From NCBI RefSeq assembly GCF_002575655.3, contig NC_053040.3:357552267-357616266 (forward strand): DNA of 64,000 nucleotides, given 5' to 3'. This DNA is from Aegilops tauschii subsp. strangulata. Its lineage: Eukaryota > Streptophyta > Magnoliopsida > Poales > Poaceae. Position numbers and translations under genes: made by a program. Shown here piece after piece: positions 1 through 64,000 of the stretch; position 1 is the first letter of the stretch; each line of letters starts with the position of its first letter. The notes below the pieces were generated by a model that saw only the letters and a list, made by a program, of their open reading frames with translations, was not told the origin of the DNA and searched no databases.

Positions 1-488
1 GCTCCTTGCTTGCGAGTACTTTGGATGAGTACTCACGGTTGCTTCTCTCCCTCTTTTTCCCCCTTTCCTTTCTATCTGGTTGTCGCAACCTGATGTTGGA
101 GTCCAGGAGCCAGACGCCACCGTCGACGACGACTCCCACGGCACTGGAGGTGCCTACTACTACGTGCAGGCCGCTGACGACGACCAGGAGTAGTTAGGAG
201 GTCCCAGGCAGGAGGCCTTGCCTCTTCGATCGTTGCTACTTTTGTGCTAGCCTTCTTAAGGCAAAACTTGTTTAACTTATGTCTGTACTCAGATATTGTT
301 GCTTTCGCTGACTCGTCTATGATCGAGCACTTGTATTCGAGCCCTCGAGGCCCCTGGTTTGTATTATGATGCTTGTATGACTTATTTATGTTTTAGAGTT
401 GTGTTGTGATATCTTCCCGTGAGTCCCTGATCTTGGTCGTACACATTTGCGTGCATGATTAGTGTACGGTCAAATCGGGGGCGTCACA
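1..488 (+). repeat. 3' end of the 5' LTR of element G
   Basis: This copy ends in GGGGGCGTCACA just before the primer site and is a base-for-base partner of 9588-10075. It contains the second exon-like segment of the LTR reading frame (stop at 191-193). The A to T difference at 91 changes the AG just before that exon to TG. The rest of this LTR lies outside the window. Confidence 0.95.
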
Positions 489-823
489 AGTTGGTATCAG
501 AGCCGACTGCCTGTAGGAAACCCCCTTCCACACTCCTTGGCCGAAGTCGAGTCTAGACATTACAAAAACTTTTACTAACATGGCTGTGTGTCTTACGGGC
601 CCACGTCGCCATTGGGTGGTACTAGGATCTTTTACTCCTCGACCTTTACTCTGGGACTCTGAACTCTCTTGTACTCGGGTTAAACGAATTTACTAACTCT
701 AACACTAGGATCCCGTGACCGCGTTCACCCCAAAGATGGATAAGCCATAGTTGTTTCTTAGAATAGTATTTTGAACAATTCACACACTGTCAATTGACTC
801 CTTTGAAACGTCTTTGCTTTCAG
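489..823 (+). other. Untranslated leader of G
   Basis: About 330 bases lie between the LTR and the first ORF. I see no long frame. The stretch ends in a pyrimidine-rich TTTGCTTTCAG directly before the ORF start, which looks like a 3' splice site. Confidence 0.6.
492..503 (+). other. Primer binding site of G (initiator tRNA-Met)
   Basis: TGGTATCAGAGC is complementary to the 3' end of plant initiator tRNA-Met. It starts three bases after the LTR ends, as expected for minus-strand priming. Confidence 0.95.
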
Positions 824-1576
824 ATGGAACCCTCGAGGCAGGTCGTGCGCCACACGACGGCCATTGGTGCCTCGGGATCACCTGCGGTGCTAGCTGAGAT
901 GATGACCTATCTGGGTTATCGCTGGCACCCTGAGTACACCGTCTACGAGGAGTACCAGGACTTTAACCAGGAGCAGTACCGTGCCATCGTCCACCTCTAC
1001 TCTCGGGAGTACGACTCCACTACTGTGCTGCACACCGCACATGGTGTTGGTGTGACCATTGATATGGCTGTCCACGATGCAGCCTATGCTGCTCTGACAC
1101 GTCTTCGTGGAGAGTATCGGGAGTTGGACACCTCCCCTTTCAGGCACATTGCTATCGCCTCTGATGTTGGTGCGGAGGGATACTATACTGCTGCCTACTC
1201 CACTGTCACCCGGGAGCCCTTCTACCATCAGCACCTGGTTCTGCATGCTGATGGGCTGGATCGAGCTAACCGAGCTCTTCGCCACGAGATGTACACCACC
1301 CGTCAGCACCTTTACCGTGCTTTGACGCTGCTGCACCCCTTTGTCCGGTCTGGACAGGTACCGCGTGCTGCGATCTACCCAGCCAGGACCGTGATGCCCC
1401 ACGGTGTTGGTTGGCCAGAGGTGGGAGGCTACTCTCCCGCACTTGGACCTTTTCTGCCACCTGAGCACCGGGCTCTACACTTGAGTATCCGCGGCCCCCA
1501 GTCTGCTGACGTGGAGGACTATCCGTTGCCTCACTACCAGCTGTCGGGCTACGATTACCTCCACAGTACCTCTTGA
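824..1576 (+). CDS. Leader ORF of G, 250 aa, possible dsRNA-binding-like protein
   Basis: An uninterrupted frame lies between the primer site and gag, separate from the polyprotein. I chose ATG 824 (MEPSRQVV); an in-frame TTG at 794 only extends the open frame. It shows no zinc knuckle, protease or RT motifs. Residues about 20-100 follow the spacing of a double-stranded-RNA-binding domain: a first helix (AVLAEMMTYLGY), then a P-x-Y segment (HPEYTVYEE), beta-like YRAIVHLYS, a G-V-G turn, and an alanine-rich second helix (AVHDAAYAALTRL). The usual lysines at the start of helix 2 are missing. The C-terminal half is rich in His, Tyr, Pro and Arg with no known motif. An RNA-binding or silencing-related role is inference only. 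It could instead be an uncharacterised gag-like accessory protein. The open frame in a young element suggests function. Confidence 0.7.
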   Translation: MEPSRQVVRHTTAIGASGSPAVLAEMMTYLGYRWHPEYTVYEEYQDFNQEQYRAIVHLYSREYDSTTVLHTAHGVGVTIDMAVHDAAYAALTRLRGEYRELDTSPFRHIAIASDVGAEGYYTAAYSTVTREPFYHQHLVLHADGLDRANRALRHEMYTTRQHLYRALTLLHPFVRSGQVPRAAIYPARTVMPHGVGWPEVGGYSPALGPFLPPEHRALHLSIRGPQSADVEDYPLPHYQLSGYDYLHSTS

Positions 1577-1820
1577 GACTGATGTAGGCTTGATGGTAGT
1601 ATTAGTTTCAGTCGTCGCGAGCCTGTGTGCCGCCTATGATGTTTTAGTCCATGTACTGAACTCTATGTACTGAACTCTATGCATGACCCCTTTTGTAAGT
1701 TATGCCGACTACTATGCAGTAGCTATCGTGCTCCTTTCAATTATGCATGTTTCATCATGAATGATTCTTGTCATTGCAAATTTTCTCAATGCTGAACTAC
1801 CCCTGTTATATATTAGCAGG

Positions 1821-4800
1821 ATGGTTAGACCAGGTGGTCGTGGTCGCGGTGGCGATGCCCCACCACCACCTGAGTACATGGCTGGTATGATCCAACAGTT
1901 CGAACTGAACCGCCAATTCATGGAAAATATGATGGCTCAGTTTCCTCGCCCCAATTTGAACCAACAGCCAGCTCAAGTGACTCTTCAAGATTTCATACGC
2001 CTCAACCCAACCATCTACCGCAGCTCAACTCAGCCTCTGGATGCTGATGACTGGCTCCGTGACATCACCTATGAGATGGAGTCTGCTGATGTAGCCCCTG
2101 CCAGCTATGTCAATTTTGCTTCCTTCTTCTTGAAGGGACCCGTAGCTCAATGGTGGGACAGCCACAGGCGTACTCTGCCAGCTGGAACAATCATCACCTG
2201 GCCAGACTTCCAAGCTGCTTTCCGTGCCCGCTTCATTCCTCAGGGAGTCATGGACCGGAAGAAGCGTGAGTTCCGCAACCTCACCCAAGGCAACAAAACT
2301 GTTGAAGCTTATCAGCGGGAGTTTCTAGACTTGTCCCGCTATGCTGAAGAAGACATTGCAACTGATGCACGCAGACAGGAGAAGTTCCGTGATGGACTAC
2401 AAGCTGACATCAAGCTCGCACTTCTAGTGCATGACTTCGCCGATTTCGCCACCTTGGTGAATAAGGCCATCAATGTCGAGACTGGTCTGCAGGAATACCA
2501 GAGCTCTCAGAGGCGCAACCGTGACACGGGCTCATCTTCGGGCTCACCCTCACAGAAGCGTAAGATATGGATCCCGAACAGCATGTATCGTCCAAATGCA
2601 CCTGCTCCCAGGAAATCTTATGCTGCACCGCGTCTGCCTCCTCCACCATCTAAGCAGTCAAAGCTACCAGCTCCCCCACCTGGGGCTCCTGTTCCCACTC
2701 CCGATAATGGTCTGTGCTTCAAGTGTGGTCAACCGGGTCACTTTGCCAGGAACTGCTATCAGAACCAGAATCAACTGGCCCTTCCAGCAGCTGGCCGTGG
2801 TAACAACCAGCCCCGCAACAACAATGCTAAGTCTTATGGTCGTGCTCATGCCAACCACGTTGATCTCAGCGAAGCTCAAGACCAGCCTGCTACTGTGATG
2901 GGTACACTCCTCGTAAATTCAGTACCAGCATCCGTTTTATTTGATACAGGAGCATCCCATTCATTCATATCAGCAGAATTTGCATTCCTGCATGGCATTC
3001 ATTACGAAGAGATAAACACTCCGCTAGTGGTACACACCCCTGCGGGCCAATGTCAAACCTCTATGGTTAGTCGCGATGTTACTGTTGAAATTGAAGGACT
3101 GGAATTTCTTGTCTCTCCCATCGTACTGAAGTCCTGTAGCATTGATCTCATTCTGGGAATGAATTGGTTAAAAGCGCATACTGCTTCAATCGTTTGCACC
3201 ACTAAGACCGTCCATCTGCTACACCCTTCAGATGAGATAGTTACTTACCAAGCCCATCTGGTGCAAAATGCCGAGGCAAGGCTCTATGCATTGAATGCAT
3301 TGAACGCTGCACCACTCGAGGGCATTGAAAACATTCCCGTCGTGCGTGAATTCCTCGACGTCTTCCCTGAAGAACTTCCAGGGATTCCCCCTGCTAGAGC
3401 TGTCGAATTCATCATCGACTTGAAACCAGGCACCACTCCTATAGCAAAGCGACCCTACAAAATGCCGCCGCATGAACTCCTTGAGCTTAAGGAGGAAATC
3501 GACAAGTCTCTTCGCAAAGGATTCATTCGCCCAAGTTGCTCTCCTTGGGGAGCACCTTCTCTCTTTGTCAAGAAGAAGGATGGGACAAACCGGTTAGTTC
3601 AAGACTACCGTCCTATAAACCAAGCTACCATTCAGAATAAATACCCTCTTCCTCGGATCAATGATCTGTATGATCAACTGGCGGGTTTGTCAGTGTTCTC
3701 TAAGCTCGACTTGAGGTTGGGCTACCACCAGATCCGTGTTCGCGAAGAGGATATCCCAAAGACCGCCTTCGTGACTCGCTATGGTTCATACGAGTACACC
3801 GTCATGTCTTTCGGTTTAACCAATGCTCCAGCCACCTTCTCTCGTCTGATGAACTACATATTCATGGATTACCTCGACAAGTTCGTCGTGGTTTATCTGG
3901 ATGATATCCTGATATTTTCCAAGAACGAAGAAGAACATGCGGAACATCTCCGACTTGTGCTGGAAAAGCTACGAGAACATCAACTATATGCCAAGTTCTC
4001 CAAATGTGAATTCTGGCTACCGGAAGTAACCTATCTTGGGCATGTCATCTCTAAGGATGGTATTGCCGTCAACCCTGAACGAGTTCAGGCTATTCTTGAT
4101 TGGACTCCTCCCAAGAACGTTAAGCAAGTCAGAAGTTTTCTCGGTCTCGCCAGCTATTGCCGTCGATTCGTCGAGAACTTCTCTAAGATCGCCAGGCCTC
4201 TGACTAACCTGTTGCATAAGGGTGTCAAGTTCCAATGGACAAACAAATGTCAGAAAAGTTTCCAGGCACTCAAAGACAAGTTGACTTCTGCCCCAGTTCT
4301 AGCTCCACCTGATACTAAGAAGGACTTCGTCATTTACTGCGACGCTTCCCGTCAAGGGTTAGGCTGTGTCCTAATGCAAGACCGCAAAGTGATTGCTTAT
4401 GCCTCTCGACAATTGCGCCCTCACGAAGAGAACTACCCAGTTCACGACCTCGAACTTGCTGCAATCATTCATGCGCTGAAGCAGTGGCGACATTACCTTC
4501 TCGGTAATCGTTGCGAGATCTTCACTGACCACCAAAGTCTGAAGTATCTGTTTACTCAGCCAGATCTGAACCTCCGCCAGCAGAGATGGATGGAGCTTGT
4601 TGCAGACTTTGACTTGGGTATTTCCTATACGCCAGGCAAGGCTAATGTAATGGCTGATGCCTTGAGCCGCAAGTCTTACTGCAACCACCTCCAGGTTCAC
4701 AAAGTTCAGCCCTCGCTTGTTGAAGAATTCAGGAAGCTGAACCTCCATATTGTTCCTCCGGGTGCACTCGCTCCCCCTCCTAAGGAGTTTCGCAAGATGA

Positions 4801-6299
4801 ACCTCCACGTTGTTGCCCAGGGTTCTCTCAATACCCTAGTTGCTAAACCAGATCTCGAGGACAGCATCAAAAGGTTACAGAGGTATGACTCTGAAGCCCA
4901 CAAGATTAAGCGCTACCTCGCAGAAGGAAAGCCCTCATTCTTCACCATTTCTGAAGATGGCACCCTATACTTCAAGGGCCGCCTAGTGGTGCCATGTGCA
5001 GAGAAAAACCTGGATATGACACAGGAAGTTATGAAAGAAGCCCATGATACGCCTCTATGTATCCATCCTGGTAGTACAAAGATGTACCAAGATATCCGTC
5101 AGAGATTCTGGTGGACTAATATGAAGCAAGACATTGCTCGTTATGTTGCTGAGTGTGACGTTTGCCGTCGAATCAAAGCAGAACATCAAAGGCCTGCTGG
5201 AACTCTGCAACCTATCTCTATTCCTGAATGGAAATGGGACCATGTTGAGATGGACTTCGTCACTGGATTTCCCAAATCGCAGAAAGGTAATGATGCTATT
5301 CTTGTCGTCATTGACCGGCTTTCCAAAGTTGCACATTTTCTGGCAGTCAAAGAAACGACCACTGCTAGCCAGTTGGCAACGCTCTATATGTCCAGGATTG
5401 TTTCACTCCACGGTATTCCATTGGTTATCAGTTCAGACCGTGGTAGCTTATTCACTTCAAGATTCTGGGCAAGTTTCCAAGAAGCTATGGGAACTCATCT
5501 GTCATTCAGTACTGCGTTTCATCCTCAATCGCAAGGACAAGTTGAACGCGTCAATCAAGTCCTCGAAGACATGCTTTGAGCTTGCGTTATTTCCTTCGGC
5601 AAGAAATGGGAGGAATCTCTCCCGTATGCTGAGTTCTCTTATAATAATAGCTATCAAGCTAGTCTGAAGATGGCCCCCTTCGAAGTGTTGTATGGACGAA
5701 AGTGCCGAACCCCTCTGAACTGGTCAGAAACTGGGGAACGTCCACTCATCGGACCGGATATTATCCAAGATGCCGAAGAACAAGTCCGCATTATTCGCGA
5801 GAATCTCAAGACTGCTCAGTCACGTCATAAGAGTCAGTATGGCCGTCATCATAAAGACATGGTCTATCAACCTGGCGAAAAGGCTTATCTTCGAGTCACA
5901 CCTATGAAGGGTGCTCACCGCTTCGGGATCAAGGGCAAACTAGCTCCTCGCTATATTGGCCCATTCACTATTCTCGAAAGGCGTGGAAAAGTGGCATACC
6001 AACTGGAACTACCGCCGAACCTTTCTCAGGTTCACGATGTGTTCCATGTGTCACAGCTCCGCCGATGCTTCAAGGATCCAATCCGAGCTGTGGATCATGA
6101 AGTGCTCGGATTGCAGCAAGACCTCTCCTATAAGGAGCATCCGGTCCGCATTCTCGACCAAGCTGAACGCCGCACACGTCAGAAGGCGATCAAGTTTCTC
6201 AAAGTCCAGTGGTCGCACCATTCTGAAGATGAGGCCACTTGGGAACGAGAGGATCGTCTGCGCGAAGAATACCCCGCACTGTTTCCTTCTACCTCCTAA
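1821..6299 (+). pseudogene. gag-pol polyprotein of G, broken by one in-frame stop in integrase
   Basis: A single frame carries gag and pol with no frameshift between them. The start is taken at ATG 1821 (MVRPGGRG), just after the intron-like end TATATTAGCAG; an upstream in-frame ATG lies at 1761. Domains, numbered from 1821: gag; CCHC zinc knuckle near residues 299-312 ([14 protein letters not shown]); aspartic protease DTGAS near 375; RT with YLDD near 692; RNase H (YCDAS) near 841; integrase with HHCC and D-D-E motifs ([22 protein letters not shown]); a GPF motif (RYIGPFTILER); and a C-terminal chromodomain-like segment (LKVQWSHHSEDEATWERED). TGA at 5577-5579 interrupts integrase shortly after the catalytic Glu. 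The same frame continues to 6299. The change is what C to T at a CpG in an Arg codon would give. All other motifs look intact. Confidence 0.93.
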
Positions 6300-6320
6300 A
6301 TCTCGGGACGAGATTTCTTG

Positions 6321-6334
6321 TAGTGGAGGAGATT
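6321..6334 (+). other. Polypurine tract of G
   Basis: A purine-rich stretch (TAGTGGAGGAGATT) abuts the TGTAACACC start of the right LTR. This is the expected site for plus-strand priming. Confidence 0.85.
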
Positions 6335-6659
6335 TGTAACACCCTGAGAATCATGCTACAGTAACCCCCTGTGATTAAGCTAATCATGTTGCTAAACAGG
6401 GCTTGATCACATTTGAATCACCTTCCTTTCAAACTCCTAGCTCAAACTTCAAATATAATTAAAGTGAAAAATAAAAGTTTTCAAAAACTCAAACAAAAAT
6501 GTTCTGTGGGTGCTAAATAATACACTGGTAATTATGGTGGAGAAAACACATTTTTATAAAATGTCTAAATACTTTTAAATGAAATAAAACAGAAAAGGGA
6601 ATAAGCAAATAAAGAGAAAACAGAAAACAGAACCCAGGCAGAGAAAAAGAAAAAAAAAA

Positions 6660-7760
6660 GGGGGAAAAGGGCCCGCTTCCCCCCCCCCCACTGCCCCCCC
6701 GGCCCAAACTGGGCCGCAGGCGCGACCCCGGCCCAGCCCACCTCCCCCCCCCCCCCCCGCGTCCCGTTCCTGTTCCCCCGGCCGGGTCGGAACGGGGCGC
6801 GTCGCCGCCGAACCCCCTCGCCGGCGGTGAACCCCGCGAGAGGATAAGGGCGCCAGCGTCCCCCGCTCCCTCGGGCCTCTCTCCCACTCCCCCCCGCTCA
6901 CTCCCTCGGCCTCTGCGCCTCCCCCCCCCCCGGATCCACGCCGCTCTCCTCTTCCCCACGCCCGACGCGCTCGCCGCCGTTCCCGTCGTTCACGCGGCCA
7001 CCGTGCCCCACTCGCCACCTCGCCGTGTCGTACGACGTCGCCGCCCTCGACTGCACCCCCTCCGCCTCTCCGCCGAAGCTCGGAGCCACTGCATCGGCCT
7101 CCGCGAGCTCGCCTTCATCTTCGGACGCCGACGACCCCCTTCTTCCCCGGCGACGACCTGCTGCTACTAAGCCACCCACGGGCCTTTCTTGCGCCGCGCG
7201 GTGAGCTCCTCTACCTCCTCCCCCTCTCCGTTAGCTCGCTCGCGCTCCGTAGCTGCTTCCCCGCGCGCGCCCGAACGCCACGCCGCGGAGCTCGCCGCCG
7301 GCGTGTCTCCGGTGACCAAATGGTCACGGGCGTTGGCCCGCTAGCCCGACCGCACCGAGCCGCACCCGCCTAGGTAGTTAGTTCGGCCGTTCGCGCGCTC
7401 TAGCGTAGCTTCCGTCGGGCACCCGTAGCACCTCGCCGCCGGCGAGTTCATAGCGCTCGTCTCCGGCCGTTCCAGCCCCTCCGACCACCGCCGTTGGACG
7501 CGCGACGTCGAGCCGCGTCGAACGCGCCAAGCCCCGCCCCCGCAAACCCACTGTGGGCGAAACCCGAAGCACACCCGCGCATCGCCGCCGCGTTGGAGCT
7601 CGCCGGAGCCCCTCTCCGGTGCCCTGCCGACGTGGCCGGCCGGGCCCCCCCTGGGTCACTGCCAGTGGCCCCCACGGGCCCCAGTTGACTGGGTTGACCC
7701 AGTCAACTGCTGACTGGGCAGGCCCAGTCACTGACATGCGGGCCCCGCCGCAAAAATTAA
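6660..7760 (+). other. GC-rich, gene-like block inside the G LTR
   Basis: This is 1.1 kb of very GC-rich sequence with long C runs near 6680, 6745 and 6920. It has many short overlapping open frames on both strands, typical of GC-rich DNA, and none is convincing. GCGCG|GTGAGC near 7200 looks like a 5' splice site. The block resembles the 5' end of a grass gene (CpG-rich leader plus first intron) and may be the promoter/leader of an LTR transcription unit. This is inference. Confidence 0.4.
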
Positions 7761-8335
7761 AAAAGAAAATGTTTTATAAATAAAAATAATTAGTTTAATT
7801 AATCTCTCACTGACAGGTGGGCCCAGTAGTTAATTAACTAAAAACTAATTAGTTTAATCCTCTGTTAACCCACTGTCTATGACAGGTGGGTCCCCCTTGT
7901 CAGTTTGACCAGTCAACCCGGACTGTTGACCGCTGACGTCACTCATACGTCATGCTGACGTCATATCCCTTTTTCTGTTAATTAAATAATTCCAGAAATT
8001 CAAATAAACTTTGAAAATTCATATCTTTTAAACCGTAACTCGGATGAAAATGTTTTCTATATGAAAGTTGCTCAGAACGACGAGACGAATCCGGATACGC
8101 AGTCCGTGCGTCCACCACACCTCCCTAACCTATCGAACTCGCAACTTTCCCCCTCCGGTCCTTCTGTCCGAAAACGCAAAACATCGGGAATACTTTCCCG
8201 GATGTTCCCCCCCTTCACCGGTACCACCTACTGTCGCGTTAGGACACCCCTAGCACCGCTCACTGTCATGTCACGCATCGTCATGCTTGTGTTTGCATTG
8301 TATTTACTGTTTCTTCCCCCTCTTCTCTCCGGTAG

Positions 8336-9780
8336 ACTACGAGACCGACACTGTTGCTGCCCAGTTCGACTACGGAGTCGACGACCCCTCCTACTTGCCA
8401 GAGCAACCAGGCAAGCCCCCCCCCCCTTGATCACCAGATATCGCCTACTCTCCTCTATACTGCTTGCATTAGAGTAGTGTAGCATGTTACTGCTTTTCGA
8501 TATCCTATTCTGATGCATAGCCTATCCTTGCTACTACTGTTGATACCTTTACCTGCAATCCTACATGCTTAGTATAGGATGCTAGATTTCCATCAGTGGC
8601 CCTACATTCTTGTCCGTCTGCTGTGCTACACTATCGGGCCGTGATCACCTGGGCGGTGATCGCGGGTATATACTTATATACTATATACATGACACATGTG
8701 ATGACTAAAGTCGGGTCGGCTCGTAGGAGTACCCGCAAGTGGATCTTTGTGGCGGAGCGACAGGGCAGGTTGAGACCGCCTAGGTAAGAGGTGGGCCTGG
8801 CCCTGGTCGGCGTTCGCGGATACTTAACACGCTTAAAGAGATCTTGGTATTTGATCTGAGTCTGGCCATTTGGTCTATACGCACTAGCCATCTACGCGGG
8901 AGTAGTTATGGGTATCCCGGCGTCGTGGTATCAGCCGAAGCCTTCGTGACGTCAGCGACTGAGTGGCGCGCGCCGTGTTGGACCGCTTTGACGTAACCGC
9001 CGTGATCGTGTGGGTTGCTAGGTCTGCTCGCGGCCGCGTTCGCAACGTGCAGGTGTGCATAGGGCGATGGGCCCAGACCCCTGCGCGCTTAGGATTAGAC
9101 CGGCGTGCTGACCGCTCTGTTGTGCTTAGGTGGGGCTGCGACGCGTTGATCTTACGAGGCCGGGCATGACCCAGAAAAGTGTGTCCGGCCAATTGGGATC
9201 GAGCGTGTTGGGTTATGTGGTGCACCCCTGCAGGGAAGTTTATCTATTCGAATAGCCGTGTCCCTCGGTAAAAGGACGACCCGGAGTTGTACCTTGACCT
9301 TATGACAACTAGAACTGGATACTGAATAAAATACACCCTTCCAAGTGCCAGATACAACCCGGTGATCGCTCTCTAACAGGGAGACGAGGAGGGGATTGCC
9401 GGGTAGGATTATGCTATGCGATGCTACTTGGAGGACTTCACTCTATTCTCTTCTATATGCTGCAAGATGGAGATGACCAGAAGCGTAGTCTTCGACAGGA
9501 CTAGCTATCCCCCTTTTAATTCTGGCATTCTGCAGTTCAGTCCACTGATATGCCCCTTTACACATATACCCATGCATATGTAGTGTAGCTCCTTGCTTGC
9601 GAGTACTTTGGATGAGTACTCACGGTTGCTTCTCTCCCTCTTTTTCCCCCTTTCCTTTCTATCTGGTTGTCGCAACCAGATGTTGGAGTCCAGGAGCCAG
9701 ACGCCACCGTCGACGACGACTCCCACGGCACTGGAGGTGCCTACTACTACGTGCAGGCCGCTGACGACGACCAGGAGTAG
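8336..9780 (+). other. Two-exon reading frame inside the G LTR (58-codon C-terminal part)
   Basis: Exon-like segment A (8336-8410) follows a strong pyrimidine tract ending GGTAG. It encodes an acidic peptide beginning YETDTVAAQFDYGVDD and ends CCAG|GCAAGC, a GC-type donor. Segment B (9680-9780) follows the tract at about 9624-9665, ends its acceptor with AACCAG, and encodes a peptide ending GGAYYYVQAADDDQE then TAG (9778-9780). Both implied introns are phase 1: the G ending exon A and the AT starting exon B form an Asp codon, and the frame stays open to the stop. An old related LTR (51834-52275) keeps the segment B frame and stop despite length changes of whole codons. The upstream exon with the start codon was not identified. 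It may be a captured host gene tail or an LTR-encoded peptide. The evidence is frame and splice-site logic only, with no transcript data. Confidence 0.5.
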
Positions 9781-10075
9781 TTAGGAGGTCCCAGGCAGGA
9801 GGCCTTGCCTCTTCGATCGTTGCTACTTTTGTGCTAGCCTTCTTAAGGCAAAACTTGTTTAACTTATGTCTGTACTCAGATATTGTTGCTTCCGCTGACT
9901 CGTCTATGATCGAGCACTTGTATTCGAGCCCTCGAGGCCCCTGGCTTGTATTATGATGCTTGTATGACTTATTTATGTTTTAGAGTTGTGTTGTGATATC
10001 TTCCCGTGAGTCCCTGATCTTGGTCGTACACATTTGCGTGCATGATTAGTGTACGGTCAAATCGGGGGCGTCACA

Positions 10076-10384
10076 CTAGCATATGCAGATATGGCCTCGG
10101 AACACTGTGACCGAAAGGCCGAGCATGAATCATATAGTAGATGTGATCAACATAGTGATGTTCACCGTTGAAACTACTCCATCTCACGTGATGATCGGAC
10201 TTGGTTTAGTTGATTTGGATCACGTGCTCACTTAGAGGATTAGAGGGATGTCTATCTAAGTGGGATTTCTTAAGTAATATGATTAATTGAACTTTAATTT
10301 ATCATGAACTTAGTCCTGGTAGTATTAGCATATCTATGTTGTAGATCAATAGCTCGCGTTTAGCTCCCCTGTTTTATTTTTGAT
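10076..10384 (+). other. Leader region of A1
   Basis: Untranslated copia leader, closely matched by the leader of A2 (about 55375-55650). Examples are the shared phrases around GCAGATATGGCCTCGGAACAC and CTCACGTGATGATCGGAC. No ORF. Confidence 0.7.
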
Positions 10385-11247
10385 ATGTTCCTAGAGAAAA
10401 CTAAGTTGAAAGATGTTAGTAGCAATGATGCGGATTGGATCCGTGATCTGAGGATTATCCTCATTGCTGCACAGAAGAATTATGTCCTTGATGCACCTCG
10501 AGGTGACGGACCTATTGCAGGAGCAAATGCAGACGTTATGAACGTTTGACAAAGCTCGATATGATAACTACTTGATAGTTTAGTGCACCATGCTTTACGG
10601 CTTAGAACCAGGACTTCAAAAATGTTTTGAACGCCACGGAGCATATAAGATGTTCCAAGAATTGAAATTGGTATTTCATACTCATGCCCGTGTCGAGAGG
10701 TATGAGACCTCTGGCAGTACTTTGCCTACAAGATGGAGGAGAATTCCTTAGCTAGTGAGCATGTGCTCAGAATGTCTGAGTACTACAATCACTTGAATCA
10801 AGTGGGAGTTAATCTTCCAGATAAGATAGTGATTGATAGAGTTCTCTAGTCACTATCACCAAGTTACTAGAACTTTGTGATGAACTATAATATGCAAGGG
10901 ATAAACGGAAATGATTCCCAAGCTCTTCGTGATGCTGAAACCGACGAAGGTAGAAATCAAGAAAAGCATCAAGTGTTGATGGTTGACAAGACCACTAGTT
11001 TCAAGAAAAGGGCAAAGGGAAGAAGGGGAACTTCAAGAAGAATGGCAAGCAAGTTGCTACTCAAGTGAAGAAGCCCAAGTCTGTACCTAAGCCTGAGACT
11101 GAGTGCTTCTACTGCAAAGGAACTGGTCACTGGAAGCGGAACTGCCCCAAGTATTTGGCGGATAAGAAGGATGGCAATGTGAACAAAGGTATATTTGATA
11201 TACATGTTACTGATGTGTACTTTACTTGTGTTTATAGCAACCCCTAA
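10385..11247 (+). pseudogene. Decayed gag of copia A1
   Basis: The frame starts at ATG 10385 (MFLEKTKL, then a WIRDLRIILIAAQKNYVLDAP-like gag start) and is broken by several stops and frameshifts. A readable CCHC zinc knuckle survives at 11104-11145 (CFYCKGTGHWKRNC) in the frame that runs to 11247. The protein would have been the nucleocapsid precursor. It cannot be made from this copy. Confidence 0.85.
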
Positions 11248-11557
11248 GTATTTGATACTAGTTCAGTTGCTATGATTAGTAACTCGAAACGGGAGTTGCA
11301 GAATAAACAGAGACTAGTTAAGGGTGAAGTGACGATGTGTGTTGGAAGTGGTTCCAAGATTGACATGATCATCATCGCAGACTCCCTATACTTTCGGGAT
11401 TAGTGTTGAACCTAAATAAGTGTTATTTGGTGTTTGCGTTGAGCATGAATATGATTTGATCATGTTTATTGCAATACGGTTATTCATTTAAGTTAGAGAA
11501 CAATTGTTGTTCTGTTTACATGAATAAAACCTTCTATGGTCATACACACCAACGAAA
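11248..11557 (+). pseudogene. Protease region of copia A1, badly decayed
   Basis: Short protease-like pieces remain (around TTTGATACTAGTTCAGTTGC, where a copia D-T/S-G site would fall), but no frame is open. The position between zinc knuckle and integrase supports the assignment. Confidence 0.5.
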
Positions 11558-14030
11558 ATGATTTGTTGGATCTCGATCGTAGTGATACACATATTCATAA
11601 TATTGAAGCCAAAAAGATGCAGAGTTAATAATGATAGTGCAACTTATTTGTGGCACTGCCGTTTAGGTCATATTGGTGTAAAACGCATGAAGAAACTCCA
11701 TGCTGATGGGATTTTGGAATCACTTGATTATGAATCACTTGATGCTTGCGAACCATGCCTCTTGGGCAAGATGACTAAAATGCCGTTCTCCGGAACAATG
11801 AAGCAAGCAACAGATTTATTGGAACTCATACATACTGATGTATGTGGTCCGATGAGTGTTGAGGCTCGCGGCGGGTATCGTTATTTTCTGACCTTCACAG
11901 ATGATTTGAGCAGATATGGGTATATCTACTTGATGAAACATAAGTCTAAAACATTTGAAAAGTTCAAAGAATTTCAGAGTGAAGTGGAAAATCATCGTGA
12001 CAAGAAAATAAGGTTTCTACGATCTGATCGCGGAGACGAATATTTGAGTTACGAGTTTGGCCTTCAATTAAAACAATGTGGAATAGTTTCACAAATTCGT
12101 GCCACCTAGAACACCACAGCATAATGGTGTGTCCGAACATCATAACCGTACTTTATTGGATATAGTGCAATCCATGATGTCTCTTACCGATTTACCACTA
12201 TCGTTTTGGGGTGATGCATTAGAGACAGCTGCATTCACGTTAAATAGGGCACCATCTAAATCCGTTGAGACGACACCATATGAACTGTGCTTTGGCAAGA
12301 AACCAAAGTTGTCGTTTCTTATAGTTTGGGATTGCAATGCTTATAAGAAAAGGTTTCATCCTGATAAGCTCAAACCCAAATCGGGGAAAAGTGTCTTCAT
12401 AGGATACCCAAAGGTGACTGTTGGGTACACCTTCTATCACAGATCCGAAAGGCAAAACATTCGTTGCTAAGAATGGATCCTTTCTAGAGAAGGAGTTTCT
12501 CTCGAAAGAAGTGAGTGGGAGGAAAGTAGAACTTGATGAGGTAACCGTACCTGCTCCCTTATTGGAAAGTAGTTCATCACAGAAACCGATTCCTGTGACG
12601 TCTATACCAATTAGTGAGGAAGTTAATGATGATGATCATGAAACTTCAGATCAAGTTGTTACTGAACCTCGTAGGTCAACCAGAGTAAGATCCGCACCAG
12701 AGTGGTACGGTAATCCTATTCTGGAGGTCATGTTACTTGACCATGACGAACCTACGAACTATGAGGAAGCGATGATGAGCCCAGATTCCACGAAATGGTT
12801 TGAGGCCATGAAATCTGAGATGGGATCCATGTGTGAGAACAAATTATGGACTTTGATTGACTTGCCCAAATGATCGGCGAGCCATTAAGATTAAATGGAT
12901 CTTCAAGAGGAAGATGGACGCTGATAGTAGTGTTACTATCTACAAAGCTAGAATTGTCGCAAAAGGTTTTCGACAAGTTCAAGGTGTTGACTACGATGAG
13001 AGTTTCTCACTCGTATCTATGCTTAAGTCTGTCCGAATCATGTTAGCAATTGCCGCAGTTTATGAAATCTGGCAAATGGATAAGCAAAACTGCATTCCTT
13101 AACTGATTTATTAAAGAAGAGTTGTATATGACGCAACCAGAATGTTTTGTCGAACCTAAAGGTGTTAACAAAATATGCAAGCTCCAACGATCCATCTATG
13201 GACTGGTGCAAGCATCTCGGAGTTGGAATATACGCTTTGATAAGTTGATCAAAGCATATACTTTTATACAGACTTGCGGTGAAGCCTGTATTTACAAGAA
13301 AGTGAGTGGGAGCACTACAACATTTCTGATAAGTAAATGTGAATGACATATTGTTGATCGGAAATAATGTAAAATTATTCTGCAAAGCATAAAGGAGTGT
13401 TTGAAAGGAGTTTTTCAAAGAAATACCTCGGTGAAGCTTCTTACATATTGAGCATCAAGATCTATAGAGATAGATCAAGACGCTTCATAAGTTTTTTGAA
13501 TGAGTACATACCTTGACAAGATTTTGAAGTAGTTCAAAATTGAGCAGTCAAAGAAAGAGTTCTTGCCTGTGTTACAAGGTGTGAAATTGAGTAAGACTCA
13601 AAAGCCCGACCACGGCAGAAGATAGAAAGAGAATGAAAGTCATTCCCTATGCCTCAGCCATAGTTTCTATAAAGTATGCCATGATGTGTACCATATCTAT
13701 TGTATACCCTACACTGATTTTTGGCAAGGGAGTACAATAGTGATCTAGGAGTAGATCACTGAACAGCGGTCAAAATTATCCTTAGTGGAATAAGGATATG
13801 TTTCTCGATTATGGAGGTGACAAAAGGTTCGTCGTAAAGGGTTACGTCGATACAAGTTTTGGCACTGACCCGGATGACTCTAAGTCTTAATCTGGATACA
13901 TATTGAAAGTGGGATCAATTAGCTAAAGTAGCTTCGTGCAGAGCATTGTAGACATAGAAATTTGCAAAATACATACGGATCTGAAAATGGCAGACCCGTT
14001 GACTAAACTTCTCTCACAAGCAAAACATGA
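11558..14030 (+). pseudogene. Decayed integrase-RT-RNase H of copia A1
   Basis: In order: a GAG-pre-integrase segment (LWHCRLGHIGVKRMKKLH, near 11650); an integrase core with HTDVCGPM and a SDRGDEY motif (to about 12109); a frameshift into NGVSEHHNRTLLD (12099-12470) with the catalytic Glu; a linker rich in Ser/Glu (12421-12873); and RT pieces (WIFKRKMDADSSVTIYKARIV, 12857-13102; QRSIYGLVQASRSWN, 13122-13346). A ruined C-terminal part runs to about 14030, where DLKMADPLTK, the usual end of copia RNase H, is still readable. At least four frame changes and several stops are present. No YVDD box remains in frame. Confidence 0.88.
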
Positions 14031-14222
14031 TCACACCTTAGTACTCTTTGGGTGTTAATCACATAGCGATGTGAACTAGATTATTGACTCTAGTAAACCC
14101 TTTGGGTGTTGGTCACATGACGATGTCAACTATGGGTGTTAATCACGTGGTGATGTGAACTATTGATGTTAAATCACATGGGGATGTGATCTAGATTATT
14201 GACTCTAGTGCAAGTGGGAGAC
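14031..14222 (+). other. 3' untranslated end and purine tract of A1
   Basis: Imperfect repeats of GTGTTAATCACATGGTGATGTGAAC-like sequence (several copies at 14050-14190) are followed by CAAGTGGGAGAC (14211-14222), the purine tract before the LTR. A2 has the same arrangement at 59310-59463. Confidence 0.75.
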
Positions 14223-15886
14223 TGAAGGAAATATGCCCTAGAGGCAATAATAAAGTTATTATTTATTTCCTTATATCATGATAATTGTTTATTATTCATG
14301 CTAGAATTGTATTAACCGGAAACATGATACATGTGTGAATACATAGACAAACAGAGTGTCACTAGTATGCCTCTACTTGACTAGCTCGTTGATCAAAGAT
14401 GGTTATGTTTCCTAGCCATAGACAAAGAGTTGTCATTTGATTAACGGGATCACATCATTAGGAGAATGATGTGATTGACTTGACCCATTCCGTTAGCTTA
14501 GCACTTGATCGTTTAGTATGTTGCTATTGCTTTCTTCATGACTTATACATGTTCCTATGACTATGAGATTATGCAACTCCCGTTTACCGGAGGAACACTT
14601 TGTGTGCTACCAAACGTCACAACGTAACTGGGTGATTATAAAGGTGCTCTACAGGTGTCTCCGAAGGTACTTGTTGGGTTGGCGTATTTCGAGATTAGGA
14701 TTTGTCACTCCGATTGTCGGAGAGGTATCTCTAGGCCCACTCGGTAATGCACATCACTATAAGCCTTGCAAGGAGTAAAGAGACTTGCCGGTAACGAGAT
14801 TGAACTAGGTATTGAGATACCGACGATTGAATCTCGGGCAAGTAACATACCGATGACAAAGGGAACAACGTATGTTGTCATGCGGTCTGACCGATAAAGA
14901 TCTTCATAGAATATGTTGGAGCCAATATGGGCATCCATGTCCCGCTATTGGTTATTGACAAGAGAGGTGTCTCGGTCATGTCTACATAGTTCTCGAACCC
15001 ATAGGGTCCGCACGCTTAACGTTCGTTGACGATATAGTACTATGAGTTATGTATGTTGGTGACCGAATGTTGTTCGGAGTTTTGGATGAGATCACGGATA
15101 TGACGAGGAACTCCGGAATGGTCCGGAAGTAAAGATTGATATGTGGATAGTAGTGTTTGATCTCCGGAAAGGTTCCGGAATCCATCGGAAGGGGTTCCGG
15201 ATGTTTCCTGAAATGTTTGGGCACGAGAACACTTTATCTGGACCAAAGGGGAAAGCCCACGAGGTTTTTGGAAAGCGCAAAAGGAAGTTTTGCGGAGTCC
15301 AGGGGCCAGACGCCAGGTTCCCTGGCGTCTGGGTCTAGACGCCGGGAACCCTGGCATCTGGCCCTGGAGTCCGAGAAGGACTCTTGCCTTTCGGGTGAAA
15401 CCGACTTTGTGGAGGCTTTTACTCCAAGTTTCTACCCCAAGGCTCAACATATAAATAGAGGGGTAGGGCTAGCACCCAAGACACATCAAGAAACACCAAG
15501 CCGTGTGCCGGCAACCCCGTCTCCTCTCGTTTATCCTTCGTCTTAGTTTTCATAGTGCTTAGGCAAAGCCCTGCGAAGATTGTTCTTCACCAACACTGTC
15601 ACCACGTCGTCGTGCTGCCGGAACTCATCTACTACTTCGCCCCTCTTTCTGGATCGAGAAGGCGAGGACGTCACCGAGCCGAACGTGTGCAGAACTCGGA
15701 GGTGCCGTGCTTTCGGCACTTGGATCGGTCGGATCGTGAAGACGTACGACTACTAACCGCGTTGATATAACGCTTCCGCTTACGGTCTACGAGGGTACGT
15801 AGACAACACTCTCCCCTCTCGTTCTATGTGTCACCATGATCTTGCGTGTGCGTAGGAAATTTTTGAAATTACTACGTTCCCCAACA
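14223..15886 (+). repeat. 3' LTR of copia A1 (1664 bp)
   Basis: Begins TGAAGGAAATATGCCC and ends ACTACGTTCCCCAACA. The family consensus seen in A2 starts TGTTGG, so the first bases here are altered. It contains the nested palindromes at 15294-15372 and a TATA-like box further on. It is clearly diverged from the A2 and solo LTRs. Confidence 0.93.
15450..15458 (+). promoter_or_regulatory. TATA-like box in the A1 LTR
   Basis: TATAAATAG lies about 430 bp before the LTR end, matching the place of the TATA box in BARE-type LTRs (TATATATAG in the A2 and solo copies here). Confidence 0.5.
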
Positions 15887-16965
15887 GATGAAAAGAGGAC
15901 CTCTTAGGATACCAAATGCCAAAATTTGGTGTATGAATTGAGTATCTCTCTATTCTTTTCGCAGCCTTAAGATGACATTCTTTAGGGGTCACTTGATATC
16001 GTGCACACATGCACACACTTAGCATAATATCGGGACGGGTGGCACATAGATATAACAATGAACCAATCATAGAGCGGTAAACTTTTTGGTCAACCAATTT
16101 GCCATCCTTTGTCAAGTCAGGATGTCCACTAGTTGGCATGGGTGTTTTCATTCCTTTGCTTTCTTGCATGTTGAACTTATTGAATAAGTCCTTGGTATAC
16201 TTCGTTTGAGAAACAAGTGTTCCCTCCTTAGTTTGCTTGATTTTCAAACCAAGAAAGAACTTGAGTTCACTCATCATAGACATCTCAAACTTTTTTGACA
16301 TTAGCTTTCCAAACTTTTCACTAAAATGGGGGTTAGTCGAACCAAATATGATATCATCAACAAAAATTTGGCACAAAAATAATTCTCAATTAACCCTTTT
16401 AGTAAAAAGAGTGGAATCAATTTTTCAGTCTCAAAGCCTTTTTCAATAAGGAACTTGGTCAAGCATTTATACCACGCTCTAGGAGCTTGTTTAAGACCAT
16501 AAAGAGCTTTGTGAAGTTTGTAAACATGGTCGGGTTTCTTAGGATTACCAAAGCGGAGAGGTTGTTTAACATAAACTTCCTCCTCAATTTCACCATTTAG
16601 AAAAGCATTTTTAATGTCAATTTGATACAAGGTAATATCATGGTGATTTGCATAGACAAGTAAGATGCGGATGGACTCAAGTGTAGCAACGGGGGCATAT
16701 GTCTCACCATAGTCCATACCTTTGACTTGAGTGTAGCCTTGGGCGACGAGACGTGCTTTGTTGCGAACGACTTGTCCATCTTCGTCTTGCTTGTTGTGAA
16801 ACAACCATTTGGTACTGATGATGTTGTGGTTGTTGTCGGGCTTCTCGACCAATGTCCACACTTGGTTCCTCTCAAAGTTGTGCAGCTCTTCGTGCATGGC
16901 ATTTATCCAATCCGGATCTTCCAATGCTTCTTCACCTTCATAGGTTCAATGCTAGAGATGAATGA
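15887..16965 (-). pseudogene. RT (and start of RNase H) of copia M, frameshifted and truncated
   Basis: Minus strand: INAMHEELHNFERNQVWTLVEKP opens the RT, followed by STKWLFHNKQDEDGQVVRNKARLV, YQIDIKNAFLNGEIEEEVYVKQP and KALYGLKQAPRAWY. A frameshift near 16370-16400 precedes the polymerase box FVDDIIFGST and LKFFLGLKIKQTKEG. The frame runs into RYSIHTPNFGIWYPK and ends at the A1 insertion. This is a standard copia RT fold in two frames. The RNase H domain is almost wholly missing. Confidence 0.9.
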
Positions 16966-16972
16966 ATAATGT

Positions 16973-18281
16973 TCACAAAAAATTAGCCAAACGAATTTTA
17001 GAGCGAGTGATTCTCTCGGTTTGGATACCATGGAAGATTTGTTCAACGGGATGGTCTCGTGAAACTCTTGCTCGAACTCGTGAGAGCTTTTGTTTGGGTT
17101 GGGGTGGAACATCTTGTTCTTCCTCTTGGCCTTCTTCATTGTTGATGTTGTCGTTCTCTTGTAGAGGTGGAGAAGGAGGTTGATGGGGTTCATCTTGGTG
17201 TACTTCCTCGTTTTCTTCTTCTTGACGTGTCCCACTTGTGGATGCCTTCGTGTCAACTCTTGGTTCACCTTGTCGTGAGGTAGAGGCTTCCACTTGGATG
17301 GATGAGGTACTCTCCTTCACCTCCGTTGGGCGTATCTGGCCAATAGACAAGTCTGGGATTGCTTCTGAAGGGTCTTTGTCTCCTACATCAATTGGCAATT
17401 GCTCTACTTGCGAGCCGTTAGATTCATCAAACTTCACATCTACCGTCTCTTCAACCTTTCGGGTGAAATTGTTGTACACACGGTATGTGTGAGAGTTTGA
17501 GCCATAACCGTGTAGGAAACCCTCATGAGATTTAGGAGCAAATTTAGAACGACGATGCTTATCAAGAATATAGCACTTTGAGCAGAACACTCGAAAGTAT
17601 CCAACTTGGGGTTTGTTACCGGTGAGAAGCTCGTATGCCGTCTTGCCAAGTAGCTTGTGAAGATATAGACGATTTGTTGCATGACAAGCTATCTCAACCG
17701 CTTCTTCCCAAAAGTGTTTTGGCGTCTTGTACTCATCAAGCATCGTTCTCACCATCTCAATAAGAGTCTGGTTCTTCCTCTCAACAACTCCATTTTGTTG
17801 AGGCGTGTACGTAGCCGAGAACTCGTGTGAAATCCCTTCTTCGTCAAGAAAGGTATCCACATTTGTGTTTTTGAACTCCGTTTCGTTGTCGCTACGAACC
17901 TTCTTGATCTTCACTTCAAATTGATTTAGGGCCTTCCTAGCGAAGTTCTTGAAGATCTTTTGGACCTGCAATTTATCATCAAGAAAGAACACCCATGTAA
18001 ATCTTGAAAAATCATCGACTATGACTAACAAACGAGTTTCCACCGAGACTTTTATAGGCGTTTGGACCAAAGAGATCCATATGAAGTAGCTCGAGCGGTG
18101 TTCTCGTGGTCATGATGTTCTTCACGGGGTGGCTTCCTCCAACCCGTTTTCCTACTTGATAAGCATTGCACAATATATCCTTGTCAAATATAACATCTTT
18201 CACTGCAAGGATATGATCACCTTTAATAAGCTTATCAAGATTTCGCATCCCACATGACCTAACCTTCTTTGCCACAACCAA
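16973..18281 (-). pseudogene. Integrase of copia M, broken near its first catalytic Asp
   Basis: The N-terminal part lies at 18012-18281 (LLHMDLFGPNAYKSLGGN, first catalytic Asp). A frameshift near 18060 leads into the main frame 16973-18070: VIVDDFSRFTWVFFLDD, KKVRSDNETEFKN (second Asp), and TPQQNGVVERKNQTL (Glu). A long acidic, Gln/Glu/Pro-rich tail follows (SSIQVEASTSRQGEP ... EEEQDVPPQPKQ), as is common between integrase and RT in SIRE elements. Most of the protein is still readable, so decay is moderate. Confidence 0.9.
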
Positions 18282-18796
18282 CCTTTAGAAGATTTCGCAA
18301 TTAAGCAAGTTCTAGGTTGAGCCTTTTTAGTAAAATAAACAATGTATATATCACCTCTACGTATACCGGTAAAGACCATTTTATGATTATCTCTTCGAAA
18401 CACATGGCAATCTACTTCAGTAAATAGGACATTGAAACCAAAGTCAGCTAGTCTAGATACGGAAAGTAAATTATAGCCAAAAGATTCAACGAGCATAACA
18501 TTTTGTATGGAGCTATCATGTGAGATGGCCACATTACGAAGGCCAACCACCTTACCCTTTGAGTTATCACCAAAAGTGACATATTTTTGAGGGTCGTTGT
18601 TTTCAGCTAACTCACGAAACATATCCTTGTCTTCGGTCATGTGATCGGTGCATCCACTATCAAGAACCCATTCCTTTCCTCCAGCCATGTAGCCGCGAAG
18701 ATTAGCCATAAGACCAAAGTGTCTCACAGACTCATCGAGATCAAAGTCACTATCATCATCCTTATCATAGTTTCCATGTTCAACATCGTCTTGCAA
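18200..18796 (-). pseudogene. Protease and GAG-pre-integrase part of copia M
   Basis: Contains WVLDSGCTDHMT, the D-S-G active site of copia proteases, then YVTFGDNSKGKVVG, LLSVSRLADFGFNVLF, and the pre-integrase LWQRRLGHVG. It is preceded by an acidic stretch (YDKDDDSDFDLDESV). I see no CCHC knuckle in front of it, so the gag end seems to have been deleted. Confidence 0.88.
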
Positions 18797-18847
18797 TTGA
18801 TCATTTCCTAGAGAGAGTGATTCATTAGATATATGATCTTGACAATG

Positions 18848-19335
18848 TTAATCTTCATGAATTCTAATGGCTTCGGAGATGATATAGCTAATAATTCGAA
18901 CATCTCCTTTGGAACGCATAAGGTCACGAAGCTCAAATAGACAATCACCAAACTTAGGATCATTGGCATTCATCTTACTTAAGGCAATTGACTTATGAAG
19001 AATCACATCTAGATTTAGCAAGGAATAGTTAGGAAATCGTTCCTCAAGAAATCTCCGTATGGAGTAAGCACAATCAAGAGTAGGCAAGAACCAAACAAAT
19101 TTATAGGCAAACCTCTAGTAATAAGATTGACAGTTCTAAGGTTGCGGATCATGTCAATAGACTCATCAGGGGTAGGATGCAAAGGATCAACAAGGGGCGC
19201 ACAAGGCCTAGTAATGTACTTGTTCAAGTGATATTCATTGAAAATCTCAAGCATCTCTTGTTTCCATTCATGAAAGAACTCTCCATCAAGTATAGACACT
19301 CTACGTCTAAGACTCCCCAACATAGACTCATCCAT
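18848..19335 (-). pseudogene. gag N-terminal part of copia M, frameshifted
   Basis: Starts at the minus-strand ATG 19335 (MDESMLGSLRRRVSILDG), 42 bases after the primer site. It reads EFFHEWKQEMLEIFNEYHLN and TPDESIDMIRNLRTVNLITRG, then changes frame near 19085 into LDCAYSIRRFLEERFPNYSLLNLDVILHKS ... MNANDPKFGDCLFELRDLM. It stops at IRIHED. The zinc-knuckle half of gag is not found. Confidence 0.8.
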
Positions 19336-19376
19336 CTTCCTCCAATGGACATTAAACCAAAGCAATGGAGACCAAA

Positions 19377-19388
19377 GCTCTGATACCA
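19377..19388 (-). other. Primer binding site of copia M (tRNA-Met)
   Basis: The minus strand reads TGGTATCAGAGC two bases after the LTR end, complementary to initiator tRNA-Met. Confidence 0.93.
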
Positions 19389-20180
19389 ATTGAAAGGATC
19401 GAGAAGAGGTGTCTAGAGGGGGGATTAGACCCTCAACAAAGAAAAGTAGTAGTTTTTAATTTCTTCAAGTTAAGGTGGAGTTTTAGCACAAGTTTAAACA
19501 TTCACAATACATTTCAAGCAAGCATGGCAAGAGTATATGATCAGTGGAAAGTAAAGCATGCAACTTGCAAGAATGTAAAGGGATGGGATTGGAGTGATAC
19601 ATGGAGATTTTTGGCGTGGTTCCGATAGGTGGTGCTATCGTACATCCACGTTGGTGGATACTTCAACCCACGAAGGGTAACGGTTGCGCGAGTCCACGGA
19701 GGGCTCCACCCACGAAGTGTCCACAAAGAAGCAACCTTGTCTATCCCACCATGGCCATCGCCCACGAAGGACTTTCCTCACTAGGGTAGATCTTCATGAA
19801 GTAGGTGATCTCCTTGCCCTTACAAACTCCTTGGTTCAAGTCCACAATCTTGACGGAGGCTCCCAAGTGACACCTAACCAATCTAGGAGACACCACTCTC
19901 CAAAAGGTAATAGATGGTGTGTTGATGATGAACTCCTTGCTCTTGTGCTTCAAATGATAGTCCCCCCAACACTCAACTCTCTCTCATAGATTTGGATTTT
20001 GTGGAAAGATGATTTGAGTGGAAAGCAACTTGGGGAAGGCTAGAGATCAAGATTCTTGTGGTTGGATTGGAATATCTTGGTCTCAACACATGAGTAGGTG
20101 GTTCTCTCTCAGAAAATGAATGATGGAAGTGTAGGCACGTTCTGCTAGCTCTCTCCATGAATGGAGGAGAGGTGGAGGGG

Positions 20181-20188
20181 TATATATA
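20181..20188 (-). promoter_or_regulatory. TATA-like box in the M LTR
   Basis: TATATATA (minus strand reads GCTATATATACCCC) lies in the middle of the LTR downstream of the dyad array, a typical place for a copia promoter. Confidence 0.5.
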
Positions 20189-20253
20189 GCCTCCACACAA
20201 AATCTAGCCGTTACACACAATTTACCACACTCGATGGGACTGAATACTGAAAC

Positions 20254-20616
20254 TCGGTCAGACCGATTTAGTTCAAAATGTGAACGTTAGGCTTTTCGGT
20301 GAGACCGATATGATCAACTCGGTGGGACCGATGTGCTAGGGTTAGGGTAAAACCTCAACTTAGTTTGACCGATTACACAAACTCGGTGAGACTAATTTTG
20401 GTAATAAGCAAAACAGATAGTTGGTCAAGCAAACTCGGTGGGACCGATTGCATATCCCGGAGAGACTGAAATGATTGCAACAGGCAACAGAGAGTTTGCA
20501 AGCCCATCTCGGTGAAACCGAGATCCCATCGATGAGACCGAACTGATTAGGGTTTCTGGCAGTGACTATGTCAAGTGAACTCGGTGGCGCCGGATAGATC
20601 AAATCGGTGGGGCCGA
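20254..20616. repeat. Array of TCGGT-N3-ACCGA dyads in the M LTR
   Basis: 13-bp imperfect palindromes start at 20254, 20296, 20319, 20383, 20435, 20509, 20529, 20581 and 20604, with a half-copy near 20361. The most common form is TCGGTGRGACCGA. Spacing is irregular, and the array lies upstream of the TATA-like box in M orientation, as enhancer or protein-binding sites would. Confidence 0.75.
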
Positions 20617-20969
20617 GTTTTACTTTTGGTTTGGGACATATGTGGATACTAGAAAGCGTGGTTGAGGTCTTTTGGAGCATATCACTAAGCACTTTGAGCA
20701 AGCAAGCCATTAAGCAACGCCTCATCCCCTTTTAATAGTATTGGCTTTCCTATGGACTCAATGTGATCTTGGATCACTAAAATAGAAAAGGAAGAGCCTT
20801 GAGCTTTTTCCAATGTTTGTCCTTAGCATCTTGAAGGGGTTCCACATCCTCTTGTCCATGCCACGCCTTTGTTGAACTCATCTGAAATATACTAGATGAA
20901 AATGTTAGTCCAACAAGAGATATGTTTACATTAATTACCAAAATCACCCAGGGAGCACTTGTGCTTTCA

Positions 20970-21736
20970 GGGTCCATAGGAGACTTCTCCACCGACCTTC
21001 AGCTCTATAAGTACTCTAAAATCCCCAAAACCCTAGGGGAGTCGACAAAACACAACTCCAGCCGCCAAAAGTTCCAGAACCACGAGATCCAAACTAGAGG
21101 CCTTTTCCGGCACTCTGCTGGAGGGTTAAACGATCACGAAGGGGTTCTTCATCATCACCATTTCCCCTCCGATTATCCGTGAGTAGTTCACCACATACCT
21201 ACCGGTCCTAGATGGCTTCTTCTAACTTTTCGATCTTCAATACAATGTTCTCCTCGATGTTCTTGGAGATCTATTTGATGTAATGACTTTTTGCAGTGTG
21301 TTTGTTGGGATCCGATGAATTCTGAGTTTATGCTCAGTTCTATCCATGAATATTGTTTGAGTCTTTGTTGAACTATCTTATGCATGACTGTGATAACCTC
21401 GTATTTCTTCTCTGAAACTTTGGTTTGGTTTGGCCAACTAGATTGATTTTTCTTGCCATGGGAAGAGGTGCTTTGTGATGGATTGATCTTGCGGTGCTCA
21501 ATCTCAGTGACAGAAAGAGACATGACGTGCATGTATCATTGCTATTAAGTATAAAAGATGGGGTCTATTCCTACATGAATAGATCTTGTCTACATCAAGT
21601 TATCGTTCTTATTGCATTACTCCGTTTTTCTATGAACTTAATACACTAGATGCATGCTGGATAGCAGTCGATGTGTGGAGTAAGAGTAGCAGATGCAGGC
21701 AGGAGTCGGTCTACTAATTTTGGACGTGATGCCTAT
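20970..21736 (+). repeat. Fragment X: old gypsy (Athila-type) LTR piece between M and R
   Basis: Contains the LTR-like series CTATAAGTACTC, AAACCCTAGGGGAGTCGAC and GCAGGCAGGAGTCGGTCTACT, with no coding capacity. It is cut on the left by M and on the right by R, so it is the host sequence of both insertions. Family assignment rests on general resemblance to Triticeae gypsy LTRs. Its continuation beyond R is not present in the window. Confidence 0.6.
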
Positions 21737-22842
21737 TGATAACCCACAAGTATAGGGAATCGCAACCGTTTTGAGGGTAGAGTATTCAACCCAAATTTAT
21801 AGATTCGACACAAGGGGCGCCAAAGAATATTTGAAGGTATTAGTAGATGAATTGTCAATTCAACCACACCTGGAGATTAATTATCTGCAGCAAGTAATCA
21901 GTAGCAAAGTAATATGATAGTTTTGATAGTAGTGACAGTAGTAGCAGTAACGGTAACAGTGATAGCAGTAATTTTGTAGCAAGTGTAACAGTGATGATAG
22001 CAGTAGTAACTTAGCAGAAACAATATAAGATAAATTCGTAGGCATTGGATCGGTGACTTGTTGGATGATATTCATCATGAGACAGTTATAACCTAGGGCG
22101 ATACGGCACTAGCTCCAGTTCATCGATATAATGTAGGCATGTATTCCGTAAATAGTCATACGTGCTTATGGAAAGAACTTAGATGACATCTTTTGTCCTA
22201 CCCTCCCATGGCAGCGGGGTCCATTTTGGAAACTAAGGGATATTAAGGCCTCCTTTTAATAGAGAACCGGAACAAAGCATTAACACATAGTGAATACATG
22301 AACTCCTCAAACTACGCTCATCACCGGGAGTGGGCCCGATTATTGTCACTCCGGGGTTGCCGGATCATAACACGTAGTACGTGACTATAACTTGCAAGAT
22401 CGGATCTCAAACATGGATATAATGATGATAACATAAATGGTTCATATCTGAGTTCATGGCACCCGGGCCCAAAGTGACAAGCATTAAGCATAGCAAAGTC
22501 ATAGCAACATCAATCTAAGAACATAGTGGATACTAGGGATCAGGCCGTAACAAAACCAACTTGATTACATGATGAATCTCATGCAACTCCTCACCGACCA
22601 GCGAGCCTACGATGGAATTACTCACTCCCGGTGGGGAGCGTCATGGAATTGGCGATGGAGAAGGGTTGGTGATGACGAAGAACAAAGTTCCCCCTCTTCG
22701 GAGCCCCAAACGGACTCCGGATCTGACCTCCCAATGAAGAACAGGAGGTGACGGTGGCTCTGTCTCATGGATCGCGATAATTCTTTCTCCCTGGTTTTTC
22801 TGGAAAATAGGAATTTATAGCGCCGGTTTTAGGGTCAGTGGG
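21737..22842 (-). repeat. 3' LTR of element R, piece 1
   Basis: Starts TGATAACCCACAAGTATAGGG, the reverse complement of the ...CTTGTGGGTTATCA LTR end seen in F. It is typical of Athila-type Triticeae LTRs lying on the minus strand. It contains a GTAGTRACAGTAG-like low-complexity stretch (21915-22010). It is broken at 22842 by the solo LTR; CCTAT (21732-21736) is the outer flank. Confidence 0.88.
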
Positions 22843-24559
22843 TGTTGGAAATATGCCTAGAGGCAATAATAAAATGGTTATTATTATATTTCTTTGTTCA
22901 TGATAATTGTCTATTATTCATGCTATAATTGTGTTATCCGAAAATTGTAATACATGTGTGAATACATAGACCACAACGTGTCCCTAGTGAGCCTCTAGTT
23001 GACTAGCTCGTTGATCAACAGATAGTCATGGTTTCCTGACTATGGACATTGGATGTCATTGATAATGGGATCACATCATTAGGAGAATGATGTGATGGAC
23101 AAGACCCAATCCTAAGCATAGCACAAAGATCGTGTAGTTCGTTTGCTAGAGCTTTTCCAATGTCAAGTATCATTTCCTTAGACCATGAGATCGTGCAACT
23201 CCCGGATGCCGTAGGAGTGCTTTGGGTGTACCAAACGTCACAACATAACTGGGTGACTATAAAGGTGCACTACGGGTATCTCCGAAAGTGTCTGTTGGGT
23301 TGGCACGGAACGAGACTGGGATTTGTCACTCCGTATGACGGAGAGGTATCTCTGGGCCCACTCGGTAATGCATCATCATAATGAGCTCAATGTGACTAAG
23401 GAGTTAGCCACGGGATCATGCGTTACGGTACGAGTAAAGTGACTTGCCGGTAACGAGATTGAACAAGGTATGGGATACCGGCGATCGAATCCCGGGCATG
23501 TAACGTACCGATTGACAAAGGGAATTGTATACGGGATTGATTGAATCCTCGACATCGTGGTTCATCCGATGAGATCATCGAGGAACATGTGGGAGCCAAC
23601 ATGGGTATCCAGATCCCGCTGTTGGTTATTGACCGGAGAGTCGTCTCGGTCATGTCTGCATGTCTCCCGAACCCGTAGGGTCTACACACTTAAGGTTCGG
23701 TGACGCTAGGGTTGTAGAGATATTAGTATGCGGAAACCCGAAAGTTGTTCGGAGTCCCGGATGAGATCCCGGACGTCACGAGGAGTTCTGGAATGGTCCG
23801 GAGGTGAAGAATTATATATAGGAAGTCAAGTTTCGGCCACCGGCAAAGTTTCGGGGGTTACCGGTATTGTACCGGGACCACCGGAAGGGTCCCGGGGGTC
23901 CCCGGGTGGGGCCACCTATCCCGAAGGGCCCCATGGGCTGAAGTGGGAGGGGAACCAGCCCCTGGTGGGCTGGTGCGCCCCCCATGGGCCTTCCCCTGCG
24001 CCTAGGGTTGGAAACCCTGGGGGTGGGGGCGCCCCACCTGGCTTGGGGGGCAAGTTTCCCCCTTGGCCGCCGCCCCCCCCCCCCCCCCCATATAGATGGG
24101 ATCCCAGGGCCGGCGCCCCCCAAGGGGGCCTATATATAGTGGGGGGGAGGGAGGGCAGCAGTACCCTAGCCCCTGGCGCCACCCTCTCCCTCCCGTGACA
24201 CCTCTCCCTCCCGCTTCTGCTTGGCGAAGCCCTGCCGGGATCCCCGCTACTTCCACCACCACGCCGTCGTGCTGCTGGATCTCCATCAACCTCTCCTTCC
24301 CCCTTGCTGGATCAAGAAGGAGGAGACGTCGCTGCTCCGTACATGTGTTGAATGCGGAGGTGCCGTCCGTTCGGCGCTCGGTCATCGGTGATTTCGATCA
24401 CGACGAGTACGACTCCATCAACCCCGCTCACTTGAACGCTTCCGCTCGTGATCTACAAGGGTATGTAGATGCACTCCTTCCCTCTCGTTGCTAGTACACT
24501 CCATAGATGGATCTTGGTGTTGCGTAGAAAGTTTTAAAATTCTGCTACGTTACCCTTCA
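22843..24559 (+). mobile_element. Solo LTR of an Angela/BARE-like copia (1717 bp)
   Basis: Begins TGTTGGAAATATGCC and ends CTACGTTACCCTTCA. It is flanked by a perfect 5-bp duplication GTGGG (22838-22842 and 24560-24564). There is no interior or second LTR, so it is a solo LTR left by LTR-LTR recombination. A TATA box (24131-24139) follows a GC-rich, C-run region. Open frames inside it are not genes. Confidence 0.95.
24131..24139 (+). promoter_or_regulatory. TATA box of the solo LTR
   Basis: TATATATAG at the same relative place and in the same context as in both A2 LTRs. Confidence 0.55.
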
Positions 24560-24612
24560 GTGGGGCCACCAGGTGGGGACAACCCACCTGGGCGCGCCAG
24601 GAGAGGGGGCGC
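24560..24612 (-). repeat. 3' LTR of element R, piece 2
   Basis: 53 bp between the solo LTR and W, including the GTGGG copy and the left GGCGC copy. It carries one arm (ACAACCCACC) of the LTR hairpin whose other arm lies beyond W at 33740. Confidence 0.85.
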
Positions 24613-25426
24613 TGATACGTCTCCAACGTATCTAGAATTTATGAAGTATTCATACTTCTATTTTATAATTCTTGGGTGTTTTACAATATTTTTATAGCAA
24701 CTTTATATCATTTTTTGGGACTAACCTATTGACCCAGTGCCAAGTGCCAGTTGCTGTTTTTTTGCTTGTTTTTTACATCGCAGGAAATCAATACCAAACA
24801 GAGTCCAAATGTAACGAAACTCCACGATGATTTTTTATGGACCAGGAGATATCCTTTGGGACAGAGCAGCACCTCAGGGGTGCCCCAAGGGGGGCACAAC
24901 CCACCAGGGCGCGCCAAGCCCACCTGGTATGCCCAGGTGGGTTGTGCCCACCTCGGTGGCCTCCCGCACCCCTTCTTTGCACTATAAATTCCCAAATATT
25001 CCGAAACCCTTCGGGGTAAACCTAGATTAGAAGTTCCGCCGCCGCAAGGTCTCTGTATCCGCGAAAACCAATCTAGAGCCCGTTCCAGCACCCTACCGGA
25101 GGGGGAATCATCTCCGGTGGCCATCTTCATCATCCCGACGGCCACCACGATGTGGAGGGAGTAGTCCACCCTCGGGGCTGAGGGTTTGTACCAGTAGCTA
25201 TGTGTTTAGTCTCTCTCTCTCTCTCTCTCTCTCGTGATCTATATCTTGGGCTTTGTTAATATAGTCAGATCATATGATGTTTATCCCCTCTATACTCTTG
25301 TTGTGATGAATTGAATCTTTACCCTTTGAAGTTTTGTCTTGTCGGATTGAATATTCAGAGATGAGAACACATGATGTATGTCTTACGATATGAATACTTG
25401 AGGTGACAATTGGGTATCATATTGAT
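24613..25426 (+). repeat. W LTR 1, 3' half deleted
   Basis: Matches the first 814 bp of LTRs 2 and 3. It then jumps at TGAT (25423-25426) into 3' internal sequence that elsewhere follows TGTGAT at about 31770. It has a TATA-like TATAAATT (24983-24990), a hairpin (24892-24949) and a (CT)n run (about 25210-25233). Confidence 0.9.
24892..24949. repeat. Hairpin of W LTR 1
   Basis: Perfect 14-bp arms GGGCACAACCCACC (24892-24905) and GGTGGGTTGTGCCC (24936-24949) around a loop containing GGCGCGCC-like sequence. The same hairpin is at 27709-27766 and, with one mismatch, at 32415-32472. Confidence 0.8.
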
Positions 25427-27433
25427 AAAAATGTTGAAACTTTTTGCATAATAAGCTCTGATAAATTTTCTACAGAGTGGTAGAATTTCATAATGTTTGG
25501 AGTTAGGGAAGTATTGATACTCTTGCATTCTTTACAGACTGTACTGTTTTGGCAGATTGCTGTTATGTTTGCATATGTTTGCTTGTTTAATGATTCTATT
25601 TGAGGATAGGAGTATTAAATATGCAGAGGCATTTAGTATGTAATGTTGAATAATAATTTAGTGATTTGCTACAGTAGAGAATGATAAAGCTTTTGCATTG
25701 GTTTATACTAACTTATCTCACGAGTTCTTGTTGAGTTTTGTGTGGATGAAGCTTTTGAGATTTAGGAAAACCGTGATATGAGAAGAATTAAGGAGACACA
25801 AAAGCTAAAGCTTGGGGATGCCCATGGCATCCCAAGATAATATTCAAGAAGTCTCAAGCATCTAAGCTTAGGGATGCCCCGGTAGGCATCCCATCTTTCT
25901 TCTTCAACAATTATCGGCTAGTATCGGTTGAGCCTAAGTTTTTGCTTCTTCACATGAGTTGTGCTATTCTTATAATGTCATGTTATTTTTGTTTTACTTG
26001 CTGTTTTAATAAAATACTTAGATATGAAAGTTTTAAAATAAAGTAGAGTCCTCAAATAGTTGCCAATGAGGCTAAATAAGCGGCATTCACATCCCGTCAA
26101 CGAAGCCCTTTTCTATGTCATTTACTCGTGTGCTTCACTTATATCCTATGAGTAAATTGTTGAATAAATTGAATGTCATAAAGTTGAAAGCATATCATGC
26201 CTAGTAGTAGCTTCACATTGGGTTTAGAAAGTGAAATCTTTTGAGGCTTGACAATCACAATATTAGTCATACAAGCAATTCACGAATAATTGGTATAAGG
26301 AAGAGAATTTTCACATGCAAATACACTATCATGGAAATCTTTTGTGATTGTGAGCCCCCATCAAAATATTATATGCCAAAATTGTTTACGTTGGACAAGG
26401 AAGACAATGTAATGATTTATGTTTGTTCATATTCACATAGAAGTCATATTGTCATAAATCCTTTAACATGTCGTGCTTGCCCCCCATCTTTGCTAGCCAA
26501 AAATTCCGCACCAAGTAGAGATACTACTTGTGCATCCAAAAACCCTTAAACCTAAATCTTATTTTCAAGAGTCCACCATACCTACCCAAGGATTGAGCAA
26601 GATCCTTCAAGTAAGTTGTCATCGGTGCAATAAGGCAATAAAAATTGCTCCTAAAAGTGTAAGATCATTTAGTGTAAGAGAAAATTGAGCGTTGTACGAA
26701 CTTATGATGACAAAGCAATAAAAGCGACGGACTGCATAATAAAGGTTGCTATCATAAGGGGCAATATAACGTGACGTTCTTTTGCACTAAGGGATTGAGC
26801 ATACAAACAAATAAGCGCATGGCAACCGTTGCTTCCCTCTGCGAAGGGCCTATCTTTTAAATTTTCAGTATTTGTTTTTATGCAAAGAGTCAAAGTTATT
26901 CTCTCTATTCCTTTTTATTTCTCTCTTTTGGCAAGCATCATGTGGTGAGGAAAGATCTAGGCACATAAGCCAGTTGAATATGGGTAGCATGAGTTATTAT
27001 TGTTGACATCACCCTGGAGGTGAATACGTTGGGAGGCAAAATAATAAGCCCCTATCTTTCTATGTGTCCGGTTGAAACGTTTTGCTCATGTGTATGCGGT
27101 GAGTGTTAACAATCATAGAGGACTATATGATGGTTGAGTATGTGGAGCTCTTACTTAAACTCTGTTGAATAAGTTGAATTACAATTGCTTGGGGACTAAG
27201 AACATAGGGTGGTTGAGTTTCAAGAGAGTTCATTGTTTGAACCTTAACATGTGAATTGGTTGCTACTATAACATGAGAAGTTTTATAAGAAAGATTGCTG
27301 TTATGATGCTAGGAAAAGTGATTGAAATTGTCATTGATTAAACTTGTGCACTTTGCTAGCATCCACTCTTCATAAATTGTTTCTTTTATCATTTACCTAC
27401 TCAAGGACGAGCAGGAATTAAGCTTAGGGATGC
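25427..27433 (+). other. W internal copy 1: 3' noncoding part only
   Basis: No gag-like ORF or primer site. It contains the paired AAGCTTRGGGATGCC ... GGCATCCC stem-loops (25808-25836 and 25864-25892), a long unexplained AT-rich 3' region (25900-27400) with only short ORFs, and the purine tract AAGCTTAGGGATGC (27420-27433) directly before LTR 2. Confidence 0.75.
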
Positions 27434-29021
27434 TGATACGTCTCCAACGTATCTATAATTTATGAAGTATTCATGTTGTTATTTTATCATTCTTGGGTGT
27501 TTTACAATCATTTTATAGCAACTTTATATCATTTTTTGGGACTAACCTATTGACCCAGTGCCCAGTGCCAGTTGCTGTTTTTGCTTGTTTTTTACATCGC
27601 AGGAAATCAATACCAAACAGAGTCCAAATGCAACGAAACTCCACGATGATTTTTTATGGACCAGGAGAACCTTTGGGCCAGAGCAGCACTTGGGGAGTGT
27701 CCCGAGGGGGGCACAACCCACCAGGGCGCGCCAGGCCCACCTGGCACGCCCAGGTGGGTTGTGCCCACCTCAGTGGCCTCCCGTACCCCTTCTTTGCACT
27801 ATAAATTCCCAAATATTGTGAAACCCTTCGGGGTTAACCTAAATCAGAACTTCCGCCGCCGCAAGGTCTCTTTATCCGCGAAAACCAATCTAGAACCCAT
27901 TTCGGCACCCTGCCGGAGGGGGGAATCATCTCCGGTGGCCATCTTCATCATCCCGACGGCCACCGCGATGAGGAGGAGTAGTCCACCCTCGGGGATGAGG
28001 GTTTGTACCAGTAGTTATGTGTTTAATCTGTCTCTCTCTCGTGATCTATATCATGGGCTTTGTTAATATAGTCGGATCGTATGTGTTTCGCCCCTCTATA
28101 CTCATGTTGTGATGAATTGAATCTTTACCCTTTGAAGTTTTGTCTTGTGGGATTGAATATTCAAAGATGAGAACACATGATGTATGTCTTGCGGTTTGAA
28201 TACTTGAGGTGAAAATTGGGGTATCATATTGATTCACTTGATGTATGTTATGGCACTCAACATGCGGATTCCCGCGGTGGTATTAGGGTCATCTACGCAT
28301 AGGGGTTGATGCACGTTTTTATTATCCTTTCTCCGATAGAAACTTTGGGGTCTCTTTGTAGTTCTTTGTGTGGATTGAGTATTATGAATATGAATTTGTT
28401 TTGGTGCTACTTTAGCACGAACTCTTGATTAGATCGATCGAAAAGAATAGCTTGCGTTATTTTTGTACGAACTCTAGGATAGATCGAACGGAAAGAATAG
28501 CTTTGAGGTGGTTTCGTACCCTACAAACAACTTCTACCTTTTGTTCTCCGCTAATAGGAACTAGGGAGTGATTCTTTATTGCACTTTGAGGGATAATCAT
28601 ATGATCCAACTATGTTAGCGTTGTTGAGAGATTGCACTAGCGAAAGTACGGACCCTAGGCCTTGTTTTCAAGCATTGCAATACCGCTTTTGTGCCCGTTT
28701 ACTATTTGTTACCTTGCTGTTTTTCTTTATTCAGATTATAAAAATACATTTCCACCATCCATATTACACTTTTATCATCATCTCTTCACCGAACTAGTGC
28801 ACCTATACAATTTGCCATTGTATTGGGTGCGTTGGGGACACAAGAGATTTCTTGTATTTGGTTGCAGGGTCGTTTGAGAGAGACCATCTTCATCCTACAC
28901 CTCCCACGGATTGATAAACCTTAGGTCATCCACTTGAGGGAAAATTGCTACTGTCCTACAAAACTCTGCGCTTGGAGGCCCAACACGAGTCTACAAGAAT
29001 AAAGTTGCGTAGTATACATCA
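27434..29021 (+). repeat. W LTR 2 (middle, 1588 bp)
   Basis: Complete, from TGATACGTCTCC to GTATACATCA, with purine tract on the left and primer site on the right. It therefore serves as 3' LTR of the left copy and 5' LTR of the right copy. TATA-like TATAAATT at 27800-27807; hairpin at 27709-27766. The small ORFs in it are not genes. Confidence 0.93.
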
Positions 29022-29031
29022 AGCTCTTTTC

Positions 29032-29048
29032 TGGCGCCGTTGCCGGGG
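29032..29048 (+). other. Primer binding site of W (tRNA-Asp type)
   Basis: TGGCGCCGTTGCCGGGG lies 11 bases after the LTR end. It is complementary to the 3' end of plant tRNA-Asp, the primer usual for Athila-type elements. Confidence 0.88.
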
Positions 29049-29146
29049 AGGTGAGTGCATTAAGGTATATCTTTAGATCTTGCAATTGAATCTTTTAGTT
29101 TCTTATTTTTATCACTAGTTTGGTGTATAAAAGAAAACTACAAAAA

Positions 29147-30734
29147 ATGGAATTTGGGTTCCATCATATTATTGATCATCTTTATAATATCTTTCTTGAA
29201 AATTATGGTTCGGAAAATTGTGCTCAATTGTTAGATGAAGAAGAAGTCAATAAAATGCTTGGCACAAATTATTTGAATGATGGGCATGATTGCAATGTTG
29301 TTAGTATGAATTCTTTGAATATCCAAAACGCTAATGATAATTGCACAAGTCATGACAAACATGTTTCTTATAAGCATGTCACTTTTTGTGGAGTGAATTG
29401 GGAGTGCAATTGCACACCAAAAAGGAAAGATAGATTTTGTAAGAATCATAAATATTTAGAAACGAAAAAGTTGCAAGAGAGGCTAGATGATTGTACTGAG
29501 ATATGTAATTTTTTCGCCATCCTTGTGAACTTCGCAATGAATGTGGTCATTTAAATCTACAATGTAAATTATTTCATGATCAAATCGTGTCCAAAAATTG
29601 TGATAACTCGACTACCCTTGAGCATCATAAAGAGCTTAGTCTTCTTTTGGGGTATGAAGAAATGAAACGTATAACTAAGGGTTTTCCAAACCCCGAGAGG
29701 TTTCTTGATTTTGATCTAGAAGAAATTTATATGTTTTGTGCGGTAAATTGCATTGATAATCCTTATATTGCCAACTATCTGAAGTCAAGAAAACAAATAG
29801 AATATGAAGAGAGCACTAATGAAAGGGAAAATATTTCCCAATACCCTCCTAGTGTTTGTTATGATGAATCAGGTAACGAGGAGGAGCTTCCTATCCAACC
29901 AATCTCATCAATAAGAAGCTTGAAAAGATTAATTAAACCCACACATGATGTGGTGAAGAATAAGAAAATAAGAAATAATAGAGGTAAAAAGGTATCTCTC
30001 CCAAATAATATTGCTCCTATTATTGTTGTGCCACATGAAAATGAATCAAAAATAATTGTGGAAGATGATGCACTTGATGATGATTTTGTTATGCCTATTG
30101 CTTGTTGTGATGATTATGATTGCGAGGATAATGATACTTCTTATAATCTTGGAAATCTTTTTGGCACCAACTTGGGAAATTATGATGATATCAATTGTTA
30201 TAACGTTGGTGCTATTCATACTATTAATGATGAGAGTGATTATGCTTATGATATGCCAAGCCACAAGCTTAGGGATGTTATGTTTGATGAGAATGACATG
30301 TTTGAGAATTTATTTGCTGCAATTAATGTTTGTCACAAGCTTGGGGATGCTATGTTTAATGAAGATGATGTTTTTAGTCCCCCTACTTTGAATATGATGG
30401 TTGCATGCCTCCTATCTATGATGAGAACAAAGTTGCTACTTATTATGATTATTGTGATGATGCTTATGTTATAAAAAGTAGTGATAATTATTGTCATAAT
30501 TTTGAATATCCTTTTACTGAACATTACTCTCTTAATGTGGGAACAATTTTTAGTATTCAAGTCTCATATGATACTCCCACTATTGTGAATGAGAATAAAA
30601 TTGCTTATGTGGAGAGTAATAAATTTTCTATGCTTATGGCTCATGAAGAGAATGATTTATGTAATGTTTATATTGATGAATCTATTCATGATGATACTGA
30701 AAATTATTATGAGAGAGGAACTTATGATGCATGA
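29147..30734 (+). pseudogene. Long unknown ORF of W, split by two frameshifts
   Basis: ATG 29147 opens MEFGFHHIIDHLYNIFLENYGSEN. The reading runs through three frames (to 29554; 29587-30474; 30405-30734), and the breaks suggest small indels. The product would be about 525 residues, rich in Asp, Asn, Tyr, Cys and His, with acidic runs (EDDALDDDFVMP, YDCEDNDTSYN). It shows no zinc knuckle, protease, RT or integrase motif, so a gag function cannot be shown. Its C-terminus (PTIVNENKIAYVESNKFSM ... NYYERGT) resembles the F ORF (PIIFLN ... KFAFIKDYIDG ... NYYETGT), so the two are probably distant homologues. The codons for HKLGDAM and HKLRDVM contain the AAGCTTRGGGATG motif. Confidence 0.7.
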
Positions 30735-32138
30735 TGTTCTCTTTGTGTTTCAATTCTTATCTTTTATGTGAGCATCATTGAATCATCATGCCTAGCTTAA
30801 AAGGCATTAAAGAAAAGCGCTTGTTGGGAGACAACCCAACACTTTTACTTACTGTTTTTATGTGTTAACATGATTAAGCTACTGCAGTAATCATGTTTTA
30901 TTGCTTTTGTTTCAATAAAGTGCCAAGTAAAGCCTTTGGGATCATGTTGGGTGATAGTTGATTTGACCCTGTTGAAAAACAGAAACTATTGTGCTCATGA
31001 AAATAGGTCTCATTTTTAACAGAAGAGTGCTTTGAGTTAATTCTTTTTGCATAAGTTTAATATACAAATTTCTCATGTGTTCCTAATTTTTTTCATAATT
31101 TTTGGAGTAGCAGAAGTATGGTTTGAGTATAGATTACTACAGACTGTTCTGTTTTTGACAGATTCTGTTTTCAATGCATAGTTTGCTTGCCTTATAGTTT
31201 CTATGGCTTATATTGCTCAATATAAATTGTGGAAATGATATGCTACAGTAGGAATTGTGTGAGAACAATTATGAATCTTGTCTTTGACAGTACCAAAAGT
31301 GAAATGGTTTGCTCTTTATCATACTAACCTATCTCATGAAGTTCCGTTAAGTTTTGTGTGATTGAAGTTTTCAAGTTTTGGGTGAGATATCAATATGAAG
31401 AGAATAAGGAGTGACTATAACCTAAGCTTGGGGATGCCCAAGGCACCCCAAGGTAATATTCAAGGAAGATCCAAGCAACTAAGCTTGGGGATGCCCTGGA
31501 AGGCATCCCCTCTTTCGTCTTCAACATTATCGGTAACCTCACTTGGAGCTATGTTTTCATTCGTCAAACGATATGTGTTTTGCTTGGAGCGTCAATTTAT
31601 TTTGTTAAGAATTTTTTCTGTTATTTAGAATAACGTTTTGCATCTTTTATTTCAATAAAAGTGGCATTGATAGCCTTTTCCATGCTTATCTTGCAAGTAT
31701 ACATGTTGCTGTTTGAAAACAGAAAGTTTATAGATGTTGCAAAAATTCCCTAGGAAAGTCAGAATGTGATAAAATGTTGAAACCTTTTGCATAATAAGCT
31801 CTGTTAAATTTTCTAAAGAGTGGTAATTTCATAATGTTTGGAGTTAGGGAAGTATTGATACTCTTGCATTCTTTACAGACTGTACTGTTTTGGCAGATTA
31901 TTGTTATGTTTGCATTGTTTGCATATGTTTGCTTGCTTAATGATTCTATTTGAGGATAGGAGTATTAAATATGCAAAGGCATTTAGTATGCAATGTTGAA
32001 TTAAGCTTAGGGATGCTGATACGTCATTGAACTTGTGCATTGATTAAACTTGTGCACTTTGCTAGCATTCACACTTCATAAATTATTTTTTTATCATTTA
32101 CCTACTCAAGGACGAGAAGGAATTAAGCTTAGGGATGC
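30735..32138 (+). other. W internal copy 2: 3' noncoding region
   Basis: It has a block shared with F just after the ORF (CTAGCTTAA...GGGAGACAACCCA, 30792-30838), two stem-loops (31424-31452, 31481-31510), and two copies of a segment containing CAGACTGT.CTGTTTT.GACAGATT (near 31140 and 31880). A purine tract followed by only nine LTR bases lies at 32003-32025. The functional purine tract is 32125-32138. There is no convincing ORF. Confidence 0.75.
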
Positions 32139-33739
32139 TGATACGTCTCCAACGTATATATAACTTATGAAGTATTCATGCTGTTATTTTATCATTCTTG
32201 GGTGTTTTACAATCATTTTATAGCAACTTTATATCATTTTTTGGGACTAACCTATTGACCCAGTGCCCAGTGTCAGTTGCTGTTTTTTGCTTGTTTTTTA
32301 CATCGCAGGAAATCAATACCAAACAGAGTCCAAATGCAACGAAACTCCACGATGATTTTTTATGGACCAGGAGAACCTTTGGGCCAGAGCAGCACCTGGG
32401 AGGTGCCCCGAGGGGGGCACAACCCACCAGGGCGCGCCAGGCCCACCTGGCGTGCCCAGGTGGGTTGAGCCCACCTCAGTGGCCTCCCGCACCCCTTCTT
32501 TGCACTATAAATTCCCAAATATTCCGAAACCCTTCGGGGTTAACCTAGATCTGAAGTTCCGCCGCCGCAAGATCTCTGTATCCGCGAAAACCAATCTAGA
32601 CCCCATTTCGGCACCCTGCCGGAGGGGGAGTCATCTCCGGTGGCCATCTTCATCATCCCGGCGGCCACCACGATGAGATGGGAGTAGTCCACCCTCGGGG
32701 CTGATGGTTTGTACCAGTAGCTATGTGTTTAATCTCTCTCTGTCTCTCTCTCTCTCTCGTGATCTATATCATGGGCTTTGTTAATATAGTCGGATCATAT
32801 GATGTTTCTCCCCTCTATACTCATGTTGTGATGAATTGAATCTTTACCCTTTGAAGTTTGTCTTGTCGGATTGAATATTCAGAGATGAGAACACATGATG
32901 TATGTCTTGCGGTATGAATACTTGAGGTGACAATTGGGGTATCATATTGATTCACTTGATGTATGTTATGGCACTCAACATGCGGATTCCCACAGTGATA
33001 TTGGGGTCATCTACGCATAGGGGTTGATGCACGTTTTTATTATCTTTTCTGCGATAGAAACTTTGAGGTCTCTTTGTATTTCTTTGCGTGGATTGATTAT
33101 TATGAATATGAATTTGTTTTGGTGCTACTTTAGTACGAACTCTTGATTAGATCGATCGGAAAGAATAGCTTGTGTTATTTTAGTACGAACTCTAGGATAG
33201 ATCGAACGGAAAGAATAGCTTTGAGGTGGTTTCATACCCTACAAACAACTTCTATCTTTTGTTCTCCGCTAATAGGAACTCGGGAGTGATTCTTTATTGC
33301 ACTTTGAGGGATAATCATATGATCCAACTATGTTAGCGTTGTTGATAGATTGCACTAGCGAAAGTACGGACCCAAGGCCTTGTTTTCAAGCATTGCAATA
33401 CCGCTTTTGTGCCCGTTTACTATTTGTTACCTTGCTGTTTTTCTTTATTCACATTATAAAAATATATTTCCACCATCCATATTATACTTTTATCATCATA
33501 TCTTCGCCGAACTAGTGCACCTATACAATTTGCCATTGTATTGGGTGTGTTGGGGACACAAGAGATTTCTTGTATTTGGTTGCAGGGTCGTTTGAGAGAG
33601 ACCATATTCATCCTACACCTACCATGGATTGATAAGCCTTAGGTGATCCACTTGAGGGAAAATTGCTACTGTCCTACAAAACTCTGCGCTTGGAGGCCCA
33701 ACATGAGTCTACAAGAATAAAGTTGCATAGCAGACATCA
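32139..33739 (+). repeat. W LTR 3 (3' LTR, 1601 bp)
   Basis: Starts TGATACGTCTCCAACGTAT and ends GCAGACATCA. It is followed by GGCGC, the partner of the duplication before LTR 1. TATAAATT at 32506-32513; a (CT)n run near 32735-32758. Confidence 0.93.
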
Positions 33740-33999
33740 GGCGCGCCCTGCTGGGTTGTGCCCACCCAGGGGCCCCTCTCCGGTAGGTCTTGGCTCCAGA
33801 AATTCTTATATATTATATAAAAATTCCTCGCGAAGTTTCGTTCCATTTCAAGAACTTATATTTCTCCACAAAATCAACATCATGGTAGTTCTGCTGAAAA
33901 CAGCGTCAGTCCGGGGTTAGTTTCATTCAAATCATGCAAATTAGAGTCCAAAACAAGAGGAAAAGCGTTAGGAAAAGTAGATATGTTGGAGACGTATCA
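33740..33999 (-). repeat. 3' LTR of element R, piece 3 (LTR start)
   Basis: Resumes after W with the second hairpin arm (TGGGTTGTGCCC) and ends GGAGACGTATCA, the reverse complement of the TGATACGTCTCC LTR start. Together the three pieces make an LTR of about 1.41 kb. Confidence 0.88.
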
Positions 34000-36050
34000 A
34001 CTCCCCCAAGCTTAAACCTTTTCTTGTCCTCAAGCAATTCAGTTGATAAACTGAAAGTGAAAAAGAAAAACTTTTATGAACTCTTTTGCATAAATAAGCT
34101 TAAACGGCACCTAGGTTTTCATCCAACATTATAACCAACCATGCCGACAATAACTCTTAAAGATTATAATGACTCATATCAATGACATAATCACCTAGCG
34201 AGCAATAATAAGATATCTCAAACGGCAACACATTGTCAAAACAACCATGATATAATATGACAATAGTGGTATCTCGCTAGCCCTTTCTGAGACCGCAATA
34301 CATAAATGCAGGGCACCTCCAAAGTTCAAGCAGCAACTAAACATTATAATTCATAGTAGAAAAGATCCAGTCATTATGCACCCAACATTAGCTACACACA
34401 ATGCATAAGTCATGACAGTTGTGCTCTCAGGTTCTAGCGCTTGTTTTAGAAGGTGATGACACAACATAAAAGTAAATAGATAGTCCCTTCATAGAGGGAA
34501 GCAGTGATTTGCAGAGGTGCCAGAGCTCAAGTTTTTAGACAGAGATAAATGATATTTTGAGACATGCACCCTTCTCATTTACTTCATGACCATCAGTCAT
34601 CAATATCTTCGATGCTAAGCACACTAGTGGCGGTTCCCAAGCGATAAAAGTAAAGGTTTTTACTCCATTGGGAGTTTTTGTTTGATTATTTAAGAGATTA
34701 ACTCTTTTTCATGTTTGCAGTTTGGGACTGGGCATCCCTATTACCGCCATTTTGACATGCGATGGCGAGTGAATAAACACTCGACCTGAGAATAACCCGC
34801 TTAGCATGGAAGATACCGACCACATCCTGTCGCTCCATGAATGATCCAGGCACACAAAAAGGATATTTATTTAGAAGTTTTTAGAGGTGGCACATGCAAA
34901 TTTACTTAGGACGGCAGGGTAATACCGTATATAGGTAGGTATGGTGGACTACTCTGGAATAACTTTGGGTTCAAGGTTTTTGATGTAAAAGTAGAGTTCG
35001 CACTTAGTACATGCGAAGGATATCAATTAGATTGAGAAGCGGCCAGCTAGAGAACAACAACGGTCATAAACATGCATTATGCAGAAGTAACATTGGACAC
35101 TAGCATGAGTAGGATATGAACAACATGAACATAAATATCATAGAGGCTATGTTGGTTTTGATTCAACTACATGCATGAACATGTGCCAAGTCAAGCCACT
35201 CGAACATTCAGAGGAGGACATCATATCATCATACTACATCACAGTCATTTTAACCCTATGTTGATATCCAAGATAAATCATTATCCACTCCCAGCTACTT
35301 ATGCATGGCGTGAGAAACTATAATCTCTAATTGTCATTGCAAACATGTTTAATCATAATGAGCTGAATCATGGATACTAGGTTAAACATATTTACACAAA
35401 CAAAACAAGTCGAGTTCATACCCGTTTCTCTCTGCCACAGCCATTTCATCGAATGTCGTCATTATTGCCTTCCACTTGCACGACCGAACGATATAAAAAT
35501 AATAATAGTGCAAGAGTGTCGTGGACTAAGCTGGAATCTGCAAAACATTTTATTCAACAGGAGAAGACAAGGTAAAATGTGCTCTTTATTAGATCAACAA
35601 TTATTCATATGAGAGCCACTCAACATTTTCATCGTGGTCTTCTCCTCGGTAAGACTTGAATAAAAAGAAAAGAAATCCAGAGGAACACACTGAAATAGTT
35701 TTGGAGTTTTTCTTAAACACGCAAATAAAAGGGAAAAGCAAAAACGAGGAAAACTTTTTACACGGGAAAGCTCCCAACAAGCAAAAGAAGAACAAGGAAA
35801 TCTTTTTGGGTTTTCTTTTTAACATTACTACTAAGCTTGCATAGAAAGTAAACTAGCCACAACTAATTTTTTTGGTTTTTCTAAAGTTTTTCAAGCACAC
35901 AAGAAGAAAGCAAGAAAATAAATCTAAACATGGATGATACAATGAAAAAGTGTGAGCACCGACAAATGAAAATAAGTGGACATGAATGTAATATCAGTGA
36001 GAAACACGTACTTCCCCAAACTTAGGCTTTTGGCCTAACTTGGTAATCAA
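34000..36050 (-). other. 3' noncoding region of R
   Basis: AT-rich sequence without a convincing ORF. The purine tract is next to the LTR, and a second, similar stretch (minus strand AAGTTTGGGGAAG) lies at about 36013-36025. Frames near 35601-35844 and 33934-34134 are low-complexity and lack motifs. Confidence 0.6.
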
Positions 36051-37070
36051 TCAGTAGCCTGGAGGGTAGTAGTTGGCGTGGTAACTCATGGAGGCTCTCG
36101 GTGCGGATGCCTCGGCCTGCCGTGCTGCCTCCACTGCTGCATTGTGAGCTCGGGCCTCGCTCTCAAGAACAAAATATCTTCCCTTGCTGTGATCGTCAAA
36201 AAGAGCAGGCGCAGGAAAATATGTGTGCACAACAGAAGTTTGGTTAAACAATAAATTGTAAGTGAAGTTATCGACCTTTCCCTTAAGGGTCTTATGGTCT
36301 TTTAAGGTGTTAAAATCTAAATACAGCGTGGGTAGGATAGGATCAAAGGGCAAAGGCGAAACACCCAACCCTCGTGCTAAACGCGTGGAATAAATTCCAC
36401 CATAGAAATAGCCACTGTTAGCGTTGTGCTAAAGTCTGCGTGCCACAATTGCTCCAAGGTTACAATTCCTTTCATCGGTGAGAGCGGTGTGTATGAGTCT
36501 CAAGTCTGGAGCACAAAGCGTACTACAGTCTTGCTTGCCTACTATGCATTTCCCATTAAATATTGCAAAGTACTGAATTGCGGGAAAATGAATGCTCTTT
36601 ATTCTACCTTGTATCACTCCCCTCCTTTCACCGTAACAAAGACTAGTCAAGAATGTTTTGAACTCAGCCTTTGGTGGTTCGTCAAGCGAACCCCAAGACG
36701 GGAGCTTGTAGTGGTAAGCAAAATTCTCTAGTGAGATGGTAAATGGAATATCATAAAGCATAAACGACACCCTAGACTCACGGGGAAAGAATTTAAATCC
36801 TTTGACAAATGATTCAGTGAGAAGGTGGCGTTGTTCGCACTTATCTGAAAGGTAGGGACCGAGACCGGCATTGTGAACATATTGCTCAAATTCCTCCTTA
36901 ATGCCGACACGCACCATATAAACATCGCAAGGCCATAAGCATGTTTTGGTGGCGGCATCTCGTTTGGAACTTTCACTTGGTTCAACATAAGATCGGCGAG
37001 CAGAACTGTCACTAGAAGATGCCCCCGAGGATCGACTCCTCGAAGAACTCCTTCCAAATAGGTTCATCAT
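36051..37070 (-). pseudogene. Unknown ORF of R, one in-frame stop
   Basis: Minus strand ATG 37070 (MMNLFGRSSSRSRSS) opens a Ser/Arg-rich N-terminus. A globular part follows with CLWPCDVYMVRVGIKEEFEQYV, FMLYDIPFTISLENFAYHYKLP, SWGSLDEPPKAEFKTFLTSL and CAPDLRLIHTALTDERN. A TAG at 36429-36431 breaks the frame after NLGAIVARRL; the same frame continues through GVSPLPFDPILPTLYLDFNTL to MSYHANYYPPGY, an Ala/Glu-rich tail. Total about 340 residues. The C-terminal half is reminiscent of the 'putative plant transposon protein' domain (Transposase_32-like) found with Athila elements. This is a weak resemblance by eye. No function is assigned. Confidence 0.65.
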
Positions 37071-37826
37071 GTCCACATACAATTTTTTTTTTAAATTGGG
37101 TGACAAAATTTTTTCAACAAAACTTTATAAAACTGATAGCAACTACTCATAGGGATACATAGAGGCCATAGCAAGCGTTCAAACTACTTAGAACTCTAAG
37201 AATTTAAAATGCAAGCTCATCTACAATAGCACCAAGAGTAGCTAATTATTCAAAATATAAACCACTAAAACAAAAACTAATTGGACAAATAGTGGAGTCA
37301 CGTACCAAGCGACAATCCCCCGAAACAGTCTCGAAAATGAAGCTTTGAGCAAAGAGATCGAAATCCGCGGGTTCGAGAGCAAGAACACGGGAGAGAGAGC
37401 AATGAAGATTTTTTTTTCTGAAGGTAAGTGATGATGTGGGATGAAGAGATAAGTGAGGGGGCCCACGTGGGGACCACAACCCACCAGGGCGCGCCTGGGG
37501 GTCCTGGCGCACCCAGGTGGGTTGTGCCCGCCTGGTGCACCTCCCTCTGATATTATTTGTACCAGAAATCCAGAAATATTTAGAAAAAAATCGTATTAAA
37601 TTTTCAGAGCATTCTGAGAACTTTTATTTTAGGGTCATTTTTTATTGCACGGGAAATTCAGAAAATAGACAAAACATGGCATTTTATTTTATTTAACTAA
37701 TAAAAACAGAAAACAAAGAGTAAGGACAGAAGGTAGTGCTTACTAAATTCATCAACTTCATACCGCTCAAAAATGATTCATTAATAAGGTTGATCAGGTC
37801 TTATTAACAACCACTTTCGATTAGCC
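37071..37826 (-). other. 5' leader of R
   Basis: Noncoding. Contains a hairpin of the W/R LTR type (ACAACCCACCAGGGCGCGCC arm near 37468 and its partner CAGGTGGGTTGTGCCC near 37515). It ends at the unmatched junction with D. No primer site is found. Confidence 0.5.
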
Positions 37827-37843
37827 TCAAGGGAGCACGGCGG

Positions 37844-38095
37844 CGTATCCGACTATGGAAGATATCGGCCTGCCGAGAAGGTGCGCGGGAAGCCTGGGCC
37901 ATGGTGAAAACACGATATGCCAAGCTGGACCCGAATCACATGGCCAGGGTTGGACCACTAGGGTCAAATGGGGAGGAAATTCCCGTTAGTTTAGTATATG
38001 ACCAAGTAGAGGTGGCCGCCAAATATTCCCAACAGGATTGTAAATTAGACCGCCTGTTGGATGGTATAGAGAGGGAAGTGTTTGAGTCCAAGTGA
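37844..38095 (+). pseudogene. Antisense ORF remnant of D (C-terminal part)
   Basis: Open on the plus strand, opposite to pol, in the usual place for the extra antisense ORF of Tat elements (between pol and 3' LTR). It reads KTRYAKLDPNHMARVGPLG, EEIPVSLVYDQVEVAAKYS, QQDCKLDRLLDGIEREVF and a stop at 38093-38095. ATG 37901 is internal to the older frame, which is open back to about 37844 and cut there by the junction with R. Its function is unknown in the family. Confidence 0.6.
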
Positions 38096-38907
38096 CTATG
38101 TATTTTCCTTGCCCTTTGTAATTCTAGCTGAATTGTATAGCATTTTTCATGTCCGACCTTTTCGCTTCAATCTCCGGACTCAAGGGTGCGGAGTGTTTCC
38201 AGATACCCTCACGGCCGAATAGGCCGGGGCATGCCTGGAAAACTAGGCGTATGGGTCATAATTGCTTGAACAGACAAGTTGTATTCTGCTAGTTATGTTA
38301 TATTACATTTGAGTCATAAGAAACATCTTCCAGAGAGAATAGTTCCGTTAAGGGTTCCTTTCCCTGGGTGTGCATGCATTAGTAGACATGTCCGAATTGT
38401 GATGTGAAAATCACAATGTGTATAGCTTCTGGGGGTTCACAATAGAGTGAGTGCAAAAGAGATTTTTCATCCACCGACCGAATATTCCCTTAAGAACGCT
38501 AGCTTTCGGCTTCACCCAGTCTGAGGTACACATCCGGATGACCCGACAGTAACAATCGCATAGGTGCTCCCTTTACCACCTAGCCGAACAATCGGGAACG
38601 TAGGGGTAAGCACAGGAGCCAGGCAACCCAGCTTGGCCAAAACTTAAGCCATATCGATGCATATAATGGCGAAGAAAAGACATGCGGGAAAACGCGCATG
38701 TGTGATGAGCTTGATGCTCGGAAAATAATATTAACAAGCTTCTGTTAAAGAAGCCCCCAGGTATAATGGGCGTACATATGTAAAGATGTGTACGTCAGCA
38801 GTGTTCGGTCAAGCCGAATGAGTGCTTTAAAGCGAAAAAAATTGTGTAAAAGGGATAAAGAGTAATGGAAACTATAGGGGAGAAGGAGACTAACAAAGAG
38901 TTCGGCG
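38096..38907 (-). other. Noncoding stretch between pol and the antisense ORF of D
   Basis: About 800 bases with no convincing frame. Scattered CCGAATR / GGCCGAA-type short repeats are visible (for example near 38212, 38480 and 38815). I see no other structure. Confidence 0.5.
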
Positions 38908-39990
38908 CTAGGCATAGAATCTTCGGAGTCTGGCCGCGTTCCAGGGGTTCGGCTCTAGGCGATTGTCTGATGCGTCACGAAGACGGTACGCTCCTCCGGT
39001 GAGAACTTCGTCGATTATGAAGGGACCCTCCCATTTGGGATTGAGTTTGTCCTTTTTCTTCTCCGGCAAGCGTAGAACGATTTCGCCAACATTGTAAGTC
39101 TTGGCCCGTACTTCTCTGCTTTGATATCTTCGAGCCTGCTGTTGATAAAATGTTGAACGGGCTTTGGCGACGTCGCGCTCCTCCTCCAGGGCGTCTAGGC
39201 TGTCCTGCCGATCCAACTCGGCCTCTTTCTCTTCATACATACGCACTTGAGGTGAGTCATTTATAATATCGCAGGGCAATACAACCTCTGCACCGTACAC
39301 CATGAATAAAGGTGTGTATCCGGTAGTACGGTTGGGCGTGGTCCGCAGCCCCCAGAGTACGGAGTCGAGCTCCTCGACCCAATGTTTGTCTGATTCTTTC
39401 AAAGATCGCACTAGCCTCGGTTTGATGCTGCTCATAATAAGACCATTGGCTCGCTCGACTTGACCGTTTGTTTGCGGGTGGTAGACAGAGGCGTAATCGA
39501 GCTTAATGCCCAGATTAGCACACTAGATTTTCACCTCATCAGCTGTGAAATTCGAACCGTTATCGGTGATGATGTTGTGTGGTACATCGTAACGGTGTAC
39601 CACATCAGATATAAATGCAATCACCGGTCCGGACTCGGCCGTTTTAACTGGTCTAGCCTCTATCCACTTGGTGAATTTGTCCACCATGACCAACAGATAT
39701 TTTTTCTTATGGCTTCCCCTTTAAGGGGTCCGACCATGTCCAGGCCCCAGACCGCAAAGGGCCATGTAATGGGGATTGTTTATAGAGAGGTTGGGGGCAT
39801 ATGGCTTTGGTTGGCAAAGAGTTGGCATCCGACACAGCGTTGGACGAGGTCCTGTGCGTCTGCCCGGGTCGTAGGCTAGTAAAATCCTATACGGAAGGCC
39901 TAGCTGACAAGTGCCCGGGCTGCGGTGTGGTGCCCATCGAGACCGGCGTGAATTTCTGCCAAGAGTTGTCGCCCCTCCTCCTCGGAGATT
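38908..39990 (-). pseudogene. Integrase of D, frameshifted and with stops
   Basis: The C-terminal part is open at 38908-39435 (SSIKPRLVRSLKESDKHW, TTPNRTTGYTPLFMVYGAE, KWEGPFIIDEVLTGGAYRL, then TAG). Upstream, in other frames, are ITDNGSNFTADEVKI and HPQTNGQVERANGL (catalytic Asp and Glu), WGLDMVGPLKGG (first Asp), and a zinc-binding part (GCQLFANQSHMPP). At least two frame changes and stops separate them. The GPF motif takes the place of a chromodomain, consistent with a non-chromovirus. Confidence 0.85.
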
Positions 39991-41580
39991 CACCTTTGAA
40001 GGACTTCAGTAGTGCTTTTCTTGTAGAGCTCTCCTTCGTGAACTTTATAGGCCTTCGAACGCCGGACTATGCGGCGAGCCTCGTTCTGATCTTCTGGGAG
40101 CTCCTTCCTATTAAAGTAGGCCAAGAATGGTTCGGTCCACGGGGAAATTACTGCCATGATGACGTGGGCCGATGGTGTTACTTCGGTGGTTGAGCCTCCG
40201 ATGATATCGGCGTGTTCATTATCTGTGTTTGTGTTTGGAACGGGAATGTCGTTGCTATCTCCCCCTTGCCATACCATGCATGGCTTAAAGAGCCTTTCGA
40301 GGAAGATGTTAGGTGGGACAAGGTCGCGCTTAGCGCCGATGCGAGCAAGGACGTCTACCGCCTGGTTACTTTCGCGGGCGATGTGATGAAATTCGAGTCC
40401 CTCGAACCGAGCCGACATCTTCAAAACGGCATTGTGATAAGCTGCCATCTTTGGATCTTTGGCATCAAAGTCTCCATTAATTTGGGATATTGCGAGGTTT
40501 GAGTCCCCGCGCACCTCCAGGCATTGTATGCCCATTGATACGGCCATCCGGAGGCCATGTAGCAAGGCCTCGTATTCGGCTGCGTTGTTGGAGTCTGTGT
40601 ATAATATTTGGAGTACGTACTGGACGATATCTCATGTGGGGGACGTTAATACGATGCCCGCCCCTAGCCCTGCCAACATCTTGGAGCCGTCAAAATGCAT
40701 CACCCAGTTGGAATACGCGCCGTACTCTTTAGGGAGTTCGGCTTCTGTCCATTCGGCGATGAAGTCGGCCAGTACCTGGGATTTGATGGCTCTACGTGGT
40801 TTGTACGTGATGTCGAATGGCAGGAGCTCAATGGCCCATTTGGCAATCCGGCCCATTGCATCCCGGTTGTTAATTATATCATTGAGGGGCACTTCGGAGG
40901 CCACCGTGATAGAGCACTCCTGAAAGTAGTGTCGCAATTTTCGAGATGCCATGAAGACTGCATATGCTATTTTTTGATAATGAGGGTACCGGGATTTACA
41001 TGGTGTGAGGACGGTGGATACGTAGCATACCGGCTTCTGGAGCGGAAATTTGTGTCCGTCCTGTTCTCGTTCGACGACGAGTACGGCACTCACCACCTGG
41101 TGTGTTGCTGATATGTATAAGAGCATTGGTTCGCCGGCGTTTGGCGCGGCCAGGATTGGGTTGCTTGCCAGAAGGGCTTTTATTTCTTCCAGTCCGGCCG
41201 TCGCCGTGTTTGTCCACTCGAAGTTATCGGTGCGCCGTAGAAGGCGATAGAGCGGCAGCGCCTTTTCTCCCAACCTGGAGATAAAGCGGCTTAAAGCTGC
41301 CACGCACCCAACGAGTTTTTGGACCTGCTAGAGTTTGGTTGGCGTAGCCAGTTGTGACAGAGCTCGGATTTTTGCTGGATTTGCTTCAATTCCTCTATTG
41401 GAAACGATGAAGCCCAATAGTTTACCGGCGGGGACGCCGAAGACGCACTTTTCCGGGTTAAGCTTGATGTCGTATGTGCGGAGGGTGTCGAATGTGAGAC
41501 GCAAGTCGTCTATTAGTGTTTCGACGTGTCTAGTTTTGATGACATCGTCGTCCATGTAGGCCTCCATTGTTTTGCCGATC
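39990..41580 (-). pseudogene. RT C-terminus, RNase H and second RNase H of D
   Basis: The RT box reads YMDDDVIKT (near 41555), followed by LNPEKCVFGVPAGKLLGFIVS, the connection domain, and RNase H (LLYISATHQVVSAVLVVERE; KSRYPHYQKIAYAVFMASRKLRHYF). The next frame (40565-39990) has MLHGLRMAVSMGIQCLEVRGDS, FHHIARESNQAVDVLARIGA, the second, archaeal-like RNase H of Tat elements. A TGA at 40632-40634 separates the two parts in one frame, compatible with C to T at a CpG. A stop or frame change also lies near 41328. Confidence 0.87.
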
Positions 41581-41602
41581 TATTTCTCGAGGCATGTTTG
41601 GA

Positions 41603-43501
41603 TTATGCGCTGGTAGGTGGCGGCGGCGTTCTTGAGCCCGAAAGGCATGGTGTTGAAGCAAAATGGCCCGTATGGTGTAATGAATGCTGTTGCGGTAGTG
41701 CATCAAGGAAGCACAGTGAGTCGTGACCTGCGGTAGCATCAATGATTTGATCAATGCGGGGAAGAGGGAAGGGATCCTTAGGGCAAGCCTTGTTAAGGTC
41801 TTTGAAATCGATGCATAGGCGCCCGGATTTATCCTTCTTTGGTACCATTACCAAGTTTGCCAGCCAGTCCAAATGTTTAATGTCTTTGATGAAACCGGCC
41901 TCGATGAGTTTGGCTAGCTCCTCCCCCATAGCTTGTCGTTTGGGTTCGGAAAAGCGCCGCAGAGTTTGCTTGACCGGCTTATATCCCTTTAGTATGTTGA
42001 GGCAATGTTCGACCAACTCGCGCGGGATTCCTGGCATATCGGAAGGATGCCAGGCGAATATATCCCAGTTTTCGCGCAGGAAGTCTCGTAGTGCGGCGTC
42101 GACTGCAGGGCTGAGTTGCGCTCCGATAGACGCTGTCTTCTTCGGGTCTGTTGGATGGACCTGAAATTTGACTATTTCTTCTGCTGGCTTGAAGGAAGTG
42201 GATTTGGGTCGTTTGTCCAGGATCACATCGTACTTATCCATGGTGGAGCGTACTGCGGTTAGTTCTTCGGCCGCAAGGGCCTCAGACAATGCCTCGAGGG
42301 CCAAGGATGTGGTTTTATTCTCGGCGCGAAGGGCTATGTCTGGATCGCTGACGAGGGTGATTATTCCATTAGACCCGGGCATTTTTAGCTTCATATACCC
42401 ATAATGAGGTATGGCTTGAAAGCGCATGAAGGCCTCTCGCCCTAACAGGGCGTGGTACCCACTGTTGAAAGGGGCCACCTGGAAAGTTATTTCTTCGGAC
42501 CGATAATTCTCTGGCTTGCCGAACACCACATCAAGTGTATTTTTTCCTGCACACCGAGCTTCCCGGCTGGGAATGATACCTCTAAAGGTTGTGCTGCTTT
42601 TCTCGATGTGGCTCCTGTCTATTTCCATCTTGTCGAGCGCGTCCTTGTAAATGAGGTTTAGTCCACTGCCGCCGTCCATGAGGACTTTTGTAAGTCGAAA
42701 GCCGTCCACAATGGGACTGAGGACTAGGGCAGCTGGCGCTCGGACTGTTCTGTATTTAGGTTCGTCACTGGCGTTGAAGGTTATGGCCGTGTCGTTCCAG
42801 GGGTCAATTGCAGCAACCTGGCAAACTTCGGCGAGATCGCGCAAGGCCCTTTTACGCTTGTTGTTTGAAGCGAATGTCTCGAAGACTTCCAATACTCTAT
42901 TGTCGCCGTTTGCTGGAGGGTGCTGTTCTGGGGTGTCCTTGATAAGGATGTCCTCGCCGCTCTTGGCTACCTGCCGAAGAGTCCAACATGCTCTAAGGTT
43001 GTGGGTTGCCACGATATCCGGCGTCGTGTGTATGTTGCATGGGCCGTTGAGCCATCCCTCCAGAACGGTGTCGTGCAACGTAATAGGTTTATGTTTCTTG
43101 ACTGTTCGGTTGGGCGTGCCATGGGGGCGCGTCCTTTTTGCCTGTAGGGGGAGCCGGGATGGTTCCCAGCAAGCTGCCTGAGTTTTCCAGGCGCTTTCCA
43201 TCACGCTATACTTTTGTACGATATTTGCTAGGTCAGCGAACTTTGGTATGCGGCGGCGATTGAAGGCATTAAGGATACCTTCGTCCGCGCAATTGTTGGA
43301 GAATGCTGCTATCGCGTCTTCGTCGCGGCAGTCTTTTACCTTGTTTTTAACAAGGACGAATCTGGCCCAGAAGTGGTGGACCGTTTCCTGAGACTGTTGT
43401 TTGATGCTCCTGGGAGCATCTATGTCCGGGTGGGTGGGTGGAATTGAATCCGAACCCTGACCCGATTTTGGATCCGGAGTTTGGATGTCTACCAGGCCGG
43501 A
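41603..43501 (-). pseudogene. gag end, protease and RT N-terminus of D
   Basis: From 43501 the minus strand reads gag sequence (HHFWARFVLVKNKVKDCRDEDAIAAF). It continues in the frame 43204-41603: protease VLMDGGSGLNLIYKDALDKM (D-G-G instead of D-T-G, as in plant Tat elements), CQVAAIDPWNDTAITFNASD before it, and RT KLIEAGFIKDIKHLDWLANLVMVPKK, CIDFKDLNKACPKDPFPLPR, IIDATAGHDSLCFLDA. Frame is lost at about 41690. F interrupts gag at 43501. Confidence 0.87.
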
Positions 43502-45014
43502 TGATACGTCTCCGTTGTATCTATAATTTTTTATTGTTCCATGCCAATATTATACAACTTTCATATACTTTTTGGCAACTTTTTATACTATTTTTGGGAC
43601 TAACATATTGATCCAGTGCCCAATGCCAGTTCCTGTTTGTTGCATGTTTTATGTTTCGCAGAAAACCCATATCAAACGGAGTCCAAATGGGATAAAAACG
43701 GACGGAGAATATTTTTGGAATATTTGGAGAATATGGGAAGAAGAATCAACGCAAGACGGTGCCCGAGGTGGCCACGAGGCAGGGGGGCGCGCCTGCCCCC
43801 TCGTGGGCCACCCGTAAGGCGGTTGCTGCTCTACTTCGGCCGCAAGAAAGCTAATTTTCAGGAAAAAAAATCTCGGCGAAGGTTTCAATCCAATCGGAGT
43901 TACGGATCTCCATATATATATGAAACGGTGAAAGGGCAGATTACCACAACACAGAAACAGAGAGAAACAGAAAGACAGATCCAATTTCGGAGGGGCTTTC
44001 GCCCCTCCCATGCCATGGAGGCCAAGGACCAGAGGGGAAACCCTTCTCCCATCTAGGGAGGAGGTCAAGGAAGAAGAAGAAGAAGGGGCCCCCTCTCCCC
44101 TTCTCTTCCGGTGGCGTCGGAACGCTGCCGCATCATCATCACCGCGATCTTCACCAACACCTCCGCCATCTTCACCAACATCTCCATCACCTTCCCCCCC
44201 TCTATCTACAGCGGTCCACTCTCCCGCAACCCGCTGTACCCTCTACTTGAATATGGTGCTTTATGCTTCATATTATTATCCAATGATGTGTTGCCATCCT
44301 ATGATGTCTGAGTAGATTTTCGTTGTCCTATCGGTGGTTGATGAATTGCTATGATTGATTTAATTTGCTTGTGGTTATGTTGCTGTCCTTTGGTACCCAT
44401 CATATGAGCGCGTGCGTGGATCACACCATAGGGTTAGTTGTATGTTGATAGGACTATGTATTGGGGCAAGAGTGACAGAAGCTTCAACCTAGCATAGAAA
44501 TTGATGCATCCGGGATTGAAGGGGGACCAATATATCTTAATGCTATGGTTGGGTTTTACCTTAATGAACGTTAGTAGTTGCGGATGCTTGCTAATAGTTC
44601 CAATCATAAGTGCATAGAATTCCAAGTCAGGGATGACATGCTAGCAGTGGCCTCTCCCACATAAAACTTGCTATCGGTCTAGTAAAGTAGTCAATTGCTT
44701 AGGGACAATTTCGCAACTCCTACCACCACTTTTCCACACTCATTTCATTTACCTTATTGTGTCTTTATATAAACAGCCCTTAGTTTTTATTTACGTGCTC
44801 TTTATTTTCTTGCAAACCTATCCAACAACACCTACAAAGTACTTCTAGATTTATACTTGTTCTAGGTAAAGCGAATGCTAAGCGTGCGTAGAGTTGTATC
44901 GGTGGTCGATAGAACTTGAGGGAATATTTGTTCTACCTTTAGCTCCTCGTTGGGTTTGACACTCTTACTTATCAAAAGAGGCTACAATCGATCCCCTATA
45001 CTTGTGGGTTATCA
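43502..45014 (+). repeat. 5' LTR of F (1513 bp)
   Basis: TGATACGTCTCCGTTGTATC ... CTTGTGGGTTATCA. A TATATATA run at 43913-43920 is the likely TATA region. It carries about 115 bp around 43930-44060 that the 3' LTR lacks. The frames in it (for example 43616-44315) are LTR sequence, not genes. Confidence 0.95.
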
Positions 45015-45025
45015 AGACCTTTTTC

Positions 45026-45042
45026 TGGCGCCGTTGCCGGGG
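45026..45042 (+). other. Primer binding site of F (tRNA-Asp type)
   Basis: TGGCGCCGTTGCCGGGG, identical to that of W and also 11 bases after the LTR end. Confidence 0.88.
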
Positions 45043-45114
45043 GGCAATAGCGTGGGGTGAATATTCTCGTGTGTGCTTGTTTGCTTTATCACTAAGTAAT
45101 TTCTATCTTTAGTT

Positions 45115-46455
45115 ATGGGTAGGAAACGCAAAATACCAAAAAATTTAGTTGTACGTACTGAACCAATGGTTGAAGAACCACTCAAAATCTATCACACTCC
45201 TGAAGCTTATTACTTGGATCATCTTCGATCCCTATGTGCTCGTGCTGAAACCCCAACTAGCTTAGTTGAGGGAAAATCTTTAGATGAACATGCTTGTTAT
45301 GTGCGACCCCATATATCTGAAAAAGGGAAACTTTTATTGGGTCAAATTCATCGTTTCCAATGCTATGCTTGGAATTTATGTGAAATATATGATTTTACTT
45401 GTTGTTCTGAAAACCCTAAGAAACACCTTCCCTACCAATGTGAGTTTAGTGATAATGGAATCGTATCCTCGTATGCTAAGGGTGTTTATAATTACTATGA
45501 TGTTCAACAAATTGAAGAATTTGTTGCTTTTAAGGGTGCTTATGAAATTGCTTCTTTGATTGAAAAGTATGGTGCTACTCTTTACAAATCTGAAAATTTT
45601 GCCATACTTAAATATTGTTATGATAATTATGCTTCTAATGCCTATGTTAAACCATATATTGAGGACTCCTCCGCTGTCCAAGAAGAGAATAATATTTTGC
45701 AGGAGTCTATGGAAAAAGAAATTGATGAAACTATCAGCTCATTGGATGAAAAAGATGATGAGGAGAGCGAAGAACAAAAGGAGGAAGAGCGGATTAGCTA
45801 CCCGGGCCCACCTTCTAATGAGAGTAACCCTCCTACTCATACATTGTTTAATTTCCCTTCGTGCTTACCGAAGGATGATTGCTATGATGATTGTGATGAT
45901 CCCGTTGATTCTCTTGAAATATCCCTTTTTGATGATGCTTGCTATGCTTGTGGCCAAGATGCCAATATGAATTATGCTTATGGAGATGAACTTGCTATAG
46001 TTCCTTATGTTATGAATGAAATTGTTGCTATTGCACCCACACATGACAGTCCTATTATCTTTTTGAATTCTCCAAACTACACTATATCGGAGAAGTTTGC
46101 TTTTATTAAGGATTATATTGATGGGTTGCCTTTTACCGTTGCACATGATGATTTTGATGAATATAATATCCATGTGCTTGCTGCTCCTACTTGCAATTAT
46201 TATGAGACAGGAACTATATCTCCACCTCTCTATGTTTCCCACACTATAAAATTGCAAGAAACTGCTTATGCTATGTATTGGCCTTTGCTTGATGTGCATG
46301 AATTGTTCTTTTATGACATGCCAATGCATAGGAAGAGAGTTAGACTTCGTCATTGTATGATATATGTTACTTTGTGCTCACTACTAAATTACAAATCATT
46401 GTTAATTAAAATTGGGTTTGATATACCTTGGGATCCGGGTGGATCCATTACTTGA
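45115..46455 (+). CDS. Intact unknown 446-aa ORF of F
   Basis: ATG 45115 (MGRKRKIPKNLVVRTEP) is the first ATG after the primer site, and the frame is open to 46455. The N-terminus is basic (a GRKRK patch that could be a nuclear signal or bind nucleic acid). A structured part follows (LDHLRSLCARAET, LLGQIHRFQCYAWNLCEIYDF, FVAFKGAYEIASLIEKYGATLY), then an acidic coiled-coil-like stretch (MEKEIDETISSLDEKDDEES, EEQKEEE), then a Cys/Asp/Tyr-rich part (DDCYDDCDDPVDS, DDACYACGQDAN). I see no CCHC knuckle, protease, RT, integrase or signal peptide. Its place suggests a gag substitute that works with an autonomous partner, but that is inference. It shares C-terminal patterns with the broken W ORF. Intactness despite diverged LTRs is notable. 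Confidence 0.75.
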   Translation: MGRKRKIPKNLVVRTEPMVEEPLKIYHTPEAYYLDHLRSLCARAETPTSLVEGKSLDEHACYVRPHISEKGKLLLGQIHRFQCYAWNLCEIYDFTCCSENPKKHLPYQCEFSDNGIVSSYAKGVYNYYDVQQIEEFVAFKGAYEIASLIEKYGATLYKSENFAILKYCYDNYASNAYVKPYIEDSSAVQEENNILQESMEKEIDETISSLDEKDDEESEEQKEEERISYPGPPSNESNPPTHTLFNFPSCLPKDDCYDDCDDPVDSLEISLFDDACYACGQDANMNYAYGDELAIVPYVMNEIVAIAPTHDSPIIFLNSPNYTISEKFAFIKDYIDGLPFTVAHDDFDEYNIHVLAAPTCNYYETGTISPPLYVSHTIKLQETAYAMYWPLLDVHELFFYDMPMHRKRVRLRHCMIYVTLCSLLNYKSLLIKIGFDIPWDPGGSIT

Positions 46456-49435
46456 GCACTATATGCCTAGCTTAATGGCTTTAAAGAAAGCGCTACCAGG
46501 GAGACAACCCAGAAGTTTTAGAGAGTAATTTATTTCTGTTGAGTGCTTTTATATATTTTAAAAACAAAAAAATAAATAGGGGAACCCAAAACTTTTCAAA
46601 AAGAAAAGTGAAAGTGAGATAGACGAGCATTGTGAAAGTGGGGGACGTCCTTGAACTTTGTTCATGCCCATGGAAACTTTGTGAATCTTAATCACAGAAA
46701 CTTTTCAACAAAAATAATTATCCCCTTGTACAATTCCATTGTATTATAAAAATAATGTGCCAAGGTTTGCCTTTAGGATGTTTACAATGCTTGTTGGTTT
46801 GTACGGTGCAGGACAGAAACTTTGGCTGTAGTGCACGATTTTACATTTTTTACTGGAACGCCAAATGGTTCTGATTCTTTTGCACTGTCTTTCTATACAA
46901 ATTTTTTATTTTTCCTCATTTTGGCAGAATTTTTCAAGTAACAGAGGTATGGTGAATGTTCAGATTATTACAGACTGTTCTGTTTTAGACAGATTCTGTT
47001 TTTGATGCATAGTTTGCTTGTTTTGATGAAACTATCAATTGAAATCAGTGGATTAAGCCATGGAAAAGTTATATTACAGTAGCTAAAATGCAAAAACAAA
47101 ATATGAATTGGTTTGCAACAGTACTTAGAGTAGTGATTTTCTTTATTATACTAACGGATTTTGCCGAGTTTTCTGTTGAAGTTTTGTGTGGATGAAGTGT
47201 TCGATGATCGAGAAGGTCTCGATGTGAGAAGAAGAAAGAGAGGCAAGAGCTCAAGCTTGGGGATGCCCGAGGCACCCCAAGTAAATATTAAAGGGGACTC
47301 AAGCATCTAAGCTTGGGGATGCCCCGGAAGGCATCCCATCTTTCTTCAACAAGTATCGGTATGTTTTCGGATTCGTTTCGTTCATGCGATATGTGCAAAT
47401 CTTGGAGCGTCTTTTGCATTTAGTTTTCATTTTTATTTTATGCACCATGCTGGTATGAGATAGTCCTTGGTTGATTTATAGAATGCTCTTTGCACTTCAC
47501 TTATATCTTTTGAGTATGGCTTTATAGAATGCTTCATATGCTTCGGTTATATCATTTGAAGTTTGGACTGCCTGTTTCTCTTCACATAGAAAACCGCCAT
47601 TTGTAGAATGCTCTTTTGCTTCACTTATACTTGTTAGAGCATGGGCATATCTTTTGTAGAAAGAATTAAACTCTCTTGCTTCACTTATATATATTTGGAG
47701 AGATGACAGGAACTGGTCATTCACATGGTTAGTCATAAAATCATACATAAAACTTGTAGATCACTGAATATGATATGTTTAATTCCTTGCAATAGTTTTG
47801 CGATATAAAGATGGTGATATTAGAGTCGTGCTAGTTGAGTAATTGTGAAATTGAGAAATACTTGTGTTGAGGTTTGCATGTCCCGTAGCATGCACGTATG
47901 GTGAACCGTTATGTAACAAAGTCGGAGCATGAGGTGTTCTTTGATTGCTTTCCTTATGAGTGGCGGTCGGGGACGAGCGATGGTCTTTTCCTACCAATCT
48001 ATCCCCCTAGGGGCATGTGTAGTAGTACTTTGCTTCGAGGGCTAATAAACTTTTGCAATAAGTATATGAGTTCTTTATGACTAATGTGAGTCCATGGATT
48101 ATACGCACTCTCACCCTTCCATCATTGCTAGCCTCTTCGGTACCGTGCATTGCCCTTTCTCACCTCGAGAGTTGGTGCAAACTTTGCCGGTGCATCCAAA
48201 CCCCATGATACGATATGCTCTATCACACATAAACCTCCTTATATCTTCCTCAAAACAGCCACCATACCTACCTATCATGGCATCTCCATAGCCATTCCGA
48301 GATATATTGCCATGCTACTTCCATCATCATCATATACATGACTTGAGCATTCATTGTCATATTGCTTTGCATGATCGTAAGATAGCTAGCATGATACTTT
48401 CATGGCTTGTCCGTTTTTTGATATCTTTGCTACGCTAGATCATTGCACATCCCGGTACACCGCCGGAGGCATTCATATAGAGTCATATCTTTGTTCTAGA
48501 CATCGAGTTGTAATATTGAGTTGTAAGTAAATAAAAGTGTGATGATCATCATTATTAGAACATTGTCCCATGTGAGGTCAAAATAAAAGATGCCAAAGAA
48601 GCCCAAATAAAAAAAGAGGCCAAAGAAGCCCACCAAAAAAAAAGAGACAAAAAGAGAGAAGGGACAATGTTACTATCCTTTTACCACATTTGTGCTTCAA
48701 AGTAGCACCATGTTCTTCATATAGAGAGTCTCTTGAGTTATCACTTTCATATACTAGTGGGAATTTTCATTATAGAACTTGGCTTGTATATTCCGATGAT
48801 GGGCTTCCTCAAATGCCCGAGGTCTTCATGAGCAAGCAAGTTGGATGCACACCCACTTAGTTTCCAGTTTGAGATTTCATACACTTATAGCTCTTAGTGC
48901 ATCCGTTGCATGGCAATCCCTACTCCTCACATTGACATCAATTGATGGGCATCTCCATAGCCCGTTGATTAGCCGCGTCAATGTGAGACTTTCTCCTTTT
49001 TTGTCTTCTCCACACAACCTCCATCATCATATGCTATTCCACCTATAGTGCTATGTCCATGGCTTGCGCTCATGTATTGCGTGAGGGTTGAAAATGCTGA
49101 AGCGCGTTAAAATGTATGAACCAATTGCTCGGCTTGTCATCGGGGTTGTGCATGATTTGAATGCTTTGTGTGGTGAAGATGGAGCATAGCCAGACTATAT
49201 GATTTTGTAGGGATGAGCTTTCTTTGGCTATGTTATTTTGATAAGACATAATTGCTTGGTTGGTATGCTTGAAGTATTATTTTTTTTATGTCAAATGATA
49301 GACTATTGCCTTGAATCACTCGTGTCTTAATATTCATGCCATGATTAGATTACATGATCAAGATTATGCTAGGTAGCATTCCACATCAAAAATTATATTT
49401 TTTATCATTTACCTACTCGAGGACGAGCAGGAATT
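46456..49435 (+). other. Long 3' noncoding region of F
   Basis: About 3 kb without a convincing ORF. Visible structure: the block CTAGCTTAATGG...GGGAGACAACCCA (46465-46512) shared with W; stem-loops 47253-47281 and 47309-47337; five degenerate copies of a GAATGCTCTTTTGCTTCACTTATAT unit (47475-47705); and a purine-rich GCCAAAGAAGCCCA duplication (48588-48632). Confidence 0.75.
47253..47337. repeat. Paired stem-loops of F
   Basis: AAGCTTGGGGATGCC pairs with GGCACCCCAAG (47253-47281). A second AAGCTTGGGGATGCC pairs with GGCATCCC (47309-47337). Homologous pairs occur twice in W. Confidence 0.75.
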
Positions 49436-49449
49436 AAGCTTGGGGATGC
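49436..49449 (+). other. Purine tract of F
   Basis: AAGCTTGGGGATGC abuts the 3' LTR, the same sequence as in the stem-loops upstream. Confidence 0.8.
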
Positions 49450-50847
49450 TGATACGTCTCCGTCGTATCTATAATTTTTGATTGTTCCATGCTAATATTA
49501 TACAAGTTTCATATACTTTTTGGCAACTTTTTATACTATTTTTGGGACTAACATATTGATCCAGTGCCCAGTGCCAGTTCCTGTTTGTTGCATGTTTTAT
49601 GTTTCGCAGAAAACCCATATCAAACGGAGTCCAAACGGGATAAAAACGGACGGAGAATATTTTTGGAATATTTGGAGAATATGGGAAGAAGAATCAACGT
49701 GAGACGGTGCCCGAGGTGGCCACGAGGCAAGGGGTGCGCCTGCCCCCCTCGTGGGCCACCCGTAAGGCGGTTGCTGCTCTACTTCGGCCGCAAGAAAGCT
49801 AATTTTCAGAATAAAAAAAACTCGGCGAAGGTTTCAATCCAATCGGAGTTACGGATCTCCATATATATACGAAACGGAAGTCAAGGAAGGTCAAGGAAGA
49901 AGAAGGTCAAGGAGGCTTCCTCTCCCCTTCTCTTCCGGTGGCGTCGAAACGCTGCCGTGGCCACCATCATCATCACCGCGATCTTCACCAACACCTCCGC
50001 CATCTTCACCAACATCTCCATCACCTTCCCCCCTCTATCTACAACGGTCCACTCTCCCGCAACCCGCTGTACCCTCTACTTGAACATGGTGCTTTATGCT
50101 TCATATTATTATCCAATGATGTGTTGCCATCCTATGATGTCTGAGTAGATTTTCGTTGTCCTATCAGTGGTTGATGAATTGCTATGATTGATTTAATTTG
50201 CTTGTGGTTATGTTGCTGTCCTTTGGTGCCCATCATATGAGCGCGTGCGTGGATCACACCATAGGGTTAGTTGTATGTTGATAGGACTATGTATTGGGGC
50301 AAGAGTGACAGAAGCTTCAACCTAGCATAGAAAGTGATGCATACGGGATTGAAGGGGGGCCAATATATCTTAATGCTATGGTTGGGTTTTACCTTAATGA
50401 ACGTTAGTAGTTGCGGATGCTTGCTAATAGTTCCAATCATAAGTGCATAGAATTCCAAGTAGGGGATGACATGCTAGCAGTGGCCTCTCCCACATAAAAC
50501 TTGCTATCGGTCTAGTAAAGTAGTCAATTGCTTAGGGACAATTTCGCAACTCCTACCACCAGTTTTCCACACTCGCTTCATTTACTTTATTGTGTCTTTA
50601 TATAAACAGCCCTTAGTTTTTATTTACGTGCTCTTTATTTTCTTGCAAACCTATCCAACAACACCTACAAAGTACTTCTAGATTTATACTTGTTCTAGGT
50701 AAAGCGAACGCTAAGCGTGCGTAGAGTTGTATGGGTGGTCGATAGAACTTGAGGGAATATTTGTTCTACCTTTAGCTCCTCGTTGGGTTCGACACTCTTA
50801 CTTATCGAAAAAGGCTACAATTGATCCCCTATACTTGTGGGTTATCA
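49450..50847 (+). repeat. 3' LTR of F (1398 bp)
   Basis: TGATACGTCTCCGTCGTATC ... TTGTGGGTTATCA, followed by CCGGA. It lacks about 115 bp present in the 5' LTR, in a region of AAGTCAAGGAAGG-like repeats (49878-49915). Confidence 0.95.
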
Positions 50848-50852
50848 CCGGA

Positions 50853-51307
50853 CAGTTCAGGCTCCGGAATATCGACTGATTTTTAGGCTCGTCATCCGAC
50901 TCTATGTTCGGAGGAAGAGACATGCTTTTCTGCCGGAAAATATCCGGCTCTTCGAGATCGGCGATCCGAACAGAGTTGCTCCGCTCCTCGACTACCGCTA
51001 TCTGATGGGTGATCGGTGGAGTTTTAATTTCTCTCTGGCCGGGTTTAAGCCCGACCCGATCGTAGTCTGTAGCGACCCCCAAGGCGACCATGCGATCCAG
51101 GAGTTCATTCAACGACGATAACTCCATTGGATCCATGCGGGCGGAGTATTCGGGATCAACGCGGAGGCAATTTTTGATGACTTGAGAGGTCATCGTCGGC
51201 TTAAGGGTCGAGCCGGCGGTCATGACGAAGTCGCCGAGCCGGAGGGTCTGGCCTGGGGCCAGGGCTCCTCCGGAGATGATATTATCCTTGACAACAAGGT
51301 GAGCCAT
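50853..51307 (-). pseudogene. gag N-terminal part of D, cut by F
   Basis: Minus strand ATG 51307 (MAHLVVKDNIISGGALA) lies about 30 bases after the primer region. It continues GQTLRLGDFVMTAGSTLKPT, MDPMELSSLNELLDRMVALG, VVEERSNSVRIADLEEPDIF and runs into the F insertion. It is open in this part. The gag segment on the other side of F (43501 downward) seems too short to restore a whole gag, so some is missing. Confidence 0.75.
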
Positions 51308-51335
51308 CAACCCTCTTGGTGACGGCACAGTGGAA

Positions 51336-51354
51336 CTCTCAATGAAAGCACCAA
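51336..51354 (-). other. Primer region of D
   Basis: The minus strand reads TTGGTGCTTTCATTGAGAG directly after the LTR end, the position of the primer site. This sequence is usual next to Tat-type LTRs; I do not assign the tRNA. Confidence 0.6.
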
Positions 51355-51833
51355 TGTCGGTGTCAAAACCGGCGGATCTCGGGTAGGGGGTCCCGAACTG
51401 TGCGTCTAGGATCGATGGTAACAGGAGACGGGGGACATGATGTTTACCCAGGTTCGGGCCCTCTCTATGGAGGTAATACCCTACTTCCTGCTTGATTGAT
51501 CTTGATGAATATGAGTGTTACAAGAGTTGATCTACCATGAGATCGTAATGGTTAAACCCTAGAAGTCTAGCCTATGTGAATATGGTAATGAATCTGGCCT
51601 ATCCGTACTATGCTCTCCGGTTTATATAGACACCGGAGAGATCTAGTATTACATGGAGTCGGTTACATAAGAGGGAATCTTCGTAGTCGGTCGCCAAGCT
51701 TGTCTTCCACGCCAAGTAGAGTCCAATCCGGACACGGGTTCAATCTTCGGTCTTCATGTCTTCATAGCCCATCAGTCCAGCCCACGGAAACCAGGCCGGA
51801 GGCCCGAGGACCCCTTAGTCAAGGACTCCCTCA
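51355..51833 (-). repeat. 5' LTR of D (479 bp)
   Basis: Minus strand TGAGGGAGTCCTTGAC ... TTTTGACACCGACA. The minus strand has TATATAAACCGGAG (about 51610-51623), a plausible TATA box, and a palindromic CTCCGGT...ACCGGAG around it. Confidence 0.92.
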
Positions 51834-52275
51834 CTCACGGTTGCTTTGCAACTTCTTTTCCCCTATACCCGATTACTACGATCAGATGACGGATCCCAAG
51901 AGCTAGATGCCACCACTGATGACTACTACTACCCGAGGATGCCTACTACTACGTGGAGGCCGCCGACGACCAGGAGTAGTTTAGGAGGCTCCTAGGAAGG
52001 AGGCCTTGTTTTTCGATCCATGTTGATGTTTGTGCTAGCCTTCTTAAGGTAGACTTGTGTACTTATGTCTGTACTCAGATATTGTGCTTCCGCTGACTCT
52101 TGTGTACTTGAGCTTATGTATTCAAACCCTCGAGGCCCCTGGCTTGTAATATATAAAGGTTGTATTGTTTTATTTGTGTCTAGAATTGTGCTGTGATATC
52201 TTCCCGTGAGTCTTTGACCTTGATTATGCGCATTTGCGTGTATGATTACTGCACGATTAAGTCAGGGGCGTCACA
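51834..52275 (+). repeat. Old LTR 3' end of the G type, truncated by D
   Basis: Aligns along its whole length to 9617-10075 of the G LTR with many substitutions and indels, ending CAGGGGCGTCACA. It is therefore a much older relative or sister family. The exon-B-like frame (DAYYYVEAADDQE then TAG, ending at about 51980) is still open. The left part was lost together with the 3' side of D. Confidence 0.88.
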
Positions 52276-52542
52276 GATGGCGGGAGCTGTCGCCAGTCGC
52301 AGTGGATGTTGCGCCCTCCTCACTCGCATCCGGATCTGAAGGCGGCCTTCCTCGCCCACGCAGCACTTCATCCCGCCGGATCTGTTCGCCGGTGGCCTCT
52401 GGTCGCCGGATCCGTTGCTAGGCATCTGCCTGGAGTTGTGGTCTGAATCGGGGGGAAATACTTGGCTGGTGTTCTCTAGCCATGATGGCAGCAACACCAC
52501 CGGTGTGACTCCCCTCCTTGGAGGCATCGTTGAGGTTCTTTC
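52276..52542 (+). other. Unassigned sequence left of A2
   Basis: GC-rich sequence with CGCCGGATC-type repeats and ending CTTGGAGGCATCGTTGAGGTTC. It joins to 61249 across A2. The style resembles the 3' untranslated region of grass LINEs, but there is no ORF or motif to prove it. Confidence 0.35.
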
Positions 52543-54331
52543 TGTTGGAAATATGCCCTAGAGGCAATAATAAATAGGTTATTATTATATTTCCTTGTTC
52601 ATGATAATCGTTTATTATCCATGCTAGAATTGTATTGATAGGAAACTCAGATACATGTGTGGATACATAGACAACACCGTGTCCCTAGTAAGCCTCTAGT
52701 TGACTAGCTCGTTGATCAATAGATGGTTACGGTTTCCTGACCATGGACATTGGATGTCGTTGATAACGGGATCACATCATTAGGAGAATGATGTGATGGA
52801 CGAGACCCAATCCTAAGCCTAGCACAAGATCGTGTAGTTCGTTTGCTCAGAGCTTTTCTAATGTCAAGTATCACTTCCTTAGACCATGAGATTGTGCAAC
52901 TCCCGGATACCGTAGGAATGCTTTGGGTGTACCAAACGTCACAACGTAACTGGGTGGCTATAAAGGTGCACTACAGGTATTTCCGAAAGTGTCTGTTGGG
53001 TTGGCACGAATCGAGACTGGGATTTGTCACTCCGTGTAAACGGAGAGGTATCTCTGGGCCCACTCGGTAGGACATCATCATAATGTGCACAATGTGACCA
53101 AGGAGTTGATCAGGGGATGATGTGTTACGGAACGAGTAAAGAGACTTGCCGGTAACGAGATTGAACAAGGTATAGGGATACCGATGATCGAATCTCGGGC
53201 AAGTAACATACCGATGGACAAAGGGAATTGCATACGGGATTGATTGAATCCCCGACATCGTGGTTCATCCGATGAGATCATCGTGGAACATGTGGGAGCC
53301 AACATGGGTATCCAGATCCCGCTGTTGGTTATTGACCGGAGAACGTCTCGGTCATGTCTGCATGGTTCCCGAACCCGTAGGGTCTACACGCTTAAGGTTC
53401 AATGACGCTAGGGTTATAAGGAAAGTATGTACGTGGTTACCGAATGTTGTTCGGAATCCCGGATGAGATCCCGGACGTCACGAGGAGTTCCGGAATGGTC
53501 CGGAGGTAAAGATTTATATATGGGAAGTCCTGTTTTGGTCACCGGAAAAGTTTCGGGTGTTATCGGTAATGTACCGGGACCACCGGGAGGGTCCCGGGGG
53601 TCCACCAAGTGGGGCCACCAGCCCCAGAAGGCTGCGTGGGCCAAGTGTGGGAGGTACCAGCCCCAGGTGGGCTGGTGCGCCCCCCCCCCCCCACCAAGGC
53701 CCAAGGCGCATGGGAGAGTGGGAGGGGCAAACCCTAGGTCCAGATGGGCCTTAGGGCCCATCTAGTGGGGCGCCCCCCCTCTCCTCCCCTTGGCCGCCCC
53801 CCTTGATGGGATCTAGGGCTGGCCGCCTCCTCTTGGGGGTGGAAACCCTAAGGGGGGCGCAGCCCCCTCCCCCCTTATATATAGTTGAGGTTTGGGCTGC
53901 CCAAAAGACATGAGAACGTCTCCCTTTTGGCGCAGCCCTACCCCTCTTCCTCCTCCTCCTCTCCCGCGGTGCTTGGCGAAGCCCTGCGGGATTGCCACGC
54001 TCCTCCACCACCACCATGCCGTCGTGTTGCTGCTGGATGGAGTCTTCCCCAACCTCTCCCTCTCTCCTTGCTGGATCAAGGCATGGGAGACGTCACCGGG
54101 CTGCACGTGTGTTGAACGCGGAGGCACCGTTCTTTCGGTGCTTAGATCGGAATCAACCGCGATCTGAATCGCTACGAGTACGACTCCCTCATCCGCGTTC
54201 TTGCAACGCTTCCGCATCGCGATCTACAAGGGTATGTAGATTCACTCCCCTTCCCCTCGTTGCTAGATTACTCCATAGATTGATCTTGGTGATGCGTAGA
54301 AAATTTTGAATTTCTGCTACGTTCCCCAACA
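52543..54331 (+). repeat. 5' LTR of A2 (1789 bp)
   Basis: TGTTGGAAATATGCCCTAGA ... CTACGTTCCCCAACA. TATA box TATATATAG at 53876-53884. The C run near 53680 is longer than in the 3' LTR. Frames in it are not genes. Confidence 0.95.
53876..53884 (+). promoter_or_regulatory. TATA box of the A2 5' LTR
   Basis: TATATATAG, repeated at 60791-60799 in the 3' LTR, in the place known for BARE-type promoters. Confidence 0.6.
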
Positions 54332-54332
54332 G

Positions 54333-54350
54333 TGGCATCATGAGCTAGGT
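54333..54350 (+). other. Altered primer binding site of A2
   Basis: TGGCATCATGAGC follows the LTR where TGGTATCAGAGC is expected. It differs by a substitution and an inserted base, so pairing with tRNA-Met would be weakened. Confidence 0.6.
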
Positions 54351-55654
54351 CTATGCGTAGTTTCTATGCACGAGTAGAACACAAAGTAGTTGTGGGCGTC
54401 GATGTTGTCAATTCTTCTTGCCGCTACTAGTCTTATCTTGTTTCGGCGGCATTGTGGGATGAAGCGGCCCGGACCGACCTTACACGTACGCTTATGTGAG
54501 ACAGGTTCCACCGACTGACATGCACTAGTTGCATAAGGTGGCTAGCGGGTGTCTGTCTCTCCTACTTTAGTCGGAACGGATTCGATGAAAAGGGTCCTTA
54601 TGAAGGGTAAATAGAAATTGGCATATCACGTTGTGGTCTTACGTAGGTAAGAAACGTTCTTGCTAGAAACCTACAAACCACGTAAAAACTTGCAACAACA
54701 ATTAGAGGACGTCTAACTTGTTTTTGCAGCAAGTGCTATGTGATGTGATATGGCCAGAAGATATGATGAATGATATATGTGATGTATGAGATTGATCATA
54801 TTCTTGTAATAGGAATCACGACTTTCATGTCGATGAGTATGACAACCGGCAGGAGCCATAGGAGTTGTCTTTATTTTTTGTATGACCTGCGTGTCATTGA
54901 ATAACGCCATGTAAGTTACTTTACTTTATTGCTAAGCGCGTTAGCCATAGAAGTAGAAGTAACCGTTGGCGTGACAACTTCAAGAAGACACAATGATGGA
55001 GACCATGATGATGGAGATCATGGTGTCATGCCGGTGACAAAGATGATCATGGTGCCCCGAAGATGGAGATCAAAGGAGCAAAATGATATTGGCCATATCA
55101 TGTCACTATTTGATTGCATGTGATGTTTATCATGTTATGCATCTTATTTGCTTAGAACGACGGTAGTAAGTAAGATGATCCCTCACTAAAAATTTCAAGA
55201 GACGTGTTCCCCCTAACTGTGCACCGTTGCGAAGGTTCGTTGTTTCGAAGCACCACGTGATGATCGGGTGTGATAGATTCTAATGTTCGAATACAACGGG
55301 TGTTGACGAGCCTAGCATGTACAGACATGGCCTCCGAACACATGCAAAACACTTAGGTTGACTTGACGAGCCTAGCATGTACAGACATGGCCTCGGAACA
55401 CAAGAGACCGAAAGGTCGAACATGAGTCGTATAGGAGATATGATCAACATGGAGATGTTCACCGATGATGACTAGTCCGTCTCACGTGATGATCGGACAC
55501 GGCCTAGTTTGACTCGGATCATGAATCACTTAGATGACTAGAGGGATGTCTATCTGAGTGGGAGTTGAATAATCAGATGAACTTCATTATCATGAACATA
55601 GTCAAAAGGTCTTTGCAAATTATGTCATACGCTTTAGTTCTACTGTTTAAGATA
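54351..55654 (+). other. Leader of A2
   Basis: Noncoding. It includes a 60-bp tandem duplication (TTGACGAGCCTAGCATGTAC unit at 55303 and 55363) and matches the A1 leader after it. Nothing else is recognised. Confidence 0.65.
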
Positions 55655-58600
55655 TGTTCCTAGAGAAAATTTAGTTGAAAGTTGATAGTAGCAATTATGC
55701 GGACTGGGTCCGTAAACTGAGGATTGTCCTCATTGCTGCACAGAAGGCTTATGTCCTTAATGCACCGCTCGGTGTGCTGAACCTCATCGTCGTCTGATGT
55801 TACGAAACATCTGGCATACACGTTTTGATGACTACGTGATAGGTCAATGTGTAATGCTAACGGTTTAGAATTGTGGCACAAGAGACGTTTTTGAAACGTC
55901 GCAGAACATATGAGATGTTCCGAAGACTGAAATTGGGATTTCAGACTAGTGCCCACGTCAAGAGGTATGAGACCTCTGACAAGTTTCTTAAGCCTGCAAA
56001 CTAAGGGAGAAAAGCTCAATCGTTGAGCATGTGCTCAGATTGTCTGAGTGCCACAATCGCTTGAATCGAGTGGGAGTTAATCTCCCAGATGAGATAGTGA
56101 TAGTTCTCCATAGTCACTGCCACCAAGCTAGTAGAGCTTCGTGATGAACTATATCATATCAGGGATAGTTATGATGATCCTTGAGCTATTCGCGATGTTT
56201 GACACCGCGAAAGTAGAAATCAAGAAGGAGCATCAATTGTTGATGGTTAGTAAAACCACTAGTTTCTAGAGGGGCAAGGGCAAAAGGGATACTTCATGAA
56301 ACAGCAAATCGTTTGCCGCTCTAGTGAAGAATCCCAAGGTTGAACCCAAACCCGAGACTAAGTGCTTCTGCAATGAGGGGAATGGTCACTGAACCAGTAC
56401 TACCCTAGATACTTGGTAGATGAGAAGGCAGGCAAGGTCGACAGAAGTATATTGGATATACATTATATGAATGTGTACTTTACTAGTACTCCTAGCAGCA
56501 CCAGGGTATTAGATACCGGTTCGGTTACTAAGTGTTAGTAACTCGAAATAAAAGCTGCGGAATAAACGGAGACTAGCTAAAGGTGAGATGACGATATGTG
56601 TTGGAAGTGTTTCCAAGGTTGATGTGATCAAGCATCGCATGCTCCCTCTACCATCGAGATTTGGTGTTTGCGTTGAGCATGATTGGATTATGTTTATCGC
56701 AATACGGTTATTCATTTAAGGAGAATAATGGTTACTCTGTTTATTTGAATAATACCTTCAATGGTCTTGCACCTAAAATGAATCTCGATCGTAGTGATAC
56801 ACATGTTCATGCCAAAAGATATAAGATAGTAATGATAGTACCACATACTTGTGGCACTGCAATTGAGTCATATTGGTATAGAACGCATGAAGAAGCTCCA
56901 TGTAGATGGATCTTTGGACTCAGTCGTTTTTGAAAACATTGAGACATGCGAACCATGTCTGTTGGTATATATGCATGAAGAAACTCCATGCAGATGGATC
57001 ATTTGGACTCACTTGATTTTGAATCACTTGAGACATGCAAATCATACCACATGGGCAAGATGACTGAAGGGCCTCGTTTTCAGTAAGATGGAACAAGAGA
57101 GCAACTTATTGGAAGTAATACATTTTGATGTATGCAGTCCAATGAGTGCTGAGGCATGCAGTGGATATCGTTATGTTCTTACTTCACAGATGATTTGAGT
57201 AGATGCTGAGTGTATTTACTTGATGAAACACGAGTCTGAATTATTGAAAGGTTCAAGTAATTTCAGAGTGAAATTGAAGATCGTCGTGACAAGAGGATAA
57301 AATGTCTGTGATATGATCATAGAGATGAGTATCTGAGTTACGAGTTTGGCACACAATTAAGACATTGTGGAAAGTGTTTCACAATTAATACCGCCTGGAA
57401 CACCATAGTGTGATGGTGTGTCCGAACATCATAACTGCACCCTATTGGATATGGTGCATGCCATGATGTCTCTTATCGAATTGCCACTATCGTTTATGGG
57501 TTAGGCATTAGGGACAACCGCATTCACTTTAAAAGGGGCACCACGCAATTCCGTTGAAACGACACCGTTTAGAGAAACCTAAGTTGTCGTTTTCTTAAAA
57601 GTTTGGGGCTGCGATGCTTATGTGAAAAAGTTTCAAGCTGATAAGCTCGAACCCAAAGCGGATAAATACATCTTCATAGAAAACCCAAAACAGTTGGGTA
57701 TACCTCCTATTTCAGATCTGGAAGCAAAAGTAATTGCTTCTAGAAACAGGTCCTTTCTCGAGGAAAAGTTTCTCTCGAAAGAATTGAGTGGGAGGATGGT
57801 GGAGACTTGATAAGGTTATTGAACCGTCACTTCAACTAGTGTGTAGCAGGGCACAGGAAGTTGTTCCTGTGGCACCTACACCAATTGAAGTGGAAGCTTA
57901 TGATAGTGATCATGAAACTTCGGATCAAGCCACTACCAAACCTCATAGGACGACAAGGATGCGTGCTACTTCAGAGTGGTACGTGATCCTGTCTGAGATA
58001 TCATGTTGTTGGACAATACTGAACCTACGAGCTATGGAGAAGCGATGGTGGGCCCATATTCCGACAAATGGTTAGAAGCCATAAAATCCGAGAGGATCCA
58101 TGTATGAAAACAAAGTATAGACTTTGAGAGTACTACTTGATGGTCGTAAGGCTATTGAGGTAAATGGATCTTTAAGAAGAAGACGGACATGGACGGTAAT
58201 GTTACCGTCTATGAAGCTCGACTTGTGGCAAAGAGTATTTCCACAAGTTCAAGGAGTTGACTACGATGAGATTTGCTCATCCGTAGCGATGCTTAGGTCC
58301 GTCGGAATCATGTTGGCATTAGCTGCATTTATGAAATCTGGCAGATGGATGTCAAAACAAGTTTCCTTGCCAGTTTTCGTAAGGAAAGGTTGTATGTGAT
58401 ACAATCAGAAAGGTTTTGTCGATCCTAAGGATGCTAAAAGGTATGCTAGCTCCAGCGATCCTTCTAAGGACTGGAATAAGCATCTCGGAGTTGGAATGTA
58501 CGCTTTGATGAGATGATCAAAGATTTTGGATTTATACAAAGTTTATTAGAAACTTGTATTTACAATAAAGTGAGTGGGAGCGCTACAACATTTCTGATAA

Positions 58601-59330
58601 GTATATGTGAATGACATATTGTTGATCCGAAATGATGTAAAATTTCTGGAAAGCATAAAGGGTTGTTTGAAAGGAGTTTTTCAAAGGAAGACCTGGATAA
58701 AGCTGCTTACACATTGGGCATCAAGATCTATAGAGATAGATCAAGACGCCCGATGATACTTTCAAAGAACGCACACCTTGACATGATTTTGAAAGAGTTC
58801 AAATAGATCAGCAAAGAAGGAGTTCTTGGCTGTGTTACAAGGTGTGAGTATTGAGTAAGACTCAAGACCTGACCACAGCAGAAGAAAGAGAAAGGACGAA
58901 GGTCGTCCCCTATGCTTCAGATGTAGGCTCTACAGTATGCTATGCTGTGTACCGCACATGAAGTGTGCCTTGCCATGAGTTGGTCAAGGGGTACAATAGT
59001 GATCCGGGAATGGATCACATGACAGCGGTCGAACTTATCCTTAGTATCTAGTAGACTAAGGAATTTTCTCGATTATGGAGGTGAAAAGGAGTTCGTCGTA
59101 AAGGGTTACGTCGATGCGAACTTTGACACTAATCCGGATGGCTCTGAGTAGTAAACCGGATTCGTATAGTAGAACAATTATTTGAAATGGCTCCAAGTAG
59201 CGCGTGGTAGCATCCACAAGATGACATAGATATTTGTAAAGCACACACGGATCTGAAAGGTTCAGACCCGTTGACTAAATAACCTCTCTCACAAGCATAA
59301 CATGATCAAACCAAAACTCATTGAGTTTAA
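55655..59330 (+). pseudogene. Decayed gag-pol of copia A2
   Basis: It starts at ATG 55653-55655 (MFLEKI in the A1 homologue). The order is gag, a ruined zinc knuckle near 56361 (Cys lost and a stop present), the pre-integrase part (duplicated with an 88-bp period at 56885 and 56973), integrase pieces (57117-57480), linker and RT pieces (VQGVDYDEI near 58250), and a C-terminal end near 59260 (DLKGSDPLTK). Frameshifts and stops occur roughly every 50-150 bases. Nothing longer than about 95 codons is open. It cannot encode any enzyme. Confidence 0.88.
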
Positions 59331-59463
59331 TCACATAGTGATGTGAACTAGATTGTTGACTCTAGTAAACTCTTTGGATGTTGGTCACATGGTGATGTGA
59401 CCTATGAGTGTTAATCACATGGTGATGTGGACTAGATTATTGACTCTAGTGCAAGTGGGAGAC
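59331..59463 (+). other. 3' noncoding end and purine tract of A2
   Basis: TTAATCACATGGTGATGTG-type repeats, then CAAGTGGGAGAC (59452-59463) before the LTR, as in A1. Confidence 0.75.
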
Positions 59464-61248
59464 TGTTGGAAATATGCCCTAGAGGCAATAATAAATAGGT
59501 TATTATTATATTTCCTTGTTCACGATAATCGTTTATTATCCATGCTAGAATTGTATTGATAGGAAACTCAGATACATGTGTGGATACATAGACAACACCG
59601 TGTCCCTAGTAAGCCTCTAGTTGACTAGCTCGTTGATCAATAGATGGTTACGGTTTCCTGACCATGGACATTGGATGTCGTTGATAACGGGATCACATCA
59701 TTAGGAGAATGATGTGATGGACGAGACCCAATCCTAAGCCTAGCACAAGATCGTGTAGTTCGTTTGCTCAGAGCTTTTCTAATGTCAAGTATCACTTCCT
59801 TAGACCATGAGATTGTGCAACTCCCGGATACCGTAGGAATGCTTTGGGTGTACCAAACGTCACAACATAACTGGGTGGCTATAAAGGCGCACTACAGGTA
59901 TTTCCGAAAGTGTCTGTTGGGTTGGCACGAATCGAGACTGGGATTTGTCACTCCGTGTAAACGGAGAGGTATCTCTGGGCCCACTCGGTAGGACATCATC
60001 ATAATGTGCACAATGTGACCAAGGAGTTGATCACGGGATGATGTGTTACGGAACGAGTAAAGAGACTTGCCGGTAACGAGATTGAACAAGGTATAGGGAT
60101 ACCGACGATCGAATCTCGGGCAAGTACATACCGATGGACAAAGGGAATTGCATACGAGATTGATTGAATCCCCGACATCGTGGTTCATCCGATGAGATCA
60201 TCGTGGAACATGTGGGAGCCAACATGGGTATCCAGATCCCGCTGTTGGTTATTGACCGGAGAACGTCTCGGTCATGTCTGCATGGTTCCCGAACCCGTAG
60301 GGTCTACACGCTTAAGGTTCGATGATGCTAGGGTTATAGGGAAAGTATGTACGTGGTTACCGAATGTTGTTCGGAGTCCCGGATGAGATCCCGGACGTCA
60401 CGAGGAGTTCCGAAATGGTCCGAAGGTAAAGATTTATATATGGGAAGTCCTGTTTTGGTCACCGGAAAAGTTTCGGGTGTTATCGGTAATGTACCGGGAC
60501 CACCGGGAGGGTCCCGGGGGTCCACCAAGTGGGGCCACCAGCCCCAGAAGGCTGCGTGGGCCAAGTGTGGGAGGGACCAGCCCCAGGTGGGCTGGTGCGC
60601 CCCCCCACCAAGGCCCAAGGCGCATGGGAGAGTGGGAGGGGGCAAACCCTAGGTCCAGATGGGCCTTAGGGCCCATCTAGTGGGGCGCCCCCCCTCTCCT
60701 CCCCTTGGCCGCCCCCCTTGATGGGATCTAGGGCTGGCCGCCTCCTCTTGGGGGTGGAAACCCTAAGGGGGGCGCAGCCCCCTCCCCCCTTATATATAGT
60801 TGAGGTTTGGGCTGCCCAAAAGACATGAGAACGTCTCCCTTTTGGCGCAGCCCTACCCCTCTTCCTCCTGCTCCTCTCCCGCGGTGCTTGGCGAAGCCCT
60901 GCGGGATTGCCACGCTCCTCCATCACCACCATGCCGTCGTGTTGCTGCTGGATGGAGTCTTCCCCAACCTCTCTCTCTCTCTCCTTGCTGGATCAAGGCG
61001 TGGGAGACGTCACCGGGCTGCACGTGTGTTGAACGCGGAGGCACCGTTCTTTCGGTGCTTAGATCGGAATCAACCGCGATCTGAATCGCTACGAGTACGA
61101 CTCCCTCATCCGCGTTCTTGCAACGCTTCCGCATCGCGATCTACAAGGGTATGTAGATTCACTCCCCTTCCCCTCGTTGCTAGATTACTCCATAGATTGA
61201 TCTTGGTGATGCGTAGAAAATTTTGAATTTCTGCTACGTTCCCCAACA
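59464..61248 (+). repeat. 3' LTR of A2 (1785 bp)
   Basis: TGTTGGAAATATGCCCTAGA ... CTACGTTCCCCAACA. TATA box at 60791-60799. Partner of 52543-54331. Confidence 0.95.
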
Positions 61249-62215
61249 CGTTCCCTCTCCCTCCCGCTCCATTCCCACGAGAAATCCCTTGTCTTGCTAA
61301 GACTGGACGGCAATGGCGCATGTCACCTCCTTGAAGGTGTCGACTTGGGCAAGGTGGGAGAGTGCATGGGGGGCTGAGCACTGGTGGCTGGGATTGCTGC
61401 ATCATCGGCGGGGGATTTGGAGCATGGTTCTTTGTCTCTGAATTAGTGTAGCTCCACTTTCCTTAGGATTTGTTCGTTGCTCGATCTGTGCTTGCTTGGT
61501 GGGCGTCTTTGCCTTTGGCGGGGATGGGAGAGGGATCCTTTCTTCTGTTGGCAGAAGCAAGATGCGGTAGAAAACACATGGAGCTGATTCCTACAGGTCT
61601 AATCTGATACCAATTATGGATGCTCCATATTTTCTCTCTGTTTGTTTGTTCACTGACAGCTCCCTTGTGAAGTTTTTCCTCTTCGTGCTTGTTACAGCGA
61701 GTCGCGGTGTGGACTTTCGTCTGGTATCGTTCATGCATTGGCGAGTCGAGCTGAGTATCTGCCTTGGTGCCCGGAACCATGTTCATTCGTCGCTCTAGGG
61801 AGAGCAATTCCATCTTCTGGCGGTCAGGTGCCTTTCGAGCCAAGGCGAAGAGCAGGGGTCCCCTCCGAATTTGGAGAGGAGCGACATGATTATGATGTTG
61901 ACCTTCCAGGGTAGATAAGGGCAAGGTTCATCAATGTTGGGCATTGGCTCCGTCTGTAGTTCTTCTCTGATTGCTCTACTGTGTTAAGTTCATCCGAAGG
62001 ACTCCGTCGACTACAAGCTAGTGCTTATTCTGATTACTTCTGTAGGGTGTGTAGTCTTGGGTGCTTGTAACTTGTAAGTTGCTTCGATAACACCGTGTAT
62101 TTGCTGTTGTTATTTTTTTTTCAAATTGGTTGTGCTGGTGGCCTTGTGTAATCCTTGTGTAATCCATTGTTAATTCAGAACCAGGCTCTTCTTAAGCCTT
62201 CCTTCTAAAAAATAA
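61249..62215 (+). other. Unassigned sequence right of A2, possibly a LINE-type 3' end
   Basis: Continues 52276-52542 across A2. It has no convincing ORF; the longest frames (61463-61924 minus, 61616-61798 plus) lack motifs. It closes with TTGTGTAATCCATTGTTAATTC and CTTCTAAAAAATAA, a polyadenylation-like end. A LINE 3' untranslated region or a processed transcript tail is possible. The region is unproven. Confidence 0.3.
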
Positions 62216-62663
62216 TCGGGCAGCCTTCTCATGGCGACTACTGCCACATCATTGGACGATGGACTAGGCATACGGTGGTCCACGAAAGGCAATACTTTTT
62301 CAACACACACGGATGCCGGTTAATTTCCCTCCCTGTAGGCACATTTAGGAAGCACGCGGTTTCATGCAAAAAGAGCACCATCACTTTGTGCCATCACATT
62401 TTGATCTTCCGTGCTGATGAAACAATAGGAGCCCTGTCACATAACTACATAAGTAACACACGAACAATCGATGCAGGTAGCAGATTATAACGCAAACGGC
62501 AAACCTAAAATTTTCTGGAAGACCTAAAACCTGAATTTTTATTTTTATTTTCTTTTGCCAAGAAAACTGCTCAAGCAAAAATCTAAATCTGCATGGGAAA
62601 TAATTCTTTTGGTGGTCACCTAAATTTTGCTATCCAAGTCCAATAGTTAGGTCTTTCCTACCA
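62216..62663. other. Unassigned AT-rich stretch
   Basis: No gene, RNA or known repeat recognised. Confidence 0.4.
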
Positions 62664-62679
62664 CACTACCAGAAATCCC

Positions 62680-63190
62680 AAAAACGTGGCGCCAACCCCG
62701 GCCATCGCTCGGTGAAGTACTAATGTCGCCGTGCCAGTCGATTCCGGCCACCGATCACCGCCGCCGCCACCCCGCCGCCCAATCCCGCCGCTTGAGGTTG
62801 TCTGCCACGAGCCCCATGGTCGTTGCCACCGAATCCCGCCAGGTCCTCCCCGTCGCCTCCCGGTTTCGGCAGTCCATCGTAGATTCGCGCTTCGCTCTGC
62901 CCTTGCCACATGTCTCAAGCTCCCCGCCATCATTACTCAAGCTCAGCGACGGCGCCCATCCAAGCTCCACCACAGTCCTGCGCAATTTCGACATTGTCCC
63001 GATCGGATTCCACCACCTCGCCGTCGGATCTGCCTCCAAACCGCCCGGCATCACCGTTCCCCGAGCTTCGTGCGCCAGTTCGCAACGCTCGAGCTCCACT
63101 ATCGCGCCTCCCACTCCAGTCGTCGCGCATCAATTTCGTTGTTGTCCTACCAGGTTCGGGCCTCTCCAGCATCGGATCTTTACTGTTGAT
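62680..63190 (+). other. GC-rich, exon-like block
   Basis: High GC with CCGCCGCC-type runs and frames open in all three plus frames at once (62723-63205 from an ATG; 62731-63189; 62910-63230) and on the minus strand. Such overlap is usual for GC-rich DNA, so coding is not shown. CTACCAG|GTTCGG near 63149 could be a 5' splice site. A first exon of a host gene or a captured gene piece is possible. Confidence 0.25.
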
Positions 63191-63390
63191 GAGTGGCGGA
63201 CCTAGAACCGCAGGCTTGGGGGTACCATAGTTAAAAAATTACACTAAACATCAGCATAGCCTCAACAAATAATCTTAAAATAGCAACAGCATATTTACTC
63301 TTAGGCGTATATTAAAATTTATTTTGCAATTTTGGAGGGGGTGCCATGGCACAAAGCCCCCCTCCTCCCCCACCACTAGATCCGCCCCTG
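63191..63390. mobile_element. hAT-like MITE (200 bp)
   Basis: Imperfect terminal inverted repeats: GAGTGGCGGACCTAG on the left and, read inward from the right, CAGGGGCGGATCTAG. Flanking 8-mers CTGTTGAT (63183-63190) and TGTTTGAT (63391-63398) agree at 5 positions, a weak 8-bp duplication. No coding capacity. Confidence 0.55.
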
Positions 63391-63523
63391 TGTTTGATGT
63401 CATTCTGAAAAATATGGGTATCAAAAGCCTTTTCGGTAAATATGGGTATCAAGTTTTAGGTATGCTGTATGTAAAAAGAGAAATAAACTTGTCTACCTAA
63501 AATGGATTTAGAGAGACATATTT

Positions 63524-63550
63524 TAGGTCTGTCGTCGGAGACGCTCTTGC
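63524..63550. repeat. Possible MITE terminus
   Basis: GGTCTGTCGTCGGAGACGCTCT resembles the inverse of the GAGCATCTCYAACAGACC terminus seen at 63928. Its left partner is not found. Confidence 0.3.
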
Positions 63551-63702
63551 TTGAGTAACACCAATATTGCAAAGCAACCCTTCGCTCGATGCTGCTCCGT
63601 TCTCCGAAGGACCGAAGCCGTTTCATATGCTCTCCACAACGACTCATGCGGAAGAATACAAGATACGCCTTTGTGAGCGGCTACACGTACAATGCATGTT
63701 AG

Positions 63703-63841
63703 GTGAAAGGAGCCACGCTCAACTTGGAGACGTCACACCACGTCACTCTGGACCTGGACGAATGCCAGTATCAGCTGGACTTTTGCTCAACTTTGTACTG
63801 TACAAACAGCTCCGGCCGAAGAGGAATATTCTCAGACAACG
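63703..63841 (+). other. Possible internal exon of an unknown gene
   Basis: 139 bases between GCATGTTAG (acceptor-like) and G|GTAAGC (strong donor). The open frame translates to a protein-like sequence with four Cys (VKGATLNLETSHHVTLDLDE, CQYQLDFCSTLYCTNSSG, RRGIFSDN). A stop lies just before the acceptor in this frame. I do not recognise a family, and chance cannot be excluded. Confidence 0.25.
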
Positions 63842-63925
63842 GTAAGCATGTAACAGTCACTTTGCTCCATCTCTAGTCTTGTTTCCACTCGAGTGGCTTC
63901 ACTAGCATACCGTTCTTCTCTTGTT

Positions 63926-64000
63926 AGAGCATCTCTAACAGACCATGTATAACATCGGGACCCGCAAAATGACAGTTGAAATACGGGTCGGCGTGAAAAA
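63926..64000 (+). repeat. Start of a MITE-like repeat, cut by window end
   Basis: TGTTAGAGCATCTCTAACAGACC is a common terminus of short grass DNA repeats, with a small internal palindrome (TTAGAGCATCTCTAA). The other end lies outside the window. Confidence 0.4.

Follow-up and report, generated by a model that had tools for sequence, protein, structure and literature searches.

MMTV sag and lentiviral nef are retroviral coding sequences that lie in, or overlap, the LTR and are expressed from spliced subgenomic RNA, the unspliced RNA serving as the genome. In plant LTR retrotransposons, additional open reading frames (aORFs) are assigned to the internal region, for the most part to the stretch from pol to the 3′ LTR; examples include gene23 of Grande, RIRE2, ORF4 of Retand, and the env-like frame of Bagy-2 (PMC7264820). 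The CERV protein of Cer1 is described as an accessory protein required for export of the unspliced genomic RNA (PMC10309623), and triticale retrotransposons, mostly Ty1/copia, have been found to produce short spliced GAG RNAs from their internal region (PMC7765848).

Here, we describe a window, i.e., the whole stretch of 64,000 nt from Aegilops tauschii subsp. strangulata (contig NC_053040.3, positions 357,552,267 to 357,616,266) that was analysed, in which the LTR of one retrotransposon had been predicted to contain a small gene under coding constraint. This prediction is supported by the phase of gaps, by dN/dS, by conserved splice sites, and by fused proteins on contigs too short for the intron, and we consider it likely that the LTR carries an accessory gene expressed from a spliced subgenomic mRNA. 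In layout, MMTV sag and lentiviral nef are the nearest described cases, as they combine coding sequence in the LTR with a spliced subgenomic RNA, which the goatgrass gene would also use; unlike in these two, the goatgrass LTR holds entire exons and introns, such that even a solo LTR might be a gene complete in itself. The gene resembles the aORFs in being additional to gag-pol, occurring in many copies, and having no assigned function, and the RNA of Bagy-2 is also spliced; it differs from the aORFs as defined there in being located inside the LTR, in being present in every LTR, and in having two introns (PMC7264820). While aORFs occupy the internal region, exon 1, exon A, and exon B (6831–9780) fall within the LTR (6335–10075). 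CERV may serve as a model for the role of an accessory protein in an element with working splice sites, although, unlike the gene containing A and B, it apparently is not LTR-borne (PMC10309623). The triticale GAG RNAs resemble the case proposed here in that LTR retrotransposons of a cereal give rise to spliced subgenomic RNA; the A+B product differs from them in originating within the LTR and from a Ty3/gypsy element (PMC7765848). In the literature searched, which covered few subscription papers, no report was recognised of a coding gene with introns that lies within the LTR of a plant element.

Host Element and Gene Structure

The Pfam matches of the window element are arranged in the order gag, protease, RT, RNase H, integrase, and chromodomain, which is the order of a plant Ty3/gypsy chromovirus, with the Chromo match (E = 1.2e-4, 22.3 bits) falling under the Pfam cut-off of 25.1; the element is probably Tekay-like. 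Between its two LTRs, 12 differences were counted over 3271 sites, suggesting an age of about 0.14 Myr when a substitution rate of 1.3e-8 per site per year is used; alignment of the end of the 5′ LTR (1–488) with 9588–10075 showed three differences. The exon B acceptor of the 5′ LTR has been lost since insertion by a change from AG to TG at 91. An Rfam scan of 6300–10100 yielded no match. A 260-aa open frame with a TTG start (794–1576), located between the 5′ LTR and gag and without a Pfam match, possibly represents another accessory gene. Adjoining the element is a decayed stretch (10500–12000) that by eye appears copia gag-pol-like, and parts at 11955 and 13174 are repeated at 57244 and 58442 with 79–85% identity (window 57244–58644).

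Table 1. Features of the LTR-borne gene and related features in the window.
Feature	Position	Strand	Remarks
3′ LTR carrying the gene	6335..10075	+	3,741 bp; TG...CA ends; LTR spacing 9587
Exon 1 (approximate)	6831..7200	+	GC-rich, no ATG
Intron 1	7201..8335	+	1,135 nt, GTGAGC...TAG
Exon A	8336..8410	+	75 nt, symmetric (phase 1-1), encodes DYETDTVAAQFDYGVDDPSYLPEQP
Intron 2	8411..9679	+	1,269 nt, GC-AG
Exon B	9680..9780	+	101 nt, TAG stop, encodes (D)VGVQEPDATVDDDSHGTGGAYYYVQAADDDQE
LTR remainder	9781..10075	+	read as putative 3′ UTR/polyadenylation region
Exon B in 5′ LTR	93..193	+	other LTR of the element; acceptor reads TG instead of AG (base 91)
Exon B relic, frameshifted	51886..51979	+	in old LTR fragment 51834–52275

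The splice signals claimed in the original prediction are present in the window sequence, with exon A preceded by a pyrimidine tract and TAG, exon B preceded by CAACCAG, and A ending with a GC-type donor (CAG/GCAAGC). The phases of the two exons match, the single G left by A and the AT of B giving GAT (Asp), and the joined frame is open as far as the TAG at 9778–9780. An upstream exon ending in G, which the predicted structure called for, could also be identified (CGCGCG/GTGAGC at 7200/7201); this exon 1 leaves one G, which together with AC specifies Asp at the junction with A, and its phase-1 frame is open from behind a stop at 6828 up to the donor. Joining of exon 1 to A was seen in database proteins from other copies, not from the window copy; these include proteins with exon 1, A, and B united on contigs that could not accommodate the introns. 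The motif GCAACCAG occurs at both ends of intron 2 (8403–8410 and 9672–9679), such that exon A and intron 2 end alike. A block of ~70 nt in intron 1 (8030–8110, GTAACTCGGATGAAAATGTTTTCTATATGAAAGTTGCTCAGAA) is, by eye, strikingly similar in the LTR copies L069, L070, and L071, and is more alike among them than most of the surrounding LTR.

The A+B portion encoded by the window contains 17 acidic residues and one basic or His residue among 58. AlphaFold predictions for 21 proteins showed no confident fold (mean pLDDT of 60.3; pTM of 0.17), and the A+B proteins are taken to be mostly disordered; that the acidic tail binds a partner would be a guess.

Genomic Copies and Coding Constraint

Searches of the 4.1-Gb genome located a pattern at the end of B in 12,507 places (≤3 mismatches) and a pattern over the A acceptor in 8,377 places (≤2 mismatches), counts that represent matches rather than intact genes or elements; the reversed-pattern control gave 0 for each pattern search. 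For the donor of A (intron 2), exact matches to the GC form were found in 12,509 places and to the GT form in 50. Splice sites are retained across diverged LTR copies. As expected for an aORF, i.e., an extra ORF found in most copies with coding conservation, A and B occur in thousands of places, with intactness estimated from samples.

For exon B, 68 loci and the window were aligned (69 rows; 66 distinct LTRs, the duplicated places being window/L001, L029/L060, and L011/L055). Thirty of these loci had been selected because 30 nt of B matched exactly and are biased towards conservation; another 29 (L010–L038) were selected for similarity to the end of the LTR, flanks included, and are free of that bias. 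The length of B modulo 3 was kept in 66/69 rows, and B was fully intact in 52/69 (17 broken); the corresponding numbers were 29/29 and 20/29 for L010–L038, 28/30 and 23/30 for the pattern-picked loci, and 8/8 and 8/8 for eight window-like loci. Across the 69 rows, gap events with a length that is a multiple of three accounted for 8/10 events in B, compared to 3/20 upstream and 1/22 downstream (Fisher, 2.5e-5). Among L010–L038, they accounted for 6/7 events in B, 1/14 upstream, and 1/17 downstream (Fisher, 7e-5), and the check on indel phase proposed with the original prediction thus came out at 6/7 multiples of three in B versus 2/31 in the flanks. Pooled dN/dS values with codon bootstrap, which serve as a guide and not as a test since pairs are non-independent and A copies were chosen intact, were 0.38 (0.19–0.69) for B in L010–L038, with 0.86 (0.52–1.40) and 2.35 in the other frames, and 0.52 (0.26–0.93) in 58 loci (search pattern masked; L009, L050, and L051 dropped), with 0.92 and 1.75 in the other frames.

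Exon A was read in 39 copies (3 duplicates removed; L080, in which the A donor is lost, omitted), most of which were located via a motif that includes the acceptor and the GCAA donor. The frame was kept in 33/39 copies (lengths of 69, 72, 75, and 78), and 31/39 were free of stops (8 broken); multiples of three made up 5/11 gap events in A, 1/8 upstream, and 0/10 downstream (1/18 in the flanks; Fisher, 0.018). In the 31 intact copies, dN/dS was 0.52 (0.31–0.89), with 0.94 and 0.97 in the other frames. Thus, in the second of the proposed checks, the predicted frame was the only one with a dN/dS clearly under 1 for both B (0.38) and A (0.52); values for the flanks of B were also below 1 in places (0.60–0.98). 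A stop or odd changes were observed in the window-like A copies L084 and L082. One part of the original prediction did not hold: the old LTR (51834–52275) had been claimed to retain the B frame with a length difference of whole codons, and its exon B is 94 nt, i.e., 7 nt shorter. The AYYYV..AADD..QE letters and the TAG that had also been claimed for this copy are present, but the frame is shifted before AYYYV and differs from that at the start of B.

Fused Proteins as Probable Products of Splicing

A database search with the A+B protein gave 291 matches at E ≤ 1 (the best 120 of 291 listed), and a profile built from 21 proteins gave 970 matches at E ≤ 1e-3 (the best 120 of 970 listed). A loose pattern for fused A and B, which admitted at least one protein lacking B (P0173) and overlooked at least one that has it (P0010), fits 49/175 database proteins. 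Annotated proteins with fused A and B were found in Triticum and Aegilops, including P0014, P0122, and P0145 from T. urartu. Seventeen fused proteins, P0002–P0005, P0008, P0010, P0015, P0016, and P0018–P0020 from the first search and P0129, P0130, P0133, P0140, P0149, and P0150 from the profile search, are located on ENA contigs of 503–755 bp (longest contig for each). These contigs cannot represent the unspliced locus because intron 2 alone is longer (1,269 nt in the window, 1,332 nt in L071/L062, and 1,554 nt in L110). No intron-less junction of A and B, searched with two types of A end and ≤3 mismatches, was found in the 4.1-Gb genome, and intron-less retrocopies, considered as a proof of splicing, were rejected on this result. 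An earlier junction pattern was uninformative, as GCAACCAG closes both exon A and intron 2. Because the contigs are too short for the intron and no intron-less junction of the two types searched was found in the genome, the 17 fused proteins most likely represent cDNA. A separate class of proteins of ~55 aa (MSTHGCF...) reads from intron 2 straight into B and is unspliced.

Exon 1, Start Codons, and Host Fusions

No ATG is present throughout 6600–7319 in the window, and exon 1 contains no AUG in 8/8 window-like copies. The window copy may make no protein by itself, use a non-AUG start, or have a start supplied elsewhere; inability to make a protein alone is a possibility because the window-like exon 1 is without an AUG. 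Among 24 LTRs not selected for exon 1 (L001–L008, L069–L071, and L096–L108), an in-frame ATG ahead of the phase-1 donor is clear in L071 and L105 and doubtful in L103; L070 lacks the exon 1 donor (ATGAGC instead), and none could be located in L108. Up to the predicted junction, T. urartu P0014 and exon 1 of L071 agree at 72%, and L071/L062 is open from ATG to stop over three exons, with GC donors at both introns. A second type of exon 1, represented by Ae. geniculata P0013, shows 81–84% agreement among proteins of Ae. geniculata, T. durum, T. urartu, and Ae. tauschii, and was located in 14 places in the genome, 11 of which have no stop in the match. In 13 second-type copies that were fetched, GT[AG]AGC is found at the same place in 13/13, an ATG in 8/13, and an open frame from ATG to donor in 6/13. 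The dN/dS of this exon 1 was 1.06 (0.57–2.12) in eight copies, 0.57 (0.24–1.56) in four, and 0.98 (0.68–1.50) for both together; no sign of purifying selection was seen in this type of exon 1. Among the genomic LTR copies, L110 is complete from ATG to TAG over three exons with GT-AG and GC-AG introns, encoding a protein of 108 aa that over its full length is 83% identical to Ae. geniculata P0172 and 76% identical to T. urartu P0145. The Ae. geniculata gene ACQJBY_009061 has models with exon A (P0172) and without it (P0170); skipping of exon A keeps the frame because A is symmetric.

Some proteins combine A and B with sequences from outside the LTR. In Ae. tauschii P0001, the first part corresponds to an exon from an array of presumably lipid-transfer-like genes on contig C2, and an LTR located 9.1 kb downstream on the same strand has an exon A identical to the P0001 sequence; this placement is one of two equally good ones, with B beyond the fetched stretch (L122, C2:613473050–613483000). 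P0141, with a kinase domain, and P0136, with an LRR N-terminal domain (Ae. tauschii/T. aestivum), also end in A+B and look like host fusions similar to P0001. Within gag-pol, phase-1 donors at 1885 and 5287 outscore the exon 1 donor, as scored in the window copy with a rough weight matrix, and are candidates for splicing from the internal region into A. No fusion to gag or pol was present among the proteins read, which range up to about 203 aa.

Proposed Mechanism and Alternative Explanations

The gene looks like an element gene rather than a captured host gene because it is found in LTR copies by the thousand and has no match in Pfam. In the mechanism we propose, each LTR would constitute a small gene consisting of exon 1 (5′ UTR and variable N-terminus), A, B, a stop, and a tail, and the LTR promoter would give rise to two kinds of RNA, an unspliced genome for copying and a spliced subgenomic mRNA; the genomic RNA is presumably unspliced because intron-less LTRs should otherwise appear. 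Translation of the spliced mRNA would yield a protein of ~110–130 aa with a fast-changing N-terminus and a constant, acidic, and probably unfolded C-terminus (A+B). At intron 2, the near-universal GC donor would be weak and let a sufficient share of the RNA escape splicing, although a founder effect could instead have fixed this donor. Upstream host transcripts may splice into A and thereby gain A+B as last exons. Our best guess for the protein is an accessory factor that would act in trans, either in export or translation of intron-containing RNA or in silencing defence. The full proposal, that the LTRs are complete genes with a deliberately weak GC-AG intron and a trans-acting accessory protein, present in thousands of places including solo LTRs, and also act as a last-exon cassette adding an acidic tail to host proteins, is tentative, and we place it somewhat short of an even chance.

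The absence of an AUG from exon 1 of the window-like copies, together with T. urartu UniRef models of fused A and B that have no initial Met (P0006, P0007, P0009, P0011, P0124, P0128, and P0137), would be consistent with a transcript that is spliced yet at present mostly untranslated, i.e., a leader or non-coding LTR transcript with an inherited coding appearance, the gene being alive in few subfamilies. This explanation is possible but on balance doubtful, as it is at odds with the frame-keeping length differences between subfamilies and the frame-specific dN/dS in A and B, as well as with the annotated proteins and the two genomic copies with an ATG. Alternatively, A and B may represent last exons for transcripts that start elsewhere, in host genes or in the internal region of the element, with exon 1 having a minor role. 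The joining of a host exon to LTR exon A in P0001, the similar structures of P0141 and P0136, and the phase-1 donors at 1885 and 5287 point in this direction; however, several database proteins have N-termini that match LTR exon 1 or are similar to it (P0014 with L071; the P0013/P0174 type with L109–L121) and gag or pol fusions are missing from the proteins read (up to about 203 aa), and we consider this explanation unlikely.

The exon–intron layout, the GC-rich first exon, and the ordinary splice grammar are host-like, as would be expected if the 3′ part of a cellular gene had been captured in an ancestral LTR and were now decaying. Such a capture seems quite improbable, given that P0014, P0001, and P0010 have no Pfam match and that, except for the fusions, no named host family with A+B was found among the matches listed (the best 120 of 291 and 120 of 970). 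That a long GC-rich repeat should by chance contain a pair of short open segments flanked by splice-like borders deserves hardly any credence: the window-like copies, being ~99% identical and belonging to an element ~0.14 Myr old, say little alone, but gap phase, frame-specific dN/dS, and the fused products refute chance for A and B, leaving it possible for parts of exon 1.

Implications

LTRs are usually viewed as gene-free regulatory DNA (promoter and terminator), whereas, in the case of the LTR-borne accessory gene that we favour, an LTR can itself be a gene. This raises the question of how an element copied from unspliced RNA retains two working introns at its end, and whether the GC donor is the answer. 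For genome annotation, gene models ending in A+B should be treated with caution, as these would be retrotransposon products. One abundant group of elements in Triticum and Aegilops would be spreading thousands of spliced coding units, some of which have already been annotated as cereal genes (T. urartu P0014, P0122, and P0145) or as a fusion with a host exon (P0001).
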